From a bacterium HR15 (lineage in GTDB: Bacteria; Armatimonadota; Fimbriimonadia; Fimbriimonadales; GBS-DC), in contig BEHR01000015.1 in the NCBI GenBank assembly GCA_002898555.1, positions 1 through 64,000 of the forward strand: a stretch of DNA of 64,000 nucleotides, read 5' to 3'. The translations under genes and the position numbers were made by a program. Of this stretch, positions 1 through 64,000 are shown piece by piece. Below the pieces are notes generated by a model. That model was not told the origin of the DNA. It ran no database searches and was given only the letters and a program-made list of their open reading frames with translations. Position 1 is the stretch's first letter. Each line of letters begins with the position of its first letter.

Positions 1-31
1 ATTGCCTGCACTTTTCACGGCAGGCGATTCT

Positions 32-82
32 ATTATAGCACATCGAGAGGGCATTTGTCAAGGGGGGTGGAGGGTGTTCGAA
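32..82 (-). promoter_or_regulatory. Sigma70-type promoter facing left, with upstream TTCGAACACCCTC box
   Basis: Read on the minus strand, TTGACA (56-61) and TATAAT (32-37) are separated by 18 nt, a near-perfect housekeeping promoter firing out of the window to the left. Eight nt upstream of the -35 is TTCGAACACCCTC (70-82), a box that recurs at three other promoters in this window. The gene it drives is not in the window. Confidence 0.75.
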
Positions 83-90
83 AAATCCAC

Positions 91-400
91 CAAGCATTTG
101 GAGGGCGAGCCTCCTGGCGAGCCGAACCCTCACCCCCAGCCCCTCTCCCAGAGGGCGAGGGGAGTGGAGGGCGAGCCTCCTGGCGTGTAGGGGCGGACTT
201 GCGTGTCTGCCCCATACCCTCACCCCCAGCCCCTCTCCCAGAGGGCGAGGGGAGTGGAGGGCGAGCCTACTGGCGTGGAGGGGCAGACCTCCATGTCTGT
301 CCAAAAAACCTCTGCCAATATTCTTTAACGGCTCGGCGGGAGCCTCGCCCTCCAATCTCGGCTCGGCAGGAGCCTCACCTTCCAGCGAGCCGCGTGAATG
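91..400. repeat. Cluster of dispersed GC-rich repeats, no gene
   Basis: This stretch is a patchwork of short repeats found again elsewhere in the window. One family reads GGAGGGCGAGCCTCCTGGCG and its variants. A second is the CCCTCACCCCCAGCCCCTC unit, present twice (129-164 and 218-253) with an inverted GAGGGCGAGGGGAG tail. A third has the form TAGGGGC(A/G)GAC...GTCTGCCCC. Short ORFs here only translate the repeats. I see no protein gene. Confidence 0.75.
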
Positions 401-451
401 TTCGAACACCCTCGAACCCCCTTGACTTTCTCCGCCGGAATGTGCCATAAT
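401..451 (+). promoter_or_regulatory. Promoter of the suf operon with TTCGAACACCCTC box
   Basis: TTGACT (422-427) and CATAAT (446-451) are spaced by 18 nt. The box TTCGAACACCCTC (401-413) stands 8 nt before the -35, and its core TGTTCGAACA is a perfect palindrome. Transcription should start about 458, giving a 25-nt leader that carries the AGGAGGAG ribosome site of the first suf gene. Confidence 0.75.
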
Positions 452-483
452 TTAGCCACGCTAAGCATTTAGGAGGAGAATGC

Positions 484-1839
484 ATGAGGACGGAGACCCT
501 AATCACCCTGCCTGGATTGACTGCCGAGCGCATCGAGCGCATTGCGCGGGCACTGGGCGAACCGGAGTGGCATATCGAACGGCGGCTGGAGGCGTTCGAA
601 CGCTTCCTGCAGCTGCCATTGCCTTCACCCAAACAGGAAGATTGGCGCTATACCGACATTACCACGCTCCACTTGGAGGATTATCCTGCTGTTGCGTGGC
701 AGGATGCACCGCCCGCGAACCCACCCGCGCAGATGCCCCCTTTTCTGGTGGAAAAGCCGGTGATTCGGGTTTACCATCGCGCTGGGTTCGGCTTCGAGGC
801 GCAAATTCCCGACGAGTGGAGGCGGCGCGGCATTCAAGTGCGCGACCTGCGCGAGGTGCTGCTGAACGACTCGGATCGCTTGGCAGCCGACTTGGGACGC
901 CTCGCGCCTATCCCAGGCGACAAATTCTCGGTGCTGCACACCGCCGCGTGGGATAGCGGGCTGTATGTCTACCTGCCTCCGAATCTGGAGCTGGATGGTG
1001 TGATCGAGATTATCCACTGGTTTGAAACGCCCGGTGCGCACTTCCCACACACGATGATTGTGGCGGAACAGAGCATCGGCGCGAATATTGTGCAGTCCTT
1101 CTTCTCGCCTGAAGGCGCGCCGGTGCTTGTGCTCGGCGCGGTGGAAGTGTTCTGTGCCCCGAATAGTCGGCTGCGCCACACGCTGGTGCAACGCATGGGG
1201 CGCGAATCGCTCTTTCTGACCAGCGTGGATTACGAACAGCAGCGAGACAGCTCTGTGTTGTCGCTCACGGTGGGACTGGGCGGGAAGCTCGCGCGGGTGG
1301 TGCTGCAGCACTTGATGAACGGGCAAGGGGCAGAGGCGCGACCGCTGGGGCTCTTCTTTGGGGATGACCAGCAGCACCTTGATTTCCGCACGCTGCAGGA
1401 TCATCGCGTGGGCAACACGGTTAGCGACCTGCTGTACAAGGGTGTGTTGGATGATGAGGCGCAATCGGTCTTTTCGGGCATGATTCGCGTGCATCAAGGG
1501 GCCCAGCACACCGACGCCTATCAGGCGAACCGCAACCTATTGGTGAGCGATCGTGCACGAGCACACTCTATCCCGAATCTGGAGATTGGCGCGAACGAGG
1601 TGCGTTGCACGCACGGCGCGACGGTCGGACCGGTGCAACCTGATGAGATGTTCTACTTGCGTTCGCGCGGGCTGGATCCCGCTACGGCGGAAGCGGTGAT
1701 TGTGATGGGCTTCTTTGAGCAGGTGCTGCGCGAGGTCAAGCCAGCTGACCTGCGCCTCTCCATTCAGCGGCTGCTTGCGTCCAAGCTAAAGGGGGACGCT
1801 CCACGCTACTTTATGGACCTGGCAGAGCTATCGGATTAG
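484..1839 (+). CDS. sufD: Fe-S cluster assembly protein SufD
   Basis: The 451-residue protein matches the SufB/SufD scaffold family, whose members form the SufBC2D complex that builds Fe-S clusters in the cytosol. The N-terminal part carries a substrate-like 'EDWRYTDI' segment (about 55-62), and the C-terminal third has the family signature, with 'CTHGATVGP' and 'FYLRSRGLD' (about 380-405). It lacks an obvious SufB-type N-terminal cysteine cluster, so SufD is preferred over SufB. The ATG is preceded by AGGAGGAG. It is the first gene of a run sufD-Rieske-sufS-sufU-moaD/moeB; sufB and sufC are not in this window and may lie elsewhere. Confidence 0.85.
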   Translation: MRTETLITLPGLTAERIERIARALGEPEWHIERRLEAFERFLQLPLPSPKQEDWRYTDITTLHLEDYPAVAWQDAPPANPPAQMPPFLVEKPVIRVYHRAGFGFEAQIPDEWRRRGIQVRDLREVLLNDSDRLAADLGRLAPIPGDKFSVLHTAAWDSGLYVYLPPNLELDGVIEIIHWFETPGAHFPHTMIVAEQSIGANIVQSFFSPEGAPVLVLGAVEVFCAPNSRLRHTLVQRMGRESLFLTSVDYEQQRDSSVLSLTVGLGGKLARVVLQHLMNGQGAEARPLGLFFGDDQQHLDFRTLQDHRVGNTVSDLLYKGVLDDEAQSVFSGMIRVHQGAQHTDAYQANRNLLVSDRARAHSIPNLEIGANEVRCTHGATVGPVQPDEMFYLRSRGLDPATAEAVIVMGFFEQVLREVKPADLRLSIQRLLASKLKGDAPRYFMDLAELSD

Positions 1840-1862
1840 TCTGAGCTATTCGGGGGATAACC

Positions 1863-2177
1863 ATGTGGCATCAGGCGATTCGGGATGAGCTGAGGGTGGG
1901 CGAGCTACGCCCAATAGAGTTGGAAGGCAAGCCGATTTTGATTGGGCGCACCGAGAAGGGCTACTTCGCCGTGCTGGATCGCTGCTCTCACGAGAATCAG
2001 CCCCTTTCAGATGCGGATGGCATTCCGGGGCGCATTTTCAAGGGGTTGCTGGAGTGCCCCCATCACGGGGCGAAATTCGACCCGCATACGGGGCAGGCGC
2101 GTGGGCTACCCGCCATTCGCCCCATCAAGACCTTCCCCGTGAAGGTGGAAGACGGCTATGTTTGGGTAGAATTATAG
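1863..2177 (+). CDS. Small Rieske-type [2Fe-2S] ferredoxin
   Basis: This 104-residue protein is a lone Rieske domain of the soluble ferredoxin type (BphF/NirD-like). The two cluster-binding boxes are visible: CSH (C41, H43) and CPHHG (C65, H68), giving the two-Cys two-His ligation. There is no membrane segment, so it should be a cytosolic electron carrier. It lies 23 nt after sufD and before sufS. Rieske genes are often found inside suf operons, where a role as electron donor or as a client of the machinery is suspected but not proven here. Confidence 0.88.
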   Translation: MWHQAIRDELRVGELRPIELEGKPILIGRTEKGYFAVLDRCSHENQPLSDADGIPGRIFKGLLECPHHGAKFDPHTGQARGLPAIRPIKTFPVKVEDGYVWVEL

Positions 2178-2182
2178 CCAGA

Positions 2183-2219
2183 GGATAGGTCAGACCCGTC
2201 CAACTCGCCTGACCTATCC
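2183..2219. other. Intercistronic hairpin
   Basis: GGATAGGTCAG (2183-2193) and CTGACCTATCC (2209-2219) form an 11-bp perfect stem with a 15-nt loop between the Rieske gene and sufS. No T-run follows, so it is more likely an mRNA stability or processing element than a terminator. Confidence 0.6.
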
Positions 2220-2241
2220 ACCTATCCGAGGGTGAACAATC

Positions 2242-3480
2242 ATGGCAACCATGCAATTGGAGCTGGATGCGCGCGAGATACGAAAGCAGTTCCCGTTTTT
2301 CCAGCCGCACCCCGAAATGCGCAGTCTAATCTATTTAGACAACGCGGCGACCACGCAGAAGCCTTACGCGGTGCTGGACGCGCTAACCAACTTCTACGCG
2401 CACCATAACGCGAATGTGCATCGGGGTGCGTATGGTGTTGGGGCGAAGGCATCGGAGCTGTTTGAAGCGGCGCGCGAGCGGGTCGCCCGATTTATCAACG
2501 CACGCGAACCCGCCGAGATTATCTTCACGCGCGGCACCACCGAAAGCATCAACCTCGTAGCTGCCAGCTGGGGCGGTAGCCAACTGCGCGAGGGCGATGA
2601 GATTATCGTCTCGGAAATGGAACACCATGCCAACATCCTGCCGTGGATGCAGATCGCTCGTGCCACCGGGGCACGCATTGTGGTGTGGCGCATCACGGAC
2701 GAGGGGCGCCTCGACCTGAATGAACTGCGCCGCTTGCTGACCGAGCGCACGCGCATGGTTGCCGTCACCCATATCTCCAATGTGCTGGGCACGATCAACC
2801 CTGTCGCGGATATCTGCCGAATCGCGCATGAGGCGGGCGCACTTTGCTTGGTCGATGCGGCACAGAGCGCAGCGCATATGCCGCTCGATGTGCAAGCCAT
2901 CGATTGCGATTTTCTGGCGTTTTCAGGGCACAAAGCGTACGGTCCCACAGGCATCGGGGTTCTCTACGGAAAGCGGGCGTTGTTGGAACAGATGCCACCC
3001 TATCAGACAGGTGGCGGCATGATTCGCAAGGTGAGTTGGGAAGAAGTGACCTGGGCGGATGTACCCGCACGGTTCGAAGCGGGCACACCGGCCATTGCCG
3101 AGGCGATTGGGCTGCACGCTGCCTTAGACTTTATCGATTCCATTGGGCGGGAACGCATCGCCGCGCAGGAACACGCGCTGACCGAATATATGCTGGCGCG
3201 ACTGCAAGAGGTGCCCGATCTGCGCCTTTATGGACCAAAGCCCGATCGGGCAGGTATCTTCGCCTTCACACTAACGGATATTCACCCGCATGACATCGCG
3301 ACGGTGCTTGATTCGCGCGATATCGCCATCCGATCGGGGCATCACTGCGCGCATCCGCTGGGCGAACGAATAGGGGTAGCCGCAACGGCGCGCGCCAGCC
3401 TTGCCGTCTACAACGATACCGATCACATCGACGCGCTGATCGAGGGGCTGCACTATGTGCGACAGGTGTTTGGATTGTAA
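2242..3480 (+). CDS. sufS: Cysteine desulfurase SufS
   Basis: This 412-residue class V aminotransferase-fold enzyme takes sulfur from L-cysteine as an enzyme persulfide, releasing alanine. The PLP lysine is K231 in 'FSGHKAYGPTGIG', and the sulfur-carrying cysteine is C369 in 'RSGHHCAHP', on the short ordered loop typical of group II (SufS) rather than IscS. The histidine-rich 'SEMEHHANILPW' motif is also present. It lies next to sufU, the usual zinc-dependent sulfur acceptor for this type of desulfurase. Confidence 0.95.
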   Translation: MATMQLELDAREIRKQFPFFQPHPEMRSLIYLDNAATTQKPYAVLDALTNFYAHHNANVHRGAYGVGAKASELFEAARERVARFINAREPAEIIFTRGTTESINLVAASWGGSQLREGDEIIVSEMEHHANILPWMQIARATGARIVVWRITDEGRLDLNELRRLLTERTRMVAVTHISNVLGTINPVADICRIAHEAGALCLVDAAQSAAHMPLDVQAIDCDFLAFSGHKAYGPTGIGVLYGKRALLEQMPPYQTGGGMIRKVSWEEVTWADVPARFEAGTPAIAEAIGLHAALDFIDSIGRERIAAQEHALTEYMLARLQEVPDLRLYGPKPDRAGIFAFTLTDIHPHDIATVLDSRDIAIRSGHHCAHPLGERIGVAATARASLAVYNDTDHIDALIEGLHYVRQVFGL

Positions 3481-3525
3481 AACCAGTAGGGGTAGACCTT
3501 TATGCCTGCCCAAATGATTTGAGCC

Positions 3526-3960
3526 ATGATAAGCGAACTGTATCAGGAGATTATTTTGGACCACTATCGCCATCCGCGGGGCCGGGGCACCCTGGATGAG
3601 CCGAAGATTCATCACGAGGGCGCGAACCCGCTCTGTGGCGATGAGGTGATTATCGAGTTCCGCGTGGAGGATGGGCGCATCAGCGACATCCGCTTCAGCG
3701 GGCGTGGCTGCTCCATCAGCCAGGCGTCTGCCTCGATGCTGGTGGAGATGGTCAAGGGCAAGACGCTCGAGGAGGTGCGCACGCTCATCCAGAAGGTGTA
3801 TGCCATGTTGCGCGGCGAAAGCACGCCAGATCCTCAGGAGATGGGCGACCTAAGCGCACTGGCGGGCGTGAGCCACTTCCCGGTGCGCGTCAAATGCGCC
3901 TCGCTGCCCTGGCACACCTTGGAAGAGGCGCTGAACGAAGCAAATCATGCAGCAAAATAG
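3526..3960 (+). CDS. sufU: SufU sulfur-transfer protein (IscU-like fold)
   Basis: This 144-residue protein starts 'MISELYQEIILDHYRHPRG', the standard SufU/IscU beginning. Three cysteines at the expected places (NPLCGDEV, GRGCSISQAS and RVKCASLPW) plus the SufU-specific insertion between the second and third indicate the zinc-binding SufU class. This class receives persulfide sulfur from SufS rather than acting as the main scaffold. The 45-nt gap from sufS holds a remnant of the TAGGGG...CTGCCC dispersed repeat. Confidence 0.93.
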   Translation: MISELYQEIILDHYRHPRGRGTLDEPKIHHEGANPLCGDEVIIEFRVEDGRISDIRFSGRGCSISQASASMLVEMVKGKTLEEVRTLIQKVYAMLRGESTPDPQEMGDLSALAGVSHFPVRVKCASLPWHTLEEALNEANHAAK

Positions 3961-3971
3961 GAGGAACAACT

Positions 3972-5495
3972 ATGCCAACGATTGTCATTCCAACGGCGTT
4001 GCGTGCCTATACCGATAACCAGACGAGCGTGAAGGTGGAGGCGTCCACTGTTGGCGAGGCGATTCAGCAGCTCGCGGAGCGCTTCCCGAAGCTGAAACCG
4101 CACCTGTTCAACGAGCAGGGACGCCTGCGCAGCTTTGTGAACCTCTATCTGGGCGATGAGGATGTGCGCCACCTGCAAGGGCTGGACACGCCTCTCAACG
4201 AGGGCGACGAACTGGTGATTGTGCCGTCGGTGGCGGGCGGAACGGCAACTCATGTGCCCACTCCCGGGCGCCACGCCCCGCCTGGTCAGTCTGAATCGCC
4301 CGCTCTGTCCGATTGGCGCCATCTGATCGATGACACCCGCCTGCAGAGTGTTAGCCTGTCCCAGGAGGAGGTGCTGCGCTATAGCCGTCACCTGATTATG
4401 CCGGAAGTCACGATGGAGGGGCAGAAACGGCTCAAGGCGGCGCGTGTGTTGTTGGTGGGCGCAGGTGGGCTTGGCTCACCCGTCGCGATGTATCTGGCAG
4501 CGGCGGGCGTCGGCACGATCGGTCTGGTCGACTTCGATAATGTCGACTATACCAACTTGCAGCGGCAAATCCTTCACTTCACCTCCGATGTGGGGCGCCC
4601 CAAGCTCCAGTCCGCTATCGAAAAGATTCAGGCGATTAACCCTCATGTGCATGTGATTCCCTTCGAGACCCGCCTCACCTCCGAGAACGCGCTGGACATC
4701 CTGCGCGATTTCGATGTGATTGTGGACGGCACGGATAACTTCCCCACACGCTATCTGGTGAATGACGCTTGCGTGCTGCTGGGCAAGCCGAATGTGTACG
4801 GCAGTATCTTTCGCTTCGAAGGGCAAGCTTCCGTTTTCTGGGCGACGCATGGACCCTGCTATCGCTGTCTCTATCCGGAGCCACCGCCTCCGGGACTGGT
4901 ACCGAGCTGTGCCGAAGGTGGCGTGCTGGGTATCCTGCCCGGTCTGATTGGGCTGGTGCAGGCAACCGAGACGATTAAGCTCATTCTTGGCAAGGGCGAG
5001 CCGCTGATCGGACGATTGCTATTGCTCGACGCGCTGGCGATGCGCTGGCGCGAGCTGAAGCTGCGTAAAGACCCGAACTGCCCCGTGTGTGGCGAGAACC
5101 CAACCATACGCGAGTTGATCGACTACATGGAGTTCTGTGGCTTGCGCGGTGAGGAGGCTCCCATCACGACGGACGAACTGCCCTCTATTACTCCCCGCGA
5201 GCTGAAGGAGCGGCTGGAGCGGGGCGAGCCGCTGGTGATTCTGGATGTGCGGGAGCCGTTCGAACTGGAGATTAGCCGCTTGCCGAACGCGCTGCACATC
5301 CCGATGGGGCAGGTTGCCGAGCGTGTGCACGAACTGAACCCTGCCGATGAGATCGTGGTGATGTGCCGTTCAGGTGGGCGCAGCGCACAAATTACACGCC
5401 TGCTGCAGGCGATGGGTTTCCGCCGCGTGAAAAACCTCGCAGGCGGTATCAACGCCTACGCCCAGGAAGTGGATCCCAGCCTGCCCGTGTATTAA
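3972..5495 (+). CDS. Three-domain fusion: MoaD/ThiS-like carrier, MoeB/ThiF E1 enzyme, rhodanese
   Basis: The 507-residue product begins at the ATG at 3972, preceded by AGGAGGAAC; upstream in-frame codons belong to sufU. Residues 1-90 are a ubiquitin-like sulfur carrier ending in GG (89-90), but the chain continues into a linker instead of stopping. Residues about 135-385 are an E1-like adenylating domain with GAGGLGS, 'DNVDYTNLQRQ', two zinc CxxC pairs (C296/C299, C370/C373) and a cysteine at C313 in 'PSCAEGG'. Residues about 405-507 are a rhodanese with active C465 in 'MCRSGGRS'. MoeZ-like E1-rhodanese fusions are known; carrying the carrier domain in the same chain is less usual. The fusion should activate and thiolate a carrier for a sulfur-containing cofactor or cysteine. 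Confidence 0.85.
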   Translation: MPTIVIPTALRAYTDNQTSVKVEASTVGEAIQQLAERFPKLKPHLFNEQGRLRSFVNLYLGDEDVRHLQGLDTPLNEGDELVIVPSVAGGTATHVPTPGRHAPPGQSESPALSDWRHLIDDTRLQSVSLSQEEVLRYSRHLIMPEVTMEGQKRLKAARVLLVGAGGLGSPVAMYLAAAGVGTIGLVDFDNVDYTNLQRQILHFTSDVGRPKLQSAIEKIQAINPHVHVIPFETRLTSENALDILRDFDVIVDGTDNFPTRYLVNDACVLLGKPNVYGSIFRFEGQASVFWATHGPCYRCLYPEPPPPGLVPSCAEGGVLGILPGLIGLVQATETIKLILGKGEPLIGRLLLLDALAMRWRELKLRKDPNCPVCGENPTIRELIDYMEFCGLRGEEAPITTDELPSITPRELKERLERGEPLVILDVREPFELEISRLPNALHIPMGQVAERVHELNPADEIVVMCRSGGRSAQITRLLQAMGFRRVKNLAGGINAYAQEVDPSLPVY

Positions 5496-5542
5496 TCGCG
5501 CATGCACCATAGGGTAGCAGATTAGGCTATAATATCCCTGTG

Positions 5543-6652
5543 ATGAACCGAAGGAGCTGGAGCTTAGTCGCGCTCTGCGGGCTGATTCTGAACGCGAGCG
5601 CGACGGAACTGCGCATTATGAGCTGGAATATCGGGCGGGCGATCGGGGCGAACAATCCGAACAGCGCGCAACAGCCCTATGTCGCCAAAATCGCCAACTA
5701 CCTCAAGCCCGACATCTGGATTTTGCATGAGGTCGGAGGCAACTCGTCCGGTTGGAACCCGCTGGATCAGGAAACCGCGCTCATCAGTTTCGTACAGACG
5801 AATCTCACCTATTATGGGAATAACCCGCAGCCTGGCAGAGATTTCTATGTCTACGCCAACCGCAATAGCGATGGCTGGATTAGCTCCGCCATCATCAGCC
5901 GCTATCGGTTCATAGAAGTTTCGGATGTCAATATCGGCTCGCCCAATCGCGGTCTCACGATGGGCTGGATCGATGTGCCGGGCACCAACGGGCTGGGCGT
6001 GTTTGGCGCGCATTTCAAATCGGGTGGCTACACCAACGATGCGGTGAAGCGTCAGACGAACGCGGAGCGCACCCGCGACGAGGTGCGCCAGTGGCGCATC
6101 CGCCACCGACGCTCCGCCTATGTGCTGGGGGGCGACTTGAACGAGAACGAAGATCCCGACCTGAACTCGCTGTTCGATATCGGCGCAACATTGCCCGACG
6201 GACGCACCTATGCGCCCATCAGCACGGTCAAATCGGCACGCCTGCACGACCACATGCCCGTCGACGCGCTGGACGGCAAACGCACCTACAAAGTGACCAC
6301 ACGCAACTCCGACCTACGCAACCGATTCGATTACCTGCTGACCTCCGAGACCGAGTGGGGACGCGACCGGATCACCGCGTTAGAAGCGATTGTGTTCAAC
6401 ACGCGCCGCTTTCCCAACGGCACGCCGCCCGACGGGTTCGATCTAAATGACAGTCCAAGCGCCTCCGACCACGCGCCTGTCTTTTTGCGCATTCGTATCG
6501 ACCGTTGGGGGCCGGGAAGTAACTGGGGCGGGGGGAACGCGCCTGAGCCGGGCACAGGAGTGCAGGTGTTAATCATGGTGGGCGGTAGCCTGATTTATTT
6601 GCGCCTGCGGCGCCTCCCCCGGCTAAGTTCGCCTGAGCGTGGGCGATTTTAA
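5543..6652 (+). CDS. Secreted endonuclease/exonuclease/phosphatase-fold protein with PEP-CTERM-like tail
   Basis: The roughly 369-residue protein has a signal peptide (about 1-22), then an EEP fold. 'LRIMSWNIGRA', 'DIWILHEVGG', 'GVFGAHFKSGG', 'LGGDLNENEDPD' and 'SASDHAPVFLRI' are the usual metal and catalytic blocks of DNase I-like enzymes. The C terminus 'PEPGTGVQVLIMVGG' followed by a hydrophobic stretch and arginines resembles a PEP-CTERM sorting signal, so it is probably anchored or delivered to the surface. TATAAT (5528-5533) ends 9 nt before this ATG. A GTG at 5540 immediately precedes it, so the mRNA may be leaderless. The substrate (nucleic acid, phospholipid or other phosphodiester) cannot be told from sequence. 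Confidence 0.8.
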   Translation: MNRRSWSLVALCGLILNASATELRIMSWNIGRAIGANNPNSAQQPYVAKIANYLKPDIWILHEVGGNSSGWNPLDQETALISFVQTNLTYYGNNPQPGRDFYVYANRNSDGWISSAIISRYRFIEVSDVNIGSPNRGLTMGWIDVPGTNGLGVFGAHFKSGGYTNDAVKRQTNAERTRDEVRQWRIRHRRSAYVLGGDLNENEDPDLNSLFDIGATLPDGRTYAPISTVKSARLHDHMPVDALDGKRTYKVTTRNSDLRNRFDYLLTSETEWGRDRITALEAIVFNTRRFPNGTPPDGFDLNDSPSASDHAPVFLRIRIDRWGPGSNWGGGNAPEPGTGVQVLIMVGGSLIYLRLRRLPRLSSPERGRF

Positions 6653-7561
6653 AGTGAACCAGATGCCGCTCATGATGAGCGCCGCGCCCAACCACACCGT
6701 TGGGTGTAGGGCTTCATGCAAAATAAAATAGCCGATAAACGCCGCGGCGGGTGTCTGCGCCAGAATGGAGACCCCCATCCCCCCTATCGGGGCACGCTCC
6801 ATCAGATAGAACCAGGCCGAGAAGGCAAAGATGGTGCAAACCCCGATCAGATACGCCAGCGCCCAGCCCTGCGCTTCACTGAGTTCGGCAGGCGGCAACC
6901 CAGCAATTAGCAGCGCAATCAGCGTCAACGATGCCCCTGCAAACACCGACTCGATCCAGAACACCGCCACCCCTGAATAGCGCACTGCAAGCGACTTCGC
7001 CAGCACCACATCGATGCTTTCAATCAGCACCCCCATCATCACCAGCAGGTTGCCCCATGTCGCGCCCGAAAATTCGCGCAGAACCAGTCCCTTGTTCACA
7101 ATCACCCACGCGCCCAACAACCCAGTGGCGATCCCCAATGACTTGCTAAGCGGGAAAGGCTCCTTCAGCCACCAACGCGCCAGCAAAGCGTAGAAAATGG
7201 GCGAGGTGGATACCAGAATCGTGGCCTCGGTCGCGGTGCTCAGCTTGGTGCCCCAGAAGTAGCAGATATAGGTGCTGGAGACGCCGAACGCGCCCAACGC
7301 CGCGGCGAGCGCGAAGTCACGCGGACGATTCGGGAAGCGACTCGCCAGCGCGCGCCGGAAAGCGGGGATAAGCAGCAATCCACCCAAGCCCAGCGCGGTG
7401 CCGAGAAAGCGGTAAGCAGCAACCCACTCCGCACGATGGGTCTCCATTACCACACGCGCCGCCGGATATGCCCCCGCCCACAGCACATTCAACCCGATTA
7501 GCACAAGAAATAGCCCCGTGCCGGCACTGCCTACCTGTGGCGCAACCGTTCGCGACGACAC
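6623..7561 (-). CDS. EamA/DMT-family permease
   Basis: The 312-residue hydrophobic protein contains about ten membrane segments arranged as two EamA repeats, the layout of drug/metabolite transporters. It starts with GTG at 7561. On the minus strand a TATACT box (7567-7572) ends 5 nt before that codon and no Shine-Dalgarno sequence is present, which suggests a leaderless mRNA. The 3' end overlaps the convergent EEP gene by about 30 nt. The transported substrate is unknown. Confidence 0.85.
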   Translation of the reverse strand: MSSRTVAPQVGSAGTGLFLVLIGLNVLWAGAYPAARVVMETHRAEWVAAYRFLGTALGLGGLLLIPAFRRALASRFPNRPRDFALAAALGAFGVSSTYICYFWGTKLSTATEATILVSTSPIFYALLARWWLKEPFPLSKSLGIATGLLGAWVIVNKGLVLREFSGATWGNLLVMMGVLIESIDVVLAKSLAVRYSGVAVFWIESVFAGASLTLIALLIAGLPPAELSEAQGWALAYLIGVCTIFAFSAWFYLMERAPIGGMGVSILAQTPAAAFIGYFILHEALHPTVWLGAALIMSGIWFTLKSPTLRRT

Positions 7562-7588
7562 CTGTGAGTATACCCACCGTGAACACGC

Positions 7589-7930
7589 TTACGCGGCATT
7601 CCGCTGGAGGTGGGCGTCCAGATAACGCTGAAGCTGCGTCCACTGCTCGCTAAGCGACTGCCACGCTTCAGGGGCGTTTGCCAGCTGACCCGATTTGCCC
7701 AGTTGCTCTAAAGCAAGAGCATATTCCGCGAGCGATTCGGCTCCGATGGAGCGCGCGCTGCCTTTAAGGGTGTGCGCTGCACGGGTGAGTGCGGCAGCAT
7801 CGTCCCGGGCAATCGCCTGCTCAATTTGGGCGAGAAGCGCAGGCGCGCTGTTTAGAAAATCGTTCAGCAGCTCGGCGATGAACTCGCTATCGCCACCACT
7901 GATTTCGTTCAGGTAATCCCAGTTCAACAT
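7589..7930 (-). CDS. Histidine phosphotransfer (HPt) protein
   Basis: This 113-residue four-helix HPt protein carries the phospho-accepting histidine in 'RAAHTLKGSARSIGA'. The ATG at 7930 follows GGAGGTGA at good spacing; the in-frame GTG three codons upstream overlaps that ribosome site and is not the start. It lies 75 nt downstream of a hybrid histidine kinase that ends in a receiver domain but has no HPt of its own. The pair therefore completes a His-Asp-His relay; the final response regulator is not in the window. Confidence 0.9.
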   Translation of the reverse strand: MLNWDYLNEISGGDSEFIAELLNDFLNSAPALLAQIEQAIARDDAAALTRAAHTLKGSARSIGAESLAEYALALEQLGKSGQLANAPEAWQSLSEQWTQLQRYLDAHLQRNAA

Positions 7931-8005
7931 GATTGTCACCTCCGGGTTGAGCGTTGCTCCCTTGCGATAGGGTTTGGGCGGATTGGTTCCAGCGTTCGAG
8001 GGCGA

Positions 8006-10276
8006 TTAAGCCGCCTGAAGTGCTTGTGCCTGTAACCAACGCGCAAGTGTGCGTCGCAGTTCATCGGGTTTGATGGGCTTGGCGAGGTAGTCGTCCATAC
8101 CGCACGCAAGGCACTGTTGGCGGTCACCTTCGAGCGCGTTGGCAGTCAGCGCAACAATGGGCACGCGAAGACCGCGTGCGCGTAGCTGGCGGGTGGCTTC
8201 ATAGCCGTCCATCTCAGGCATCTGACAGTCCATCAGGATTAAATCATAGGCGTTGGTCGTCGCCTTCTGCACCGCTTCCACGCCATTGATGGCGACCTCT
8301 ACTTCCAAGTGCCACTTGCTCAGCATGCGCAGGGCAACCTTACGGTTCACTTCGTTATCCTCCACCAGCAGGATGCGCTTACCAGGGGGAACTTCAGGGA
8401 GCGGCTCGGAGAGGTCCGGCGTTGTCTGCGAGGGTGCTTCCGCTGGTGGTAGCGGGAGATCCACATAGAAGGTGCTGCCCTTGCCCGGCGCGCTCTCTAC
8501 GCCAATCTGCCCGCCCATCAGCTCGGCAAGCCGCTTGCAGATAGTTAGTCCCAGCCCTGTGCCCCCATATTTACGCGTGGTGGAGCTGTCCGCTTGGGCG
8601 AACGGCTCAAAGATAGATGCCTGTCGGTCAGGTGGGATGCCGATGCCCGTATCTTGCACCATAAGGCGGACACCACACGGGTAGAGGTCTGACGGCTCCA
8701 CTCGCACCACCACCTCGCCCTGCTCGGTGAACTTTATCGCGTTGCTAATGAAGTTTGCCAGAATCTGGCGCAAACGCACCGGGTCGCCCAATACCACGGG
8801 CGGCACATCGGGAGCTATCTGCGCGGTCAAGCGCAAACCCTTCGCCTCAGCGCGCGCCTGAAAGAGACGCGCTGTATCATGCACCAAATCGCTCAGCACC
8901 ACAGGCAGGGCTTCTAAATGCAGTCGCCCCGCCTCAATCTTGGAAAGGTCTAAGATGTCGTTGAGCAAGCTCAGCAGGTGATCCGCGCTCACACGCAGCG
9001 TGTTCAGATAGTCGCGCTGCTCCTCATTGAGTGGGGTGCCCATCAGCAGCTCCACCATGCCCAGAATGCCGTTCATGGGGGTACGGATCTCATGGCTCAT
9101 ATTCGCAAGGAACTCGCTTTTGGCACGATTCGCAGCTTCGGCGGCAAGCGCCATCTCCTGCGCTTGCAAGATTTGCATCTCCAGCTCCATATTGAGTTCG
9201 GCAAGGCGCAGTTCCACACGCTTGCGCTCCGTGATATTGCGCACCAACGCCAACACCCGATTCTGCTGATAAGGCACGAGGCGCGCCTCGTAAAATTGAT
9301 GCCCGATGGGTGTCTGCAGCTCGTATTCCAGAATGTGCGGTTCACCGGTGGTCAGCACCTGACGGATGCTAGCCAAGGCATAGTTTGCCAGACCGAGCGG
9401 CAGTAACTCGTGCAAAGTTCTGCCTAAAATTTGTTCAGGGGATGCAAGCAACTCCGCTTGATTGTTCGCATGCACCTGATGGTAGACGCCCTGTTCATCC
9501 AGCACAAAAATCAGGTCGGGCAGCGCGTCCAGGATCGAGCGGCTGTAGGCTTCGCTTTCGAGGAGGCGCAGCGAAGCCCTCCGATATCGGCTCCATCCAA
9601 GGGTGGTGAGCCAACCAATGAGGACAGCCATCGCTGTGGAATACATTAGCCCACGCCAGAAGGCGTGCGTGGCAGCCGCCAGCTCCTGTTCGTAGTGCTG
9701 CAGCGTGATGTCGACGCCCGCGGCACCCTGAATGCGCCCTTGTCGATCGCGAATAGGCGCATATGCACTCCAGAAGGTGCCCCAGCGGTCCGTGTAGGGG
9801 GCAGGATCTACTTGGGGGCGTCCTGTGCGCAACACGGCGAACATCGCAGGCGTTGCCTCTGGGTACTCCTCCCACAGGTAAGACTTGTCATCGACGCCGT
9901 CACCATCGTGGTCGCCTGGGGGTGTCGGGTCTAACAGAAAATAGATTTTGCCGTCGCGCTCGGTGAAGGTGTAGACATAGCGCAGATCGGGATAAAGGCG
10001 CTGGAATTGCGCCAGAGGGTGAATGGCACGGCGATAGCGGGGTGTGTTCTCTTCGCCGGGACGAAAACGCAGGTGCTGGTCACCATCCACCAGGAGTGCG
10101 GCAGCCGCCGCCAGCCCTTGCAGGCGTGTCTTCACCTCGCTATCGAGAGACCGCCTTGCTTGGCGATAGAGCGCGTATTGCCCAAGCGCGGCAACAGCGA
10201 TCAGAACCGCTGCCACCGTCAGCCACAACCCGACCGCCTGCAGCCTCGGCGTCGCCCTGCTCAACCACTTCCGCAT
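8006..10276 (-). CDS. Hybrid sensor histidine kinase (periplasmic sensor, PAS, HisKA, HATPase, receiver)
   Basis: The 756-residue protein has a first membrane segment at about 14-36, an extracytoplasmic sensor at about 40-205 that looks Cache-like, a second membrane segment at about 208-230, and a PAS domain at about 245-355. A short coiled coil then leads to HisKA, with phospho-histidine H395 in '[12 protein letters not shown]', and a HATPase domain with the N, G1 and G2 boxes ('[10 protein letters not shown]', 'DTGIGIP', 'GGTGLGLTI'). The C-terminal receiver carries D683 in '[13 protein letters not shown]'. The HPt protein at 7589 is the likely partner. It follows the cytochrome oxidase operon on the same strand by 40 nt and may be co-transcribed, which would hint at sensing of redox or electron-transport state. 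Confidence 0.93.
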
Positions 10277-10316
10277 ACAGGACGGTTATTCCACATTGGA
10301 GGTGCAGGTTCCCCAT

Positions 10317-10538
10317 CTATTGCATTGTGCGCCACCAGCGATAGGCGATCCAGCCACCCAACAAGTAGGGCACGAGCAGCAGCAGGTAGATACCCGCCTG
10401 TAAGCCGCTGGTGAGACCCGGATCGGACGCGCTTTCCACCGCGGCACGACACAGGGCACACTGTGCTGACGCCTTCGCCATCAGCGCGAATCCCCCGGCA
10501 AGCAGACATCCCATTCGCCGCCTCATAACGCAGCTCAT
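10317..10538 (-). CDS. Small CxxC membrane protein of the oxidase operon
   Basis: A 73-residue protein with an N-terminal signal or membrane segment, a 'QCALCRAAVES' CxxC motif just after it, and one further membrane segment ending 'GGWIAYRWW'. A GGAGGGAG ribosome site precedes the ATG at 10538. It is the last small gene of the cox operon. Similar tiny QCxxC proteins sit in oxidase or electron-transport clusters of other bacteria. Metal handling for CuA/CuB is an obvious idea but is inferred only from the motif and position. Confidence 0.65.
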   Translation of the reverse strand: MSCVMRRRMGCLLAGGFALMAKASAQCALCRAAVESASDPGLTSGLQAGIYLLLLVPYLLGGWIAYRWWRTMQ

Positions 10539-10568
10539 AAAAGCGAACTCCCTCCTGCGTGTATTCGG

Positions 10569-10937
10569 TTATGGATGCCCCCAGAAGGAGATGAGACTTA
10601 CGGCGTCGGGCATCAAGCCGGCAACCAGCGCAATCACCAGCAGGGTCGGCAGCAAAATAGCGTAGATCAGGCTCAGCCGTTCGAAGCGCATATGCATAAA
10701 GTACGCCACGATCAGCCCTGCCTTCATCAGACCAATAACGGTCAGCAGGCTCCACTTGATGGGCAGTGCGAGCGTTGTCGCCTCGCTGATAAGCTCTACC
10801 AGATACGCGCCAAAGCTCAGCACGAAGAGCCAGCCCCACACCACTAAATAGACCCTGGTTGGCGGGTGGGGACGGTTGATGACCGGCTCTTGATGCACAT
10901 CGCCATGCACGATAGTCGCTTCATGCACCGCGCTCAT
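10569..10937 (-). CDS. Cytochrome c oxidase subunit IV (prokaryotic type)
   Basis: This 122-residue protein has three predicted membrane segments and a histidine-rich soluble N terminus ('HEATIVHGDVHQEP'). The pattern 'VWGWLFVLSFGAYLVEL...LPIKWSLLTVIGLMKAGLIVAYFMHMRFE' is the typical short subunit IV of caa3/aa3-type bacterial oxidases; the 'YFMHM' block is characteristic. It lies 13 nt after the first subunit III gene, within the operon. Confidence 0.85.
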   Translation of the reverse strand: MSAVHEATIVHGDVHQEPVINRPHPPTRVYLVVWGWLFVLSFGAYLVELISEATTLALPIKWSLLTVIGLMKAGLIVAYFMHMRFERLSLIYAILLPTLLVIALVAGLMPDAVSLISFWGHP

Positions 10938-10949
10938 CGTTGCACCTCC

Positions 10950-11606
10950 TCAAAACAGGTAGAAGAAAGTGAAGATAAAGACCCACACGAGGTCCACGAA
11001 GTGCCAGTAAAGCCCGGCGATTTCCACGCCCTCGTAGGAGCCTCGTCGGGCATAGACCCCTTTGAGCACGCGCCTCGTGATCGCCGAGAGATAAATCACG
11101 CCGCTCAGCACATGCAGCCCGTGGAAGCCTGTCAGGGTGAAGAAGAAGGCTCCGAACTGCGGTGCGCCCCACGGGTTGCCCCAGGGACGAACCCCTTCGG
11201 TGATGAGCTTCGTCCACTCATACGCCTGACAGCCCAGGAAGGTCAACCCACCCAGAATGGTCAGCATAAGGAAGCGGGCACATCGGGACCGGTCGCCTTC
11301 ATACCCCGCATGCACCGCCAGCGCCATCGTGCCGCTGCTGGAAATCAACACAAAGGTCATGAAGGCTATCAGCAGCAGTGGGATTTCTTTGCCGAACAGG
11401 TGCAGCGCGAACACGCGCGAGGGGTCGGGCCAGTCGGGAGTAATGACCCGCACCGAGCCGTAAATCACCAGAAAGCCGCCGAAGGTGAAGGCATCCGAGA
11501 GCAGGAACACCCACATCATCAACTTGCCCCAGCGGATGCCGAACGGCGAGCGTCCGCCTGCCCAGACCGATTCTTGCATCGGTTGTGTCTGTGTTTGCAT
11601 AGCCAC
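10950..11606 (-). CDS. ctaE: Cytochrome c oxidase subunit III (copy 1)
   Basis: A 218-residue heme-copper oxidase subunit III with about five or six membrane helices. Diagnostic blocks are 'FHGLHVLSGVIYL' and the final 'EIAGLYWHFVDLVWVFIFTFFYL'. It is separated by 4 nt from a second, different subunit III gene, so the enzyme may use a heterodimeric or split subunit III, as found in several thermophile and Bacteroidota-type oxidases. Confidence 0.92.
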   Translation of the reverse strand: MAMQTQTQPMQESVWAGGRSPFGIRWGKLMMWVFLLSDAFTFGGFLVIYGSVRVITPDWPDPSRVFALHLFGKEIPLLLIAFMTFVLISSSGTMALAVHAGYEGDRSRCARFLMLTILGGLTFLGCQAYEWTKLITEGVRPWGNPWGAPQFGAFFFTLTGFHGLHVLSGVIYLSAITRRVLKGVYARRGSYEGVEIAGLYWHFVDLVWVFIFTFFYLF

Positions 11607-11609
11607 CTC

Positions 11610-12242
11610 CTATATCGCCTTCAGATTCAGCAACAGAAAGAGCCAGAGCCATACCAAGGTCAGAAAATGCCAGTAGAACGCGCTCAGCTCCACAGCGAGC
11701 GGGTTCAGGGTCGTCCCCTGTCGTAAGAGGGCAACCGCCCACACGCCGAACAGGATGCCCACACCTACGATCAGGTGAACTCCATGCGTCGCGGTCAGCA
11801 CATAGAAGAAGCTGCTGAACACATGGGTTTGCAGATGGAGACCCGCATCGCGCAATTGCTGCCACGCATAAACTTGCCCTGCGAGGAACAGCACGCCCAA
11901 CGCAAGAGTCAAACCCAGCCCTTGCATTGTGGAGAGAGCGCGCCCCTGCCGTGCCTGTCTCAGCGCCCACTGGCAACTAAAGCTGCTCAGGATCAGCACG
12001 AGGGTGTTTGCCCAGAGGATGCTGGGCAGTTCCAGCGGGAAGCGGCTCCGCTGGGGCAGGTGTACCAGGTACGCGCTGCTCAAACCGGCGAACAACATCG
12101 CGACGGCAAAAATAGCAAGCCACACGCCCCATCGTGCCGGGGTCGATGGTGCCGGAGCGGGCTGTTCCCGTCGGGAAAATCCATCGCCCCCGAAGGGTGG
12201 TATCGGCTCGCGTGGCTTCGAAAGCGGTTTAACGGACGCCAT
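11610..12242 (-). CDS. Cytochrome c oxidase subunit III (copy 2)
   Basis: A 210-residue second member of the subunit III family. A charged, proline-rich cytosolic N terminus of about 35 residues precedes five helices, and the family signatures 'THGVHLIVGVGIL' and 'ELSAFYWHFLTLVWLWLFL' are present. Its start overlaps the end of the subunit I gene by 14 nt, implying translational coupling. Sequence differs strongly from copy 1, so this is an old division of labour rather than a recent duplication. Confidence 0.9.
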   Translation of the reverse strand: MASVKPLSKPREPIPPFGGDGFSRREQPAPAPSTPARWGVWLAIFAVAMLFAGLSSAYLVHLPQRSRFPLELPSILWANTLVLILSSFSCQWALRQARQGRALSTMQGLGLTLALGVLFLAGQVYAWQQLRDAGLHLQTHVFSSFFYVLTATHGVHLIVGVGILFGVWAVALLRQGTTLNPLAVELSAFYWHFLTLVWLWLFLLLNLKAI

Positions 12243-14013
12243 TTCCGCTCACCTCCACACCCACAGGGGGCGTATTCTGCGGCAGGTAATCCTCCGCCGT
12301 GTCGGGACGACTGAACTCATAGGGACCACGGTAAACCACAGGCTGCTCCTCACCCCAATTCAGATGAGGCGGTGGCGAGGAGGTCTGCCACTCCAGTGTG
12401 TTCGCCCGCCACGGATTCGGGTCAGTCGCCCGACGCCCCTTAAACAAGCTCCAGAAGAAGTTAACCACGAACAGCAGCTGCGCCCCGATGAGAATCAAGC
12501 CGAAGATGCTTATCACCCTCTCCCAAGGCACCCATTGCTGCAGATACTGGTAAGCATGAGGGCTATAGATGCGGCGCATCATGCCGCCCAGCCCCATCAC
12601 ATGCATGGGGACGAAAGTGGCATACACCCCAATAAAGGTGAGCCAGAAGTGCCACTTGCCCAGCGACTCGCTCATAAATCGCCCGAAGATCTTCGGGAAC
12701 CAGTAGTAGGTGGCAGCAAAGATAGCGAACAGCACCGAACTCGCCATAATCACATGGAAGTGCCCCACTACGAAAGCCGTGTCGTGCAGGTAGAGGTCGG
12801 TGGAGGCAGTGCCAAGAAACAGCCCGCCCAATCCGCCCGTCACCACCAGCGACAGGAACCCGATTGCAAAGAGCATCGGGGTGGTGAACTGAATCTTGCC
12901 CTTCCACAGCGTGGCTGCGTAGCACAGAATAATCGTGCCGAACGGCACGCTAATCAGGATGGTCAGCAGCGAGAACACCATCGCAATATAGGGGTTCAAC
13001 CCGCTGGTGAACATGTGGTGCCCCCACACGATGCAGCTGAGGATGGTCATCACGACAAAGCTGATGATAATCAAGCGGTAGCCGAAGATGGGCTTACGGC
13101 TGAAGGTCGCGATGATGTCGCCGATGAAGCCAAGCGCTGGAATCGCCAGAATGTAGACCTCTGGATGCCCTAAGTACCAGAACAGGTGCTGCCACAGCAA
13201 CGGGTTGCCCCCACGCGTCTCCACCAGCTGCCCGCCGATGTAGACGGTGGGCATGTAGAAGCTGGTGCCCAGGTGGCGATCCAGCAATAGCAGAATGGCA
13301 CCTGCAAGCAGGACGGGGAAAGTCACCAGCCCGATCACGGAGGCGAAGAACACGCCCCATGTGCTGAGTGGCAGACGCATCAGGCTCATGCCCTTGGTGC
13401 GCAGATTCAGCGTGGTCACGATATAGTTCAATCCGCCCATCAGGGTGGCAACGATCAGCAGCGCCATGCTCAACAGCCAGATGGTCTGTCCCAGTCCGCT
13501 GCCTGCCACCGCGGCGGCATGCACGCTCAAAGGTGGGTAGACCGTCCAGCCCGCCGCTGCTGCTCCCCCTTCCACCAAAAAGGAGAGCAGCATCACCACA
13601 CACGACGCCAGAAAGACCCAGTACGAGAGCATGTTCAACACAGGGAACGCCATATCGCGCGCCCCGATTTGCAGCGGGATTAGGTAGTTGCCGAAGCCCC
13701 CGGTGAGCATCATTGTCTGGAAGTGGAACACCAGAATGGTGCCGTGAATGGTGATGATTGCCAGGTAGAATTCGGGCTTAATCACGCCGCCCTGCGCCCC
13801 GAAGGGGAACAACCGCTCCAACAGAGGCGACGCCTGATCGCCCCAGCCCAGTTGATACCGGATCAACGCCGCGAGTAAACCGCCCAGCAGCGCCATAAAA
13901 TACGCCGTGAAGATATACTGCGTGGCGATTACCTTATGGTCGGTGCTGAACACATATTTGCGAATCCAGCTTTCGGAATGTGCATGTGCCAAATGCTCTG
14001 CATGAACCGCCAT
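12229..14013 (-). CDS. ctaD: Cytochrome c oxidase subunit I
   Basis: The 594-residue catalytic subunit holds the low-spin heme and the heme a3-CuB site where O2 is reduced and protons are pumped. The CuB histidine and Tyr-crosslink block 'GHPEVYILAIPALG' contains the helix VI glutamate of A-type oxidases. 'WGHHMFTSG' supplies the other CuB histidines, and 'VVGHFHVIMAS' the heme ligands. There are twelve or more membrane helices with a C-terminal extension. It sits between subunit II (11 nt upstream) and subunit III copy 2 (overlap). Confidence 0.96.
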   Translation of the reverse strand: MAVHAEHLAHAHSESWIRKYVFSTDHKVIATQYIFTAYFMALLGGLLAALIRYQLGWGDQASPLLERLFPFGAQGGVIKPEFYLAIITIHGTILVFHFQTMMLTGGFGNYLIPLQIGARDMAFPVLNMLSYWVFLASCVVMLLSFLVEGGAAAAGWTVYPPLSVHAAAVAGSGLGQTIWLLSMALLIVATLMGGLNYIVTTLNLRTKGMSLMRLPLSTWGVFFASVIGLVTFPVLLAGAILLLLDRHLGTSFYMPTVYIGGQLVETRGGNPLLWQHLFWYLGHPEVYILAIPALGFIGDIIATFSRKPIFGYRLIIISFVVMTILSCIVWGHHMFTSGLNPYIAMVFSLLTILISVPFGTIILCYAATLWKGKIQFTTPMLFAIGFLSLVVTGGLGGLFLGTASTDLYLHDTAFVVGHFHVIMASSVLFAIFAATYYWFPKIFGRFMSESLGKWHFWLTFIGVYATFVPMHVMGLGGMMRRIYSPHAYQYLQQWVPWERVISIFGLILIGAQLLFVVNFFWSLFKGRRATDPNPWRANTLEWQTSSPPPHLNWGEEQPVVYRGPYEFSRPDTAEDYLPQNTPPVGVEVSGNGVR

Positions 14014-14024
14014 CGTTTCCCTCC

Positions 14025-14873
14025 TTATTGTCCGCGTTTGCTGAAAGGAGTCTGCTGGGCGAGCCAGTTCTGAACCGCCTGTTCATCCTCCACAACCAGC
14101 AGCCCCTTCATGTTGTAATGTCCCATGCCGCACAGTTCGGCACAGGCAATCTCGTAGTTGCCCTTGCGCTGCGGTGTAAACCACATGCGGGTTGTGTAGC
14201 CGGGTACACAGTCCATCTTGATGCGCATAGGAGGCAAGAAAAAGCTATGCAGCACATCCCGGGAACGCAGATATATCATCACTGGACGACCCTCCGGAAC
14301 ATGCATCACATTAATAAGCAGGATATCATCCCGCGCAGCAGGGTCCGACAGATCCAATCCGATCGGGTTCTCATCGGAAATGAGCCGTGGGTTGGTGCGT
14401 CCAAACCGTCCATCGGCACCCGGATAGCGCACATGCCAAGCGAACTGCTGCCCTGTGACCTCCACTTCGAAAGCGTTTGCAGGGGGTTTACCGAAAAACG
14501 CGCCCCAAACCTTGTTGCTCATATGGTCGAAAGTGAGGTCTGCCACCAGCAGTAGCCCGATGGGTACCAGCACCCAAAGCCACTCCTTTGGGCGATCCGC
14601 AGGCAGGTAAATCGCTCTTACCTCTGCTGGTCGACTCAGTGCGACCCAGCCCAGATAGAGGTGCAACCCTACAAAGCCGATGACGCTGATGCCCAGAATA
14701 ACCCACAAGATGGCGTCGATCTGGGGGGCGAAGTCAGATGCGGGCGGTGGCATCTTATGCAGGTTCGCTCCGAAAAGCCAAAGCGTCGCCAGCGTAAATA
14801 ACCAAAGGGCAACGCCCAGCACGAACCCCGTCCTCCGGTCACGACTGCTCGCCTGTTGCTGTGAAACTGCCAT
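14025..14873 (-). CDS. ctaC: Cytochrome c oxidase subunit II (CuA)
   Basis: A 282-residue protein with two membrane helices (about 18-40 and 55-78) and a periplasmic cupredoxin domain. The CuA ligands are visible: a histidine in 'DVLHSFFLPPM' and the 'CAELCGMGHYNM' box supplying two cysteines, a glutamate, a histidine and a methionine. No CxxCH is present, so it has no fused heme c domain and must receive electrons from a separate cytochrome or copper protein. The AAGGAGGT ribosome site fits the ATG at 14873. It is the first gene of the operon. Confidence 0.95.
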   Translation of the reverse strand: MAVSQQQASSRDRRTGFVLGVALWLFTLATLWLFGANLHKMPPPASDFAPQIDAILWVILGISVIGFVGLHLYLGWVALSRPAEVRAIYLPADRPKEWLWVLVPIGLLLVADLTFDHMSNKVWGAFFGKPPANAFEVEVTGQQFAWHVRYPGADGRFGRTNPRLISDENPIGLDLSDPAARDDILLINVMHVPEGRPVMIYLRSRDVLHSFFLPPMRIKMDCVPGYTTRMWFTPQRKGNYEIACAELCGMGHYNMKGLLVVEDEQAVQNWLAQQTPFSKRGQ

Positions 14874-14970
14874 CGTCCAAACCTCCTTCTCTACTTGGTT
14901 GCCCCGATAAGCCTTTTACATCTGTCAGTCTACCAAGGGTCAGTTGACCAAAGTGATTAACTGACAAAGC

Positions 14971-15021
14971 AGTATACCCAACGCCTGACGGCTTTGTCAA
15001 GGGGTGCCGAGGGTGTTCGAA
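14971..15021 (-). promoter_or_regulatory. Promoter of the cytochrome oxidase operon with TTCGAACACCCTC box
   Basis: Read on the minus strand, TTGACA (14995-15000) and TATACT (14971-14976) are spaced 18 nt. The TTCGAACACCCTC box (15009-15021) again lies 8 nt upstream of the -35, the same geometry as at the suf promoter and the leftmost promoter. Transcription would start about 14965, leaving a leader of roughly 90 nt. Confidence 0.75.
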
Positions 15022-15105
15022 AATTCACGGAGTGAGCTGGAGAGTGGGGCTACCTATCGAACAGCGATTCAAAAATGGGGTATACTATCTGATGGAGGAA
15101 AAGGG

Positions 15106-16896
15106 ATGAGAACTATCACTTTGCGTGGAGGCGAGTTTTTATTGCGCGAGGTGGAGCCGGCGCAAGTATTCACTCCTGAAGATTTCACTTCGGAAGACCT
15201 GCTGCTGGCACAAGCGGCTGAAGAGTTTGTGCGGGGCGAGGTTCAGCCTCGTAATGAAGCCATTGAGAAGCAGGAAGAGGGGCTAACGGTTCGCCTGCTC
15301 AAAAAGGCGGGCGAGCTGGGGTTGCTGGGGGCAGACCTGCCCGAAGCGTTCGGGGGGCTGGAGCTGCCCAAAACGACCAGCACGCTGATTGCCGAGAAGA
15401 TGAGCCTGCAGGCATCGTTTGCCGTCTCGTGGGGCGCGCATGTGGGCATCGGCACGCTGCCCATCCTCTTTTTCGGCACGCCCGAACAGAAACAGAAGTA
15501 CCTGCCCCGCCTGGCAAAGGGTGAACTGATCGCTGCCTTTGCGCTGAGCGAGGCGAACTGCGGTTCCGACCCCCTCTCTGCCCGCACGAAAGCCACTCTC
15601 GCCCCCGATGGGAAACACTATTTGCTGAACGGCGAGAAGATGTGGACGACCAACGCGGGCTGGGCAGACCTCTTTATCGTGTTCGCCAAAGTGGACGGAG
15701 AGAAGTTCACCGCCTTTATCGTGGAACGCGGCTTCCCAGGTGTCTCGGTCGGGCGCGAGGAGCACAAAATGGGCATCAAAGGCTCCAGCACGCGTCGCGT
15801 GATCTTAGACAACGCGCAGGTTCCCGTCGAAAATGTGCTGCACGAAATCGGCAAGGGGCATCATGTGGCGTTCGGTGTGCTGAACATCGGGCGGTTCAAA
15901 CTCGCTGCGGCTGCGCTGGGCGGCTCCAAAGAGGCACTCACTATCGCCACTCGCTACGCCAAAGAACGACAGCAGTTCGGGCAGCCCATCGCAAACTTCG
16001 GACTGATCAAACACAAACTGGCGGAGATGGCGACCCAGATTTACGCCCTCGAAAGCACCGTCTACCGCACCGCCGGCATGCTGGATGAGGTGTTTCACGG
16101 CATCGACCCACTTGCACCCGACGCGAACGCCCAATATCGCGAGGCGGACGAGGAGTATCCCGTCGAATGCGCCATCCTCAAAGTGTTCGGTTCCGAAGTG
16201 CTGGACTATGTGGCGGACGAAACGGTGCAAATTCACGGTGGGTTCGGCTACACGGAGGAGTTCCACGCCGCGCAAATCTATCGCGACAGCCGAATCAACC
16301 GCATCTTTGAGGGCACAAACGAGATCAATCGCCTGCTAATGCTGGATCAGTTGATGCGCCGTGCGCTGAAGGGCAAACTGCCCGGTCTGATGGAAGCGGC
16401 GCAAGCGATCCGCGCCGAGCTGAACCAGCCACAGATGCCCACGCCCGACCCTATCGATCCGCTGGAAGCCATCGGCAAATATATCGTGAATGCCAAGAAA
16501 GCCATCCTGATGACCGCGGGCATGGCGGTAGAGCAGGTCGGTACGGAGCTGGAAGAGAAGCAGGAGATTGTGGCGCACCTGGCGGACTGTCTCATCCAGC
16601 TCTACGCGATGGAGAGCGTGTGGCTGCGCACGCGCAAGTTGCAGCAAAAGGGGCTGGACATCACCATTCCACTGGCGATGACTCGGGTGTTCGCTTATGA
16701 GGCATTTGACACCATCGAGGCGCATGCGCGTCGTGCCCTGCACGCCTTTGCCGAGGGCGATATGCTGCAGATTCTGCTCGCCGCGCTCAAGCGCTATACC
16801 CGCCGCACGAGCGAGGTGAACACGATGGCGCTGCGCCGCCAGATTGCTGACTATGTGCTTCAGCATGAACGCGCATGGATGGCAGGCGGCAAGTGA
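15106..16896 (+). CDS. Acyl-CoA dehydrogenase, long form
   Basis: The 596-residue flavoenzyme oxidises acyl-CoA to trans-2-enoyl-CoA. The FAD/substrate blocks 'AFALSEANCGSDP' and 'KMWTTNAGWADL' and the catalytic-glutamate region 'RIFEGTNEINRLLM' are intact. Its length and the extra C-terminal helical domain (about 450-596) place it with VLCAD-like enzymes. The start chosen is the ATG at 15106, which follows GGAGGAAAAG; TATACT (15081-15086) lies 20 nt before the gene, so upstream in-frame codons are not coding. It is divergent from the cox operon. Confidence 0.93.
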   Translation: MRTITLRGGEFLLREVEPAQVFTPEDFTSEDLLLAQAAEEFVRGEVQPRNEAIEKQEEGLTVRLLKKAGELGLLGADLPEAFGGLELPKTTSTLIAEKMSLQASFAVSWGAHVGIGTLPILFFGTPEQKQKYLPRLAKGELIAAFALSEANCGSDPLSARTKATLAPDGKHYLLNGEKMWTTNAGWADLFIVFAKVDGEKFTAFIVERGFPGVSVGREEHKMGIKGSSTRRVILDNAQVPVENVLHEIGKGHHVAFGVLNIGRFKLAAAALGGSKEALTIATRYAKERQQFGQPIANFGLIKHKLAEMATQIYALESTVYRTAGMLDEVFHGIDPLAPDANAQYREADEEYPVECAILKVFGSEVLDYVADETVQIHGGFGYTEEFHAAQIYRDSRINRIFEGTNEINRLLMLDQLMRRALKGKLPGLMEAAQAIRAELNQPQMPTPDPIDPLEAIGKYIVNAKKAILMTAGMAVEQVGTELEEKQEIVAHLADCLIQLYAMESVWLRTRKLQQKGLDITIPLAMTRVFAYEAFDTIEAHARRALHAFAEGDMLQILLAALKRYTRRTSEVNTMALRRQIADYVLQHERAWMAGGK

Positions 16897-16958
16897 AGGC
16901 GGATAAAAACCCTCATGATTGAGCCGCACCTGAAACCCGATTTGCCTGCAATCCGTAG

Positions 16959-17305
16959 TATAATATAGATGGCAGGTGGGGAGGCAAGCCATTCGGGGGT
17001 GCCTCCCAGCACATTCACAATCGGGTGTTGCGACGAAGCGGTCCTCATAGGCAGCGCACACAGGCGCCAGCAGCTGATTGCTCAGATTCAGGCGCACCTG
17101 TGGAAAAACTTCCCCACGGAATGGCGCTGGAACCCTGTCCAAAGCCTACCGCGTCTAACCGATAATAGAGAGGTAGGTCTGTTGACAGGGAGAGAGTGAA
17201 CTGCCCTTTGCGTTTGGAGGGGGCGCCAGCACTATCTGGCTGAGCAATCGGAGACCGCAACCGCGCACTCCCTGCCTGCCAGCAACGACAAGGGGGTTAT
17301 GAACC
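16959..17305 (+). other. Promoter and long structured leader (or small RNA) upstream of prkA
   Basis: The 409-nt gap between the acyl-CoA dehydrogenase gene and prkA has TATAAT at 16959-16964 and then about 335 nt with many paired segments. There is a hairpin GAGGCA/TGCCTC (about 16980-17005). A nested hairpin pairs CCCTGTC with GACAGGG and, inside it, CCTACC with GGTAGG (about 17137-17188). A local GTGG/CCAC hairpin lies at about 17099-17116. Long-range arms pair GATTGCTCAG (about 17077) with CTGAGCAATC (about 17239), and GCGGTC (about 17037) with GACCGC (about 17252). I recognise no riboswitch, RNase P, tmRNA, SRP or 6S signature. A 76-codon ORF overlaps it but is probably chance. Confidence 0.55.
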
Positions 17306-19234
17306 ATGAGCGCAGCTGATTTCCTGCGCCAGATCGAAGAACAGCGACGGCTGGAAAAACAGATTACCTGGGAAGGCACTTTTCGGGACTATCTGGAGAT
17401 TGTCCAGAGGAACCCGAAGGTGGCAAATCTCGCGCATGCGCGCATCTATGACATGATTATGAGCGCAGGCGTCGAGGACCGGGGCGAAGGACAGCCGAAA
17501 GAGTACAAATTCTTCACCTCCGAACTGTTCGGGCTGGACCGCACCTTGCAGCAGCTGGTGGAGGAGTATTTCGCGCCCGCCGCGCGCCGCCTCGATGTGC
17601 GTAAGCGCATCCTGTTGCTGGTCGGTCCGGTTGGCGGCGGTAAATCGACCCTGGTGACCATGCTCAAGCGCGGGTTGGAACGCTACTCGCGTACCGACGA
17701 AGGCGCCGTCTATGCCATCAAAGACTGCCCCATGCACGAGGAGCCACTCCATCTGGTGCCCGAAGAGCTGCGGGCAGACTTCAAGCGTCAGTTCGGCGTG
17801 CATATCGAGGGCGACCTCTGCCCCGTGTGCCAGTGGAAGCTGAAGCATGAATGGGGCGAAAACATCCAAGATGTGCCCGTCGTGCGCATCCGCTTCTCGG
17901 AGCGCGAACGCATCGGAATCGGCACCTTCAAGCCCTCCGACCCCAAGTCGCAGGATGTCTCGGAACTGACCGGCAGCGTGAACCTCAGCCTGCTCACCCA
18001 GATCGGCGTCGAATCGGACCCGCGCGTCTATAACTTCGATGGCGAGCTGAACAAGGCGAACCGCGGCATTATGGAGTTCATCGAAATGCTCAAGGCGGAC
18101 AAGCGGTTCCTCTATGAACTCAACACGGTCGCCGGCGAGCAGATGATTAAAATTGGACGGTTCGCCCTCATCTATACCGATGTGGTGGTCGTCGCCCACA
18201 CGAATGAGTACGAGTACAACGCCTACTTCTCCAACAAAGAGAACGAGGCGATGATCGATCGCATGTTCGTGGTCAAAGTGCCCTATAACCTGCAGGTGTC
18301 GCAGGAAGTGCGTATCTACGAGAAGCTCATCCAGCAGTCGCAGTTCAGCGACGAGACCCAAGATCTGTCGAAGGTCCACATCGCACCCCACGCGCTGCGC
18401 GTTGCTGCCATGTTCGCGATTCTCAGCCGGCTGAAACCCCCTAAGAAGAGCGGGCTGTCGCTCATGACGAAGATGAAACTCTACGACGGCGAGCGACAAG
18501 TAGGCGACTGGGACCAGCGCCATGTCAAAGAGCTGCGTGAAGAGTACCCCGATGAGGGCATGAGCGGCGTCTCGCCCCGATTCATCATTAATCGCCTCTC
18601 CGCCGCAATGGTCAAGGGCAGGCAGTGCATCACGCCCATCGATATCCTGCGCTCCATCCGCGACGGACTAACCGAATACACCAGCAACGAGGAAGAACGC
18701 AAAAAGCTGCTCACCTTCCTCGACGATGTGCGCAAAGAGTACGATGAGCAGATCAAGAAGGAGGTGCAGCGCTTCTTCGTCTACAGTTACGAGGAGGCGG
18801 CACACACCCTGTTGGAGAACTATCTGGATAATGTGGACGCCTACTGCAACAAGACCAAAGTGCGCGACCCGATCACCGGCGAGGAGATGGACCCCGACGA
18901 GAAGCTGATGCGCAGCATCGAGGAGCAGATTGGCGTCTCGGAAAACGCCAAGCGCGAGTTCCGCGAGGGGATTATGCGTTCGGTCGCCTCACTGGCGCGG
19001 CGCGGCATGCGCTTCGAAATCGGCAGCGATGAACGCCTGCGCGAAGCCATCGAGCGCAAACTGTTCGCGGATCTCAAAGATGTGGTCAAAATCACCACTT
19101 CCGCTCGCACACCCGACCCAGAACAGCTGCGCAAAATCAACGAGGTGGTGGAGCGCATGGTGTCTCAGGGCGGCTACTGCCCCATCTGCGCGAATGAAGC
19201 CCTGCGCTATGTCGGCACCCTGCTGAACCGATAA
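17306..19234 (+). CDS. prkA: PrkA-family AAA+ serine protein kinase
   Basis: The 642-residue protein has an N-terminal AAA+ domain with P-loop 'GPVGGGKST' near residue 112 and a C-terminal PrkA kinase-like domain of about 250 residues. 'CPMHEEPLHLVPEE' and the zinc-like 'CPVCQWKLK' and 'YCPICANEALRYVG' blocks are typical. PrkA acts in stress and starvation signalling in Enterobacteria and in sporulation in Bacillus; ATP-dependent protease activity has also been proposed. The usual partners yeaH (DUF444) and spoVR are absent nearby. The long structured leader suggests post-transcriptional control. Confidence 0.93.
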   Translation: MSAADFLRQIEEQRRLEKQITWEGTFRDYLEIVQRNPKVANLAHARIYDMIMSAGVEDRGEGQPKEYKFFTSELFGLDRTLQQLVEEYFAPAARRLDVRKRILLLVGPVGGGKSTLVTMLKRGLERYSRTDEGAVYAIKDCPMHEEPLHLVPEELRADFKRQFGVHIEGDLCPVCQWKLKHEWGENIQDVPVVRIRFSERERIGIGTFKPSDPKSQDVSELTGSVNLSLLTQIGVESDPRVYNFDGELNKANRGIMEFIEMLKADKRFLYELNTVAGEQMIKIGRFALIYTDVVVVAHTNEYEYNAYFSNKENEAMIDRMFVVKVPYNLQVSQEVRIYEKLIQQSQFSDETQDLSKVHIAPHALRVAAMFAILSRLKPPKKSGLSLMTKMKLYDGERQVGDWDQRHVKELREEYPDEGMSGVSPRFIINRLSAAMVKGRQCITPIDILRSIRDGLTEYTSNEEERKKLLTFLDDVRKEYDEQIKKEVQRFFVYSYEEAAHTLLENYLDNVDAYCNKTKVRDPITGEEMDPDEKLMRSIEEQIGVSENAKREFREGIMRSVASLARRGMRFEIGSDERLREAIERKLFADLKDVVKITTSARTPDPEQLRKINEVVERMVSQGGYCPICANEALRYVGTLLNR

Positions 19235-19291
19235 ACAGAGTCGGACACCCCATAAAGGGCAAGTGCCCACCGAGCCGAATGCCCTTACCCC

Positions 19292-19322
19292 AACCCCTCT
19301 CCTGTGCAGTGGGAGAGGGGTT
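19292..19322. terminator. Strong hairpin after prkA
   Basis: AACCCCTCTCC (19292-19302) and GGAGAGGGGTT (19312-19322) make an 11-bp GC-rich stem with a 9-nt loop. It derives from the dispersed CCCCTCTCC repeat family also seen at 129-164. Only a weak T-rich tail follows (TTCTGCTTTC), so terminator function is probable but not certain. Confidence 0.55.
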
Positions 19323-19331
19323 CTGCTTTCG

Positions 19332-21101
19332 ATGGTATACTTCCAGCGGAGGGAGAAAACCATCGCGGCGGAAAGTATTGTGCGGGAGATCTTGGTGAAT
19401 GTGACGCCCCGTGAAACGCGCATCGCCTTATTGGAGAACGGACAGCTGATGGAGGTGCGTTTCGAGCGGGAAGAGCGCGTCGTGGGCAACATCTACAAGG
19501 GCATCGTGCAAAATGTGCTGCCCGGGATGGACGCCGCGTTTGTCAATATCGGGCTGGAACGCAACGCTTTCCTGTATGTGGGCGACATCATCCCAGAAGC
19601 GTCCGAAGGGGAAGAGGCGCCTGCCTCGCTCAAACGCGCGGAACTGCGCAAGCGCAACATCGGCGAGCTGCTCAAAATTGGGCAGGAGATCCTGGTGCAA
19701 GTCATCAAAGCACCACGGGGCACCAAAGGGGCGCGCGTCACCACACGCCTGACCTTGCCCGGGCGCTATGTGGTGTTGATGCCCGAAGGCAGCCATTTGG
19801 GCATCTCGCGCAAGATCGAAGACCGCGCCGAGCGCGAGCGTCTGCGCCAAATCGGACAGAAACTGCACCCGCCCGGCTTCGGGCTCATCCTGCGTACCGA
19901 AGCCGAAGGCAAAACCGAAAAGGAGATCAAACAAGACATCGATTACCTCACAGAGCTGTGGGAGACCATCCGCCAGCGCGCGCAGGCGGTGGATGCTCCC
20001 GCGCTGGTCCATCGAGATGCCAGCCTGCTCTATCGCGTGCTGCGCGATATCTTCTCGGCGGAAGTGGCGCGTCTGTGGATCGATGACCCCGAAGAATACG
20101 AGAAGGTGCACGAGGTGCTGCGCCTGATTGCACCCAGCCTGCGCTCGCGCGTGATGCTCTATGATAAACCGACTCCTCTCTTTGAGTATTTCAATGTGGA
20201 AAAGGAGATGGAGCGTCTGATGCGACGCAAGGTGTGGCTCAAGTCGGGCGGCTACATCACCATCGATGAGACCGAAGCCTTCACCGCCATCGATGTGAAC
20301 ACGGGTAAGTTCACAGGCAAGACCTCGCTTGCCGACACGATCCTCAAAACCAACCTGGAAGCGGTGGAGGAAATCGGTCGCCAACTGCGTTTGCGCGATA
20401 TCGGCGGAATTATTGTGATCGATTTTATTGACATGGCGCGTCGCAGCGACCATCGGCAGGTGATGCAGGCGTTGCAGCGCGTGCTGAAGCGCGATCGCGC
20501 TCGCTTCCGTATCGGGCGCATCAGCTCGCTGGGGCTGGTGGAGCTAACGCGCAAGCGCACAGGCGAATCGGTCACGGAGGGGCTATCGCGTCCCTGCCCC
20601 ATCTGCCATGGGCGCGGGCGCATCCCCTCTCCAGAAACGGTGAGCCTCTGGATTGAGCGCGAGCTATCTTCACGCGCCCAAAAGGAGCATGCCGAAGCCT
20701 TCCTCATCGAGGCGCATCCCGATGCGATTGAGCATCTGGTGGGCGAGGATGGCACCAACATCGAAATGTTGGAGCATGCATTGGAGTGCGCCCTGTTTGC
20801 CCGCGCCCGCCCCGAAATGCCCATCGAGGAGTACCGCATCCAGCCCGGCACCCTGGAGGGCTTGAAACGCCAATATCTGCCCTACCGCCCGTTGCAGGTG
20901 GTCGAGTGTCAGCTGAAACGCTCCTCCCTCGATGAGGAGGGGAAAGTCGCCTGGACCGCCGACGGCTACTTGCTGCTGTGGGAGAGTGAAGCCCCCACGC
21001 AGCCGACGAACAAAGTGAAGCTCAGCGAGGTGCGTCGCTCCTTCGCCTTCGCCGAGCCGGTGTTGACCACCACACCCATCACCAAATCGGAGGTTGTCTG
21101 A
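19332..21101 (+). CDS. rng: Ribonuclease G/E family protein
   Basis: RNase G-type endoribonuclease of roughly 575-590 residues. The start of the conserved body is 'ILVNVTPRETRIALLENG'. It continues with an S1 domain ('RVVGNIYKGIVQNVLPGMDAAFVNIGLERNAFLYV'), the catalytic DNase I-like block ('AFTAIDVNTGKFTG' and 'GGIIVIDFIDM' carrying the metal aspartates) and the zinc-link 'CPICHGRGRI'. The true start is unclear. ATG 19332 lies upstream of a TATACT box (19336-19341). A GGAGGGAG ribosome site at 19348-19355 points instead to an ATC at 19362 or the GTG at 19380. RNase G matures rRNA 5' ends and turns over mRNA. Confidence 0.88.
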   Translation: MVYFQRREKTIAAESIVREILVNVTPRETRIALLENGQLMEVRFEREERVVGNIYKGIVQNVLPGMDAAFVNIGLERNAFLYVGDIIPEASEGEEAPASLKRAELRKRNIGELLKIGQEILVQVIKAPRGTKGARVTTRLTLPGRYVVLMPEGSHLGISRKIEDRAERERLRQIGQKLHPPGFGLILRTEAEGKTEKEIKQDIDYLTELWETIRQRAQAVDAPALVHRDASLLYRVLRDIFSAEVARLWIDDPEEYEKVHEVLRLIAPSLRSRVMLYDKPTPLFEYFNVEKEMERLMRRKVWLKSGGYITIDETEAFTAIDVNTGKFTGKTSLADTILKTNLEAVEEIGRQLRLRDIGGIIVIDFIDMARRSDHRQVMQALQRVLKRDRARFRIGRISSLGLVELTRKRTGESVTEGLSRPCPICHGRGRIPSPETVSLWIERELSSRAQKEHAEAFLIEAHPDAIEHLVGEDGTNIEMLEHALECALFARARPEMPIEEYRIQPGTLEGLKRQYLPYRPLQVVECQLKRSSLDEEGKVAWTADGYLLLWESEAPTQPTNKVKLSEVRRSFAFAEPVLTTTPITKSEVV

Positions 21102-21730
21102 TGACCCCTATCGAGTTGCGACAAGTCCAGATTACTCTCAATGGACCCATCGGCACGCTGACCGAGGCGCGCCGCCAGCGCATCCTGGAGGAGTTAGAAG
21201 GCGCTTTCACGCCGCAGCCAGTGCCTTTTCAGGGCGCGTTCGCACTGGTGAACCACGCCGCACGCGAGGCGCTCTTCATGACCGATAACCAGCTGCAATA
21301 CACAGCAGAAGGCGAGGTGCGCTTCTCCCCTTCACGAGTGGAAGATGTGCTGGGGCGCGTGCGCGATGTGCTGCTGCTGGATGACCGCTTCCCGTTCATC
21401 ATGCAGGTGATTGGACATAAGGACGCGAACGGCTCCGCGTTTGAACGCACTGTGGACGCCTTCACACCTCTGCCGCCTATCACTATGCGCCAATACTTCC
21501 CCGGTCTGCGCGGGCTGGGGCTGCGTATCACCTTCGAGCAGACACCCTATGTGTGCGACCTGCGCATCGAACCGCTGTTCAGCGACCCCGCCTACTTCTA
21601 TATTCAATTCAACGCAGGTTCGCAACAAACGATGCTCTCCATTGCCCGCATCGTGGAGGATGTGGACGAATGGATCAATCGCCTGCAGGGTGAGATGAAC
21701 AGCGTCATCGAAGAGATGTTGGGTGGATAG
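21101..21730 (+). CDS. Conserved-looking hypothetical protein coupled to RNase G
   Basis: I do not recognise this 209-residue protein. It is soluble, with no signal peptide or membrane segment, and has a mixed alpha/beta pattern. Its start codon overlaps the RNase G stop (ATGA), so the two are translationally coupled. The central block 'ITMRQYFPGLRGLGLRITFEQTPYVCDLRIEPLFSDPAYFYIQFNA' suggests a compact beta-rich domain of the TIGR04255-like kind, but that resemblance is weak. No catalytic motif is evident. Confidence 0.75.
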   Translation: MTPIELRQVQITLNGPIGTLTEARRQRILEELEGAFTPQPVPFQGAFALVNHAAREALFMTDNQLQYTAEGEVRFSPSRVEDVLGRVRDVLLLDDRFPFIMQVIGHKDANGSAFERTVDAFTPLPPITMRQYFPGLRGLGLRITFEQTPYVCDLRIEPLFSDPAYFYIQFNAGSQQTMLSIARIVEDVDEWINRLQGEMNSVIEEMLGG

Positions 21731-21733
21731 CCG

Positions 21734-22684
21734 ATGCGCATCGTATCGCTGCTGCCAAGTGCCACGGAGATTGTGTACGCGCTGGGATTAGGCGACCAGT
21801 TGGTCGCCCGCAGCCACGAATGCGACTATCCGCCCGATGCGCGGAAGAAACCGATCATCACCCGCAGCCTGATCCCGCCGGATTTGCCCAGCCGCGAGAT
21901 CGATCAGCGGGTGTCGGAAACGCTGATGACCCACGCCACCCTTTACACTCTTGATCCAGAGCTGCTGCAATCGCTCAAGCCCGATCTCATTCTCACGCAG
22001 TCGCTCTGCTCGGTGTGCGCGGTGTCACATCGCGCGGTGCTGGAGGCGGTGGAGCGGTTGCGCCCGCGCCCTGTGGTGCTGAATCTGGAGCCGACCACCC
22101 TTCAGGAGGTGCTGGAAACCTTTCAGCAAGTGGCGGAGGCAGCGGGTGTGCCCCGGCGCGGTGAGCGGCTCGTCGCCCGCTGCCGTGAACGGATAGAGCA
22201 GGTGAAGGCGCATGGTGCAACCAGGCCGCCTGTGCGCGTTTCCTTTTTGGAATGGATTGACCCGCTTTTCGCCTGTGGGCACTGGACACCCGAACTCGTC
22301 GCGCTCGCGGGGGGCATCGAGGGGCACGGACAAGCGGGCATGCCTTCGCGTCGCATGGAGTGGCGCGAAGTGCTGGAATGGCAGCCCGAAATGATAGTGA
22401 TCGCTTGCTGTGGCTTTACCGTCGAGCGTACCCTGCGGGATATGCCGCTGCTCGAATCGATGCCCGGCTGGCACGAGTTGCCCGCAGTGCGGCACGGCGC
22501 CGTGTTCGTGTCCGATGGCAATGCCTACTTCAGCCGCCCCAGTCCACGCCTTGTCGATTCGCTGGAATGGCTGGCAGCCACGATCGATCGGTTATGGGAC
22601 CATTTAGGTACACTTGTAGCATGCGAGGGAGCTGGGCACTGCTCGCTACACTGGTATGGGCATGGTGCTACGCCGACCGGGTGA
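21734..22684 (+). CDS. BtuF-like periplasmic-binding-fold protein (cobalamin/iron-chelate type)
   Basis: The 316-residue protein begins 'MRIVSLLPSATEIVYALGLGDQLVARSHECDYP', a signature of a COG0614 subfamily related to the vitamin B12 binding protein BtuF. It has the two-lobe substrate-binding fold with a long connecting helix. There is no signal peptide or lipobox, so it may be cytosolic or act outside classical ABC uptake; no permease or ATPase gene is near. It lies 3 nt after the preceding gene. The last 64 nt overlap the start of the next gene. Confidence 0.85.
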   Translation: MRIVSLLPSATEIVYALGLGDQLVARSHECDYPPDARKKPIITRSLIPPDLPSREIDQRVSETLMTHATLYTLDPELLQSLKPDLILTQSLCSVCAVSHRAVLEAVERLRPRPVVLNLEPTTLQEVLETFQQVAEAAGVPRRGERLVARCRERIEQVKAHGATRPPVRVSFLEWIDPLFACGHWTPELVALAGGIEGHGQAGMPSRRMEWREVLEWQPEMIVIACCGFTVERTLRDMPLLESMPGWHELPAVRHGAVFVSDGNAYFSRPSPRLVDSLEWLAATIDRLWDHLGTLVACEGAGHCSLHWYGHGATPTG

Positions 22685-23229
22685 TAGAGATACCCACGGG
22701 GCGACCGCTGTATCCGCAGTCTCTCAAGGTGGAACTGGGGCTGCTGCGCACCGACCGTTCACGCGAACGCTGGCTGGTTAACTGGCGCGTGGGCGACTAT
22801 GTCGAGCTCTCAGCAGCGCGTTCCGGTTTCACAAATGCCAAAGAACTTGTGGGCGTCCAGATCAACCTCTATCCTGAACTTCCAAACTATGCGCCCGGCA
22901 TCTCGGTGGGCGTCACGGACCTTTTTAACCGTTCCGCACATGGGCGCGGCTACTACTTGGCACTGTCCTACAGTGTGCCGATGCTGGGGGAAACCCCGTT
23001 GGACTATGACCTGCGCTTTCATCTCGGTTTCGGCTTCAAGGAGATGCCTCCCCTTTTTGTCGGCTTCGAAATCCCCCTAACCAATCACCTCTTTGTGCTT
23101 GCCGAGCATACAGGGCGTGACATTAATGCCGCGTTGGTTTGGCAGCCCATCCCATCGCTCCAGGTGCGAGCCAGTATAATTCAGCGCAGAACCAGCTGGA
23201 GCCTACTTATTCAGCTGGGGGAGGAATGA
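22621..23229 (+). CDS. Exported beta-barrel-like protein (YjbH-type)
   Basis: A 202-residue protein with a signal peptide (about 1-18, ending 'WAWCYA'), followed by alternating beta strands ('LRFHLGFGFKEMPPLFVGFEIPLTNHLFVLAEHTGRDINAALVWQP' is typical barrel-type text), suggesting a small outer-membrane barrel. The ATG at 22621 is preceded by TACACT (22609-22614) only 6 nt away and no ribosome site, hence probably leaderless. It overlaps the BtuF-like gene in another frame. The function is unknown; the resemblance to YjbH/exopolysaccharide barrel proteins is by character only. Confidence 0.7.
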   Translation: MRGSWALLATLVWAWCYADRVIEIPTGRPLYPQSLKVELGLLRTDRSRERWLVNWRVGDYVELSAARSGFTNAKELVGVQINLYPELPNYAPGISVGVTDLFNRSAHGRGYYLALSYSVPMLGETPLDYDLRFHLGFGFKEMPPLFVGFEIPLTNHLFVLAEHTGRDINAALVWQPIPSLQVRASIIQRRTSWSLLIQLGEE

Positions 23230-23903
23230 AAATGGCACTGACGATGCAATACCTGATTGTGCGCACAAAGGATCATACCGAAGTCGTGAACTCGTTGGAA
23301 CGGTTCCTTCAACGGTATGAAATCGACATCGAACCAAACGAGGAGACCCTGTATGAATGGGAGCCTGATCCGCAGGACCGCTTCTACCGTTTTGCGTCCT
23401 TGAACGGTTGGCAGCGGTTCATCATTCCCCATGCGCTCGATCTGGAGTCGGAGGAGTTTTTCGAAGCCTTGCGCTACCTATCGCAAGACCTGGAGACGGT
23501 GGTGATGAACTTCTCCCTGCAGGAGAGCGAGCTGTGGAGTTATATGCTGTTTCGGGACGGCGCGTTGCACGATGCCTACATCAACGACCCGGAGGAGGTG
23601 CTGGCGACGATGCCACCCGAGCTGGCGGAGCTGGTGGAGGGGGACATCACCGAATTCTATGGCGAGGTCTATTTGTTGAGCGAGCTGTTCGGTGTGTCCG
23701 CGGAGGTCATCGAGCCTTATCTGGTGCCCTTGACCGACGAGGAGCGCGGAATGGATGTGGAGATTTATGCGCATGAGGATGACGAGCATCCCCTGAACGA
23801 CGCGCATGTGGTGTTCGATTTCACGCGCCGGCTGGGCGTGCCCATTCCGCGCCCGTATGGCGCGGAGCGCGAGCCTGCGCTGGCAGAGTACATTTTCCTG
23901 TAG
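23226..23903 (+). CDS. Acidic hypothetical protein
   Basis: I do not recognise this 225-residue, strongly acidic, soluble protein. The ATG at 23226 overlaps the stop of the preceding barrel gene (ATGA) and has a GGGGGAGG ribosome site, so the longer upstream reading is not the start. No signal peptide, membrane helix or cysteine motif is visible. The operon places it between an exported barrel protein and a DUF2752 membrane protein. Confidence 0.75.
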   Translation: MKMALTMQYLIVRTKDHTEVVNSLERFLQRYEIDIEPNEETLYEWEPDPQDRFYRFASLNGWQRFIIPHALDLESEEFFEALRYLSQDLETVVMNFSLQESELWSYMLFRDGALHDAYINDPEEVLATMPPELAELVEGDITEFYGEVYLLSELFGVSAEVIEPYLVPLTDEERGMDVEIYAHEDDEHPLNDAHVVFDFTRRLGVPIPRPYGAEREPALAEYIFL

Positions 23904-23921
23904 CATGAGGAGCACTTGCCT

Positions 23922-24368
23922 ATGATGAAGGTCAAGGTCATCGAGATGGTGCAGGTGTCGCCTGTGGATCGGACAGCGCGGATCGGGCATGGGCTGATTG
24001 TGCTCGCGGTGGTGCTGCTGATAGGGTTGGGACTGTATTTGAAGCCAGACCCATCGGGGCATGGCACGCACCAGCAACTGCATTTGCCTCCGTGTAGCAT
24101 CTACTTTTTCACGGGGCGTCCTTGCCCCTCCTGCGGGCTGACCACCAGCGTCAGCGCGTGGCTCCATGGCAACTGGCGACTCGGCTGGCAGGCGAACCCA
24201 TTCGGGATTGTGGTGTTGCTGGGCGCAATCGCTCTCGGCATCAACAGCCTGATGGTGCTGCTTACCGGGCGTGGTGTCCGAATCCATCCGCTGCTGCTCA
24301 ACTGGGGGCTAATCCTGCTGATTCTGGCGTGGCTTGTTCACGGGATTTTGCGATTTGCGTTTTGGTAG
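23922..24368 (+). CDS. DUF2752 membrane protein
   Basis: A 148-residue membrane protein with three hydrophobic segments. The DUF2752 signature is clear: 'GRPCPSCGLTTSVSAWLHGNWRLGWQANPFG', i.e. CPxCGxT followed by an HG and an ANPxG motif. The family's function is unknown; it is widespread and often next to membrane or envelope genes. GAGGAG precedes the ATG at 23922. It ends the rightward run that began at prkA or rng. Confidence 0.88.
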   Translation: MMKVKVIEMVQVSPVDRTARIGHGLIVLAVVLLIGLGLYLKPDPSGHGTHQQLHLPPCSIYFFTGRPCPSCGLTTSVSAWLHGNWRLGWQANPFGIVVLLGAIALGINSLMVLLTGRGVRIHPLLLNWGLILLILAWLVHGILRFAFW

Positions 24369-24402
24369 TCACAGGGGAATGCTTGACGAATTCTAAAAGC
24401 GA

Positions 24403-25038
24403 CTAAGCCTCTTCCTGTATCAGCACACGCCGACCTTTCACCTTTAACCGCCCTTCCACAAAGAGTCGGATCGCGCGGATGTAGGTTGCATGCTCCACTG
24501 GCAGCAGTCGTGCCGCGAGCGTTTCGGGTGTGTCCTCATCGCGTACCTCTATAACGCTTTGCAACACAATCGGTCCCGTGTCGTACTGTTCATCCACAAA
24601 ATGCACCGTGCAGCCTGTCACCTTCATGCCGCTTTCGATCACCGCCTCATGCACGCGCAAGCCATACATGCCCTTGCCGCCGAAGAGAGGCAGCAAGGCG
24701 GGGTGAATGTTTAAAATGCGATAGGGATAGGCGCGTACCACATTGGCAGGCAGCAGGCGGATATAGCCTGCCAGGCAAATCAGGTCGGGTTGGACTTCGC
24801 GCAACGCTCGCAACAGTGCCTCGCCATATGCCTCGTCATCCGGGAGCGCCTTCGGGTCAACCACACAGGTCGGTACGCCAAGTTCGCGTGCCCTTTGCAG
24901 CGCGGGCGCGTCCTCACGCGTGCCAATCACCAGCACCACCTCGCTTTCGGGAATATGCCCCCGCCGACAGGCGTCGATAATCGCCGCCATGTTCGTGCCG
25001 CGCGCCTTGCCCGAAACCAGTATAGCGATGCGTTTCAT
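24403..25038 (-). CDS. purN: Phosphoribosylglycinamide formyltransferase PurN
   Basis: The 211-residue enzyme transfers a formyl group from 10-formyl-THF to GAR in de novo purine synthesis. Motifs: 'ILVSGKARGTNMAAI' (phosphate loop), 'NIHPALLPLFGG' with the catalytic Asn and His, and 'VHFVDEQYDTGPIV' with the catalytic Asp. The true start is the ATG at 25038, which overlaps the end of acpS by 4 nt; five more upstream codons are in frame but not needed. Confidence 0.95.
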   Translation of the reverse strand: MKRIAILVSGKARGTNMAAIIDACRRGHIPESEVVLVIGTREDAPALQRARELGVPTCVVDPKALPDDEAYGEALLRALREVQPDLICLAGYIRLLPANVVRAYPYRILNIHPALLPLFGGKGMYGLRVHEAVIESGMKVTGCTVHFVDEQYDTGPIVLQSVIEVRDEDTPETLAARLLPVEHATYIRAIRLFVEGRLKVKGRRVLIQEEA

Positions 25039-25397
25039 GGCTCCACAATCCACAGGGCAAGGGCGAGCGCGTCGGTGCGCGTGTGCGTGATGCTAACCAG
25101 CCAGCGTCCCTCGCCCGCGAGCTGCGCAGAATAGCCATACAGTTGCACGCACGGTGTGCCCCGCTCATCGGGCAGAATCTCCACCTCCTGCCAGCGCAAG
25201 GGTCTGCCCACCGCTTTGGCGATAGCTTCCTTGGCCGCCCAGCGTCCCGCGACGCGCTGAACCATCAATCGGGGGGCACGCAAACAGTAATCGCGCTCCG
25301 CCGGCGTCAGGATGCGCTCGATAAAGCGGGGCTGGCGACGGCATGCCCGCTCAATACGCTGCAACTCTATTGCGTCCAGTCCAACGCCCCGAATCAT
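25035..25397 (-). CDS. acpS: Holo-[acyl-carrier-protein] synthase
   Basis: The 120-residue phosphopantetheinyl transferase loads CoA-derived 4'-phosphopantetheine onto ACP. The AcpS pattern is visible: 'GVGLDAIELQRI' (Mg-binding Asp) and 'RWAAKEAIAKA' (Mg-binding Glu and Lys), then 'VSITHTRTDALALAL'. The ATG at 25397 overlaps the stop of the upstream membrane protein (ATGA), and the 3' end overlaps purN, so the three genes form a tightly coupled operon. Confidence 0.92.
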   Translation of the reverse strand: MIRGVGLDAIELQRIERACRRQPRFIERILTPAERDYCLRAPRLMVQRVAGRWAAKEAIAKAVGRPLRWQEVEILPDERGTPCVQLYGYSAQLAGEGRWLVSITHTRTDALALALWIVEP

Positions 25398-25735
25398 TGG
25401 GATGGCTTCGCCTCCGCGGCTGGCGCCTGCCAGATAGGCATGTCGTTTTTGTCTACAAACATCATACGTGGGTTGCCTTCCCGGTCCAAGGTGAGCCAAG
25501 CACGCGGCTTGCCCGTACGGTCATATAGAAACAGCACGGGGTCCCCGAAGGGAATGCTTAGCTCCGCACGCACATTGCCGTCCCGATCCACAAGCTTGAA
25601 CTCGCGGGCGACGACCGATTCCTGCACGCGAGGTTTGCGTTGCGCCTCACGAGGGGGCTTCATCCACACAACCCCGCTCAAAAAGCCGAACAGCCCAACC
25701 ATTCCGAAAAGCACCCATCGATGGAACCAGCGCAT
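25394..25735 (-). CDS. Membrane-anchored hypothetical protein with DxxG beta repeats
   Basis: A 113-residue protein with one N-terminal membrane helix (about 8-26) and an extracytoplasmic tail made of three short repeats: 'LVDRDGNVRAELSI', 'LYDRTGKPRAWLTL' and 'DREGNPRMMFV'. These D-x-x-G-x-x-R hairpins resemble short beta-strand repeats seen in other membrane-tethered bacterial proteins of unknown role. It is the first gene of the acpS-purN operon. Confidence 0.75.
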   Translation of the reverse strand: MRWFHRWVLFGMVGLFGFLSGVVWMKPPREAQRKPRVQESVVAREFKLVDRDGNVRAELSIPFGDPVLFLYDRTGKPRAWLTLDREGNPRMMFVDKNDMPIWQAPAAEAKPSQ

Positions 25736-25962
25736 CCTCAGTTGCCTCCAATGAGCGGATTAGACGCGAACGCACCGTTTCCTGCCAAATGCCAACGGGA
25801 AGGGTTATTCCAAGGCGAAGGCAGGGAATCCCAAAAAGGTCGCCACTTTGGTTAGAGACGGGGGAGCAAGGGCTGAATGCTCCCCTATCCCTTCGCCCCA
25901 AGGGCTTCTCTTCTGGCGTTCCTCATCCACCGCGTGGAAGCGGGGTGGAAGGAAAGGTATCC
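25736..25962. other. Intergenic region with GC-rich hairpin
   Basis: No gene is seen. GGGGAGCA (25861-25868) and TGCTCCCC (25878-25885) form a GC-rich stem with a 9-nt loop, a possible terminator for the symporter operon arriving from the right, though it lacks a T-run. The rest is low-information spacer. Confidence 0.4.
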
Positions 25963-26076
25963 CTATTCACCCGTGGGACGGGCATCCCCGAACAGGATGC
26001 GATAGAAGCAGTAGACAAATAGTCCGCCGATAAATGCCCATGCCAGCAGCATAAAAATCCAGCCACTTACGCTCAT
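25963..26076 (-). CDS. Tiny single-helix partner of the sodium symporter
   Basis: This gene encodes 37 residues: 'MSVSGWIFMLLAWAFIGG' followed by a short basic tail 'FYRILFGDARPTGE'. The ATG at 26076 overlaps the stop of the 26073-27923 symporter, and GAGGAGG precedes it. Very short one-helix proteins encoded directly after NSS/SSS-type symporters (for example the MetS small subunit beside MetP) are a known arrangement. Assignment as the accessory subunit rests on that context. Confidence 0.7.
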   Translation of the reverse strand: MSVSGWIFMLLAWAFIGGLFVYCFYRILFGDARPTGE

Positions 26077-27923
26077 GCCACCACCTCCTCTCGCTTGCGT
26101 TTGAACGCGGCGCGCACCATCAGGCACAGCCCGATGAAGAGCGCGAGCAGGAATAGGCGTGTGAGCCACACGGTCCAGCCCGTGCCCTGACCTTCCACGC
26201 CCTGCTGCAAGATGGTGCCATTCAGAATCGGCACGATGATGTTCAGCCAGACCCAAAAGCCCAGCACGAACATCAGCATAAGTGGCGCGATATATTTCGC
26301 GCTGTAGTAGAAGAAGCGGGGTGGACGCAGTTGTGCCCCACGCAGGATCTCTGCCCAGATTTTGTCCGCGCCGAAAATCCACATCATCAGCACCACCTCG
26401 ATCAGGGCGAGCAGCGGCGGACCGAAAGTGCCTGCCCAAAAGTCCATTACATCGAGCGAGCCACTGAGGAAGATGCACAGATGCGTGCTGGGCAGCCACA
26501 GTGCGCCCAGAATCGCCACCGCCTTGCCCTTTGGCAGCCCGAACTCATCCTGTAGAAACGCAATCAACGGCTGCGCTAATGCTACTACCGAGGTAATCGC
26601 CGCGATAAAAAGCAGAAAGAACCAGAGCGCGCCTAATACCTGCCCCAGCGGCATAAATTCGAACACCGGCGGCATCGACGCAAAGCCCAGATAGAAGGTG
26701 CCCTGTGCAGCAATCACCTGCGTGGCGGTGATCCCGAAGAAGGTCGCCGCTGCTGGGATAGCAATCGAGCCACCCAACACCACCTCCGCAAACTCGTTTG
26801 CCGCGGTGGTCGATAGTCCCGTGAGCGCAACATCGTCATTCTCGCGCAGGTAGGAAGCATAACACTGAATCGCGCCCATTCCCAGACTGAGCGTGAAAAA
26901 GATTTGACCAGCCGCTGCCAGCCACACCTGCGGGTCGAGCAACACGAACACCTCGCGTCCATTGCGCTCAATGAACCACTTCGGCTCCCACAGGAACGCC
27001 AGCCCGTTTAGTGGACCTAATGCCTCAGATACGGGGTGCCCCAGCGTAAAGACGCGAATCACCAAAATCACCGCTAGGATAAAGAGCAATGGCATGCCCA
27101 CCTTCGCCAACACTTCGATGCCGCCCGAAATGCCCCGCACGAGCACGAACAGGCTGAACGCGAACACGCCCAGAAAGACCAGATAGGTGAATAGCGGCGG
27201 ACGAAAGATATCGCCCCTGGGCTTGCCATCGGGCGTGATAGCGCCCGCATAGGCTTTGCGCGCGTTATCAAAGGGCTTGACAACCTTCTCCTTAATAATC
27301 GCTGCCTCCAGCTTCTCCAGTCGCTGCGTCGAATCTAATCTGCTAATCTCCTCCTCCGATAAATTAAGTGTTTTAAGGAACTCGCTCATTTTTTGGGTGG
27401 CGATACCCTGATTAATGAGCTGATCGATGTCATCCCGAGTAATGGGCAGTCCCTGAATCACATGGTCGCGGATTTCGCCACGCGCCAGCGCAGAGAGGTC
27501 GTCTTTCGTGATGCCGGTCTCCTGCACCTTCGGCAGCTGATTGAACAGGGCGTAGATGCTGTAGCCAATCGTCCAGCTAGTAAGATAGGAGTAGTAAATT
27601 AGAATGGCTGTTGGCAGAAACAGCCCTAATACGCCGAGATACTTGCTGATGCGACTGCGCCACATCAAATGAAACATGCCGGGCGTGGTGCCGTGTCCGC
27701 GTGCACCGCCATAGCGCCCTTGCGCCCATTCAAGCCACATCAAGGGAATCGCCATGAAGATGAGCGCGATAAAGTAGGGGATCATGAAGGCACCACCGCC
27801 ATTGGAAGCCGCTTGCCCTGGAAAGCGCAAAAAGTTACCGATGCCGATGGCGTTCCCTGCCATCGCCAGCACCAGTCCGATGCGCGTCGCCCAACGTTCC
27901 CTGGTACCGTTGCTGTTCGCCAT
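26073..27923 (-). CDS. Neurotransmitter:sodium symporter (LeuT-fold) family transporter
   Basis: The 616-residue protein has about twelve membrane helices. The start 'RWATRIGLVLAMAGNAIGIGNFLRFPG' is the NSS helix 1 signature, whose unwound middle binds substrate and sodium. 'SLGMGAIQCYASYLREND' is helix 6 and adjoining loop. A large soluble insertion (about residues 110-215) between helices 3 and 4 is unusual for bacterial members, which average about 450-510 residues. The likely cargo is an amino acid. AAGGAGGGA precedes the ATG. Confidence 0.92.
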   Translation of the reverse strand: MANSNGTRERWATRIGLVLAMAGNAIGIGNFLRFPGQAASNGGGAFMIPYFIALIFMAIPLMWLEWAQGRYGGARGHGTTPGMFHLMWRSRISKYLGVLGLFLPTAILIYYSYLTSWTIGYSIYALFNQLPKVQETGITKDDLSALARGEIRDHVIQGLPITRDDIDQLINQGIATQKMSEFLKTLNLSEEEISRLDSTQRLEKLEAAIIKEKVVKPFDNARKAYAGAITPDGKPRGDIFRPPLFTYLVFLGVFAFSLFVLVRGISGGIEVLAKVGMPLLFILAVILVIRVFTLGHPVSEALGPLNGLAFLWEPKWFIERNGREVFVLLDPQVWLAAAGQIFFTLSLGMGAIQCYASYLRENDDVALTGLSTTAANEFAEVVLGGSIAIPAAATFFGITATQVIAAQGTFYLGFASMPPVFEFMPLGQVLGALWFFLLFIAAITSVVALAQPLIAFLQDEFGLPKGKAVAILGALWLPSTHLCIFLSGSLDVMDFWAGTFGPPLLALIEVVLMMWIFGADKIWAEILRGAQLRPPRFFYYSAKYIAPLMLMFVLGFWVWLNIIVPILNGTILQQGVEGQGTGWTVWLTRLFLLALFIGLCLMVRAAFKRKREEVVA

Positions 27924-28020
27924 GCAGATTCTCCCTCCTTGTGCAGTGTAGTGAGGCTGATTCGCGCGCCCCCTCTGGATTCCTGCTAAACCACGCCCGT
28001 CCTAAAATTTTATCGGAAGT

Positions 28021-28791
28021 TCAGTTCACCTCGACCACTTGTCCGTCATACGCCAGCTCCACCCCAGGCGGAAATTGAGCGTTTACTGCATCGTAATCGA
28101 AGTCGTGAGTCAAATGGGTAAACAGCGTGCGCTTTGGCTGCAACGCCTGCACCACTTGCAGCGCCTGCTCCAGATTGAAATGGGTGGGATGCGGTTCGAA
28201 GCGCAAAGCGTCCAGAATGAGCAGTTCCAGCCCCTGCAGGCGGGCGAGACTTTCTGGTGGGATATAGCTCACATCCGTTACATAGGCGAAGTTGCCCACC
28301 CGAAATGCTAAAATGGGCATCTCACCGTGAAATACGCGCAGCGGCTCGATAGTCAGATCGCCGATTTGCAAAATGCCTGTGATCTCGCGAAACTCGATCT
28401 GGGGCGTGCTGGTGCCGGGTGGGAAAGGATGAAACACATAGCGGAACACCCGCTGCAGGTCGTTCAGGGCCGATGCTTCCGCATACACTGGGATAGGTTT
28501 GCCTGTGCGCAGAGTGAAGCCCCGCACATCGTCCAGCCCCATGATATGGTCGGCATGGGTGTGGGTAATCAACACGGCGTCCAAGTGTTCATCAAGATGG
28601 GTCGCGAGTAGTTGGAGGCGCAGTTCGGGGGGCGCATCGATCAGCACGCTCGTGCCTTTCGATTGCAGATGGATACTGGGGCGTGTGCGATGGTTGCGCG
28701 GGTTCGAGGAAGCACACACCGCGCAACGGCAGCCAAGCTGCGGCACGCCCATCGAAGTGCCACAGCCCAGCACCGTAATGCGCAGGCTCAC
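28021..28791 (-). CDS. MBL-fold metallohydrolase (PhnP-like)
   Basis: The 256-residue metallo-beta-lactamase-fold protein has 'LGCGTSMGVPQLGCRCAVCASSNP' (zinc-binding Cys cluster as in PhnP) and the metal motif 'HTHADHIMGLDD'. PhnP-type enzymes are phosphodiesterases, for example for cyclic phosphoribosyl esters; the exact substrate here is unknown. It lies 3 nt after plsX on the minus strand, so it belongs to the yceD-rpmF-plsX operon. Confidence 0.85.
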   Translation of the reverse strand: MSLRITVLGCGTSMGVPQLGCRCAVCASSNPRNHRTRPSIHLQSKGTSVLIDAPPELRLQLLATHLDEHLDAVLITHTHADHIMGLDDVRGFTLRTGKPIPVYAEASALNDLQRVFRYVFHPFPPGTSTPQIEFREITGILQIGDLTIEPLRVFHGEMPILAFRVGNFAYVTDVSYIPPESLARLQGLELLILDALRFEPHPTHFNLEQALQVVQALQPKRTLFTHLTHDFDYDAVNAQFPPGVELAYDGQVVEVN

Positions 28792-28794
28792 CGC

Positions 28795-29802
28795 TCAGCC
28801 CTCCTTCTCGTGGTGGAGCAGTTCCAGCGCGTGGCGCAAGGTCGGCACGAGCCGATTGGCGACCGCCTGCGCCGCCACCGCAATCGCTTGACGCACGGCA
28901 TAGCGATCGGAGCGTCCATGCCCGATAATGCACACCCCATTCACGCCCAGCAACGGCGCACCACCATACTCTCGATAATCGAGCCGCCGCTTAATGCGGT
29001 CGAACGCGGGCTTCAACAGCGCAAGGGGCAGCCGATTGAGGGTGTTGCGCGTCAGCTCCTCCTTAATGATTTTCAGGATGGTCTCCGCGACGCCCTCGCC
29101 CGTTTTCAGAAAGATGTTCCCGACGAAGCCATCGCACACGACCACATCGGCGATGCCCTCAAAAAAGGTCTTGCCCTCCACATTGCCCACGAACTCCTCC
29201 TTGAGGTGCGCCTGCAGCAACTGATACGCCTCTTTGGTCAGCGAGTTGCCTTTGGTGGCTTCCTCGCCGATATTGAGCAGCCCGACGCGCGGATTGGGAA
29301 TCTCCAGCACTTGGGCGGCATAGATCTGCCCCATGAGGGCGAAATCGAGCAGGTGGCGTGGAGTGCAGTCCACGGTGGCACCGCTATCCAGCAGCACGCA
29401 GCGTCCCGCGTAGGTGGGCAGCACGGTGGCGATTGCGGGGCGGTCGACATAAGGCAAGCTGCCCCATAGCAGTTTGGCGACTACGCCAACCGCACCTGTG
29501 TTGCCCATTGAAACGAGCGCGTCCGCCTCGCCCTGCTTCACCATGTGCGCGGCGACCACCAGCGACGAATCGCGCTTGCGGCGCACCGCCATCACAGGCG
29601 AGTCGTCCATCGTGACGACCTGTGAGGCGTGTCTCAGGTGCAGATTTGCCGGGCGACCGCGCTTGGGCAAGATGGCTTCGATTTGCGCGGTGTCGCCCAC
29701 CAGCACAATGTCGAAGCTCACTTGGCGCGCCGATTCGAACGCGCCCAGCACGATCTCCTGTGGGGCATAATCGCCCCCCATCGCGTCAACGGCTATGCGC
29801 AT
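28795..29802 (-). CDS. plsX: Phosphate acyltransferase PlsX
   Basis: The 335-residue enzyme converts acyl-ACP to acyl-phosphate for phosphatidic acid synthesis. The start 'MRIAVDAMGGDYAPQEIV' is diagnostic, and 'ALVSMGNTGAVG' and 'VVCDGFVGNIFLKTGEG' are family blocks. ATG 29802 overlaps the rpmF stop codon. The order yceD-rpmF-plsX is conserved across many bacteria, linking ribosome and membrane lipid synthesis. Confidence 0.95.
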   Translation of the reverse strand: MRIAVDAMGGDYAPQEIVLGAFESARQVSFDIVLVGDTAQIEAILPKRGRPANLHLRHASQVVTMDDSPVMAVRRKRDSSLVVAAHMVKQGEADALVSMGNTGAVGVVAKLLWGSLPYVDRPAIATVLPTYAGRCVLLDSGATVDCTPRHLLDFALMGQIYAAQVLEIPNPRVGLLNIGEEATKGNSLTKEAYQLLQAHLKEEFVGNVEGKTFFEGIADVVVCDGFVGNIFLKTGEGVAETILKIIKEELTRNTLNRLPLALLKPAFDRIKRRLDYREYGGAPLLGVNGVCIIGHGRSDRYAVRQAIAVAAQAVANRLVPTLRHALELLHHEKEG

Positions 29803-29999
29803 CACTCTTCAGTGTCCGCGTTCAGCATCGCCTCGCTATATTTGCGCCCACGATAGTAGCCGCATGTGGGGCAGGCACGGTGTGGCAGGTGCAACTCGCC
29901 ACACTGCTTGCATCGGCTCAGTCCCGGCGCCGCGAGTTTATAGTGCGTGCGTCGCTTCGCGCCGCGCGAATGAGTATGTCTGCGTTTTGGGTTCGCCAT
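29802..29999 (-). CDS. rpmF: 50S ribosomal protein bL32
   Basis: This 65-residue basic protein starts 'MANPKRRHTHSRGAKRRTHYKL' and carries two CxxC pairs, 'CKQCGELHLPHRACPTCGYY', so it is the zinc-binding form of L32. GGAGGT-type ribosome site is upstream. It sits 5 nt after yceD and overlaps plsX. Confidence 0.97.
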   Translation of the reverse strand: MANPKRRHTHSRGAKRRTHYKLAAPGLSRCKQCGELHLPHRACPTCGYYRGRKYSEAMLNADTEE

Positions 30000-30004
30000 C
30001 GTTC

Positions 30005-30562
30005 TTACCTCCCGTTATGCTCGTCGTCGTTCTCGCCATACCAGACTCGCGCCAGTGCCTCGAAGGCAGGGTGCCCGGCGCGTGGTGGGCAACTGCAACT
30101 GCCCTCGTTCAGGTTCTTCCCGCAGCGTGGGCACAGCCCCTTGCATTCGGGCTGGCACACCGGCGCAATCGGCAGGTTCAGAATCACATACTGCCGCAAC
30201 AGCTCATCGGCATAGAGTCCATTCCCCTCAAACACGGGGAACGAGTCCCGATCTTCCACCTCCGCGTAGCCCTGAGGGTTTAGCCCCGCGGGTGTGCCCA
30301 CCAGCGGGAACTCCTCCTGGATGCGGAACTCGATGGGCAACCGATAGAAAGTTAAACAGCGTCCGCACTCCAGCCACACCACGGTGCGGAACTCACCCGC
30401 GATGCGCAAGATGCGTCCGCCGCTTTCGGCAATCAGCACGCCTTGCACCGGTTCCGCCAGCGGGGGAGCCTCTTCCCGCTCCAACCAGATTTCGATCGGG
30501 TACTCGACCCTGCGCCCGGGATGCTGGACAACATCGTTCAAATCCAAACGATACGCTTTCAT
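30005..30562 (-). CDS. yceD: YceD/DUF177 family protein
   Basis: The 185-residue protein carries the DUF177 pattern: 'VWLECGRCLTFYRLPIEF' and 'LNLPIAPVCQPECKGLCPRCGKNLNEGSCSCPP', with cysteines that probably bind zinc. In bacteria and chloroplasts members of this family are linked to 23S rRNA accumulation or large-subunit assembly, in keeping with the neighbouring rpmF. A minus-strand TATAAT (30586-30591) is 24 nt upstream of the ATG and serves as the likely -10 of this four-gene operon; its -35 is weak. Confidence 0.9.
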   Translation of the reverse strand: MKAYRLDLNDVVQHPGRRVEYPIEIWLEREEAPPLAEPVQGVLIAESGGRILRIAGEFRTVVWLECGRCLTFYRLPIEFRIQEEFPLVGTPAGLNPQGYAEVEDRDSFPVFEGNGLYADELLRQYVILNLPIAPVCQPECKGLCPRCGKNLNEGSCSCPPRAGHPAFEALARVWYGENDDEHNGR

Positions 30563-30656
30563 CGTTGGCTCCCCCTTGTGGCACGATTATACCCGCTCTA
30601 TAGGAGATCCGCCCGCCCCAGTTTTTGGGGCAGCCCATGCCATAATTAAAAAAGCG

Positions 30657-31796
30657 ATGGTCTGCACCAAGTGCTTTGCGGAGATACCCGACACGAGCGC
30701 ATTCTGTATGGAGTGTGGGGCACGCCTGCGCGAGGATACAACCGATCCCCTCTATGCCGAAGGCTCCGACCGGGAGGTCTATCCTGAAATCGCGCGGGCA
30801 AACCTGCTGCGCATGAAAGGGCAGTATGAGGAGGCGATTGAGGTCTGCCTCCATATTCTGAAACGCTATCCCAGCAACGAGACAGCCCACGCCTTGCTGG
30901 GCGACATCTATGCCGATCAAGGCAAACTAACAGACGCTATCCAGTGGTATGAATTGTTGGTCGAACTCGCGCCGAATAACCCCGTCTATCGTTCCAAGCT
31001 GGAGAACTTGCGTTCGATTCAGACGGCGCAGCAGGCGCAGGCAACCACCCCACCTCCTGCTTCGCCCGTCCGTGTGCCTTCCACGCGTGTTTGGGTCTAC
31101 ACCTTGTGGGGGTTGCTCGCGTTGATACTGATAGGCTCGGTGTTTGTGGCAGGGAGACGCATGACGCTGTCCACTATCGATTACCCCGCTTCTGCAGCCC
31201 ATCCGAAGAGTCAGACGAATCTGCCGTCCCCTGCCGAGCCACCTTCGAACGCATCCCCTATTCCACCCCCCGCGCCGTCCACCGAGTCCGATAGCCAGGC
31301 GGTGAATAATTTGCCGTCCTTCAATGGGATGGGTGATATGGAGGAGCGATTCGCGCGTGCCATCAGTCAGCAACTGAACGGACTACCCATCTGGTGCCTG
31401 TTTGACCCGCTAACGAACCGCTGGACCATTCGCACGCGCATTCAGGTGGGTGCACTCACACGCGGGCGCGTGATGCAGGAATCGCTTTTGGTCGCTGCTG
31501 CTGCCTTCAAGCATGCCCCCAGCCTGCAGAGCGTTATCGTAATGATTCTCACCCCCAGCACGGGCGGCGCGGATACCCTGCTCTTTGCCGCGGAGATAAG
31601 CCGCGCGATGCTCCCTCCCGATGTGCGCACGCTAAACGAGGCGCAGGTGGAAGCGATGTTTCAGTCTATCAATGCATGGTGGAACCCTGCGGTGCCGCTG
31701 CCTGAAGGGAGTTCACCCGCCGTCCCCGGTGCGCCTCAAGGAACGGGTGAAGCGACTACAGGAATGTTGCCATCCGAAGCGAATTCTCCCTCGTGA
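30657..31796 (+). CDS. Zinc-ribbon, TPR and membrane-anchored protein
   Basis: The 379-residue protein starts at ATG 30657, ten nt after CATAAT (30641-30646). Order of parts: a zinc ribbon ('MVCTKCFAEIPDTSAFCMECG', two CxxC), TPR-like helices (about 35-115), a low-complexity linker, one membrane helix (about 140-162), a proline/serine-rich stretch and a roughly 140-residue C-terminal domain outside the membrane. It is coupled by ATGA to the HEAT-repeat gene. Its function is unknown; the architecture suggests a membrane scaffold. Confidence 0.8.
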   Translation: MVCTKCFAEIPDTSAFCMECGARLREDTTDPLYAEGSDREVYPEIARANLLRMKGQYEEAIEVCLHILKRYPSNETAHALLGDIYADQGKLTDAIQWYELLVELAPNNPVYRSKLENLRSIQTAQQAQATTPPPASPVRVPSTRVWVYTLWGLLALILIGSVFVAGRRMTLSTIDYPASAAHPKSQTNLPSPAEPPSNASPIPPPAPSTESDSQAVNNLPSFNGMGDMEERFARAISQQLNGLPIWCLFDPLTNRWTIRTRIQVGALTRGRVMQESLLVAAAAFKHAPSLQSVIVMILTPSTGGADTLLFAAEISRAMLPPDVRTLNEAQVEAMFQSINAWWNPAVPLPEGSSPAVPGAPQGTGEATTGMLPSEANSPS

Positions 31797-33217
31797 TGAG
31801 CCAGTGGATTATGCGCATCCTGTTCGGAGCTGCCGTTGCCTTCATCATCGGCAGTGCAATCTGGAATAATATCGTCACGAATCGCCTGATCGAGGAGGCG
31901 ACAGGGCGCGACTTGGAGGCGCAAAAACGCGCTCTCACCCTGCTTTCGGAACGGGAGGATTTTTTCGATCTGATTCAGTCGCGTCGCCCACCCCGACGCC
32001 TGCGTGTGGCAACGGGTGCGGAAAGCCTTAATAATGCAGTGGGCATCAAGGTGGCGCTGGCGATGCTGCGCGACCCAGAACCGCGCGTGCGCGACCGATT
32101 CCTGCAAGCATTGCTCAAAATCGGGGGCAACAATCTGGACGCGCTTGCCGAGGGACTGAAAAACCCCGACTCAAATGTAAAAAACGGTACAGTTAAGGTG
32201 ATGGTGCAACTGGGCACGCGCTGCCTACCCGTCGTGCTGAAAGCCTTTGAGAACGCCGATGCACGCGCTGCCGCTACAGAAGTGCTGGTGCAGTTTGGAA
32301 GCGTAAGCGTGCCCGGTCTGCTGGAGATTTTGAACCGCGCCACGGATGAGGGGCTAAAACTGGACACTATTGCCGCCCTGGGGCGCATCGGCGACCGTCG
32401 CGCGACCGACGCGCTGCTACCTTATCTGAACCTGCCCACCGAAAAGAGGCGCATCGTGTTGGTTGCGCTGGGCAGTATCGCGGACCCACGCACCGAGCCA
32501 ATCCTTATCGAGGCATTGCGCTCGTCTTCCGAAGACCCCGACGCGCGGGCACAGGTGGCATTAGGACTGGGGCAAATCGGCACGCCAACGGCTATCCGTG
32601 CGCTGATCGACGCGCTGGGCGACCTCGACCTGCAAGTAGCGGACGCGGCGGCGCAGGGGCTGCAGAAAGCGGGTGCGCGCGCCCTCGATGCACTCGCGCA
32701 GGCACTCCACGACGCACGAGTCGGCGTGCGCCTGCGTGCGGTGATTGCGCTCAGCGGCATCTCACAGGCGCGCTCGGTTGAACTGCTGCGACGCGCTTTG
32801 CAAGACCCCGATGTGCGGGTGCAGCGCGCCGCTGCGGATGCACTGGGTGTCATCGGGCGTCCTGAAGCTATCCCGGTGTTGATTGAGGCACTCGGATCTG
32901 CCGACGGGGGTGTGGTACTGAGCGCGGTACGCAGTCTGAGCCATATTGGCAAGCCTGCCATCCCCGCCCTGCTGAACGCCATGCGCCAGTCGTCTGACGC
33001 CTCCTATTTTGCTGCCCTCGCACTCAGCCAGATTCCGGAGGCGGAAAGCGCGCTGCTACGCGCCGCCCAAGAGCCACGCACGCGCCGATATGCTCTGATC
33101 GCTCTTAAAGAGCGTCGCTCGCATGCAGCGAAACCGCTGTTCGAGAAGGCACTGCACGCGCCTGACCCTGCCCTGCGTCAATTGGCACGCGAGGCACTGA
33201 TGCAACTCTCACAATGA
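31796..33217 (+). CDS. Membrane-anchored HEAT-repeat protein
   Basis: The 473-residue protein has an N-terminal membrane helix (about 5-25) followed by about ten HEAT/PBS-lyase-type repeats. Examples are 'DPEPRVRDRFLQALLKIG', 'LDTIAALGRIGDRRATDALLPYL' and 'DPDVRVQRAAADALGVIG'. Such solenoids bind other proteins. The start ATG overlaps the stop of the TPR gene, and the next small membrane gene overlaps its end, so the three genes form one unit. Confidence 0.88.
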   Translation: MSQWIMRILFGAAVAFIIGSAIWNNIVTNRLIEEATGRDLEAQKRALTLLSEREDFFDLIQSRRPPRRLRVATGAESLNNAVGIKVALAMLRDPEPRVRDRFLQALLKIGGNNLDALAEGLKNPDSNVKNGTVKVMVQLGTRCLPVVLKAFENADARAAATEVLVQFGSVSVPGLLEILNRATDEGLKLDTIAALGRIGDRRATDALLPYLNLPTEKRRIVLVALGSIADPRTEPILIEALRSSSEDPDARAQVALGLGQIGTPTAIRALIDALGDLDLQVADAAAQGLQKAGARALDALAQALHDARVGVRLRAVIALSGISQARSVELLRRALQDPDVRVQRAAADALGVIGRPEAIPVLIEALGSADGGVVLSAVRSLSHIGKPAIPALLNAMRQSSDASYFAALALSQIPEAESALLRAAQEPRTRRYALIALKERRSHAAKPLFEKALHAPDPALRQLAREALMQLSQ

Positions 33218-33534
33218 AACCCCATCGCGACTGGCTTGGACGAACGCTCTCGGTGACGGTGTTCCTGACAGGCATCTTACTGATGCTGATCGCCTTCTGG
33301 CTCGCCTATCGGATGTTCCAGACACCGCCGCAACGCCTCTTTCAGGGTGCCGGCGGCAATAATCCCAATCTGGGCGCCATCGCCACAGGCATCTGGGCAG
33401 CCCTGCGAGGCATTCTGTTGCTGGTGCTGATGGCAATCGTGGGCGGCATGGTGGCTAATCGGGGCATTAATCTCTATCTCGCAGTGCGACGCGCCGAATT
33501 CGAGGAACGAGGGCAGGTCCAGAAGGGCGAGTAG
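33214..33534 (+). CDS. Small two-helix membrane protein
   Basis: A 106-residue protein with two membrane segments (about 13-34 and 62-84) separated by a Gly/Asn/Pro loop 'QGAGGNNPNLG', and a charged C-terminal tail. No family recognised. Its ATG overlaps the HEAT gene stop by 4 nt, so it is probably part of the same membrane complex. Confidence 0.7.
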   Translation: MKPHRDWLGRTLSVTVFLTGILLMLIAFWLAYRMFQTPPQRLFQGAGGNNPNLGAIATGIWAALRGILLLVLMAIVGGMVANRGINLYLAVRRAEFEERGQVQKGE

Positions 33535-33601
33535 ATTTTCTGGCAAGTAGCGAGTAGTAAATGGCGAGCGGAATCTATCCACCTGTTATTCGCCATCGCT
33601 C

Positions 33602-33848
33602 TGAGAGACTGTTTAAAAACTGGAGTTCAAGGAGATGGGCAGGCATTCACGCTTGGGCATGTTGGAGGGCGAGGCTCCCGCCGAGCCGAATCTGGAGGGC
33701 GAGGCTCTCGCCGAGCCGTTCCAACCGACGCCGCACTAAGACAGGACCGTCTTCATCAAGCATGTCGGCTCGCGGGGACGCTCGCCCTCCAGTGTGCGGT
33801 TCGGGCAGATGCACCAGTCCGTCCCTACCATTCTTAAACAGTCTCTGA
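33602..33848. mobile_element. MITE-like element with IS5-type ends
   Basis: The 241-nt segment 33605-33845 is bounded by inverted copies of GAGACTGTTTAA (33605-33616 and the complement of 33834-33845), with further matches inside. The triplet TGA flanks both sides (33602-33604 and 33846-33848), fitting the 3-bp TNA target duplication of IS5/IS1031-group elements. No transposase is encoded. Inside are two tandem GGAGGGCGAGGCTC repeats (about 33664-33716) and an inverted copy near 33770. This fills most of the 416-nt gap before the next gene. Confidence 0.6.
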
Positions 33849-33950
33849 GCCGAAAGCGAGCAATGACAGGCGGAGTCGCTTGGATGGGGTATCCTATAAG
33901 TGAAGCGCGAATGAAAAGAAGAAACCACTCGCTACAAGGAGGAAGGAACC

Positions 33951-35156
33951 ATGCGACGCATCTACCAAGAATTGCTTGGGTTTCAATCTGAGCAGTACTT
34001 TGTGACCTCGCTCTATCTCACGCTGTTGCCGCAGGAACGCGCGGATCGCCCGCCGGGCTATCGTATCCGGCTTAAGACAATGATCCATCAGCTCAAACAT
34101 TGGCTCGATGACCGCGAGATTGAGCCGGCGGTGCGCGAATCGTTGGAGAGTGATTTTAAACAGTTGGAGGACTTCTTTGCGGAGCCGTCCAACACACTGG
34201 GCAATAGCTCTTTGCCCGTGCGCGGGATGGCGGTCTTCGCGTGTTCGGCAAAAGGGCTGTTTAAGGCGGTGCATCTGCCCTATGTGGAGCGCAATACATT
34301 GGTGGTGGATCGCACACCCTATGTGCGCCGTTTGCTGGCGGTGGAGACCGATTTCGGCGTCAACTTGTTGGTGGTGTGTGATCACCGTGATGCCTACTTC
34401 TACCTGGTGGATATTCAGGGGATTCGGGAGGCAGAGTCGTTCCGTTTCACGCGCGACCGTGAGGTGTTGCCCCCCGGGGTGCATGCGGTGCGGACACCCA
34501 GTGGACTGCGCGCCTTTCACGGCATGGGCGAGCGCAATGTGCAAATGCTCAAACTGCATGAACAACAACAGCACTTGAAGCACATCGCCAGCACCATTCT
34601 GGAGCTGCGACGCACCCATCCGTTTGACCGCTTGCTGATTGCTGCACCCGACGATTTGGCAAGCGCATTACCCAACTACCTGCACGATTATGTGCGCAGA
34701 GCCTATGCTGGGCGCATCCATGCCAACGACAAAACGCCCATCAACGAACTTTACGAGCGCGTGCTGGATCGGCTCATCGCGCTGGATCGGGAGCAAGAGC
34801 ATGCCTACATCGAGGAGCTGAAGAGCAGTGCCCCAGACCGGGCTGCCGTCGGGCTGGAGGCGGTACTGCAGGCGGTGCAGTGGGGCAATGTGCGCGTCTT
34901 GCTGTATGATACCGACTACTCCACGCCCGGCTGTGTGTTCTATCCCTCAGGCGTGCTCGGTCTGAATCCCGACGAGGCACCACCCGACACAGACCACATC
35001 TGGTACATGCCCGACATCGTGGACACGCTGATCGAGCGTGCGCTGGAGCAGGGCGCACAGGTGGAGCCAGTGCAATCCCCAGAGGGACGCCATGCCATTC
35101 AGGGGGTGAGCGCACTCCTGCGCTACCCGATGCCCGCCACAGAGATCGGGGAATAA
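33951..35156 (+). CDS. Bacterial eRF1-like (baeRF) family protein
   Basis: The 401-residue soluble protein resembles the bacterial members of the archaeo-eukaryotic release factor superfamily. It has an N-terminal helical domain ('MRRIYQELLGFQSEQYFVTSLYL'), a central RNase H-like domain ('LLVVCDHRDAYFYLVDIQGI'), and a C-terminal L7Ae-like part ('LEAVLQAVQWGNVRVLLYDTDYSTPGCVFYPSG'). These families are predicted to act on ribosome-bound peptidyl-tRNA, by analogy with eRF1, Dom34 and Vms1. AAGGAGGAAGG fits the start. It is monocistronic, upstream of secA. Confidence 0.7.
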   Translation: MRRIYQELLGFQSEQYFVTSLYLTLLPQERADRPPGYRIRLKTMIHQLKHWLDDREIEPAVRESLESDFKQLEDFFAEPSNTLGNSSLPVRGMAVFACSAKGLFKAVHLPYVERNTLVVDRTPYVRRLLAVETDFGVNLLVVCDHRDAYFYLVDIQGIREAESFRFTRDREVLPPGVHAVRTPSGLRAFHGMGERNVQMLKLHEQQQHLKHIASTILELRRTHPFDRLLIAAPDDLASALPNYLHDYVRRAYAGRIHANDKTPINELYERVLDRLIALDREQEHAYIEELKSSAPDRAAVGLEAVLQAVQWGNVRVLLYDTDYSTPGCVFYPSGVLGLNPDEAPPDTDHIWYMPDIVDTLIERALEQGAQVEPVQSPEGRHAIQGVSALLRYPMPATEIGE

Positions 35157-35362
35157 CCCAGGGTATGGCGCCTGCCGTATAGCGATTATCACGACGAAAA
35201 GCGCATGGCAAGTAGCGAGTGGATAGCTCCCACTCGCTACTACTCACCAGAAAACAGGTATTATCATGGCAAGTAGCGAATGGCGAGTGGCGAGTGGATG
35301 GATTGCACTCGCTGCTCACTACTCGCCAGAAAAACGGATAGCCCGCGAGGTGGGAAAAAGCG
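35157..35362. repeat. Dispersed GTAGCGAGTGG-type repeats before secA
   Basis: Two related copies of a GGCAAGTAGCGA...CACTCGCTAC...CTCACCAGAAAA unit stand in tandem (about 35207-35255 and 35269-35335). Each can fold on itself, since GTAGCGAGTGG pairs with CCACTCGCTAC. Related copies are at 33540-33590 and 58825-58875. They could form structure in the secA leader. Confidence 0.6.
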
Positions 35363-38300
35363 ATGATAGTCAGAGAATGGCTTAGAAAACTCATGGACAC
35401 AACCGAGCGCGATATCAAGCGCATGAAGCCGATTGTCGCGAAGATCAACGCGCTCGAACCCGAAATGCAGCAGCTGTCGAATGAGCAGCTGCGGGCGAAA
35501 ACGGACGAATTCAAGAAGCGTCTGCAGGATGGCGAAACGCTGGACGATATTCTGCCGGAGGCGTTCGCTGTCGTGCGCGAGGCAGCGCGCCGCACCCTCA
35601 ATATGCGCCACTTCGATGTGCAGCTGATGGGGGGGATCGTGCTGCATCAGGGGCGTATCGCCGAGATGAAAACAGGGGAAGGGAAGACGCTCGTGGCTAC
35701 CCTGCCACTCTATCTGAACGCCCTGGAGGGCAAGGGGGTGCATTTGGTAACGGTCAACGATTATCTGGCGCGTCGCGACGCCGTGTGGATGGGGCCTATC
35801 TATCATCTACTCGGCTTGACCGTGGGTGTCATTCAGGGGCAGAGCGCGGAAACGGACGAACTCGGTGGCTCCTATATCTATGAACCCGGCTATCAGCATC
35901 CTGACCCACGCTACCTCCACCTGCGCGAAATCAGCCGTAAGGAAGCTTATCAGTGCGACATCACCTACGGCACCAACCATGAGTTCGCGTTCGATTACCT
36001 GCGCGATAACATGGTCTTCTCGGTCGACGACCTCGTGCAGCGCGAGCTGAACTACGCCATCATCGACGAGGTGGACAGCATCTTGATCGATGAGGCACGC
36101 ACGCCCCACATCATTTCGGGGCAGGTGGAGGAGGATGTCAATATCTACTATCGCGTCGACTCCTTCGTGCGGCGGCTACAGCCCGGGCGCGACTACATCG
36201 TCGATGAGAAGCACCATGCCGTGACGCTCACCGAAGAGGGCACCGATCGGCTGGAACAGATGATGGGCATTCCGAACCTTGCCGACGAAGTGGAATTGAT
36301 GCCTTACATTAATGCCGCGCTCAAGGCGCACGGGCTGTTCAAGCGCGATGTGCATTATGTGGTGCGCAACGGCGAGATTATCATCGTGGACGAGTTCACT
36401 GGGCGTCTCATGCACGGGCGACGCTACAGCGATGGGCTGCACCAAGCGATTGAAGCCAAAGAGGGCGTGCCTATCAAACAAGAGAGCCAGACAATCGCGG
36501 TGGTCACCTTCCAAAACTTCTTCCGCCTCTACAAAAAGCTCGCCGGCATGACGGGCACGGCAAAGACCGAGGAGGAGGAATTCCGCAAAATCTATGGCAT
36601 GGATGTGGTGGTTATCCCCACGCACCGCCCGATGATTCGTATCGATCATCCCGATGTGGTGTATAAGACGATGGAGGCGAAGTTGCGCGGGATTGCCCTG
36701 GAGATTCTGCGCCTTTACACGAAGCAGCAGCCGGTGCTGGTCGGCACGCGCTCCATCGAAATGTCCGAGGTGGTCTCCTCGCGCCTCACCTTCGACAAGC
36801 TGCAGCTGCTGGTGTTGATCGAACGCATTCGCCACGCCCTGGAGGAGCGGAAAGACATTCCCAAGCAGCAGCGTGAGGAGTGGCGCAAGACACTGCTCAT
36901 GCCGTTGCCCTCGCTCTCGATGCGCCAGCTGGCTCCCATCTGCCGCTCGCTGGAGCTGCCGACCGACCCTCTAACAGAGGTGCACTTGAACTGGTTCCTC
37001 GATCGATGGGGCTTGCCCGCCGAGAATCGAGTCTACCTGCAGGAGGCGTTAGAGCATGGCATCCCGCACAATGTGCTGAACGCCAAGTATCATGAGAAGG
37101 AAGCGCTGATTATTGCCGAGGCGGGGCGCAAAGGCGCGGTGACCATCGCGACGAACATGGCAGGGCGTGGAGTGGATATCCTGTTGGGTGGCTCCGTGGT
37201 TAAGCAGGACCAGCCCGACCAGTCGGACAGTGCCGACTCGTCCGACCAGCCTGATGCGTCTGCCTCCACCGAAGGGTTGCTCTCCTTCCGGCGCGGAGGC
37301 AAGATGCGTGCGGCACCACCGCTGCCCCTCAGCGAGCAGGAGCGTTCCGTCGCTGCCGAAGAGGTGCGCAAACTGGGCGGACTGTTTATTCTGGGCACAG
37401 AGCGCCACGAGAGCCGCCGCATCGATAACCAGTTGCGCGGACGCGCTGGGCGACAAGGCGACCCCGGCGAATCGCGCTTCTTCATCTCGCTGGAAGACGA
37501 ACTCATCCGCCTGTTCGGGGAGAACCTGCGTAACAGCCCCCTGCTGCGCGGCTGGCCCGACGACGAACCGCTTGAAGCCAAAATGCTCACGAAAGCCATC
37601 GAAGGCGCACAGAAACGCGTCGAACTGCACAACTTCTCCATTCGCAAGCATGTGTTGCAATATGACGATGTGCTGAACAATCAGCGCCTGCACATCTACC
37701 GAATGCGACGCCGCATCCTGGAGGGCGAGAACCTGCGCGAGACCGCCTTGGAGTTCGCCCGCCAAGTGGTCAAAGAGATTATCGACGAGTTCGCCCCACG
37801 CAATGTGCCGCCCACCGAGTGGGATCTATCGGCACTGTATCAGCGACTCAACACCCTCTTCCCACTGGAGTTCTTCGTTAAGCCACACGACTTCCACTTC
37901 GTCCGTCACGACGAGCTGGTCCAGCGCGTGCAAGAGTGGGTCCAACAAGCCTACGAGATGCGCGAGCAGGAACTGACGCCCGATGTGATGCGCGAGTTAG
38001 AGCGATTCTTCATGCTCCAAGTGATTACCCGCAAGTGGGTCGAGCACCTGGCATCGATGGACTACCTGCGCGAGGGCATCGGGCTACGCGGCTATGGGCA
38101 AATCGATCCGCTGGTCGCCTATAAGCAGGAAGCGGCGCAGATCTTTGCCGAGACGCTCAACAGCATCCGCCATGAGGTGGTCATGTACCTCTTTCACGCG
38201 CAGGTGGTTCCACCGCAACCGCGCCAGATTATCCGACTCGATGCACCCGATGGCAATCCAGCCGTCGCCGGAACGACGCCCGCGCGCGGCATCCAGCGAC

Positions 38301-38413
38301 TGGACGATTCCGGCACCGCCGCACACGCTTCGGGCAAAGTGGGACGCAACGACCCATGCCCTTGCGGCAGCGGCAAAAAGTATAAAAAATGCTGCTACCC
38401 CAAGTATGGCTGA
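35363..38413 (+). CDS. secA: Preprotein translocase ATPase SecA
   Basis: The 1016-residue motor drives protein export through SecYEG. Walker A 'MKTGEGKTLVATL' (about 102-114), 'DEVDSILIDEART', 'GRTVGRQGDPGES'-like block 'RGRAGRQGDPGES', and a C-terminal SEC-C zinc motif 'CPCGSGKKYKKCC' are present. It is longer than the usual 830-900 residues because of insertions in NBD2 (about 470-590) and an acidic Asp/Ser-rich stretch ('DQPDQSDSADSSDQPDAS', about 615-635). Both lie between conserved helicase motifs and do not break them. Confidence 0.96.
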   Translation: MIVREWLRKLMDTTERDIKRMKPIVAKINALEPEMQQLSNEQLRAKTDEFKKRLQDGETLDDILPEAFAVVREAARRTLNMRHFDVQLMGGIVLHQGRIAEMKTGEGKTLVATLPLYLNALEGKGVHLVTVNDYLARRDAVWMGPIYHLLGLTVGVIQGQSAETDELGGSYIYEPGYQHPDPRYLHLREISRKEAYQCDITYGTNHEFAFDYLRDNMVFSVDDLVQRELNYAIIDEVDSILIDEARTPHIISGQVEEDVNIYYRVDSFVRRLQPGRDYIVDEKHHAVTLTEEGTDRLEQMMGIPNLADEVELMPYINAALKAHGLFKRDVHYVVRNGEIIIVDEFTGRLMHGRRYSDGLHQAIEAKEGVPIKQESQTIAVVTFQNFFRLYKKLAGMTGTAKTEEEEFRKIYGMDVVVIPTHRPMIRIDHPDVVYKTMEAKLRGIALEILRLYTKQQPVLVGTRSIEMSEVVSSRLTFDKLQLLVLIERIRHALEERKDIPKQQREEWRKTLLMPLPSLSMRQLAPICRSLELPTDPLTEVHLNWFLDRWGLPAENRVYLQEALEHGIPHNVLNAKYHEKEALIIAEAGRKGAVTIATNMAGRGVDILLGGSVVKQDQPDQSDSADSSDQPDASASTEGLLSFRRGGKMRAAPPLPLSEQERSVAAEEVRKLGGLFILGTERHESRRIDNQLRGRAGRQGDPGESRFFISLEDELIRLFGENLRNSPLLRGWPDDEPLEAKMLTKAIEGAQKRVELHNFSIRKHVLQYDDVLNNQRLHIYRMRRRILEGENLRETALEFARQVVKEIIDEFAPRNVPPTEWDLSALYQRLNTLFPLEFFVKPHDFHFVRHDELVQRVQEWVQQAYEMREQELTPDVMRELERFFMLQVITRKWVEHLASMDYLREGIGLRGYGQIDPLVAYKQEAAQIFAETLNSIRHEVVMYLFHAQVVPPQPRQIIRLDAPDGNPAVAGTTPARGIQRLDDSGTAAHASGKVGRNDPCPCGSGKKYKKCCYPKYG

Positions 38414-38591
38414 AGGCGATGTTTATCATCAACATCGCAGTGGGCATCGCCGTCAGCTTCATCCGCTATGTCGTGTAGAAGCTGGTTGCAGTGCGGACGT
38501 GCGAGGGGCATTAGGTGGTCGCCATTTGCGCGCCGATCTTTCTCATCCGTTGATTGCATGCGCTTTGATGTAGGGGTACTCTTTTGTCAGC
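38414..38591. other. Gap between secA and the cyclase gene
   Basis: No convincing gene or promoter is seen. A 19-codon hydrophobic ORF (38419-38478) is noted but unsupported. No terminator hairpin after secA is obvious. Confidence 0.4.
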
Positions 38592-41147
38592 ATGGGCATG
38601 TCCATACGATTGTTTGGGGGACGGGTTTACGGAGCGTGGCGTGCGCTGGGATGCTGTTGGCAGGCGTTAACGCTGATGGCGTTCCTTTCCAGCCTACTCG
38701 TGCTGGCAATGGGTGGTTTGCGGGCAGCAGGCTGGACGCTGTTCGGCTTCTGGGTCGCTGCGAACGCCCTGACTGGGTTAAGGGTATTGCTATGGGGCCT
38801 ATGGCGTCCACGGTTGTGGGGCGCCATCACCACATCCGCATTCGGCTGGTCCTTTGTGGGCGCGTTTTTAGCAGCGATCCTTGTGCCTGTCTGGAGCGCG
38901 GCGAGTGCATCGGCAACGGGTGAGGTCACTTTTGGCAGTGCGTTCCTGCTGCTTTTAGCGGGCATCGCTTTCGGCTTTACGCTGATTATCGGGTTCATCG
39001 TCAGTGTGATGGGGGCAGGGCTGGGATTGATGGCAGGCGGTGAAAGGTGGGAGCAGGCAGCAAGATGGGGGCTGACGGCATGCTGGAGCTGGCAAGCGAT
39101 GGGCTTGGTTGGCGCCCTGCTGAGTTTGCCGACTGGGCTGGTGCTCACCATCTGGCTGGGCGTGCCGTTGCTCACGCTCGGTACAGTGCGCCTGCTCATA
39201 CCCGGTAGTCGAATAGACACATGGCTCCTCCTGATTCGCCCGCACCTGCGGCGAGCGTTCATCCTGCGGGGACAGTGGGGGACGCGCTCATGGCGGTTGG
39301 ACATGCGAGGTGCCGCCGTCGGGATAACGGTCGCCCTGTTCACAGGGCTGGTATGGCAGATGGGCCTGCTACAACCCCTACAGGCAAGCAGTCTTGCCTG
39401 GTTGATTCAGTTCCGCAACGAGCCGTGGGTGCTGCAGCGCAAAGGCGTAAGTGTTGATCTCTGGCAGAGCGAAGCGACCCGGCGCGTGGTGTTGCTGGGT
39501 TACGATCAGGATGGGTATGCAGCACTCGGTCAGGATTCTGAATGCGCGGTACTGGCGCGAGCCATTCGTCAGCTGCATGCATGGCGCGTCCGCGTGATAC
39601 TCGCACCCCTGCCCCTGTTGGAGGCGGAGCCAGGGCAATCAGAGCCATTCCAGCGTTTAGCGCAGCGTAATCGGCGCGACCTGAACCTTTTGAGAAAGGC
39701 GGCGCATGAGGCAGGCAATGTGGTGTGGATTGTCCCGGCAGCGAGCCGCCTTCCGAAAGAAGCACAGCAGCTCCTTTCAGCAGGCAGAGCGGTTGGCGCG
39801 ATGGCGCGCATTCGCTATTTTGCACCGGGGTTGCCAGCTATCGAGCGCGACAAGCGAACCGTTGCGCCCGCGCTCGCTGCGATGCATCTCCTTGACATCC
39901 GTGATAATGCGCCTTCAAGCGAGCGATTCCTCCTGACCGACTTCTATGGTGAGCAGACGGGTGAAGCGTTCGTCCGTGCGCCGATATCCTGCATCTTGAA
40001 GGGCAAACCGTTCTACTGGACAGGGGCACGGCGCGTGGTCAGGGATGAATTCTTAGTAGAGCGCGAGCAGCTTGCGCCACAGCCAATCCTTCCACGGCAG
40101 CTGCTCGCCGACCGGATCGCGATCCTGCCCGCCTTGCAGCCCGATCTCTACTTGACGCCTGTCGGCAGGATGGATGGACAGGAGCTAATCGCGCATCAGC
40201 TTGCTTCGCTGTTGCACGGGACGATCATCAGGACACCCTCGCCAGGATGGATACTGCTTGCGCTGCTCCTGATGGGCTTGATCAGCGGGCATCTATGTCT
40301 GCGGCGCGCGCCTATCGAAGCGTGGTGGACGGCGATAGTGATAGCCATCATTATCTGGCTGGGCAGCATCGGGTTATTCGTTGGTGGGCACATCTGGTTC
40401 GACCCCTTCCTGCCCCTACTAAGTGTAGCGCTGACCGCGCTAATGGTCTCGCAACTCACTTTTGTCAGCGAGAGTGCGGAGCGCGCTCGCCACCGCGCGC
40501 TGCTGCAACGGCTGGTCGCGCCTGCTGTGGCGGAACAACTCCTGGAGGATTTCGAAGCGCGCCTAAGAACAGGCGGCATGCGCAGCAGCATCGGTGTGCT
40601 GTTCGCTGATATTCGCAACTTCACCCCTTTTGCCGAGGCACATACGCCAGAACAGGTCGTCGAACGGCTTAATCGCTATCTGGGCATATTAACGGAGACG
40701 CTCCATGCCCATCAGGGCATTCTGGACAAGTACACAGGCGATGGGCTGATGGCAATTTTCGCCTCGCATCTGCTACCCGAACCAGAAACAGAAGAGCAAT
40801 TGATCTGCCGTGCGGTGCGGGCTGCAATTGCGATGCAGCATGCATTGCTGCAACTGAACAGGTCAAGCGATCCGCCTTTGGGAATGGGTATCGGGTTGCA
40901 CTTTGGCGAGGCGGTGCTGGGATTGCTGGGTGGCGCGACGCAGTTCAACTATACAGCAGTCGGACGCACAGTGGTGATCGCCGCACGGTTGCAGGCGCTG
41001 GCAAGAGCGGGCGAAATCGTGATGAGCGAGGTGGTCTATCAAGTCGCGCACAAAGCGGGTATCCTGCACGAACTATCTCCAGAAACTGTGCAGCTCAAGG
41101 GGATGACGGCACCCTTTATCGTCTATCGCCTGTGCCTGTCTCAGTAG
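38592..41147 (+). CDS. CHASE2-domain class III nucleotide cyclase with altered active site
   Basis: The 851-residue protein has about six N-terminal membrane helices (about 10-210), a CHASE2-type extracytoplasmic sensor (about 250-540), three more helices (about 550-620), and a C-terminal class III cyclase domain (about 640-850). The metal aspartates are present in 'FADIRNFTPF' and 'YTGDGLMAIF', and a substrate lysine is in 'LDKYTGDG'. The block normally reading GDxVNxAARLE is 'GRTVVIAARLQ', so the transition-state Asn is Val and the purine-selecting Asp is Arg, while the Arg is kept. The domain may be weakly active, accept another nucleotide, or be regulatory. It converges on the CRISPR effector gene and overlaps it by 32 nt. 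Confidence 0.85.
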   Translation: MGMSIRLFGGRVYGAWRALGCCWQALTLMAFLSSLLVLAMGGLRAAGWTLFGFWVAANALTGLRVLLWGLWRPRLWGAITTSAFGWSFVGAFLAAILVPVWSAASASATGEVTFGSAFLLLLAGIAFGFTLIIGFIVSVMGAGLGLMAGGERWEQAARWGLTACWSWQAMGLVGALLSLPTGLVLTIWLGVPLLTLGTVRLLIPGSRIDTWLLLIRPHLRRAFILRGQWGTRSWRLDMRGAAVGITVALFTGLVWQMGLLQPLQASSLAWLIQFRNEPWVLQRKGVSVDLWQSEATRRVVLLGYDQDGYAALGQDSECAVLARAIRQLHAWRVRVILAPLPLLEAEPGQSEPFQRLAQRNRRDLNLLRKAAHEAGNVVWIVPAASRLPKEAQQLLSAGRAVGAMARIRYFAPGLPAIERDKRTVAPALAAMHLLDIRDNAPSSERFLLTDFYGEQTGEAFVRAPISCILKGKPFYWTGARRVVRDEFLVEREQLAPQPILPRQLLADRIAILPALQPDLYLTPVGRMDGQELIAHQLASLLHGTIIRTPSPGWILLALLLMGLISGHLCLRRAPIEAWWTAIVIAIIIWLGSIGLFVGGHIWFDPFLPLLSVALTALMVSQLTFVSESAERARHRALLQRLVAPAVAEQLLEDFEARLRTGGMRSSIGVLFADIRNFTPFAEAHTPEQVVERLNRYLGILTETLHAHQGILDKYTGDGLMAIFASHLLPEPETEEQLICRAVRAAIAMQHALLQLNRSSDPPLGMGIGLHFGEAVLGLLGGATQFNYTAVGRTVVIAARLQALARAGEIVMSEVVYQVAHKAGILHELSPETVQLKGMTAPFIVYRLCLSQ

Positions 41148-42318
41148 GGGCATGGCGCCGCCGTGCCCCTACATTTAATGCGCGCTTTTCCCAGATATCC
41201 CTGAGCTGTCCATACACCTCACGCGCCTGCTCAATGATATCCTCCGCTTTCAGCACTTGCCCCTCCGCTCGCCCAAAGCCACAGTGCGCAATATCGTTGC
41301 GCAACTCTATGACCCTACCCCAGACCTTCGTGAGGAGGTCGTCTGCACGGTTATGATGAGCCTCGTTCAGGGTGCGCGCGGCATCTTCTCGACGATCGAG
41401 GTTATTCGCGTCTTGACCGTCCAACTGCACTTGATAGCTAATCAGCCATTCGCGGGCGAGGGTCATCGCCTGAACAACATGCCCGCGTTCGAGATACCAA
41501 CCGATAAGCTCCAGCTGGGTTTGCAGGTCATCGTGTTCAAAGGGGCGGTAGGCTTGCTCTATCTGCTTCAAGAGTGGTATAAGGGGCGTCGCATGCTCCC
41601 CGATCTCGGCTTGTGCATCCTCGATGGCTGGGCGGAGACTTTTTACCGATTCTGCTAAAAGCGGCACGCGGCTCAGTAGCAGGTTGCTTGAGACCTTTTT
41701 CAGAGCATTAGCAAGCGACTTAAGGCGTCTGGGAGCATTCGGCTGTTGCAAGCGCCACGCCGTGTTCTGCTCTTTTTCGAGCAGACCTGCCAGTTCGCGC
41801 GAGTCGCCAGTGGCAATAAACATCTTGGCAGCGGTCAGCCAATCCAGCAGCTCGACGAAAGGGGTAAGCTCGAACACGGGGGTTTGCCCCTTCTCATTTT
41901 TTGCCTCGAACGCCCCATAGAGCAGATGGGCAATCTGCACGCTTTTTACCTGTTTCAAGTAGGCAATCACGAGCAGGGTAATCATCGGCAGTGAGCGAAA
42001 GCTATGCGTGATATCGAAGGCGAGCGTGTCGCCCTCTTCCACTACGCGGTCGATGGCAGAGAAAATTTGCCTCAGCTCCTGCTCACTTTTGCCATCGGGG
42101 ATGTCCACCTCCTGAATGTTAGTTTTGCCTTCCAGCAGAGGGCGGCAAGCACCCCAGTTTTTGTTGCGTGCGCCCTGTGTAAGCAGCACGCAGGTTGTCT
42201 TCGGCTGCAGCCATTCCACCAGCGCCTCCTGAATGAAGCGTGTGGATTTCTCGCGTTCAGCCCAGCGATAGACGGTCTCTTCGTATTTTCCTGTGCCCAG
42301 TAGAGTGATGAGTTTCAT
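41116..42318 (-). CDS. csx1: CARF-HEPN ribonuclease, Csx1/Csx2 (TM1812) family
   Basis: The 400-residue CRISPR ancillary effector has an N-terminal CARF domain with the TM1812-family signature: 'MKLITLLGTGKYEETVYRW', 'FDITHSFRSLPMITLLVIAYL' and 'HLLYGAFEA'. The C-terminal HEPN domain holds the RNase motif R340-N-D-I-A-H345. Family knowledge: the CARF dimer binds cyclic oligoadenylate made by Cas10 and the HEPN dimer then degrades RNA non-specifically. It occupies the csm6 position, its ATG overlapping the csm5 stop by 4 nt, so it is co-expressed with the complex. The extreme C terminus is contributed by a dispersed repeat. Confidence 0.9.
   Translation of the reverse strand: MKLITLLGTGKYEETVYRWAEREKSTRFIQEALVEWLQPKTTCVLLTQGARNKNWGACRPLLEGKTNIQEVDIPDGKSEQELRQIFSAIDRVVEEGDTLAFDITHSFRSLPMITLLVIAYLKQVKSVQIAHLLYGAFEAKNEKGQTPVFELTPFVELLDWLTAAKMFIATGDSRELAGLLEKEQNTAWRLQQPNAPRRLKSLANALKKVSSNLLLSRVPLLAESVKSLRPAIEDAQAEIGEHATPLIPLLKQIEQAYRPFEHDDLQTQLELIGWYLERGHVVQAMTLAREWLISYQVQLDGQDANNLDRREDAARTLNEAHHNRADDLLTKVWGRVIELRNDIAHCGFGRAEGQVLKAEDIIEQAREVYGQLRDIWEKRALNVGARRRHAPTETGTGDRR
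41144..41172. terminator. Bidirectional hairpin between cyclase and csx1
   Basis: GTAGGGGCA (41144-41152) pairs with TGCCCCTAC (41164-41172), extended by GG/CC, at the convergent 3' ends. It belongs to the dispersed TAGGGGC...GCCCCTA repeat family. The last codons of the CARF-HEPN gene ('ARRRHAPTETG') are read through it, so the repeat supplies its C terminus. Confidence 0.6.
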
Positions 42319-43475
42319 GAGGTGCCTCCTTCGGGTATCAGCGCGACCCAGCCGAGCGGTGCATGGGGCTGATTGTTGCGAAACGCCACACGGCGCGTCT
42401 TGGGGAAAACATCGGTATCGCGCTTCCCCAGTTTATACAGCCTCCGAATCTGCTCGAACTCCTCATCCAGCCCCTCGGTCAGAGGATTTGTGACGGTTTT
42501 GGCTTTCCAGCCACCGCCCCAGCCGATGTTGAGCAGGAATCCCCCTTGCGTCTCTACCTGGTTCAAACGTTGGTGCAACCTCCCGTAGAATTGCGCAATC
42601 GCGCTTAGTCCATAATCCTTCTTATAAAACCCCTGTTCGCTCTCAATGAGCGAGCTGGCGCGCTTGTTGCAGGCGTCTATAAACCCATGCAGTGCCTCTT
42701 TCTGCTGATTGCTGAAACCAAGATCTGCTTTCGCGGTTCCCTGCAATAGTCCTTCATCGAGGGTGATAGTCAACCGGGTTTCAACGCTTGTGGGCAGCCA
42801 CTCAAGAAACATTTTGTACTCCTCGTTGCCCACGCGTTTCTGCTCCAGGCGATTACCACGCAGCGTGTAGACCCATACCAGTCCGATCTGCACCTTGTCG
42901 GGGTCAATTGGTTCTGAGTCGCTAATGTGCAGCGCACGCAGCAGGTCACGGTTCGATTCGTTACCCCTTCCTCGACCGATTAACAACTCACGCTCCACCG
43001 TTTCGCGTCCGACCCATTCGCGTGGCGATAGTCGACCGCGTTCATCGCGTTGCACAACTTTTTGTGCCAGCCTCCTGCGCTTCTCTTCACCCAGATCCAG
43101 CACCAACCATTCCAGAATCGCGGTTCGAATTGCGCCCTTCAGTGTGCTGCCGGGGATATAGGGGCGTCCGAACGGGTCGCGGATGCAAGCGCGGATCTTG
43201 GTCTGAGCAGGGTTCTGATGGCAGACAACGGCGCGCGCCGCCACCTCCTGTGGTGGGATATTACGCCGCTGCAGCCAGCTTGCCCAGTTGAAGCCTGACT
43301 GCATCATCGCGTTCGCCAGATTGGTCGGGTCTTCACGGCTGCGGGTTAGCACCTTCTCGATATCGATCAGGTACCACCGTCCGTTTTGGAAAACGCCGTC
43401 AAAGACGCCATATTCTTGCCCGCTGCCGATATGAAGCGGGCTGAGAATCTCCAGTCGATAGCGTTGTGTTGCCAT
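42315..43475 (-). CDS. csm5: Type III-A RAMP protein Csm5
   Basis: The 386-residue Cas7-like protein begins 'RYRLEILSPLHIGSGQEYGVFDGVFQNGRWYLIDI', the Csm5 beginning, and carries 'IRDPFGRPYIPGSTLKGAIRTAI', the glycine-rich RAMP loop. Csm5 caps the 3' end of the crRNA in the Csm complex and has been linked to recruiting host nucleases for crRNA trimming. It lies 1 nt after csm4 and overlaps csx1. Confidence 0.9.
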   Translation of the reverse strand: MATQRYRLEILSPLHIGSGQEYGVFDGVFQNGRWYLIDIEKVLTRSREDPTNLANAMMQSGFNWASWLQRRNIPPQEVAARAVVCHQNPAQTKIRACIRDPFGRPYIPGSTLKGAIRTAILEWLVLDLGEEKRRRLAQKVVQRDERGRLSPREWVGRETVERELLIGRGRGNESNRDLLRALHISDSEPIDPDKVQIGLVWVYTLRGNRLEQKRVGNEEYKMFLEWLPTSVETRLTITLDEGLLQGTAKADLGFSNQQKEALHGFIDACNKRASSLIESEQGFYKKDYGLSAIAQFYGRLHQRLNQVETQGGFLLNIGWGGGWKAKTVTNPLTEGLDEEFEQIRRLYKLGKRDTDVFPKTRRVAFRNNQPHAPLGWVALIPEGGTS

Positions 43476-43476
43476 C

Positions 43477-44544
43477 TTATTTCACCCCTGAGGTGGAGGG
43501 AACAGTTGTGCCGATGGGAAAAGCATAGCCATAGCGATAGGCGGGGTGCGGGGCGTGGTCTGGGCGCAGATCGATCAATTGTCCCAGTCGGAACTCAGGT
43601 GGGTGCGCGATCAAGGAGCCTTCCGCGACCATCCAGACCTCCTTGCGGCGCAAGTTGTTCGCTTCGGGCGAGCCAAGCCAGCCACGCTTGAGCGTCAATT
43701 GATAGGCGGAACCATCGGCTCGTAGCCAGTTGCGCTGCTCCTCGTTTGCGGGCAGCCAAGGCGACAAGGTGATGAACGCATTCACGGGTTGTTTGGGCGA
43801 TTCGATAGTCCACTCGCGCCGTGCAAAGGTGAACAGCCCGCGTCCTGCCCCACGCTCACCGCCAAGCCCTGTGTCGCCCAACAGGCGCAAGCACGCCTCA
43901 AACTGCGGCTGAAAACTCGCCTCGCCAAACTGCACACCGAACCACAATCCACAGCCCTGCGCAAAATGCACCTCACCGAACTGCCAGATTTGTGAGGCGT
44001 TCGTGATGCGATCCAGCGTCACACGCGGCACCACCGCACGACGATAAATCACCAGGTCATCCTGTTCGTAGTCCCAGTGATTTTGAAGCGTGTGCCAGTC
44101 GTCGGGATGAATGAGTATCTCGCCCTCCTGTAGCAGCAGCCGTGATGGCTCCATCGGAGGCCCAGGCGGCGGCTCCAGTGCAATCGTTTCACCCCGCAAG
44201 TATTGCGCCAGCACTCGTTCGGAGACCCAGCGGATGCCTTTCCAGCGTTTGGCGGTCTCGGTGTCGTTGGTGGGCGGGCGCAGCGGTTTCGGGTAGAAGC
44301 GCAGCGCACTGGCGAAGGGGAACGCCGAGGTGAGGAAGAACGGTTCACGCCCCGCATCCTGATAGCGTGCCAACAGGTTGTTGCTCAGCGAATCGACGCC
44401 ATACAGCAGCCGCCATATCGAGCAGATGGCGCTAAAGAGGGTATCGGCGGGGATGAACTCGCGCGTCTCCTCCTGACCGATGCCCCGCTCGCCTATATGC
44501 AACGGCGCCCGAAAAGCGAGATAATAAGCAACCATACCCGTCAT
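43477..44544 (-). CDS. csm4: Type III-A RAMP protein Csm4 (Cas5-like)
   Basis: The 355-residue protein starts 'MVAYYLAFRAPLHIGERGIGQEETREFIPADTLFSAIC', typical of Csm4, and contains 'LGGERGAGRGLFTF', the RAMP glycine-rich loop. Csm4 binds the 5' tag of crRNA and joins Cas10 to the Csm3 backbone. Its ATG overlaps the csm3 stop (ATGA). Confidence 0.9.
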   Translation of the reverse strand: MTGMVAYYLAFRAPLHIGERGIGQEETREFIPADTLFSAICSIWRLLYGVDSLSNNLLARYQDAGREPFFLTSAFPFASALRFYPKPLRPPTNDTETAKRWKGIRWVSERVLAQYLRGETIALEPPPGPPMEPSRLLLQEGEILIHPDDWHTLQNHWDYEQDDLVIYRRAVVPRVTLDRITNASQIWQFGEVHFAQGCGLWFGVQFGEASFQPQFEACLRLLGDTGLGGERGAGRGLFTFARREWTIESPKQPVNAFITLSPWLPANEEQRNWLRADGSAYQLTLKRGWLGSPEANNLRRKEVWMVAEGSLIAHPPEFRLGQLIDLRPDHAPHPAYRYGYAFPIGTTVPSTSGVK

Positions 44545-45401
44545 TGCCCCTTCTGCAACTCGGTCTTGGAAACATCCACAATCTTTTGGATTTGGGTGTT
44601 GTCTCGCAGGTCAAGCTCGGTCGCCAACTCGATGGGGGGTGCGTTTTGGATGTAGTACGCCAGCGGACGCAGTTCCACACGCAGATTCTCAAAAGCGATT
44701 TTGCCTGCGCCGCGCGAACCATAGCCACCCAGGTAATCATCCTCCAGCAGGCGCATACCCTCAAACAGCACCTTGAGCCACTCCACATCCTGTTGCCAGT
44801 CATTCCCGTTCAGACGATAGATGGTGTAAATCATTTCGAACGGTTCGAAGCGGGCACCAGCGGGCACTCGTTCATTTTGGCGGGGCACGGCGGCGGAGGT
44901 GATGCGGTCTATCGCGGCCTCCCACTTGACCTCCGTGTAGGGCAGGTCGGTATCGGCTCGCTCTAACTCAGCCTTCGAATCTGCATGGAGCGCCACATCG
45001 CGCACCACGAGCCGCGTCGGCTTGAAAGATGCCCATTCACCGCGACGAGCCGCTTGTTCACCCTGCGCAACGCCACGCACGCGCTCGCCCGGCGAAACGC
45101 CAAACACATGGCAGACGGCACATCCTGCGAACTCCTGTTCTTTGTAGCACTCGTGCAGGCGCACATCTTGCACCTTTTTATTCAGGGGCCGGTCGTAAGC
45201 CCGTTCCAGCAGGGAGCGGATCTTGCCCCGTAGGGAGGAGCCGGGAATATATGGCTCGCGTGTCACGGGGTGGCGGATAATCGGGCTGTCCACGCCACCG
45301 ATGTCCAGCCCCGCAGCGGCACCGCCAATATGCAGTCCCGTCACCAGACGGATGCCGCCCGTAATCACTACTTTACCCATCATCTGAATGCTGTTTGCCA
45401 T
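44541..45401 (-). CDS. csm3: Type III-A backbone ribonuclease Csm3
   Basis: The 286-residue Cas7 protein forms the crRNA-binding filament and cuts target RNA at 6-nt intervals. The catalytic aspartate is kept in 'LDIGGVDSPIIRHP', and 'EPYIPGSSLRGKIRSLLERAY' is the RAMP motif. 'CYKEQEFAGCAVCHVFG' adds the zinc-binding cysteines of Csm3. The conserved Asp predicts active target RNA cleavage. Confidence 0.95.
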   Translation of the reverse strand: MANSIQMMGKVVITGGIRLVTGLHIGGAAAGLDIGGVDSPIIRHPVTREPYIPGSSLRGKIRSLLERAYDRPLNKKVQDVRLHECYKEQEFAGCAVCHVFGVSPGERVRGVAQGEQAARRGEWASFKPTRLVVRDVALHADSKAELERADTDLPYTEVKWEAAIDRITSAAVPRQNERVPAGARFEPFEMIYTIYRLNGNDWQQDVEWLKVLFEGMRLLEDDYLGGYGSRGAGKIAFENLRVELRPLAYYIQNAPPIELATELDLRDNTQIQKIVDVSKTELQKGQ

Positions 45402-45403
45402 GG

Positions 45404-45808
45404 TTACTTCCCTCCTGCTGCCTTGTGATAGGCGAGAATGGCTTCGAAGAGGTCGACAAAGCGGGCAAAATTGGAGGCGTCAGAGCCAACCGCGTCGATG
45501 GCATATGATAGCACCTCCGATAGGGTTTTCGCACCGCGTCCGCTTGCTCGCGCAGCTGCGTATGCCATCTTCGGTTTCAGCATTATCAACTCGTGCGGAT
45601 CGAAGCCCTTCATCTCCATCTTCTTGACCAGTCCGTAGATGTTGCGGATCTGATTGGTGGTCAGCCCCTGATTTTTGACCTGCTTGCCGACTTGCTCCGC
45701 CAGATCCACAAGGGCGCGTCCGCCCTCATGGATGGCACGACGCACCTGATTGGCATCGAACTGTTGCGGTTGCGACTGTCCTCGTTGCGGTTGCTGTGAT
45801 CGGTTCAT
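45404..45808 (-). CDS. csm2: Type III-A small subunit Csm2
   Basis: The 134-residue helical protein has a Gln/Asn-rich N terminus followed by 'LTTNQIRNIYGLVKKMEMKG' and 'LIMLKPKMAYAAARASGRGAKTL', which match Csm2 (Cas11). It lines the complex opposite the Csm3 filament and contacts the target RNA. Position between cas10 and csm3 agrees. Confidence 0.92.
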   Translation of the reverse strand: MNRSQQPQRGQSQPQQFDANQVRRAIHEGGRALVDLAEQVGKQVKNQGLTTNQIRNIYGLVKKMEMKGFDPHELIMLKPKMAYAAARASGRGAKTLSEVLSYAIDAVGSDASNFARFVDLFEAILAYHKAAGGK

Positions 45809-45811
45809 CGT

Positions 45812-48274
45812 TCATCCCTCCTTGCCACGGGTGTAGAGTTCTGCCCAGCGGGCAACCACATGCAGGTGATGGATGATGCTGTTGTTGCCCACGAGCAAAC
45901 TGCGTATCTGTTCGATTTCGTGTTGCCATGCCTTGTGTTGTTCGGCGAATCGGCTGAGGTGATAGAGGCTGCGCCAGAGCCAGCGTGCATAGAAGGTGAG
46001 GTCGTGCTTGCGGTTTGCACTGACTTGCCCCTGGCGAATGAGTTGGCGCACATGGGTGGCGTTGCGCTGATAGAGGGAGGCGATGTGTGCCAGGCGCGTG
46101 ATGAAGGCGCGCGGCACTTTGCCTCGCTGAGAATCGCCCTCACCTTGCACCATCTGGCACACCTGCTGGAACATCGCGTGCACGCGCTCGAACTCACCCC
46201 AGCCCATCGGTGTCTGTAGAAAGCAGATGGCGTCCTTCTCGCGCTGTGTGCCATTTGCCTGCCAGCGGTGCGTTTTTGCCTGTTCGTCCAGCGCGTGGCG
46301 TGCCGTTTCCGCCAGCTGATACAACGGCGCAGTCGGATGGTTGATGGCGATGCCTGCCGATAGCGTGATGTGGTCTGCACCCACCAATTGGCGGAACGCT
46401 CGCCGAATCTTGAAAGCCAGTTCAGGCAGCACGCTCCACGCGCCCACGATGAACAGGTCATCTCCACCCGCATAAATCAGATAGATTTGCTGTTTTTGGG
46501 CATACGCTTCGCACAGGTGGGCAACATAGCCTTCGAAGAAGTAGCGCATCGTGCGGCTGAGGGTTGCCATGCGGCTAACGGTTGCTTCGTTGCCCAACCC
46601 TCTGGCAAACAGCTGCCCCAGCGAATCGACATCCATCCGTAGTACGCCCAGCCACTGCGCACCCGTCGCCCGCTCGGCGATCTCTTCGTAATCGGGCAGG
46701 CGATTTCCCTTTATCGGAGGTGGCACCACGGATGCGAGCGGACGGAACTCATACGAGCCGTTTGGCTGCAGGCGTGTTGGCAGGAAGTCGGGGCTGAAGG
46801 TGATTTTCACGAATCTCGGCTCGGCAGGAGCCTCGCCCTCCAGGTGTATCTTCCAGCCAAAAGCACCCAGCGTCTGTTCCCAGTCGGCATTCTCGGGTGG
46901 GTCTATCGGGTCAATCCATTCGATGTGCAATGCATGCAGGGTGCGAAGGCGGGTGCCCAGCTCCTCGAAGCTGTGGCAGCGGCGGCATTTACGCAAGTCA
47001 TCGTCGAGAATCCCGCCTTGTCCGCGCTGCCACGCGCCGTGGCACACCTGGCACAGCGATTCGGCATCGGTGGCGCGTTGGACAGGGGTAAAGAGCTGCT
47101 GAAACTCGTTGTCGGGCAGCTCCGCCCACAGACGCTGCTTGCTTCGATTCAACGCCTGTCCCAGCTCCGCCCACTTGCCAGCAAAGTTGCCCAGAAAGTC
47201 CGCTGTGGTCAGCGGCACCGCCTCTATCAGCATGCGCAAGTCGCCCTGAAAAGCCTTGAACAGCTTACGGCTTATCTCCTCGCGGAGCCGACGGAGCTGC
47301 TCGAGGGCATTGTACGGGATGAACAGGTAGAAGTGCCCGCCACTGGCAAGCAGCTGGCACACGATGGGCAGCTCAAATTTACGCAGAATGAACTGGGCAA
47401 TCGCTTCGGTGAGCAGTTGCAGGAAGAAGGAGCGTCCTTTCAACCCGCGTGCCGCCCCTCCACGACCTGTCAGATAGAGAAATTCCTGAATACCCGACAG
47501 ATCCCCTTTCACCAGCGCCAGCAGCGGTTCGTTATATTCCTTGGGATTGCGCCATGCCTGCTCCAGCGCATTAGGTATCAGTTGCTTGTCCAAACACGCC
47601 GCGATGGCAGCCGTTACGCGCAAATGGTCATACAGCGAAACATCGGGGACCGTGCGTTCGTCCTGGTTTTCCCATGGTGTGGCGGATGGCACAAAGCTGG
47701 TGTACTTTTCCAGCAAGGCGACAATCGTGCGGAAATCGGCAGAGGTGTAAGTTCGGTTCGCCGCGAGACGCTGCCACTCCCGGTTGAACTCTTCCCAGAG
47801 GTTCTTGTAGGCGTCCTGACCGATGTGTGGGTTCGTCTGTGGCAGAAGCGTTTCGCTGTTCCAGTCTAACGGCTGAACGGGATAGCGTTGTTCGGGCGGA
47901 TAGCTGGGTTCACCGCCATCAATCCAGTTGAGCGGGATGCGGGAGAAGATAGAGACCAGCCCACTGCGTTGTGGATCCTCCTGCTCGCGCGTCTCCTGCG
48001 CACGCTCGCCCGCTGCCAGCCTATCCGCCAGTTGCACGATCTGTATCAGGCGCAGGCGGTCGGTGTTGCGTCTATCGGGATTGGGGTTGTGATGCTGGCG
48101 CACCCCCTCAGCGAGGTCGTCGCCAAAGGCGAGGGTAAAGTAGTTCTGTTCACACCACTTTGCCCCGAACTCCTCGTGTCGGATTCTTGAGTCCCACTCG
48201 GCGCGTTGCTGGAACTTCCCAATATCATGCAGCAGCGCCGCCAACCAGACCTTTTCTGAATCGCTGAACGACAT
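45812..48274 (-). CDS. cas10: Cas10/Csm1, HD nuclease and cyclic-oligoadenylate synthase
   Basis: The 820-residue large subunit of the type III-A complex has an N-terminal HD domain with H16-D17 in 'LLHDIGKFQQRAEW', a zinc finger ('CQVCHGAW', 'CRRCHS'), and a palm domain whose GGDD motif (603-606, 'IYAGGDDLFIVGAW') is intact. It should therefore both cut ssDNA and make cyclic oligoadenylate when target RNA is bound. Residues about 478-488 (LEGEAPAEPRF) are encoded by a dispersed repeat inserted in frame. It is the first gene of the operon, with a GGAGG ribosome site. Confidence 0.96.
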   Translation of the reverse strand: MSFSDSEKVWLAALLHDIGKFQQRAEWDSRIRHEEFGAKWCEQNYFTLAFGDDLAEGVRQHHNPNPDRRNTDRLRLIQIVQLADRLAAGERAQETREQEDPQRSGLVSIFSRIPLNWIDGGEPSYPPEQRYPVQPLDWNSETLLPQTNPHIGQDAYKNLWEEFNREWQRLAANRTYTSADFRTIVALLEKYTSFVPSATPWENQDERTVPDVSLYDHLRVTAAIAACLDKQLIPNALEQAWRNPKEYNEPLLALVKGDLSGIQEFLYLTGRGGAARGLKGRSFFLQLLTEAIAQFILRKFELPIVCQLLASGGHFYLFIPYNALEQLRRLREEISRKLFKAFQGDLRMLIEAVPLTTADFLGNFAGKWAELGQALNRSKQRLWAELPDNEFQQLFTPVQRATDAESLCQVCHGAWQRGQGGILDDDLRKCRRCHSFEELGTRLRTLHALHIEWIDPIDPPENADWEQTLGAFGWKIHLEGEAPAEPRFVKITFSPDFLPTRLQPNGSYEFRPLASVVPPPIKGNRLPDYEEIAERATGAQWLGVLRMDVDSLGQLFARGLGNEATVSRMATLSRTMRYFFEGYVAHLCEAYAQKQQIYLIYAGGDDLFIVGAWSVLPELAFKIRRAFRQLVGADHITLSAGIAINHPTAPLYQLAETARHALDEQAKTHRWQANGTQREKDAICFLQTPMGWGEFERVHAMFQQVCQMVQGEGDSQRGKVPRAFITRLAHIASLYQRNATHVRQLIRQGQVSANRKHDLTFYARWLWRSLYHLSRFAEQHKAWQHEIEQIRSLLVGNNSIIHHLHVVARWAELYTRGKEG
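46812..46843 (-). repeat. Dispersed repeat inserted in frame inside cas10
   Basis: The 32 nt here match the intergenic repeat at 354-385 at 30 of 32 positions. Copies of the same core lie at 33664-33716 and around 53590. In cas10 it encodes LEGEAPAEPRF between the zinc finger region and the palm, a place where the family normally has a variable loop. Confidence 0.8.
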
Positions 48275-48287
48275 GAACTGCCTCCAT

Positions 48288-48392
48288 CCTGTTGATTCTA
48301 CCTACTGATGGCGATTCCTGCTTCGTTGGTCAGGTTCGCGCAGGCTATGCTCCTTACCTGTTAATTCTACCTGATGATGGCGAACTCTGCTT
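48288..48392. promoter_or_regulatory. Pair of 36-bp direct repeats between divergent cas10 and CARF-RelE genes
   Basis: 48288-48323 and 48357-48392 match at 30 of 36 positions, with a period of 69 nt. Each begins CCTGTT(G/A)ATTCTACCT and ends CTGCTT. Both hold TAGAAT on the minus strand, which could serve as -10 boxes for the cas operon. They are candidates for paired regulator sites or duplicated promoters. They do not resemble the CRISPR repeat. Confidence 0.5.
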
Positions 48393-48445
48393 AATCCGAC
48401 CCAAGGAGATAAGAGGACATGGTATACTCCCAGAGGGAGGCATAT

Positions 48446-49504
48446 ATGCGAACGATCTTGACCACTGTGGGGGCGTCGTTGTTGAACAACGCGCGCAGGA
48501 ATCTGCGGCGTGGCTCTAACGAAGCCGTGTCTTTGCAGGAATTGACAAACTATCTACGCCAAGCATCGCCTGAGGAAGCCAGTGCAGAGACTAACTCGCT
48601 GAAACGATTGCTGCAGGAGGGTGACCGAATCGTGCTCCTCTACTCTGATACCGATGAGGGGGATCTATGCGCCAACGCGCTGAAAGCGTTCTACAGCCAT
48701 CAGGGCTATCAGGTGGAGATTGCGCGTGTGCATAACCTAAATTACACCGAAAGCCGCTTCAAAATGCTCGGGCTGCGCTCGCTGGTTGCCACACTGATTG
48801 AGCATATCCAGAAGGAGCGCAAGGCGGAACGCAAGGTGCTGATTAACGCCACAGGCGGCTTCAAAGCCGAAGTCGCCTATGCCACCCTGGTCGGACTGCT
48901 GTTCAATGTGTCCGTCTACTACATTCACGAGGCGTTCCAAGACATCATCGAGATACCCCCGATCCCCATTAACTGGGACTACTCGCTGTTTGCTTCCTAC
49001 GAGGAGTTCTTTGAATGGATCGACTCGGAGCCACGCAAAACCGGCGAAGTGCAGCAGCGTTTGCACAATCTACCCGCTAAAGATAAGATTTATCTTCTGT
49101 TGAGGGATGAGCCAGATGGCTGTACCTACCTGTCGCCTGCAGGGGAGACATTCTATCGTGCCTACGAGGAGCGCATGACCTTGCCAGGGGAGCCGATACT
49201 GCTCTCCCGTAAAGCGCGAGAAGCTTACCAGTCCGCCGAACCCAGCACGCGTGAAAGTTTTGATAAGGTATTGCGCAAGCTAAGGCACCCCGATCTGCGC
49301 AGTAATCAGACCGAACTTGTGCGGAACGGTGACTGCTTAGTCTACCCCCGAGGGCATTGCAACGAACGCGTGATTTTCTACGAGCAAGAAGGCAAGATTT
49401 ATGTGTGCGAACTGGTCAGACACAGCGACGAGAGCTATGAACGCTTGATTAGTGAGCGGGTGCTGCGCGAGCATTATGGCGATTTCACCCCTTGGAGCGG
49501 CTAA
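48446..49504 (+). CDS. CARF protein with RelE-like C-terminal domain (Cami1-like)
   Basis: The 352-residue protein starts at ATG 48446, with GGGAGG before it and TATACT (48423-48428) further upstream. The CARF domain (about 1-170) shows 'MRTILTTVGASLLNNARR', 'VLLYSDTDEGDLCANAL' and 'KVLINATGGFKAEVAYATLVGL', the pattern of the APE2256 (TIGR02619) group. A helical linker (about 190-255) leads to a RelE/ParE-like toxin fold (about 255-345): 'SFDKVLRKLRHPDL', 'GDCLVYPRGHCNERVIFYEQEGKIYVCELVRHSDESYERLI'. CARF-RelE proteins such as Cami1 cut mRNA on ribosomes when activated by cyclic oligoadenylate. The RelE assignment rests on pattern and position. Confidence 0.75.
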   Translation: MRTILTTVGASLLNNARRNLRRGSNEAVSLQELTNYLRQASPEEASAETNSLKRLLQEGDRIVLLYSDTDEGDLCANALKAFYSHQGYQVEIARVHNLNYTESRFKMLGLRSLVATLIEHIQKERKAERKVLINATGGFKAEVAYATLVGLLFNVSVYYIHEAFQDIIEIPPIPINWDYSLFASYEEFFEWIDSEPRKTGEVQQRLHNLPAKDKIYLLLRDEPDGCTYLSPAGETFYRAYEERMTLPGEPILLSRKAREAYQSAEPSTRESFDKVLRKLRHPDLRSNQTELVRNGDCLVYPRGHCNERVIFYEQEGKIYVCELVRHSDESYERLISERVLREHYGDFTPWSG

Positions 49505-49590
49505 ACCCCACTATTCGCTTGAGATCCCTCACTTCGCTCAGAATGACAGACCAACTGAGCTATCTATGCCGTTACTGCAAGCCGAAAGCA

Positions 49591-51748
49591 GTTTCAATCC
49601 CTCACAGGTAGGCTAAAAACGTACTTGCCCGCACCTCTCTCAGCCGCCTCCTCAATTGTTTCAATCCCTCACAGGTAGGCTAAAAACAGTATGCGTGAGG
49701 GTTTAGTGAGCGTGCTGGTACTCCGTGTTTCAATCCCTCACAGGTAGGCTAAAAACAGGGATTTATTCACAAGGGGGGCAGTGGGGCTTTGCGTTTCAAT
49801 CCCTCACAGGTAGGCTAAAAACCCAGTAGAGCGGGTTCGCGGTGATGGCTTCAAAGAGGTTTCAATCCCTCACAGGTAGGCTAAAAACCCGGGGTGCGGT
49901 TGGGGTGCGCGGCGGGGTGAGCAGGTTTCAATCCCTCACAGGTAGGCTAAAAACGGTTGGACGTGCGCACCTCGCGCACGGTCACCTTTGTTTCAATCCC
50001 TCACAGGTAGGCTAAAAACGAGCCGATGTGCTTTGTACACATCCCCCCCCCCCGCCGTTTCAATCCCTCACAGGTAGGCTAAAAACCTGGATGCTCGCCG
50101 CGCCGCTAAGGGCGGCAAGGCCGGTTTCAATCCCTCACAGGTAGGCTAAAAACTTCTGGAGGGGAGGGCAGGACGCGCGTCGTGTTTGGGTTTCAATCCC
50201 TCACAGGTAGGCTAAAAACTCGCATTCTGGTCGAGGCCGAGGGCGGCGAGGCCGCGTTTCAATCCCTCACAGGTAGGCTAAAAACAAGACGGACTCTAAA
50301 GTCCGTCAGAGGCTCAATGCAGGTTTCAATCCCTCACAGGTAGGCTAAAAACGCGCGTGGAGGTGGTTCTCCCCAGTGAGGCAGCTGCAGTTTCAATCCC
50401 TCACAGGTAGGCTAAAAACGCGGCTGCGGGGGGGTATTTTTGATATGGGGGCGACGTTTCAATCCCTCACAGGTAGGCTAAAAACGCTCGCGCTCGCCAT
50501 CGCGTTCCGCAGGCAACGCCGAGTTTCAATCCCTCACAGGTAGGCTAAAAACTTCGACCGCGTCGAGATGCTCGTCCGCTTGCGCCATTGTTTCAATCCC
50601 TCACAGGTAGGCTAAAAACTCTGCTGCACCGCCTGACGCTGCTCTTCGACCTCCAGCGTTTCAATCCCTCACAGGTAGGCTAAAAACTCGTGCAGGAGCA
50701 GGTTCGTCGCATGGGTATCCACAGGTTTCAATCCCTCACAGGTAGGCTAAAAACAGGACGGTGATGGAAGGGCCCATCATCGACGACTGGTTTCAATCCC
50801 TCACAGGTAGGCTAAAAACGCGCCCTTGGACTTGCCGGCCTTGCGCCGGGCCTCCAGTTTCAATCCCTCACAGGTAGGCTAAAAACCTTTCACCCACTGC
50901 CACCCCCCACACAAAAAAGCATGTTTCAATCCCTCACAGGTAGGCTAAAAACGGGTTCAATTCCCCCCGCCTCCACCATTTTAGCCTAGTTTCAATCCCT
51001 CACAGGTAGGCTAAAAACGTTCCTTAGGGGGGAGATACCTCTCAGCCGCCGCGTGTTTCAATCCCTCACAGGTAGGCTAAAAACGCAGACGAATCAGGCT
51101 CATATCCTGTATGAATCGGTTGTTTCAATCCCTCACAGGTAGGCTAAAAACGGGGGGGAGGTATGAGGTACGAACCTGCCCAACAATGTTTCAATCCCTC
51201 ACAGGTAGGCTAAAAACCCCCTGTTTAGCCTACCTGTGAGGGATTTTCGCTCGGTTTCAATCCCTCACAGGTAGGCTAAAAACGTGCGGAAGAGCGTCGG
51301 CGGCTCGTTTATGAGCTGACGTTTCAATCCCTCACAGGTAGGCTAAAAACGCGAAGCCGCCCAAACCCTCCTCTATGATGACAGAGGTTTCAATCCCTCA
51401 CAGGTAGGCTAAAAACTATCACCCGGGGCGAAATCAAGAGGGGGGGAGACACGTTTCAATCCCTCACAGGTAGGCTAAAAACGAGAGGGATTTTCGCTCG
51501 CGGCGCACCCTGGCCCTGGTTTCAATCCCTCACAGGTAGGCTAAAAACCGGTGATTGACCTGGTCGGGGGGAAGAACGCCCCTGTTTCAATCCCTCACAG
51601 GTAGGCTAAAAACATTCCCCATCAGCTTCACCCTGCGCCTTATGCACGCAAGTTTCAATCCCTCACAGGTAGGCTAAAAACCGGACGCCCACGCGCCCAA
51701 GCATAAACCGCCTGCATAGTTTCAATCCCTCACAGGTAGGCTAAAAAC
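49591..51748 (-). CRISPR. CRISPR array, 33 identical 30-bp repeats and 32 spacers
   Basis: Counted by eye there are 33 repeats, starting at 49591, 49658, 49727 and so on to 51719, all apparently identical, with spacers of 35-39 nt. In the transcribed (minus) sense the repeat begins GTTTTTAGCC and ends GGGATTGAAAC, giving the ATTGAAAC 5' handle typical of type III and I-B systems. The leader is therefore on the right (51749 upward) and the newest spacers are on the right. It lies next to the type III-A genes. Numbering spacers from the left: spacer 11 is a perfect hairpin, 21 a tRNA-like end, 25 an inverted repeat copy, and 29 overlaps 25. Confidence 0.98.
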
Positions 51749-51866
51749 CCAACCCCCACGCGGGGGGTCAGCCATCCCGCTGAACTCAAAAAAGCCCGAT
51801 TGTCAAGGTGCACGCACTTTGCCCGTTGGCGACCATACTATACCCTATCGGTGACAACAAAGTCAA
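51749..51866 (-). promoter_or_regulatory. CRISPR leader and its promoter
   Basis: On the minus strand TTGACT (51861-51866) and TATAGT (51837-51842) are 18 nt apart, predicting a start near 51830 and an 80-nt leader ending at the first repeat. The 42 nt touching the array (51749-51790) recur with 39 matches beside the decayed array at 59965-60006. This is expected of the leader-anchoring sequence read by the integrase. Confidence 0.8.
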
Positions 51867-51870
51867 GTCC

Positions 51871-51928
51871 TGTCGTCGATCGGGTGGCGATTTGAACTCA
51901 GAGGGCAGAAAGTCGGCGATCGACGACA
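51871..51928. promoter_or_regulatory. 12-bp palindromic operator candidate upstream of the leader promoter
   Basis: TGTCGTCGATCG (51871-51882) and its exact inverse CGATCGACGACA (51917-51928) are separated by 34 nt and begin 5 nt upstream of the -35 box. A third half-site TGTCGTCGA lies at 52006-52014. This is the layout of a site for a dimeric regulator controlling pre-crRNA transcription. Confidence 0.6.
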
Positions 51929-52327
51929 AGCGGGTTTTTGTCATACGAGGGGTAGGGTTTTTGTTGGGGATAGGGATACAGGATGTAGTGGGTGGTGGGT
52001 GAAAATGTCGTCGAACGACTGGTTAGTCAAAAACAGGTTCAAAATTTGAGCCATTTGGAGGGAGTGGTTCGCTTGCATCGCGCTCCTTATGCCCTCCTGC
52101 CCCCATAAATCGGGATGCCCCACTCGACAAGGGTACACTGCTTGAATCCAATACGGCTCAGAGCGTTCGAGCTTTTCCCAGCCCCTCTCCCGCACGCAGG
52201 AGTCTGCTGATAATATGCCAGAGGGGTGTTGCGACATGCAGCGTATATGCCCTTCGCGTGCGGAGGGTAAGGGAGGGGCGACTTGGCATACAAAAGGAGA
52301 TGCTGAAAGATCAGAGACGAGGGTGGT
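51929..52327. other. Intergenic region between CRISPR leader and rlmN
   Basis: Apart from the extra half-site at 52006 I see no gene or clear promoter. The stretch 51930-52000 is G/T-rich (GGGTTTTTGTCATACGAGGG and similar). A short imperfect repeat of GGAGGG type is present. Confidence 0.4.
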
Positions 52328-53455
52328 ATGTTGAACCTGCGTGATGTATTCCCAAGAGGGCTGAGGGTATCCTCTTTTTCGATGAGGGAGCGGTTGGTAC
52401 TGATTGGCAAAAGCACAGCCGAGTTGCGTGCATGGATAGCCGAGCTGGGGGAGCCTGCTTATCGGGGCAACCAGCTCGCGACATGGATCTATCGCAAGGC
52501 GGCAGATCGGTTCGAGGTAATGACCGATCTGCCTGCCGCGTTGCGCACCCGCCTGAACGAGATAGCCTGCATTAGCCCCAACCGCATCGAAACCGTTCAG
52601 CGCTCACACGACGGCACCCTTAAGTGTTTGCTTGCGCTGCAAGATGAGCAGGTTATCGAGTGCGTGCTGCTACCTTATGAGGATCGCATTTCGGTCTGCC
52701 TTTCCACGCAGGTAGGCTGTGCGATGGGCTGTCGCTTCTGCGCCACGGCACAGGGCGGTTTCACACGCAATCTCACCGCGGGCGAAATTATCGACCAGTT
52801 GCTTCATCTGCAGCGACTCAGCGAGCAGCGCATCAGCCATGTGGTGCTGATGGGCATGGGGGAGCCACTGCTCAATCTGGAGAATGTGCTGGTGGCGATA
52901 CGGTTGATCCATGAAGAGGTCGGCATCAGCATGCGACGCATCACCCTTTCGACGGTCGGGATTGTGCCTAAAATCTACGCGCTGGCGGACCAAAAGTTGC
53001 CCCTTACGCTGGCAATCTCACTGCATGCACCCGACGATGAAACACGCGCCCGCATGATGCCTGTGAGCCGAAAGTGGAAAGTGGCGGATCTGCTGGAGGC
53101 AGCGCGCTACTATTTTGAGCGGACGGGGCGGCGCGTGACTTTTGAATATCTGTTGCTGCGCGGGGTGAACGATACACCGCGCCACGCGCGTATGCTGGCA
53201 GAACGGCTACGGGATTTGCCCTGCTTGGTGAACCTGATCCCGTTCAACTATGTGCCCACACCCGACAACTTTCAGCGCCCTGAGCCAGAGCGGGTGAAGG
53301 CGTTCCGCCAGGTTCTGGAGCAGGCGGGCATCCGCGTGACGCAGCGCGTGGAACGCGGGCATGAGATTGACGCCGCTTGTGGACAGTTGCGAGGAAAGCA
53401 TTTGGGCAAGCCGCTACGATTTGCCATGCGCCCCTCCCCAAACGCCCCCCTGTAG
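52328..53455 (+). CDS. rlmN: Radical SAM methyltransferase RlmN
   Basis: The 375-residue enzyme (or 357 if it starts at ATG 52382, which fits the family N terminus better) methylates C2 of A2503 in 23S rRNA and A37 in some tRNAs. The radical SAM cluster is 'CAMGCRFC'. 'GGFTRNLTAGEI', 'HVVLMGMGEPLLN' and 'SLHAPDDETRARMMPV' are RlmN blocks, and the catalytic second cysteine sits near the C terminus in 'IDAACGQLRG'. It is monocistronic, between the CRISPR leader and a large secreted protein. Confidence 0.94.
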   Translation: MLNLRDVFPRGLRVSSFSMRERLVLIGKSTAELRAWIAELGEPAYRGNQLATWIYRKAADRFEVMTDLPAALRTRLNEIACISPNRIETVQRSHDGTLKCLLALQDEQVIECVLLPYEDRISVCLSTQVGCAMGCRFCATAQGGFTRNLTAGEIIDQLLHLQRLSEQRISHVVLMGMGEPLLNLENVLVAIRLIHEEVGISMRRITLSTVGIVPKIYALADQKLPLTLAISLHAPDDETRARMMPVSRKWKVADLLEAARYYFERTGRRVTFEYLLLRGVNDTPRHARMLAERLRDLPCLVNLIPFNYVPTPDNFQRPEPERVKAFRQVLEQAGIRVTQRVERGHEIDAACGQLRGKHLGKPLRFAMRPSPNAPL

Positions 53456-53658
53456 CCCCCGCACACAGGGAAGTCCACTGGGTCGAAAAAGAAAATTTTG
53501 CACCCAGGTCTGCCCCTACACGCCAGGAGACTCGCCCTCCACGCCCCTCGCCCTCTAAGAGAGGGGCTGGGGGTGAGGGCTTTCGGTTCGCCGGGAGGCT
53601 CGCCCGCCAAGCGATTGGGAGAAAAATTTCAGACTGCCCTGCCGATAATCGGCACGGG
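53456..53658. repeat. Dispersed-repeat spacer between rlmN and the WD40 gene
   Basis: This carries the GAAAATTTTG motif (GGGTCGAAAAAGAAAATTTTG region at 53480-53500, nearly the same as 60110-60130), then TCTGCCCCTACACGCCAGGAG and the CCCCTCGCC...GAGAGGGGCTGGGG family. Reading frame extends across it, but these codons only translate repeats, so the next gene is taken to start at 53659. Confidence 0.65.
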
Positions 53659-56600
53659 ATGCGAATGACGCGGTGGCAACTTGCCTTTCTATGGAGTTCT
53701 CTGGTGGCGGTGAGTTGGGCGCAGAGCGATATCCTCTGGCGTCAGCCCATTCTCAGCGGTCAGGCGGTCGTCTACTCGCCCGACGGTCAGTATCTCGCAG
53801 CTGCGTCGCTGGGCGGGCAAATCGCCCTTTACCAAACGAGTAGTAATCGCCTCGTGCGCGTGCTGCGCGGCAACACAGCGCAGGTGAACGCGCTGGCATT
53901 CTCGCCTAATAGCCAGCTGCTGGCGTCCGCATGCGACGACGGTAAAGTGCGCCTCTATCAGGTCGCTACGGGTACGATGGTCAGAACGATCGATGCCCAT
54001 TCGGGTGCATCCCTTACCGTCGCGTTTTCACCTGATGGCAGCTTGCTGGCATCTGGGGGCACTGATAACAATGCCAAACTCTGGAACGCCAGCACGGGCG
54101 CAGCGGTACGCACGCTCAGCGGGCATAGTGCCTCTGTGGGGAGCCTCACCTTCTCGCCTGATGGTCAACGACTGGCAACGGGTGGGTGGGATGGTACGCT
54201 CCGTATCTGGCAGGTAAGCGACGGTGCCCTCCTTCAGAACATCGATGCCCATTCCGCCCCCATTTATGCCGTTGCCTGGTCGCCCGATGGCGCGACACTC
54301 GCCACAGGCAGCAGCGACTGGGACATCAAACTGTGGTCCGCCTCGGATGGCAGCTGGCAACGCACCTTGAGCGGGCATAGCGGTATGGTCAGCAGCCTTG
54401 CGTTTACGCCCGATGGTTCGCAGCTCATTTCGGGCAGCTGGGACGCGACCATTCGGGTGTGGAACTTTGTTGACGGGAGCCCGATTCGCACGCTGACTGG
54501 GCACACACGCGAGGTGTTGAGCCTTGCACTGGCGCCCGATGGGACACGGCTTGCTTCTGGCGGTGGAGAGCATGCGGTTCGCCTCTGGCGTGTGTCGGAC
54601 GGCACGGCGCAGGGGAGCCTTGCCGCGCCCGCCGATGCGGTGTATGGTGCGGGTTTTGTAGCGGGTGGCTCGGTCGTTTCCGCAGGTTTCGATGCTGTGC
54701 TCCGACGCTGGAACGCGAGCGATGGCAGTTTCCAGCAAGCCATCGCGCAGGATTCGCCCATTCTCGCCCTTGCCGTTTCACCTGATGGAACCCTCGTCGC
54801 GACGGGCGATTGGAACGGCAATATCTCTCTCCGTTCGATGCCCAGTGGCACGCTTGTGGGTCGGTGGAGTGCAGGCAGTGATGAGATCAAGTCGCTCGCC
54901 TTCGCGCCTAACGGTTCCGCCCTTGCCTCCGCCAGTATGGATGGCACGGTGCAGCTCTGGGCGGTGCCTGGGGGCACGCTGATTCGCACCTTATCGGGAC
55001 ATACGGGCGGCGCAACGGCGGTCGCCTTCTCTGCCGATGGCTCGCTGATTGCGACGGGCGATTCAGGTGGTGTTGTTCGGCTCTGGGACGCCAGCACAGG
55101 CAATCTGACCCGTACGATTAATGCGCATGGGGAATATATTACCGCCCTCGCGTTCTCGCCCAGTGGAGCCCGCCTCGCCACCAGCAGCACGGATAGCACC
55201 GCACGCCTCTGGGATGTTGCCACCGGCACGGAGGTCATCACGCTCCCTCATCCCGATGTGGTCTCGCGCGTGGCGTACACACCGGATGGTTCGCTGCTTC
55301 TCACAACGAGCTGGGATGGCGCGGTGCGCGTGTGGAACGCCGGCACAGGTGCGTTCCATAGCCAGCTGAACGCGCACGATATGCCCATCCACGCGCTTGC
55401 CATCTCACCTGACGGTCAGACAATGCTCACAGGTGGTGAGGATGGGCTGGTCTATGCGTGGGTGTCGGGACCGCCCAATCAGCCGCCCGACACGCCTGTG
55501 TTAATCAGCCCCGATAACAACGCCCGCCTCACGGGGCGTACTCCTACCTTCCAGATTCAGGCGAGTGACCCCAACGGCGATCGTGTACAAGTCACTTTAG
55601 AAATTACCGCGAGTGACAACCGCACGCACACCTATCAATCTCACTGGGTGGACAGCGGCACGACCGTTTCTATCGACATCCCGGCGGGCCAGCCGCTGGC
55701 ACCGGGCAGCTACACCTGGCGTGCACGGGCGACCGATGAGCGCGGTGCTTCCGGCGGCTGGAGCCAATCGCGCATACTCACGATCGCGAATCAGGTGCCG
55801 GGCAAACCCGTCATTTTGGAGCCTGCCGATAATGCGACCGTTACCCCCACGCCCACTTTCCGCCTGCGCTTGAGCGATCCCGATAACGACCCTGTACGCG
55901 CCGTGATCGAGATCACAGGCAACAATCAGACGCTGAGCTTCGATACGCAGCAGGTTAACAGTGGGAACGAAGTCAGTTTCACCGTGCCGCAGTCGCAGGC
56001 GTTGGCACCTGGCAACTACACTTGGCGTGCCAAGACGCTGGATCTGCACGGAGGCGACAGCGGCTGGACAGACACGCGCCGCTTCATCGTGCCCCAGCCC
56101 AGCCAACCGCCCGAGATCCCTGTGCTCATTAGCCCGTCTGATGGCAGCACCGTCACGCCCACTCCTACCTTCCGCGTGCGGCTGAGCGACCCGAATAGCG
56201 ACACGGTGAAAGCGATTATCGAAATCACCTCTCAGCCATCGGGCACGACGCGCACCCTCGAAACAGGCTTCGTTGCGAGTGGTTCGGAGGCGAGCGTCGC
56301 TATTCCCACTTCACAGCCGCTGAGCGCGGGCAGCTACACATGGCGTGCGCGGGCACAGGATAGTACAGGCAACTTTAGTGTCTGGAGTGGCATCTTCACC
56401 TTTACTGTGTCCGCCACGAACCGTCCACCCGATACGCCGGTGATGCTGGAGCCTGCCGATAATGCGACCGTTACCTCCACGCCCACCTTCCGCCTGCGCT
56501 TGAGCGACCCAGATGGCGACCCTGTAAGCGCAACGATCGAGATTACACCCCCATCTGGTCTGCCGTTCGAATACACAACCCAGAGTGTTGCCAGCGGCAA

Positions 56601-58353
56601 CGAGGTGAGCTTTACTGTGCCCACTGCGCTGGAGCCTGGGGCATATACCTGGCGTGCGCGGGCGCGAGACAGCCAGAACGCGCTGAGCGATTGGAGCGCA
56701 CCGACACGCTTCACGGTGCCTGAACCGGATGTTCCGCCCAGCGCGCCCGAACTCATCAGCCCAGCGAATGGCGCGTACACTTCACGCACGCCCGTTTTCC
56801 GTCTGAAAGCGACCGACCCTGGGGGGCAACCTGTCTCCTTCGAGATTAAAGTGAGCGCAGGCTCCCAAACGCTGACCTTCACCACCGACCAGGTGCCCAG
56901 CGGAACGACGCTTGCCTTCCCCGTGCCTGATTCACAGCCGCTGCCCATCGGCGCGATTACCTGGCAGGCGCGCGCATGCGATGTATCGGGCAACCTCGGC
57001 AACTGGAGCAGTACACGCACACTGAATGTATTGGGTGAAGTGCCACGCACGCTGCAAGGTGTACAGACCTTCGCGCTCAGCTTGCGCCCCAGTGCGAGCG
57101 ACCCCAATTCACTCGGTCTGAACGGCACCATCCTGATGCGCTGGAACGCCACCGCGCAGCAATACGCCAGTGTGAGCCAGTTGCAGCCCGGTGAGGGCTA
57201 TTTCGTCAAGGCGACCAGCCCTGTCCGACCCGATCTGCAAGGCGAATCGATCACGGGCGAGATCGTGCTGTTGCTTCAGCCCGGCTGGAACCTTATTGCG
57301 AACCCCTCGCTGACGCCCATCGCATGGGATTTAGACACGGTTCAGGTACAGCGTGGCAGCGAGCGCACAAGCCTGCGCGAGGCGCAACAAGCTGGCTGGA
57401 TCGACGACTACCTGTGGACATGGCAACAGAACCCGAACGACCCCATGCACGGGCAATATGCGCTGGTGTATGATGCGCAGGAGCTACCGGGAGTGCTCAG
57501 CGAGTTGGAACCGTGGCGCGCTTACTGGATTTTGGCGCGTGAAGAGTGCGAGTTGGTGCTGAACGCGAGCGGGCGCGGACGCGCCACACGTTTCACCAGA
57601 GAAGAAAATTTTGGAAATAGGCGCAACCGAAGCGCATGGGCACTCCACATCGAAGCGATTCGTGCGGACGGCTCCAGTAACGCGGTCTGGATTGGCGTAT
57701 CGGGCGGGCGTGCGGTGATGGCAAGCCCTGCGCCGGAGCCGCCTGAAAATGCGTCACCCGTGCAGCTGCGCCTGCGTCGCAGTGAGGGCTACTTCGCCAC
57801 CGACCTGCGTGCCGAGTTCGGACGAAGCACGCGCTGGCTACTGGAAGTGGAGGTCGCGCCCGGCACGCAGCCTCAGCCCATCACGCTGCGCGTGGGCAAC
57901 CTGTTGCGCCTGCCTCACAGAGTGAACCTCGCACTGGTGGACGAGCGCACAGGAACACGCCGTCCTCTCCATGCCGCTGGCTCCTTCACCTTCACGGCGC
58001 CGGCGTCAGGAGGCGTCTACCGCTTCAGGATAGAGCCCATCGCCAGCCACGCGCTGCTACGCGTGCTGAATCCAACCGTGCAGGGCGGACGCGGCACTGG
58101 GCAAGCCTTCACGCTCCACTTTACGCTCACCGCAGAGGCACGCCTGCAGGTGCAGATTCGTGCAGGTGGACGCATTCTCCGCACGCTGAGCGATTATCGC
58201 TCGCGCAGCGCAGGACCACAACAGTTCCTCTGGGACGGGCGGGACGATAACGGCGTGCGTTTACCCCCCGGTCAATATCTGGCGGAAATCGTGGCGATGA
58301 GTGAGGACGGTCAAATCGCCCGCGCCGCCATACCGATTGTTATGACAAGATAG
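53659..58353 (+). CDS. Giant secreted WD40 beta-propeller and Ig-like repeat protein
   Basis: The 1564-residue protein starts at ATG 53659, followed by a signal peptide ('WQLAFLWSSLVAVSWAQ'). Residues about 30-605 are about 14 WD40 repeats (LAFSPDG...LASGG...VRLW pattern), enough for two propellers. Residues about 610-1125 hold five Ig/FN3-like repeats sharing 'PPDTPVLISPDNNARLTGRTPTF' and 'PGSYTWRARA' blocks. The remainder has an unknown region and a FlgD-like C-terminal Ig domain ('FLWDGRDDNGVRLPPGQYLAEIVA'). It is an exported or surface-associated binding or scaffold protein. The earlier in-frame start near 53377 runs through rlmN and repeats and is rejected. Confidence 0.88.
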   Translation: MRMTRWQLAFLWSSLVAVSWAQSDILWRQPILSGQAVVYSPDGQYLAAASLGGQIALYQTSSNRLVRVLRGNTAQVNALAFSPNSQLLASACDDGKVRLYQVATGTMVRTIDAHSGASLTVAFSPDGSLLASGGTDNNAKLWNASTGAAVRTLSGHSASVGSLTFSPDGQRLATGGWDGTLRIWQVSDGALLQNIDAHSAPIYAVAWSPDGATLATGSSDWDIKLWSASDGSWQRTLSGHSGMVSSLAFTPDGSQLISGSWDATIRVWNFVDGSPIRTLTGHTREVLSLALAPDGTRLASGGGEHAVRLWRVSDGTAQGSLAAPADAVYGAGFVAGGSVVSAGFDAVLRRWNASDGSFQQAIAQDSPILALAVSPDGTLVATGDWNGNISLRSMPSGTLVGRWSAGSDEIKSLAFAPNGSALASASMDGTVQLWAVPGGTLIRTLSGHTGGATAVAFSADGSLIATGDSGGVVRLWDASTGNLTRTINAHGEYITALAFSPSGARLATSSTDSTARLWDVATGTEVITLPHPDVVSRVAYTPDGSLLLTTSWDGAVRVWNAGTGAFHSQLNAHDMPIHALAISPDGQTMLTGGEDGLVYAWVSGPPNQPPDTPVLISPDNNARLTGRTPTFQIQASDPNGDRVQVTLEITASDNRTHTYQSHWVDSGTTVSIDIPAGQPLAPGSYTWRARATDERGASGGWSQSRILTIANQVPGKPVILEPADNATVTPTPTFRLRLSDPDNDPVRAVIEITGNNQTLSFDTQQVNSGNEVSFTVPQSQALAPGNYTWRAKTLDLHGGDSGWTDTRRFIVPQPSQPPEIPVLISPSDGSTVTPTPTFRVRLSDPNSDTVKAIIEITSQPSGTTRTLETGFVASGSEASVAIPTSQPLSAGSYTWRARAQDSTGNFSVWSGIFTFTVSATNRPPDTPVMLEPADNATVTSTPTFRLRLSDPDGDPVSATIEITPPSGLPFEYTTQSVASGNEVSFTVPTALEPGAYTWRARARDSQNALSDWSAPTRFTVPEPDVPPSAPELISPANGAYTSRTPVFRLKATDPGGQPVSFEIKVSAGSQTLTFTTDQVPSGTTLAFPVPDSQPLPIGAITWQARACDVSGNLGNWSSTRTLNVLGEVPRTLQGVQTFALSLRPSASDPNSLGLNGTILMRWNATAQQYASVSQLQPGEGYFVKATSPVRPDLQGESITGEIVLLLQPGWNLIANPSLTPIAWDLDTVQVQRGSERTSLREAQQAGWIDDYLWTWQQNPNDPMHGQYALVYDAQELPGVLSELEPWRAYWILAREECELVLNASGRGRATRFTREENFGNRRNRSAWALHIEAIRADGSSNAVWIGVSGGRAVMASPAPEPPENASPVQLRLRRSEGYFATDLRAEFGRSTRWLLEVEVAPGTQPQPITLRVGNLLRLPHRVNLALVDERTGTRRPLHAAGSFTFTAPASGGVYRFRIEPIASHALLRVLNPTVQGGRGTGQAFTLHFTLTAEARLQVQIRAGGRILRTLSDYRSRSAGPQQFLWDGRDDNGVRLPPGQYLAEIVAMSEDGQIARAAIPIVMTR

Positions 58354-58366
58354 GCAGGAGAGAGCG

Positions 58367-58816
58367 ATGCGCACCATCGAAAAGTATGCACTGTTCGGGC
58401 TAAGCATGATAGCCGCCGTGCTGGTGCTGGCATGCGGAGGCGGTGGGGGTGGTGGAGGCGGAGGGAGCGGCACGCTGGACACCACTCCACCGACCATCAG
58501 TTCGCTTGCCGTCTCACCCAGCCTGCTCACGGTCGGTACCCAGGCGCAAATTAATGCCACTGTCACCGATGTCGATAGCGGAGTGCAGGCAGTGGTTGCC
58601 ATCGTGACCTATCCTGACAATACGCAAGCGAGCGTGACGCTCAGCGCGTCGGGCAACGGCTCCACCTACACAGGCACCTTTACCGCTCAGTGGACCCCCT
58701 CGGGGGCAAGCGCGAACGTGCGCGTGCAACTGCGGGTTATTGACCGCGCGGGCAATGAAGCGCGCAGCGAAATCAGTGTGCGCACAGCGGGTCTACCCCC
58801 CTCGCCCCCATTCTAA
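58367..58816 (+). CDS. Ig-like lipoprotein with polyglycine linker
   Basis: The 149-residue protein has a lipoprotein signal ending in lipobox 'LVLAC' with Cys at about 24, a run of ten glycines as a flexible tether, and one beta-sandwich domain ('TPPTISSLAVSPSLLTVGTQAQINATVTDVDSGVQ...YTGTFTAQWTPSG'). It lies 13 nt after the WD40 giant and is likely its surface partner. Confidence 0.82.
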   Translation: MRTIEKYALFGLSMIAAVLVLACGGGGGGGGGGSGTLDTTPPTISSLAVSPSLLTVGTQAQINATVTDVDSGVQAVVAIVTYPDNTQASVTLSASGNGSTYTGTFTAQWTPSGASANVRVQLRVIDRAGNEARSEISVRTAGLPPSPPF

Positions 58817-58891
58817 AACCTCTTAGGCGAGTAACGAATGGCGAATGGCGGGTAGGTTCTACGCACTACTCGCCTAACAGGTACAATCTTT
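58817..58891. repeat. Repeat unit and -10 box before the glycosyltransferase
   Basis: A copy of the GGCGAGTAACGAATGGCG...CTACTCGCC dispersed repeat occupies about 58825-58875. TACAAT (58882-58887) follows, ending only 4 or 7 nt before the two possible ATG starts of the next gene. Confidence 0.5.
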
Positions 58892-59809
58892 ATGATGAGC
58901 CGTCCCAGGGTCAGTGTATTGATACCCAGCTATAACCATGCGCGCTTCCTGCCCGCCACCTTGCAGAGCGTGTTCGACCAGACCTTCACCGATTATGAGG
59001 TGGTCGTGGTGGATGACGGCAGCACCGATGGTTCGGTGGAGTTGCTACGCTGCTATGGGGAGCGTATACGCCTCTTTACGCAGCCGAATCGCGGCACCTA
59101 TCCCACACTTAACCGTTGCATTGCCGAATCGCGTGGGCGCTACTTGGCAATTCTGAACTCGGATGACCTCTGGGCGCCCACCAAGCTGGAGAAACAGGTT
59201 GCCCTTCTGGACACGCAGCCACAGGTCGGGCTGGTGCATACGGATGGACGGTTCATCGATGCAGAGGGCAAGATGCTCTCCGGCAATCCGCTGGGCTTCG
59301 AATGGCCCCGCACGCCATCAGGCAACATCATCGAGGCGCTGGTGCGCTGCAATAAAATCATTGCTTCCTCGGTGATGGTACGCCGTGAGTGCTTCGACCG
59401 GCTGGGTGGCTTCCGTGAGGATTTATTTGGTTCTGGCGACTGGGAGATGTGGTTCCGCATCGCGCTGGAGTACGACATCGCCTTCATCGACGAGCCGCTC
59501 ACTTTCTATCGGGTGCATGGCGCGAACGCCTCGTTCCAGCATCGTCGTGTGTATGAGGATGATGTGCGCGTGCGGGAGCAGACCATTCATGCCAACGAGG
59601 CGCGCCTGTGGCAACGGGCGACCAGCCGGCATGCGATGCGCCTTGCACTAGCGCACTCCTACGCTTGTCTGGGCACGGAATACGCGCTGTTAGGGGACCG
59701 TCGCAGGGCGTGTCGGGCATATTGGCAATCACTGCGGCTCTATCCGCTGCGCCTGAAGAGCCTGTTGCGGCTCGCGCTCACGCTCCTGCCCATCCGCCCA
59801 CCACTTTAG
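58892..59809 (+). CDS. Family 2 glycosyltransferase
   Basis: A 305-residue GT-A fold enzyme. 'RVSVLIPSYNHARFLPATLQSVFDQTF' and 'VVVDDGSTDGSVELL' bind the sugar nucleotide, 'AILNSDDLWAPTKLEKQ' holds the metal DxD-type motif, and 'FGSGDWEMWFRIALEYDIAFID' the catalytic acidic block. The C terminus has helices but no clear membrane span. It is likely to build a surface polysaccharide; substrate unknown. It starts at ATG 58892 or 58895. Confidence 0.92.
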   Translation: MMSRPRVSVLIPSYNHARFLPATLQSVFDQTFTDYEVVVVDDGSTDGSVELLRCYGERIRLFTQPNRGTYPTLNRCIAESRGRYLAILNSDDLWAPTKLEKQVALLDTQPQVGLVHTDGRFIDAEGKMLSGNPLGFEWPRTPSGNIIEALVRCNKIIASSVMVRRECFDRLGGFREDLFGSGDWEMWFRIALEYDIAFIDEPLTFYRVHGANASFQHRRVYEDDVRVREQTIHANEARLWQRATSRHAMRLALAHSYACLGTEYALLGDRRRACRAYWQSLRLYPLRLKSLLRLALTLLPIRPPL

Positions 59810-59837
59810 ACGAGTTCGAACTATCGATTCATCGTCT

Positions 59838-59964
59838 GTTTCAATCCCTCACAGGTAGGCTAAAAACGGGGCAGGCACTAAAAACGGGGCAGGCACGGGG
59901 GCCTGCCCCTACTGTGGTTGCTTTCAATTCCTCACTTTCAATCCCTCACAGGGAGGCTAAAAAC
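59838..59964 (-). CRISPR. Decayed second CRISPR locus
   Basis: 59838-59867 is a perfect copy of the 30-bp repeat. 59935-59964 is a copy with two changes. Between them 59921-59934 is a truncated copy, and the space holds two tandem CTAAAAACGGGGCAGGCAC units plus a GGGGCAGGC...GCCTGCCCC hairpin of a dispersed repeat. No promoter for it is visible, so it is probably dead or a landing relic. Confidence 0.75.
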
Positions 59965-60006
59965 GCAACCCCCACACGGGGGGTCAGCCACCCCGCTGAA
60001 CTCAAA
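59965..60006 (-). repeat. Second copy of the CRISPR leader end
   Basis: These 42 nt match the leader at 51749-51790 at 39 positions, and the similarity stops abruptly beyond 60006. The promoter half of the leader is missing. Confidence 0.85.
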
Positions 60007-60031
60007 TGGGAAAACCATCTACGCCATCATC

Positions 60032-60130
60032 CAAAATTTTCTTTTCCGGGGTAGCCCAAAATTTTTTCTCTGGGGTACCCGTCTGGGTCAGAGAAAAAAT
60101 TTTGCTTCTGGGTCGGAAAAGAAAATTTTG
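60032..60130. repeat. Nested long inverted repeats rich in AAAATTTT
   Basis: Outer arms of 17 bp (60032-60048 with 60114-60130, CAAAATTTTCTTTTCCG) enclose inner arms of 14-15 bp (60058-60071 with 60090-60103, AAAATTTTTTCTCT). The folded element would be an extended hairpin of about 100 nt. Similar AAAGAAAATTTTG half-arms lie at 53486-53500 and inside the WD40 gene near 57603. It may be a mobile repeat, a cruciform or a transcript end signal upstream of the tRNA operon. Confidence 0.75.
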
Positions 60131-60187
60131 TGGTTGGGTAGGGTAATTTTGTGTGTTGTGTGTGGGTGGTGATTGCCTACGCGAATT

Positions 60188-60242
60188 TTCGAACACCCTC
60201 CTCCACCCCCCTTGACAAACCCTGCAGGGGATGTGGTATAAT
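60188..60242 (+). promoter_or_regulatory. tRNA-operon promoter with TTCGAACACCCTC box
   Basis: TTGACA (60212-60217) and TATAAT (60237-60242) are separated by 19 nt. The upstream TTCGAACACCCTC box lies at 60188-60200, here 11 nt before the -35 rather than 8. This is the fourth such promoter in the window and feeds the tRNA operon. Confidence 0.75.
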
Positions 60243-60254
60243 AGGGACGCTCGG

Positions 60255-60303
60255 CAAAATCCCTCTTTAGGGATGCCCATGCGGGCGCGAGAGAGGGATT
60301 TTG
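60255..60303 (+). other. Hairpin leader of the tRNA operon
   Basis: CAAAATCCCTCT (60255-60266) pairs with AGAGGGATTTTG (60292-60303), a 12-bp perfect stem enclosing about 25 nt. It lies between the promoter and the first tRNA and could be an RNase processing site or an attenuator. Confidence 0.55.
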
Positions 60304-60311
60304 GGTACGCC

Positions 60312-60387
60312 GGGCGAATAGCTCAGCTGGGAGAGCGCTTCCCTTACAAGGAAGAGGTCGCAGGTTCGAGTCCTGCTTCGCCCACCA
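60312..60387 (+). tRNA. tRNA-Val (anticodon TAC)
   Basis: 76 nt with an acceptor stem GGGCGAA/TTCGCCC, a D-arm, an anticodon loop CTTACAA, a T-arm with TTCGAGT and an encoded CCA end. First of five tRNA genes behind one promoter. Confidence 0.95.
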
Positions 60388-60404
60388 GCGGCTTGAGCGG
60401 GGCG

Positions 60405-60482
60405 GGGGCTGTAGCTCAGCCAGGTTAGAGCGCCAGCCTGTCACGCTGGAGGTCGCGGGTTCAAGTCCCGTCAGCCCCGCCA
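60405..60482 (+). tRNA. tRNA-Asp (anticodon GTC)
   Basis: 78 nt; acceptor GGGGCTG/CAGCCCC, anticodon loop CTGTCAC, T-loop TTCAAGT, CCA encoded. Confidence 0.95.
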
Positions 60483-60489
60483 GATGCAT

Positions 60490-60564
60490 GCCGGGGTAGC
60501 TCAGCGGTAGAGCACTGGACTGAAAATCCAGGTGTCGTCGGTTCGACTCCGACCCCCGGCACCA
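60490..60564 (+). tRNA. tRNA-Phe (anticodon GAA)
   Basis: 75 nt; acceptor GCCGGGG/CCCCGGC, anticodon loop CTGAAAA, T-loop TTCGACT, CCA encoded. Confidence 0.95.
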
Positions 60565-60566
60565 TC

Positions 60567-60652
60567 GGGCGAGTGGTGGAACTGGTAGACACGCCAGACT
60601 TAGGATCTGGTGGGGACAACCCGTGGGAGTTCGAGTCTCCCCTCGCCCACCA
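60567..60652 (+). tRNA. tRNA-Leu (anticodon TAG)
   Basis: 86 nt with a class II long variable arm (TGGGGACAACCCGT); acceptor GGGCGAG/CTCGCCC, anticodon loop CTTAGGA, CCA encoded. It begins two nt after the tRNA-Phe CCA, so processing must separate them. Confidence 0.95.
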
Positions 60653-60682
60653 ATCTATCGGGTATAATCGAAAACGAGATGA

Positions 60683-60758
<76 letters not shown>

Positions 60759-60777
60759 CTTCTTATGAGGCATAACG

Positions 60778-62064
60778 ATGGAAATCACAGTGCAACAACT
60801 TGACCCCGTGAATGTTCAACTACATATCGAAATAGAGCCTGAAGTGGTCAACCGCGCCTTTGAACGCGCCATCCGCATGCTGGGTAAAACGGTGCAAGTG
60901 CCCGGCTTCCGCCCCGGACAGGCACCGATTGCTGTGTTGCGCCAGCATCTTCCCGAAGAGCAGGTGCGAAACGCCGTGCGCGACCTACTCATCGAAGAGT
61001 CGCTTCCACGCGCACTCCAGCAGCACCAGCTCGAACCCTACACTTCACCTCGGGTTGATATCGAACAGCTCCAAGAAGGCGAGCCGTTCCGCTATAAGGC
61101 GTTCGTGCCGCTGCCTCCCCAGGTCGAGTTGGGGGATTACCACGACATCCATATCGAACGCGCCCCCCAGGAAGCGACCGAAGAAGAGGTGCAGCAGTCG
61201 CTCGAATCGCTGCAGGAGCAATTCATGGAGCTGAAACGCGCGAGCGACCGCCCTGCCCAACCCAAAGACCGCCTCGTTATCCGTATCCGCTCGCTGGAAG
61301 AGGAGAATGCTCAACCCAGCCGCTACATGGTTATCCTGGGCGAATCGTTCGGTGAGCTGGATAACGCGCTGGCTGGCATGCGCGAAGGCGAGACAAAAAC
61401 CGTCACGCTCACCTTCCCCGAAGATTTCAGCGACGAAGCGCTGGCGGGCAAGATGAAGCCAATCGAGATTACCTTAGAGCAAATCCACGCACCCCAGTTG
61501 CCTCCGCTCGACGATCTACTGGCTCAACGGCTGGGCATGGGAACCTATGACGAACTGCGCGAGTTCATTCGCACCAGCATCCTCGCCGACAAAGAGCAAC
61601 GCGAAACCGAACGCATCGAGAGCGAGCTGCTCAACATCCTGCGCCAACGCAGCACCGTCCACCTGCCACAGGTGCTCATCCAACAGCAGGCCGAACGGGA
61701 GCTGATCGACCTGGCCGAGCGGCTGCAGTCCCAAGGCATTACCCTGCCTATGTTCATGCAGGAAGCGAACCTGAGTCAGGAACAACTGATAGAGCTGTTG
61801 ATGCAGCGTGCGGAGGTCAAACTCCAAAACACCTTCATTCTGCTGGAAATCGCGCGACGCGAGGGCATTGAGGTTAGCCCAGAAGAAGTTCAGGCAATGG
61901 TGCAGCGGGCAGCACAAGAACTGGCCACAACCCCTGCCGAACGCGCCCGCCTGCTGAACGACCCGGAACTGGCACGCCGCATCCGCAACGAGCTACTGCT
62001 GGACAGAACGCTACGGAAACTGGTGCAAATCGTCCAAAATAGAGCAGTGGTGAGTAGTGAGTAG
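60778..62064 (+). CDS. tig: Trigger factor, ribosome-bound chaperone
   Basis: The 428-residue protein binds the ribosome exit tunnel and folds nascent chains. The N-terminal ribosome-binding domain has 'VPGFRPGQAPIAVLRQH' (the GFRxGxxP motif). The middle domain is PPIase-like (about 155-240, 'GESFGELDNALAGMREGETKTVTLTFPEDF'), followed by the long helical arms. It lies 20 nt after tRNA-Gly and precedes clpP and clpX, a conserved order. Confidence 0.95.
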   Translation: MEITVQQLDPVNVQLHIEIEPEVVNRAFERAIRMLGKTVQVPGFRPGQAPIAVLRQHLPEEQVRNAVRDLLIEESLPRALQQHQLEPYTSPRVDIEQLQEGEPFRYKAFVPLPPQVELGDYHDIHIERAPQEATEEEVQQSLESLQEQFMELKRASDRPAQPKDRLVIRIRSLEEENAQPSRYMVILGESFGELDNALAGMREGETKTVTLTFPEDFSDEALAGKMKPIEITLEQIHAPQLPPLDDLLAQRLGMGTYDELREFIRTSILADKEQRETERIESELLNILRQRSTVHLPQVLIQQQAERELIDLAERLQSQGITLPMFMQEANLSQEQLIELLMQRAEVKLQNTFILLEIARREGIEVSPEEVQAMVQRAAQELATTPAERARLLNDPELARRIRNELLLDRTLRKLVQIVQNRAVVSSE

Positions 62065-62099
62065 CGCGCTGCTTTTCTGAATAGTGAGGGAGTGAAATC

Positions 62100-62705
62100 A
62101 TGAGCCGAATCGTACGCAGTCAGCTGATACCGATGGTGGTGGAACAGACGGCGCGTGGGGAGCGCGCCTACGACATCTATTCGCGCCTGCTCAAGGACCG
62201 CATCATCTTCCTGGGCGAGCCGATCGATGATCAGGTTGCCAACTTGGTGATTGCCGAACTGCTCTTCCTGGAGAAGGAGGACCCCGATAAAGACATCGAT
62301 ATGTACATCAACACGCCAGGGGGCATCGTCAGCGCAGGGCTGGCGATCTACGATACGATGCAGGCAATCAAGCCCGATGTGGCAACCATCTGCGTGGGAC
62401 AGGCTGCCAGCATGGGCGCAGTGCTGCTGGCAGGCGGCACACCTGGCAAACGCTATGCCCTCCCCCATGCCCGTATCATGATCCATCAGGTGCACGCCGG
62501 CTTCCAGGGCACCGCCATCGACATCGAAATTCAGGCGCGTGAGGTGCTGCGCTATAAAGACATCCTCAACAATATCCTGCACAAACACACCGGTCAGCCA
62601 CTGGAACGCATCGAACAGGACACCGCTCGCGACTACTTTATGTCTGCGAAAGAAGCACTGGAATATGGAATAATCGACCATATCCTGGACCGCAGTGGTC
62701 GATGA
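62100..62705 (+). CDS. clpP: ATP-dependent Clp protease proteolytic subunit
   Basis: A 201-residue serine protease subunit that forms the 14-mer chamber. The catalytic serine is in '[12 protein letters not shown]', the histidine in '[14 protein letters not shown]', and the acidic partner in '[13 protein letters not shown]'. '[11 protein letters not shown]' and '[13 protein letters not shown]' are typical family blocks. It lies 15 nt before clpX. Confidence 0.97.
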
Positions 62706-62720
62706 CAAGGAGGTACATGC

Positions 62721-63980
62721 GTGGCAAGACTGACAGGCGACAAACCGATGATGGACCGATGTGTGCTGTGCGGAAAGAGCCGCGAACAGGTGCGCAAGTT
62801 AATCTTGGGAATGCATGGCGGGGTCTGCGCGGACTGCATCAAGCTGGCGGGCGATATTCTGCGCAACGATAGCGCGCCTGCTCCCCTCTCCCACACGGGT
62901 TTCTCCGAAACGATTCCCAAGCCGAAAGATATCTATCGAGTGTTGAACCAGTATGTGGTGGGTCAGGAACGCGCTAAGCGCGTGCTCGCGGTCGCGGTCT
63001 ATAACCACTTCAAACGGCTGCGTGCGGGCAGTGCAAGCGATGTCGAACTGCAAAAAAGCAATATCCTCCTCATTGGTCCCACGGGCAGTGGCAAGACACT
63101 GCTGGCGCAGACGCTGGCACGCATCCTCAATGTTCCCTTCGCCATCGCCGATGCCACCGCCCTGACCGAAGCGGGCTATGTGGGCGAGGATGTCGAAAAC
63201 ATTCTCCTGCGCCTCATCCAGGCAGCCGATATGGATATCAAGGCTGCTGAGCGTGGCATCATCTATATCGACGAAATCGACAAAATTGCCCGCAAAGCGG
63301 ATAACCCCTCCATCACGCGCGATGTGTCAGGTGAAGGCGTGCAGCAGGCACTGCTCAAAATCTTGGAAGGCACTATCGCCAATGTCCCTCCCCAAGGAGG
63401 GCGCAAACACCCCCATCAAGAGTTCATTCAGATCGACACCACCAATATCCTGTTCATCTGCGGCGGCGCTTTTGAAGGGTTAGACAAGATTATCGAACGG
63501 CGATTAAGCGACCAGACGATGGGCTTCCGCTCGCACCCCGAATCGAAGCGCAAACGGAATGTGGGCGAGATCCTTCAGCATGTGATGCCCGAAGACCTGC
63601 TCAAATTCGGGCTTATCCCGGAGTTTATCGGGCGTCTGCCCGTCATCGCCACCCTCGACGCATTGGACGAGGAGACCCTCTGCCGCATCCTGGTGGAGCC
63701 GAAGAACGCGCTTGTGCGCCAATATCAAAAGTTCTTTGAACTGGATGGGGTGGAATTGGTGGTGGAGGAGGGCGCGCTGCGAGCCATCGCCCGCGAGGCG
63801 ATTCAGCGCGGTACAGGCGCCCGCGCCCTACGCTCCATCCTGGAGGAAGTGATGCTGAATGTCATGTACGAGGTGCCCTCCAATCCCCAAATTAAGCGTG
63901 TGGTCATCACGGAGGAAACCATCACCCAGCGCAAGGAACCACGCCTGCTCACCAGCGACGACCTGCGCCAGGTGTCGTAA
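62721..63980 (+). CDS. clpX: Clp protease ATPase subunit ClpX
   Basis: The 419-residue AAA+ unfoldase begins at GTG 62721, placed 6 nt after the strong AAGGAGGT. The N-terminal zinc-binding domain is '[15 protein letters not shown]...[10 protein letters not shown]'. Walker A '[15 protein letters not shown]', Walker B '[13 protein letters not shown]' and sensor/pore blocks ('YVGEDVE') follow, with '[21 protein letters not shown]' at the end. It delivers tagged substrates to ClpP. Confidence 0.97.
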
Positions 63981-64000
63981 GCCCCAATAAACCGTCCATG

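Follow-up and report, generated by a model that had tools for sequence, protein, structure and literature searches.

The question raised by this locus is whether the long and stably folding leader of prkA acts as an RNA or owes its conservation to something else. The window, meaning the whole stretch of 64,000 nt that was analysed, belongs to a 3.04-Mb assembly of 72 contigs in which the prkA leader is single-copy, and the near relatives are Fimbriimonadales/Armatimonadetes metagenome genomes, e.g. KatS3mg018. The leader sits between an ORF at 15004-16896 (+), which we take to encode an acyl-CoA dehydrogenase, and prkA itself (17306-19234, +), an ORF of 642 aa with the Pfam domains PF08298 (AAA_PrkA) and PF06798 (PrkA C-terminal). 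Kinases of the PrkA type occur widely, and little is understood of their role. Across the family, PrkA was detected in 16/18 genomes; the other two, G005 and G012 (65% and 68% complete), had no prkA match and are absent from the leader counts. The preliminary description of this DNA had suggested an undescribed structured RNA, serving as a riboswitch or sensor for PrkA or as a separate small RNA, while our analysis points to a pair of ECF (group 4) promoters in tandem before prkA, linked with a sigma/anti-sigma operon under its own control, as the probable explanation.

The leader opens with a TATAAT box at 16959-16964, present as originally noted, which forms the downstream end of a longer promoter element, P1 (16932-16964, +), with the layout GAAAC (-35 type)-N17-CGTA-G-TATAAT. 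A second element, P2 (17129-17166, +), lies within the P1 leader and reads GGAAC-N18-CGTC-TAACCGATAAT. From the positions of the boxes, the P1 leader transcript is predicted to span 16970-17305 (+) and the P2 transcript (+) to start near 17163. The ribosome-binding site of prkA, AAGGGGGT (17290-17297, +), is present in all leaders compared and is predicted to be equally exposed in the P1 and P2 RNAs.

Of the 16 prkA leaders known in the family, 14 have both boxes. P1 follows the plan G[GA]AAC-N17-CGTA and then TATAAT (AATAAT in two genomes), while P2 follows G[GA]AAC-N17 or N18-[CAG]GTC[TG]AACCGATAAT, with the spacing N18 in this genome, G001, G017 and G009 and N17 elsewhere. The block GTC[TG]AACCGATAAT lies ~90-155 nt before prkA in 14/16 leaders, with the TATAAT-type box farther upstream. 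The same 14/16 leaders combine a GGAAC-like -35 and a CGT[A/C/T] -10 at a fixed spacing (N17 for P1, N17-18 for P2), as is typical of ECF promoters. As for the remaining two leaders, G015 has GGAAC-N16-CGTC alone, and G016 lacks a strict P1 within 450 nt, carries a P2-like box with TATAAT at -333, and has GAAAC-N17-CGTA farther up, as read from the identical leader L065. When the 18 family genomes were searched with the P1 pattern GRAAC-N17-CGTANNMTAAT, there were 14 matches, every one at prkA, and none with the reversed control. Eleven of the 291 phylum genomes have an exact copy of the 14-mer GTCTAACCGATAAT; in ten it lies in a family prkA leader, and the remaining one (G206) belongs to another family. 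The + strand of the prkA upstream region yielded no promoter of the sigma-70 type. Since the TATAAT box is conserved together with the upstream GRAAC in 14/16 leaders, a promoter at this site, and hence a leader transcript as the preliminary description had supposed, is well supported by comparison. A second block common to the genera lies between P1 and P2, ~40-60 nt after P1 (window ~17008-17028), and reads TTCACAAYYGGGTGT, or CTTTCAGAACTGGCGTT in genus g3.

The layout of these boxes is similar to that of ECF promoters such as those of E. coli sigma-E, C. glutamicum SigE/SigH and alphaproteobacterial EcfG, which have a GGAAC -35 and a GTC/GTT -10; the prkA boxes have a GGAAC-type -35 and a GTC or GTA -10, with N17-N18 before CGT. 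Two published studies describe ECF promoters as GGAAC-N18-19-GTT and GGAAC-N17-20-GTT, with the spacing counted to GTT, and GGAAC with GTT or GTC at such spacing for ECF sigma factors (PMC10012870, PMC6599016). Unlike those promoters, the -10 here ends in GTA or GTC rather than GTT and is followed by a conserved TATAAT or AACCGATAAT, and the target (prkA) and the phylum (Armatimonadota) are also different. In other bacteria, prkA/yeaG has been described as controlled by developmental sigma-E in B. subtilis, RpoS in E. coli and sigma-N in R. etli (PMC3188799). The gene is likewise placed under an alternative sigma factor here, but with ECF-type boxes and with two of them per gene. Titles and abstracts on prkA with sigma or ECF did not report ECF control of prkA, and in the literature searched a single study, on Paenibacillus, combined Armatimonadetes, ECF and sigma factor.

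A candidate for the sigma factor that reads these boxes comes from the genome itself, which has 24 matches to sigma region 4.2 (PF08281), 21 of them above the cut-off. In a search upstream of the 24 genes, the box was found twice before one gene (L196, contig C9 of this genome, G000) and once, spanning the start codon, in another sigma gene (L197). The C9 protein is an ECF sigma factor that is closest to the SigE, SigH and SigW models, scoring below their cut-offs. Its gene is unlinked to prkA, and the gene next downstream encodes a zf-HC2 (zinc-finger) protein. Orthologues of the C9 sigma factor (66-100% identity) are found at 18 loci in 17 genomes, with GGAAC-N17-CGTA upstream at 18/18 loci and a second upstream box, GRAAC-N17-CGTC, at 15/18. 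The strict box was found at 0/12 loci of paralogous sigma genes (38-41% identity), and its chance rate in unrelated loci is ~0.0033 per 320 nt. The same box thus precedes the sigma gene itself at 18/18 orthologous versus 0/12 paralogous loci, and the C9 sigma gene appears to be autoregulated, as in known ECF systems. What the compared sequences show directly is the presence and spacing of the boxes, together with their recurrence at the sigma gene and prkA and their conservation across genera. Most of the sigma loci L219-L232 and L237 also carry a strong ribosome-site-like AAGGAGGG between the two promoters, after which comes a possible short ORF overlapping the proximal one.

With tandem ECF promoters, P1 would yield a leader of ~335 nt and P2, inside that leader, one of ~145 nt. 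The most likely user of the boxes is the SigE/SigW-like sigma factor of C9, and the zf-HC2 protein encoded after its gene is the presumed anti-sigma factor. Because the sigma gene bears the same two boxes, the sigma factor would amplify its own expression, and prkA would be its most consistent target besides itself. Stress would free the sigma factor from the zf-HC2 protein, presumably turning on both the sigma gene and prkA, while the leader fold may be incidental or at most tune stability. We infer both the use of the boxes by the C9 sigma factor and the transcript starts; as 21 region-4.2 proteins lie above the cut-off, another sigma factor could use the boxes. The predicted circuit, in which the sigma operon and prkA recur, is very small, and in Fimbriimonadales-type Armatimonadota it would link PrkA to stress sensed by a zf-HC2 protein. 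It is directly testable, in a phylum with scant regulatory data.

The box was also searched for across the whole family. The blind pattern GRAAC-N17-CGTCTAA gave 38 matches, of which 14 are at the sigma gene, six at the P2 of prkA and 18 elsewhere; the exact pattern, with N17, misses this genome, G001, G017 and G009 because their P2 spacing is N18. The reversed control gave 22 matches, comparable to the 18 elsewhere, and of these 18, the 12 inspected include several within or at the end of coding sequence. With 20/38 matches at two genes and the remainder at about the level of the control, the only strongly recurrent sites of the box are therefore the sigma gene and prkA. The looser pattern GGAAC-N16-18-GTCKAAC showed no enrichment over its control, and a large regulon was rejected on the grounds that this pattern was no commoner than the control. 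Two matches to the looser pattern nevertheless stand out: in G009 (C181:15229, L151) and G011 (C86:406, L217), GGAAC-N18-GTCTAACC lies before the gene of a zinc-ribbon protein, which may be a third target of this sigma factor.

The main alternative is that the leader is a conserved cis-acting structured RNA, in which P2 is no promoter and a hairpin loop presents GUCUAACCGAUAAU to sense a ligand or protein for the control of prkA. In favour of this reading, the 347-nt leader (16959-17305) has an MFE of -146.2 kcal/mol (z -4.7), with 0/100 dinucleotide shuffles equally stable, while 25 windows along the contig have z between -1.5 and +2.0. All 14 family leaders tested have z < 0 (-0.62 to -4.54, mean -2.55), G015 and G016 being left out of the fold tables because a P1 box was required for inclusion, and the DNA above P1 in the 14 genomes has a mean z of -0.26. 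However, the coding start of prkA (300 nt after codon 20) is nearly as stable, with a mean z of -2.01 in the same 14 genomes (-3.79 versus -3.96 for the leader in this genome), so that the leader barely exceeds it. Divided at P2, the leader gives two parts with mean z of -0.43 and -1.02. The long-range closing arms of the preliminary description do exist, but as helices of 14 pairs, G-U included (16970-16983/17268-17281, +), and 12 pairs (17074-17085/17240-17251, +, in the MFE structure) rather than 10 and 6. The accompanying claim that such closure is unlikely by chance holds for this sequence, where the 14-pair helix was equalled in 0/500 shuffles, but is weakened by the stability of the coding start and by the relatives: the helix is not retained in the 13 other leaders, whose best equivalents are mostly unremarkable (p 0.034-0.694). 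The fold is real for this sequence and largely lineage-specific, and its function is unproven.

A nested hairpin around P2 (17133-17190, +), formed by CCCTGTC (17133-17139) with GACAGGG (17184-17190) and, inside it, CCTACC (17145-17150) with GGTAGG (17172-17177), is present just as the preliminary description gave it. In favour of an RNA, the loop block is invariant, and the P2 spacer is complementary to downstream sequence in several genera, with differing letters; the combined p for four lineages, calculated by hand from four p values, is ~0.002, with G014 representing its genus, within which p ranges from 0.0125 to 0.78. Comparison with related prkA leaders, which had been suggested as a check for covariation, gave a divided answer. 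In a 14-row alignment made with a covariance model, and therefore fitted to the structure, two-sided changes occur at 12/20 pairs (0/500 shuffles), but in a plain alignment of 10 of the 14 leaders, all of one genus, they occur at 1/20 pairs, no better than shuffles. The plain alignment dropped G013, which equals G010 over the stretch, and kept G000, G001 and G017 as test cases. For these three held-back genera, a sequence-only model gave 18.3, 17.9 and 16.3 bits and the structural model 18.8, 16.5 and 14.8, so that adding structure did not improve recognition. When the 291 genomes of the phylum were searched with a covariance model of the P2 domain, matches came from 11 genomes belonging to a single genus and always lay at prkA, with this genome, G001 and G017 scoring below threshold. 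The cross-genus support for the nested hairpin, moderate on the spacer complementarity and the model-fitted alignment, is weakened because the plain alignment does no better than shuffles and structure adds no recognition, and conservation of the hairpin is unproven. Together with the unconserved arms and the occurrence of the GRAAC...CGTC layout at an unrelated gene, these results make a structured RNA without a promoter at P2 rather unlikely, and the family appears to conserve mainly two promoter-like boxes, not a fold. On the other hand, CGTCTAACCGATAAT is preserved nearly letter for letter past the normal -10 box, and a promoter alone leaves this conservation and the tendency of a hairpin to enclose P2 unexplained. 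It is conceivable, if clearly unlikely, that the P1 leader acts as a regulatory RNA and has evolved around a promoter nested within it, with P2 in the loop of a conserved hairpin, the same letters serving as DNA promoter and RNA element, and starts at P1 or P2 giving two leaders with different folds and fates.

The leader was also compared with known regulatory RNAs. Rfam 15 gave nothing at gathering thresholds in the window and, in the leader down to E 10, one chance match far below threshold. A known RNA family was rejected on these scores, in agreement with the initial failure to recognise one, and the literature searched contained nothing linking Armatimonadetes with riboswitch or Fimbriimonas with noncoding RNA. 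Neither form of expression platform, a terminator or masking of the ribosome site, was detected: 0 terminator-like sites were found in 16880-17400 versus 0.8 expected in shuffles, and the predicted exposure of the ribosome site had a mean of 0.46 in the P1 RNA versus 0.44 in the P2 RNA and did not shift consistently one way, on which basis a ribosome-site switch was rejected. The leader resembles riboswitch-type leaders in being long, stable and upstream of a single gene, and is unlike them in having no Rfam match, terminator-like site or ribosome-site switch and only a partly conserved fold. A novel RNA, whether riboswitch, sensor or small RNA, as first proposed, is unsupported because the core is laid out as a second promoter like that of the ECF sigma gene, the arms are unconserved, no terminator-like site was found and the ribosome site is predicted to be equally exposed in both transcripts. 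A stand-alone small RNA gene, transcribed from a promoter of its own and with no bearing on prkA expression, would be in keeping with the stable fold and the promoter-like box, but the element lies always directly before prkA in the family, and with neither a terminator-like site nor an Rfam family this reading is highly improbable. A short protein can hardly be credited: an ATG at 16969 does open a 76-codon frame that passes through the conserved block as RLTDN and is also open in G014, but most relatives have stops in it, reach the block in a different frame or have no such ATG, and therefore no conserved protein is encoded. The small ORF was rejected for this reason. More generally, a conserved promoter within a leader can be mistaken for an RNA motif.

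Beyond the family, GGAAC-N17-AGTC is found ~285-296 nt before prkA in six leaders from other Armatimonadota (L068-L072 and L085), all of which lack the GTC[TG]AACCGATAAT block. Their boxes suggest that ECF-type control of prkA predates the family, and a different sigma factor could act there. All six also share an open frame of 37 codons that begins with TTG (LSDTGDTLKEPVDL...) and lies ~217 to 103 nt upstream of prkA, possibly encoding a leader peptide or small protein. On the + strand of L085, a scan gave no terminator-like site. By eye, four further leaders (L073, L075, L078 and L080) have inverted repeats followed by T runs, of the GCCTCGG...CCGGGGC type, between leader and prkA, an arrangement that would be compatible with attenuation of transcription in other Armatimonadota. 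Elsewhere in the window, a CRISPR array of CRISPR-DR2 repeats occupies 49591-51748, with a lone extra repeat 8 kb off at 59838-59867, and five tRNA genes are clustered at 60312-60754.

Follow-up and report, generated by a model that had tools for sequence, protein, structure and literature searches.

A predicted Cami1-type CARF–RelE effector encoded beside Csx1 at a type III-A CRISPR locus of bacterium HR15

The 352-aa protein encoded divergently from the csm operon in the window, the 64,000-nucleotide stretch of bacterium HR15 DNA analysed here, is very probably an ortholog of Cami1 (CRISPR-Cas-associated mRNA interferase 1) that serves a type III-A (Csm) CRISPR system together with Csx1, as predicted from sequence comparison and structure modelling. 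The gene adds one more member to an already known effector type, and its product is a well-supported Cami1 member that is distant from the characterised Cami1 and belongs to a two-effector locus. The locus comprises the following features.

41116..42318, minus strand: csx1, CARF-HEPN effector with an RNDIAH motif (PDLC01824, 1.2e-116; TIGR02221, 1.8e-37)
42315..43475, minus strand: csm5 (TIGR01899, 7.3e-31)
43477..44544, minus strand: csm4 (TIGR01903, 3.4e-66)
44541..45401, minus strand: csm3 (TIGR02582, 1.2e-67)
45404..45808, minus strand: csm2 (PF03750, 2.4e-28)
45812..48274, minus strand: cas10/csm1 with an HD domain and a GGDD cyclase motif at aa 603 (TIGR02578, 4.2e-178; PF01966 for HD, PF22335 for the palm)
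48446..49504, plus strand: predicted Cami1-type CARF–RelE effector gene, 352 aa (PADLOC PDLC01937, 3.4e-124; Cami1 8phb, profile 2.8e-29, fold 1.4e-18)
48446..48970, plus strand: CARF sensor domain, residues ~1-175 (PF09651, 2.9e-36; S11 and G138-F139-K140)
48971..49186, plus strand: middle segment, residues ~176-247, counterpart of the Cami1 middle (winged-helix) region by Cami1 alignment
49187..49501, plus strand: predicted RelE domain, residues ~248-352, with invariant R308, H326 and Y331 (domain model pLDDT 81; PDB fold matches)
49591..51748, probably minus strand: CRISPR array with 33 copies of the repeat GTTTCAATCCCTCACAGGTAGGCTAAAAAC (plus-strand reading), downstream of the CARF–RelE gene

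The sequence-only reading had described a CARF protein with a RelE-like tail of the Cami1 type, and this description is borne out by the agreement between a full-length PADLOC match and the predicted RelE fold. The PADLOC model CARF7--CARF_RelE (PDLC01937) aligns residues 2-349 of the protein with model positions 3-342 of 344 (3.4e-124), as for an ordinary member of this family, no difference from it being noted. Cami1 is the top PDB relative of the whole protein both for the single sequence (phmmer, 7e-17) and for a profile of 19 sequences, in which the alignment is almost gapless over profile positions 41-335 (2.8e-29). Structure predictions were built on shallow alignments of 3-4 sequences, and the whole-protein model has a mean pLDDT of 68.6, with residues 162-241 below 50. 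The first four PDB ranks for this model are occupied by apo and 70S-bound Cami1 chains (Foldseek, best E 1.4e-18), followed by Crn1-like ring nucleases, with RelE itself lower down. The protein and Cami1 (PDB codes: 8phb, 8phj) have the order CARF, middle region and RelE with the same spacing, and they have in common the CARF family, the Arg, His and Tyr residues of the RelE domain and the type III CRISPR context; their identity in the structural alignment is only about 22%. An in-frame ATG at 48419 would extend the open reading frame by 9 aa, but most close relatives begin at a position equivalent to 48446, suggesting that 48446 is the likelier start.

A profile of the C-terminal stretch alone gives nothing significant by sequence in PDB or Pfam, and so assignment of the RelE domain from sequence alone was dropped and the stretch was modelled and compared by fold. 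The separate model of residues 240-352 (113 residues, mean pLDDT 81) shows the order of elements expected of RelE, namely strand, helix, helix, strands and helix. Its best PDB matches belong to the RelE superfamily, with Cami1 first and then RelE, YoeB, HigB and ParE (Foldseek), and it superposes on RelE bound to the 70S ribosome with a TM of 0.61; because of these matches, the fold predicted for this part of the protein, proposed earlier for residues 255-352, is RelE-like. P301, R308, H326 and Y331 do not vary across 19 full-length sequences, in which the relatives are 43-60% identical, and G303 and E307 hardly do. Cami1 carries equivalents of R308, H326 and Y331 at its aligned positions, and these three are the predicted catalytic residues; R308 and Y331 presumably fall near R61 and Y87 of Escherichia coli RelE. 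Fold prediction, full-length alignment and the PADLOC model together underpin the RelE assignment of the C-terminal domain. The predicted RelE fold is common to this domain and the RelE/YoeB mRNA interferases, whereas the domain is fused to a cyclic-nucleotide sensor and RelE/YoeB are held by an antitoxin.

The region between the two domains had been regarded as an unusually long linker, an idea that is ruled out by a length difference of one residue from Cami1. Residues 141-241 align to residues 158-259 of Cami1, so that the spacing is equal to within one residue; the structure model is poor across most of this region, with pLDDT values under 50 at residues 162-241. Judged by this alignment, the so-called long linker is the normal middle region of the Cami1-type family, which Mogila and colleagues are said to have described in 2023 as a winged helix-turn-helix.

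The CARF domain is of the APE2256/TIGR02619 type (CARF7), matching PF09651 at 2.9e-36 and TIGR02619 at 4.5e-27, the latter above its cut-off. S11 and G138-F139-K140 correspond to ring-nuclease motifs I and II, and S11 and K140 are invariant in the same 19 sequences. K140 pairs in the alignment with K169 of the ring nuclease Sis0811, of which PDB holds an S12G/K169G mutant. In the related Sso2081, where motif I is G9-T10-S11, an S11A change severely reduces cleavage and a T10A change makes no noticeable difference (PMC10018336). The window protein carries A10 where Sso2081 has T10, and by analogy the lost threonine need not matter for ring-nuclease action since T10A is without noticeable effect there. 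Ring-nuclease activity has been stated for Cami1 (PMC12409355), and the conserved S11 and K140 suggest that the CARF domain may likewise degrade its own activator.

These features bear on two other explanations of the protein. It could be a ring nuclease or cA4 sink, in which the CARF domain degrades cA4, the RelE domain is weak or inactive, and the gene dampens Csx1 instead of adding a second attack. The invariant S11 and K140 are in keeping with this, as is the comparison of the CARF domain, in which Crn1-like ring nucleases, Sis0811 among them, come closest after Cami1. The Crn1-type enzymes (Sis0811, Sso1393/3qyf) have a CARF domain and the catalytic Ser and Lys in common with the window protein but, unlike it, have no RelE domain. 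Against this reading, R308, H326 and Y331 are invariant across the 19 sequences down to 43% identity, which argues for selection on the RelE nuclease; a protein that is mainly a sink is very improbable. It is also very improbable that the RelE-like domain acts elsewhere, on free RNA, tRNA or, in the manner of ParE, DNA gyrase, and not on mRNA in the A site. Targets vary within the RelE/ParE superfamily, ParE folds are among the fold matches of the domain, and one relative gives a weak match to ParE_toxin (0.064); however, both the domain and the whole protein match Cami1 best, its 70S-bound structure included, and the domain spacing is the same as in Cami1.

The locus itself is assigned from its genes to type III-A (Csm), with the Cas10 cyclase motif intact. 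The genes cas10/csm1 and csm2-csm5 lie in one operon, each scoring above the cut-off that NCBIfam sets for its own model, and csx1 is the last gene (cas10–csm2–csm3–csm4–csm5–csx1). The proposal of a Csx1-type HEPN effector in the operon holds: the csx1 product at 41116-42318 on the minus strand matches CARF-HEPN models of PADLOC at 1.2e-116 and 7.2e-107, and its RNDIAH fits the RxxxxH HEPN motif. The CARF–RelE gene, which points away from the operon, occupies the stretch between cas10 and the CRISPR array. One Cas10 was seen in the genome, a weak match on contig C4 being discarded as a second Cas10 since it lies in a GGDEF protein. No cas6 or cas1 adjoins the csm operon in the window. Contig C12 of the same genome carries a type I-B-like locus (L045, 6841-14577) with cas6, cas8b, cas7, cas5, cas3, cas4 and cas1, and an array on that contig has the same repeat core as the array of the type III-A locus; we infer that the Csm system probably takes crRNAs processed by the Cas6 of contig C12. 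Two 36-nt direct repeats, 83% alike, lie at 48288-48323 and 48357-48392 between cas10 and the CARF–RelE gene. No further copy of their core is present in the window, where 0.08 chance matches are expected, and they are possibly a candidate regulatory site.

Cami1 is defined as an effector of cA4-activated mRNA cleavage in the A site, the Csx1 and Cami1 families are both defined as cA4-activated, and co-occurring type III effectors typically use one common activator; Cami1 is present in 135 loci, and Csx1 and Cami1 occur together in 54 (PMC11229360). The pairing is already known and is expected here. The suggestion that the two effectors give a graded response is unsupported: since both families are cA4-activated and co-occurring effectors typically share their activator, Csx1 and the Cami1-type effector firing together is, by analogy, likelier. 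As in other loci with Csx1 and Cami1, both effectors are encoded in one locus, but the CARF–RelE gene of the window is divergent from the operon and placed between cas10 and the array. A csx1 gene adjoins a CARF–RelE family gene in three related genomes of the phylum (G004, G031 and G037). Stop codons that had been flagged as internal in the Csx1 genes of related genomes proved to be at natural gene ends. The locus would offer a usable system to test the joint action of Csx1 and Cami1, and the known picture of type III effectors is unchanged.

For the Cami1-type reading, the following course of events may be proposed. Recognition of a target RNA would induce Cas10 to make cA4, and binding of cA4 to the CARF dimer of the Cami1-type effector would free the RelE domains. 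The freed RelE domains would bind the ribosome and cut mRNA in the A site, which would stop host and phage translation alike, while Csx1 would cut RNA non-specifically. The CARF domain, through S11 and K140, would degrade cA4, as reported for Cami1, and the arrest would be self-limiting because the CARF domain would degrade its own activator.

The CARF–RelE family was found in 35 of the 291 genomes of the phylum (matches at 1e-15 or better), and 17 of those 35, the window genome included, have a close relative (about 1e-94 or better). In six of the 17 genomes the close relative has a cas10 palm domain no more than about 10 kb away, and eight have no cas10 within at least 5 kb on each side (G164, G165, G169, G179, G180, G183, G184 and G187); in the remaining three, contigs are too short to judge the linkage. 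In G164, a genome in one contig, cas10 is about 975 kb away; in G184 the distance is about 265 kb, and in most of the others cas10 is on another contig. G165 gave no cas10 match anywhere in a genome that is only 84% complete. With intact full-length copies standing at a distance from any cas10 in several related genomes, it is conceivable, if rather unlikely, that Cami1 in this lineage is a stand-alone chromosomal effector answering type III signals in trans, with the locus of the window still operon-linked. If so, activator or regulation might not be the same for linked and unlinked forms. The cas10-unlinked form is the one point that might be less familiar. Examples of unlinked full-length relatives are those at L053 and L057; in one genus, g92, such relatives have a conserved neighbour that by eye resembles a B-family DNA polymerase gene. 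No relatives of the CARF–RelE protein were found in the viral contigs. With the characterised Cami1 as query, only two genomes of the phylum match at 1e-20, and a profile built around it for this phylum was dropped for that reason. Other CARF7 proteins of the phylum end in another kind of C-terminal region, and for those scanned the best PADLOC model is CARF_DUF2103, a candidate effector class; the CARF7 proteins at L032, L036, L037 and L043 match this model, and their distinct C terminus is conserved and in most cases has an HHRP motif.

The crRNA strand of the array is probably the minus strand, because the repeat then ends ATTGAAAC, as repeats of this kind usually do at the 3' end. Two spacers, at 51218-51253 and 51483-51518, are odd. 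In one, a 22-nt stretch is perfectly reverse-complementary to the repeat of the same array, and the guide of this spacer would pair with the repeats of the pre-crRNA on the likely crRNA strand; the second spacer has 16 nt, GAGGGATTTTCGCTCG, in common with the first. Because of this common stretch, both may derive from one element bearing a repeat-like sequence. Neither odd spacer has an exact protospacer in the viral contigs, nor does the repeat-complementary spacer have one elsewhere in its own genome. Isolated repeat copies are present outside the arrays, with two copies separated by about 80 nt on contig C12 (L045, ~4928-5040) and a single copy, with a variant copy nearby, at 59838-59867 of the window.
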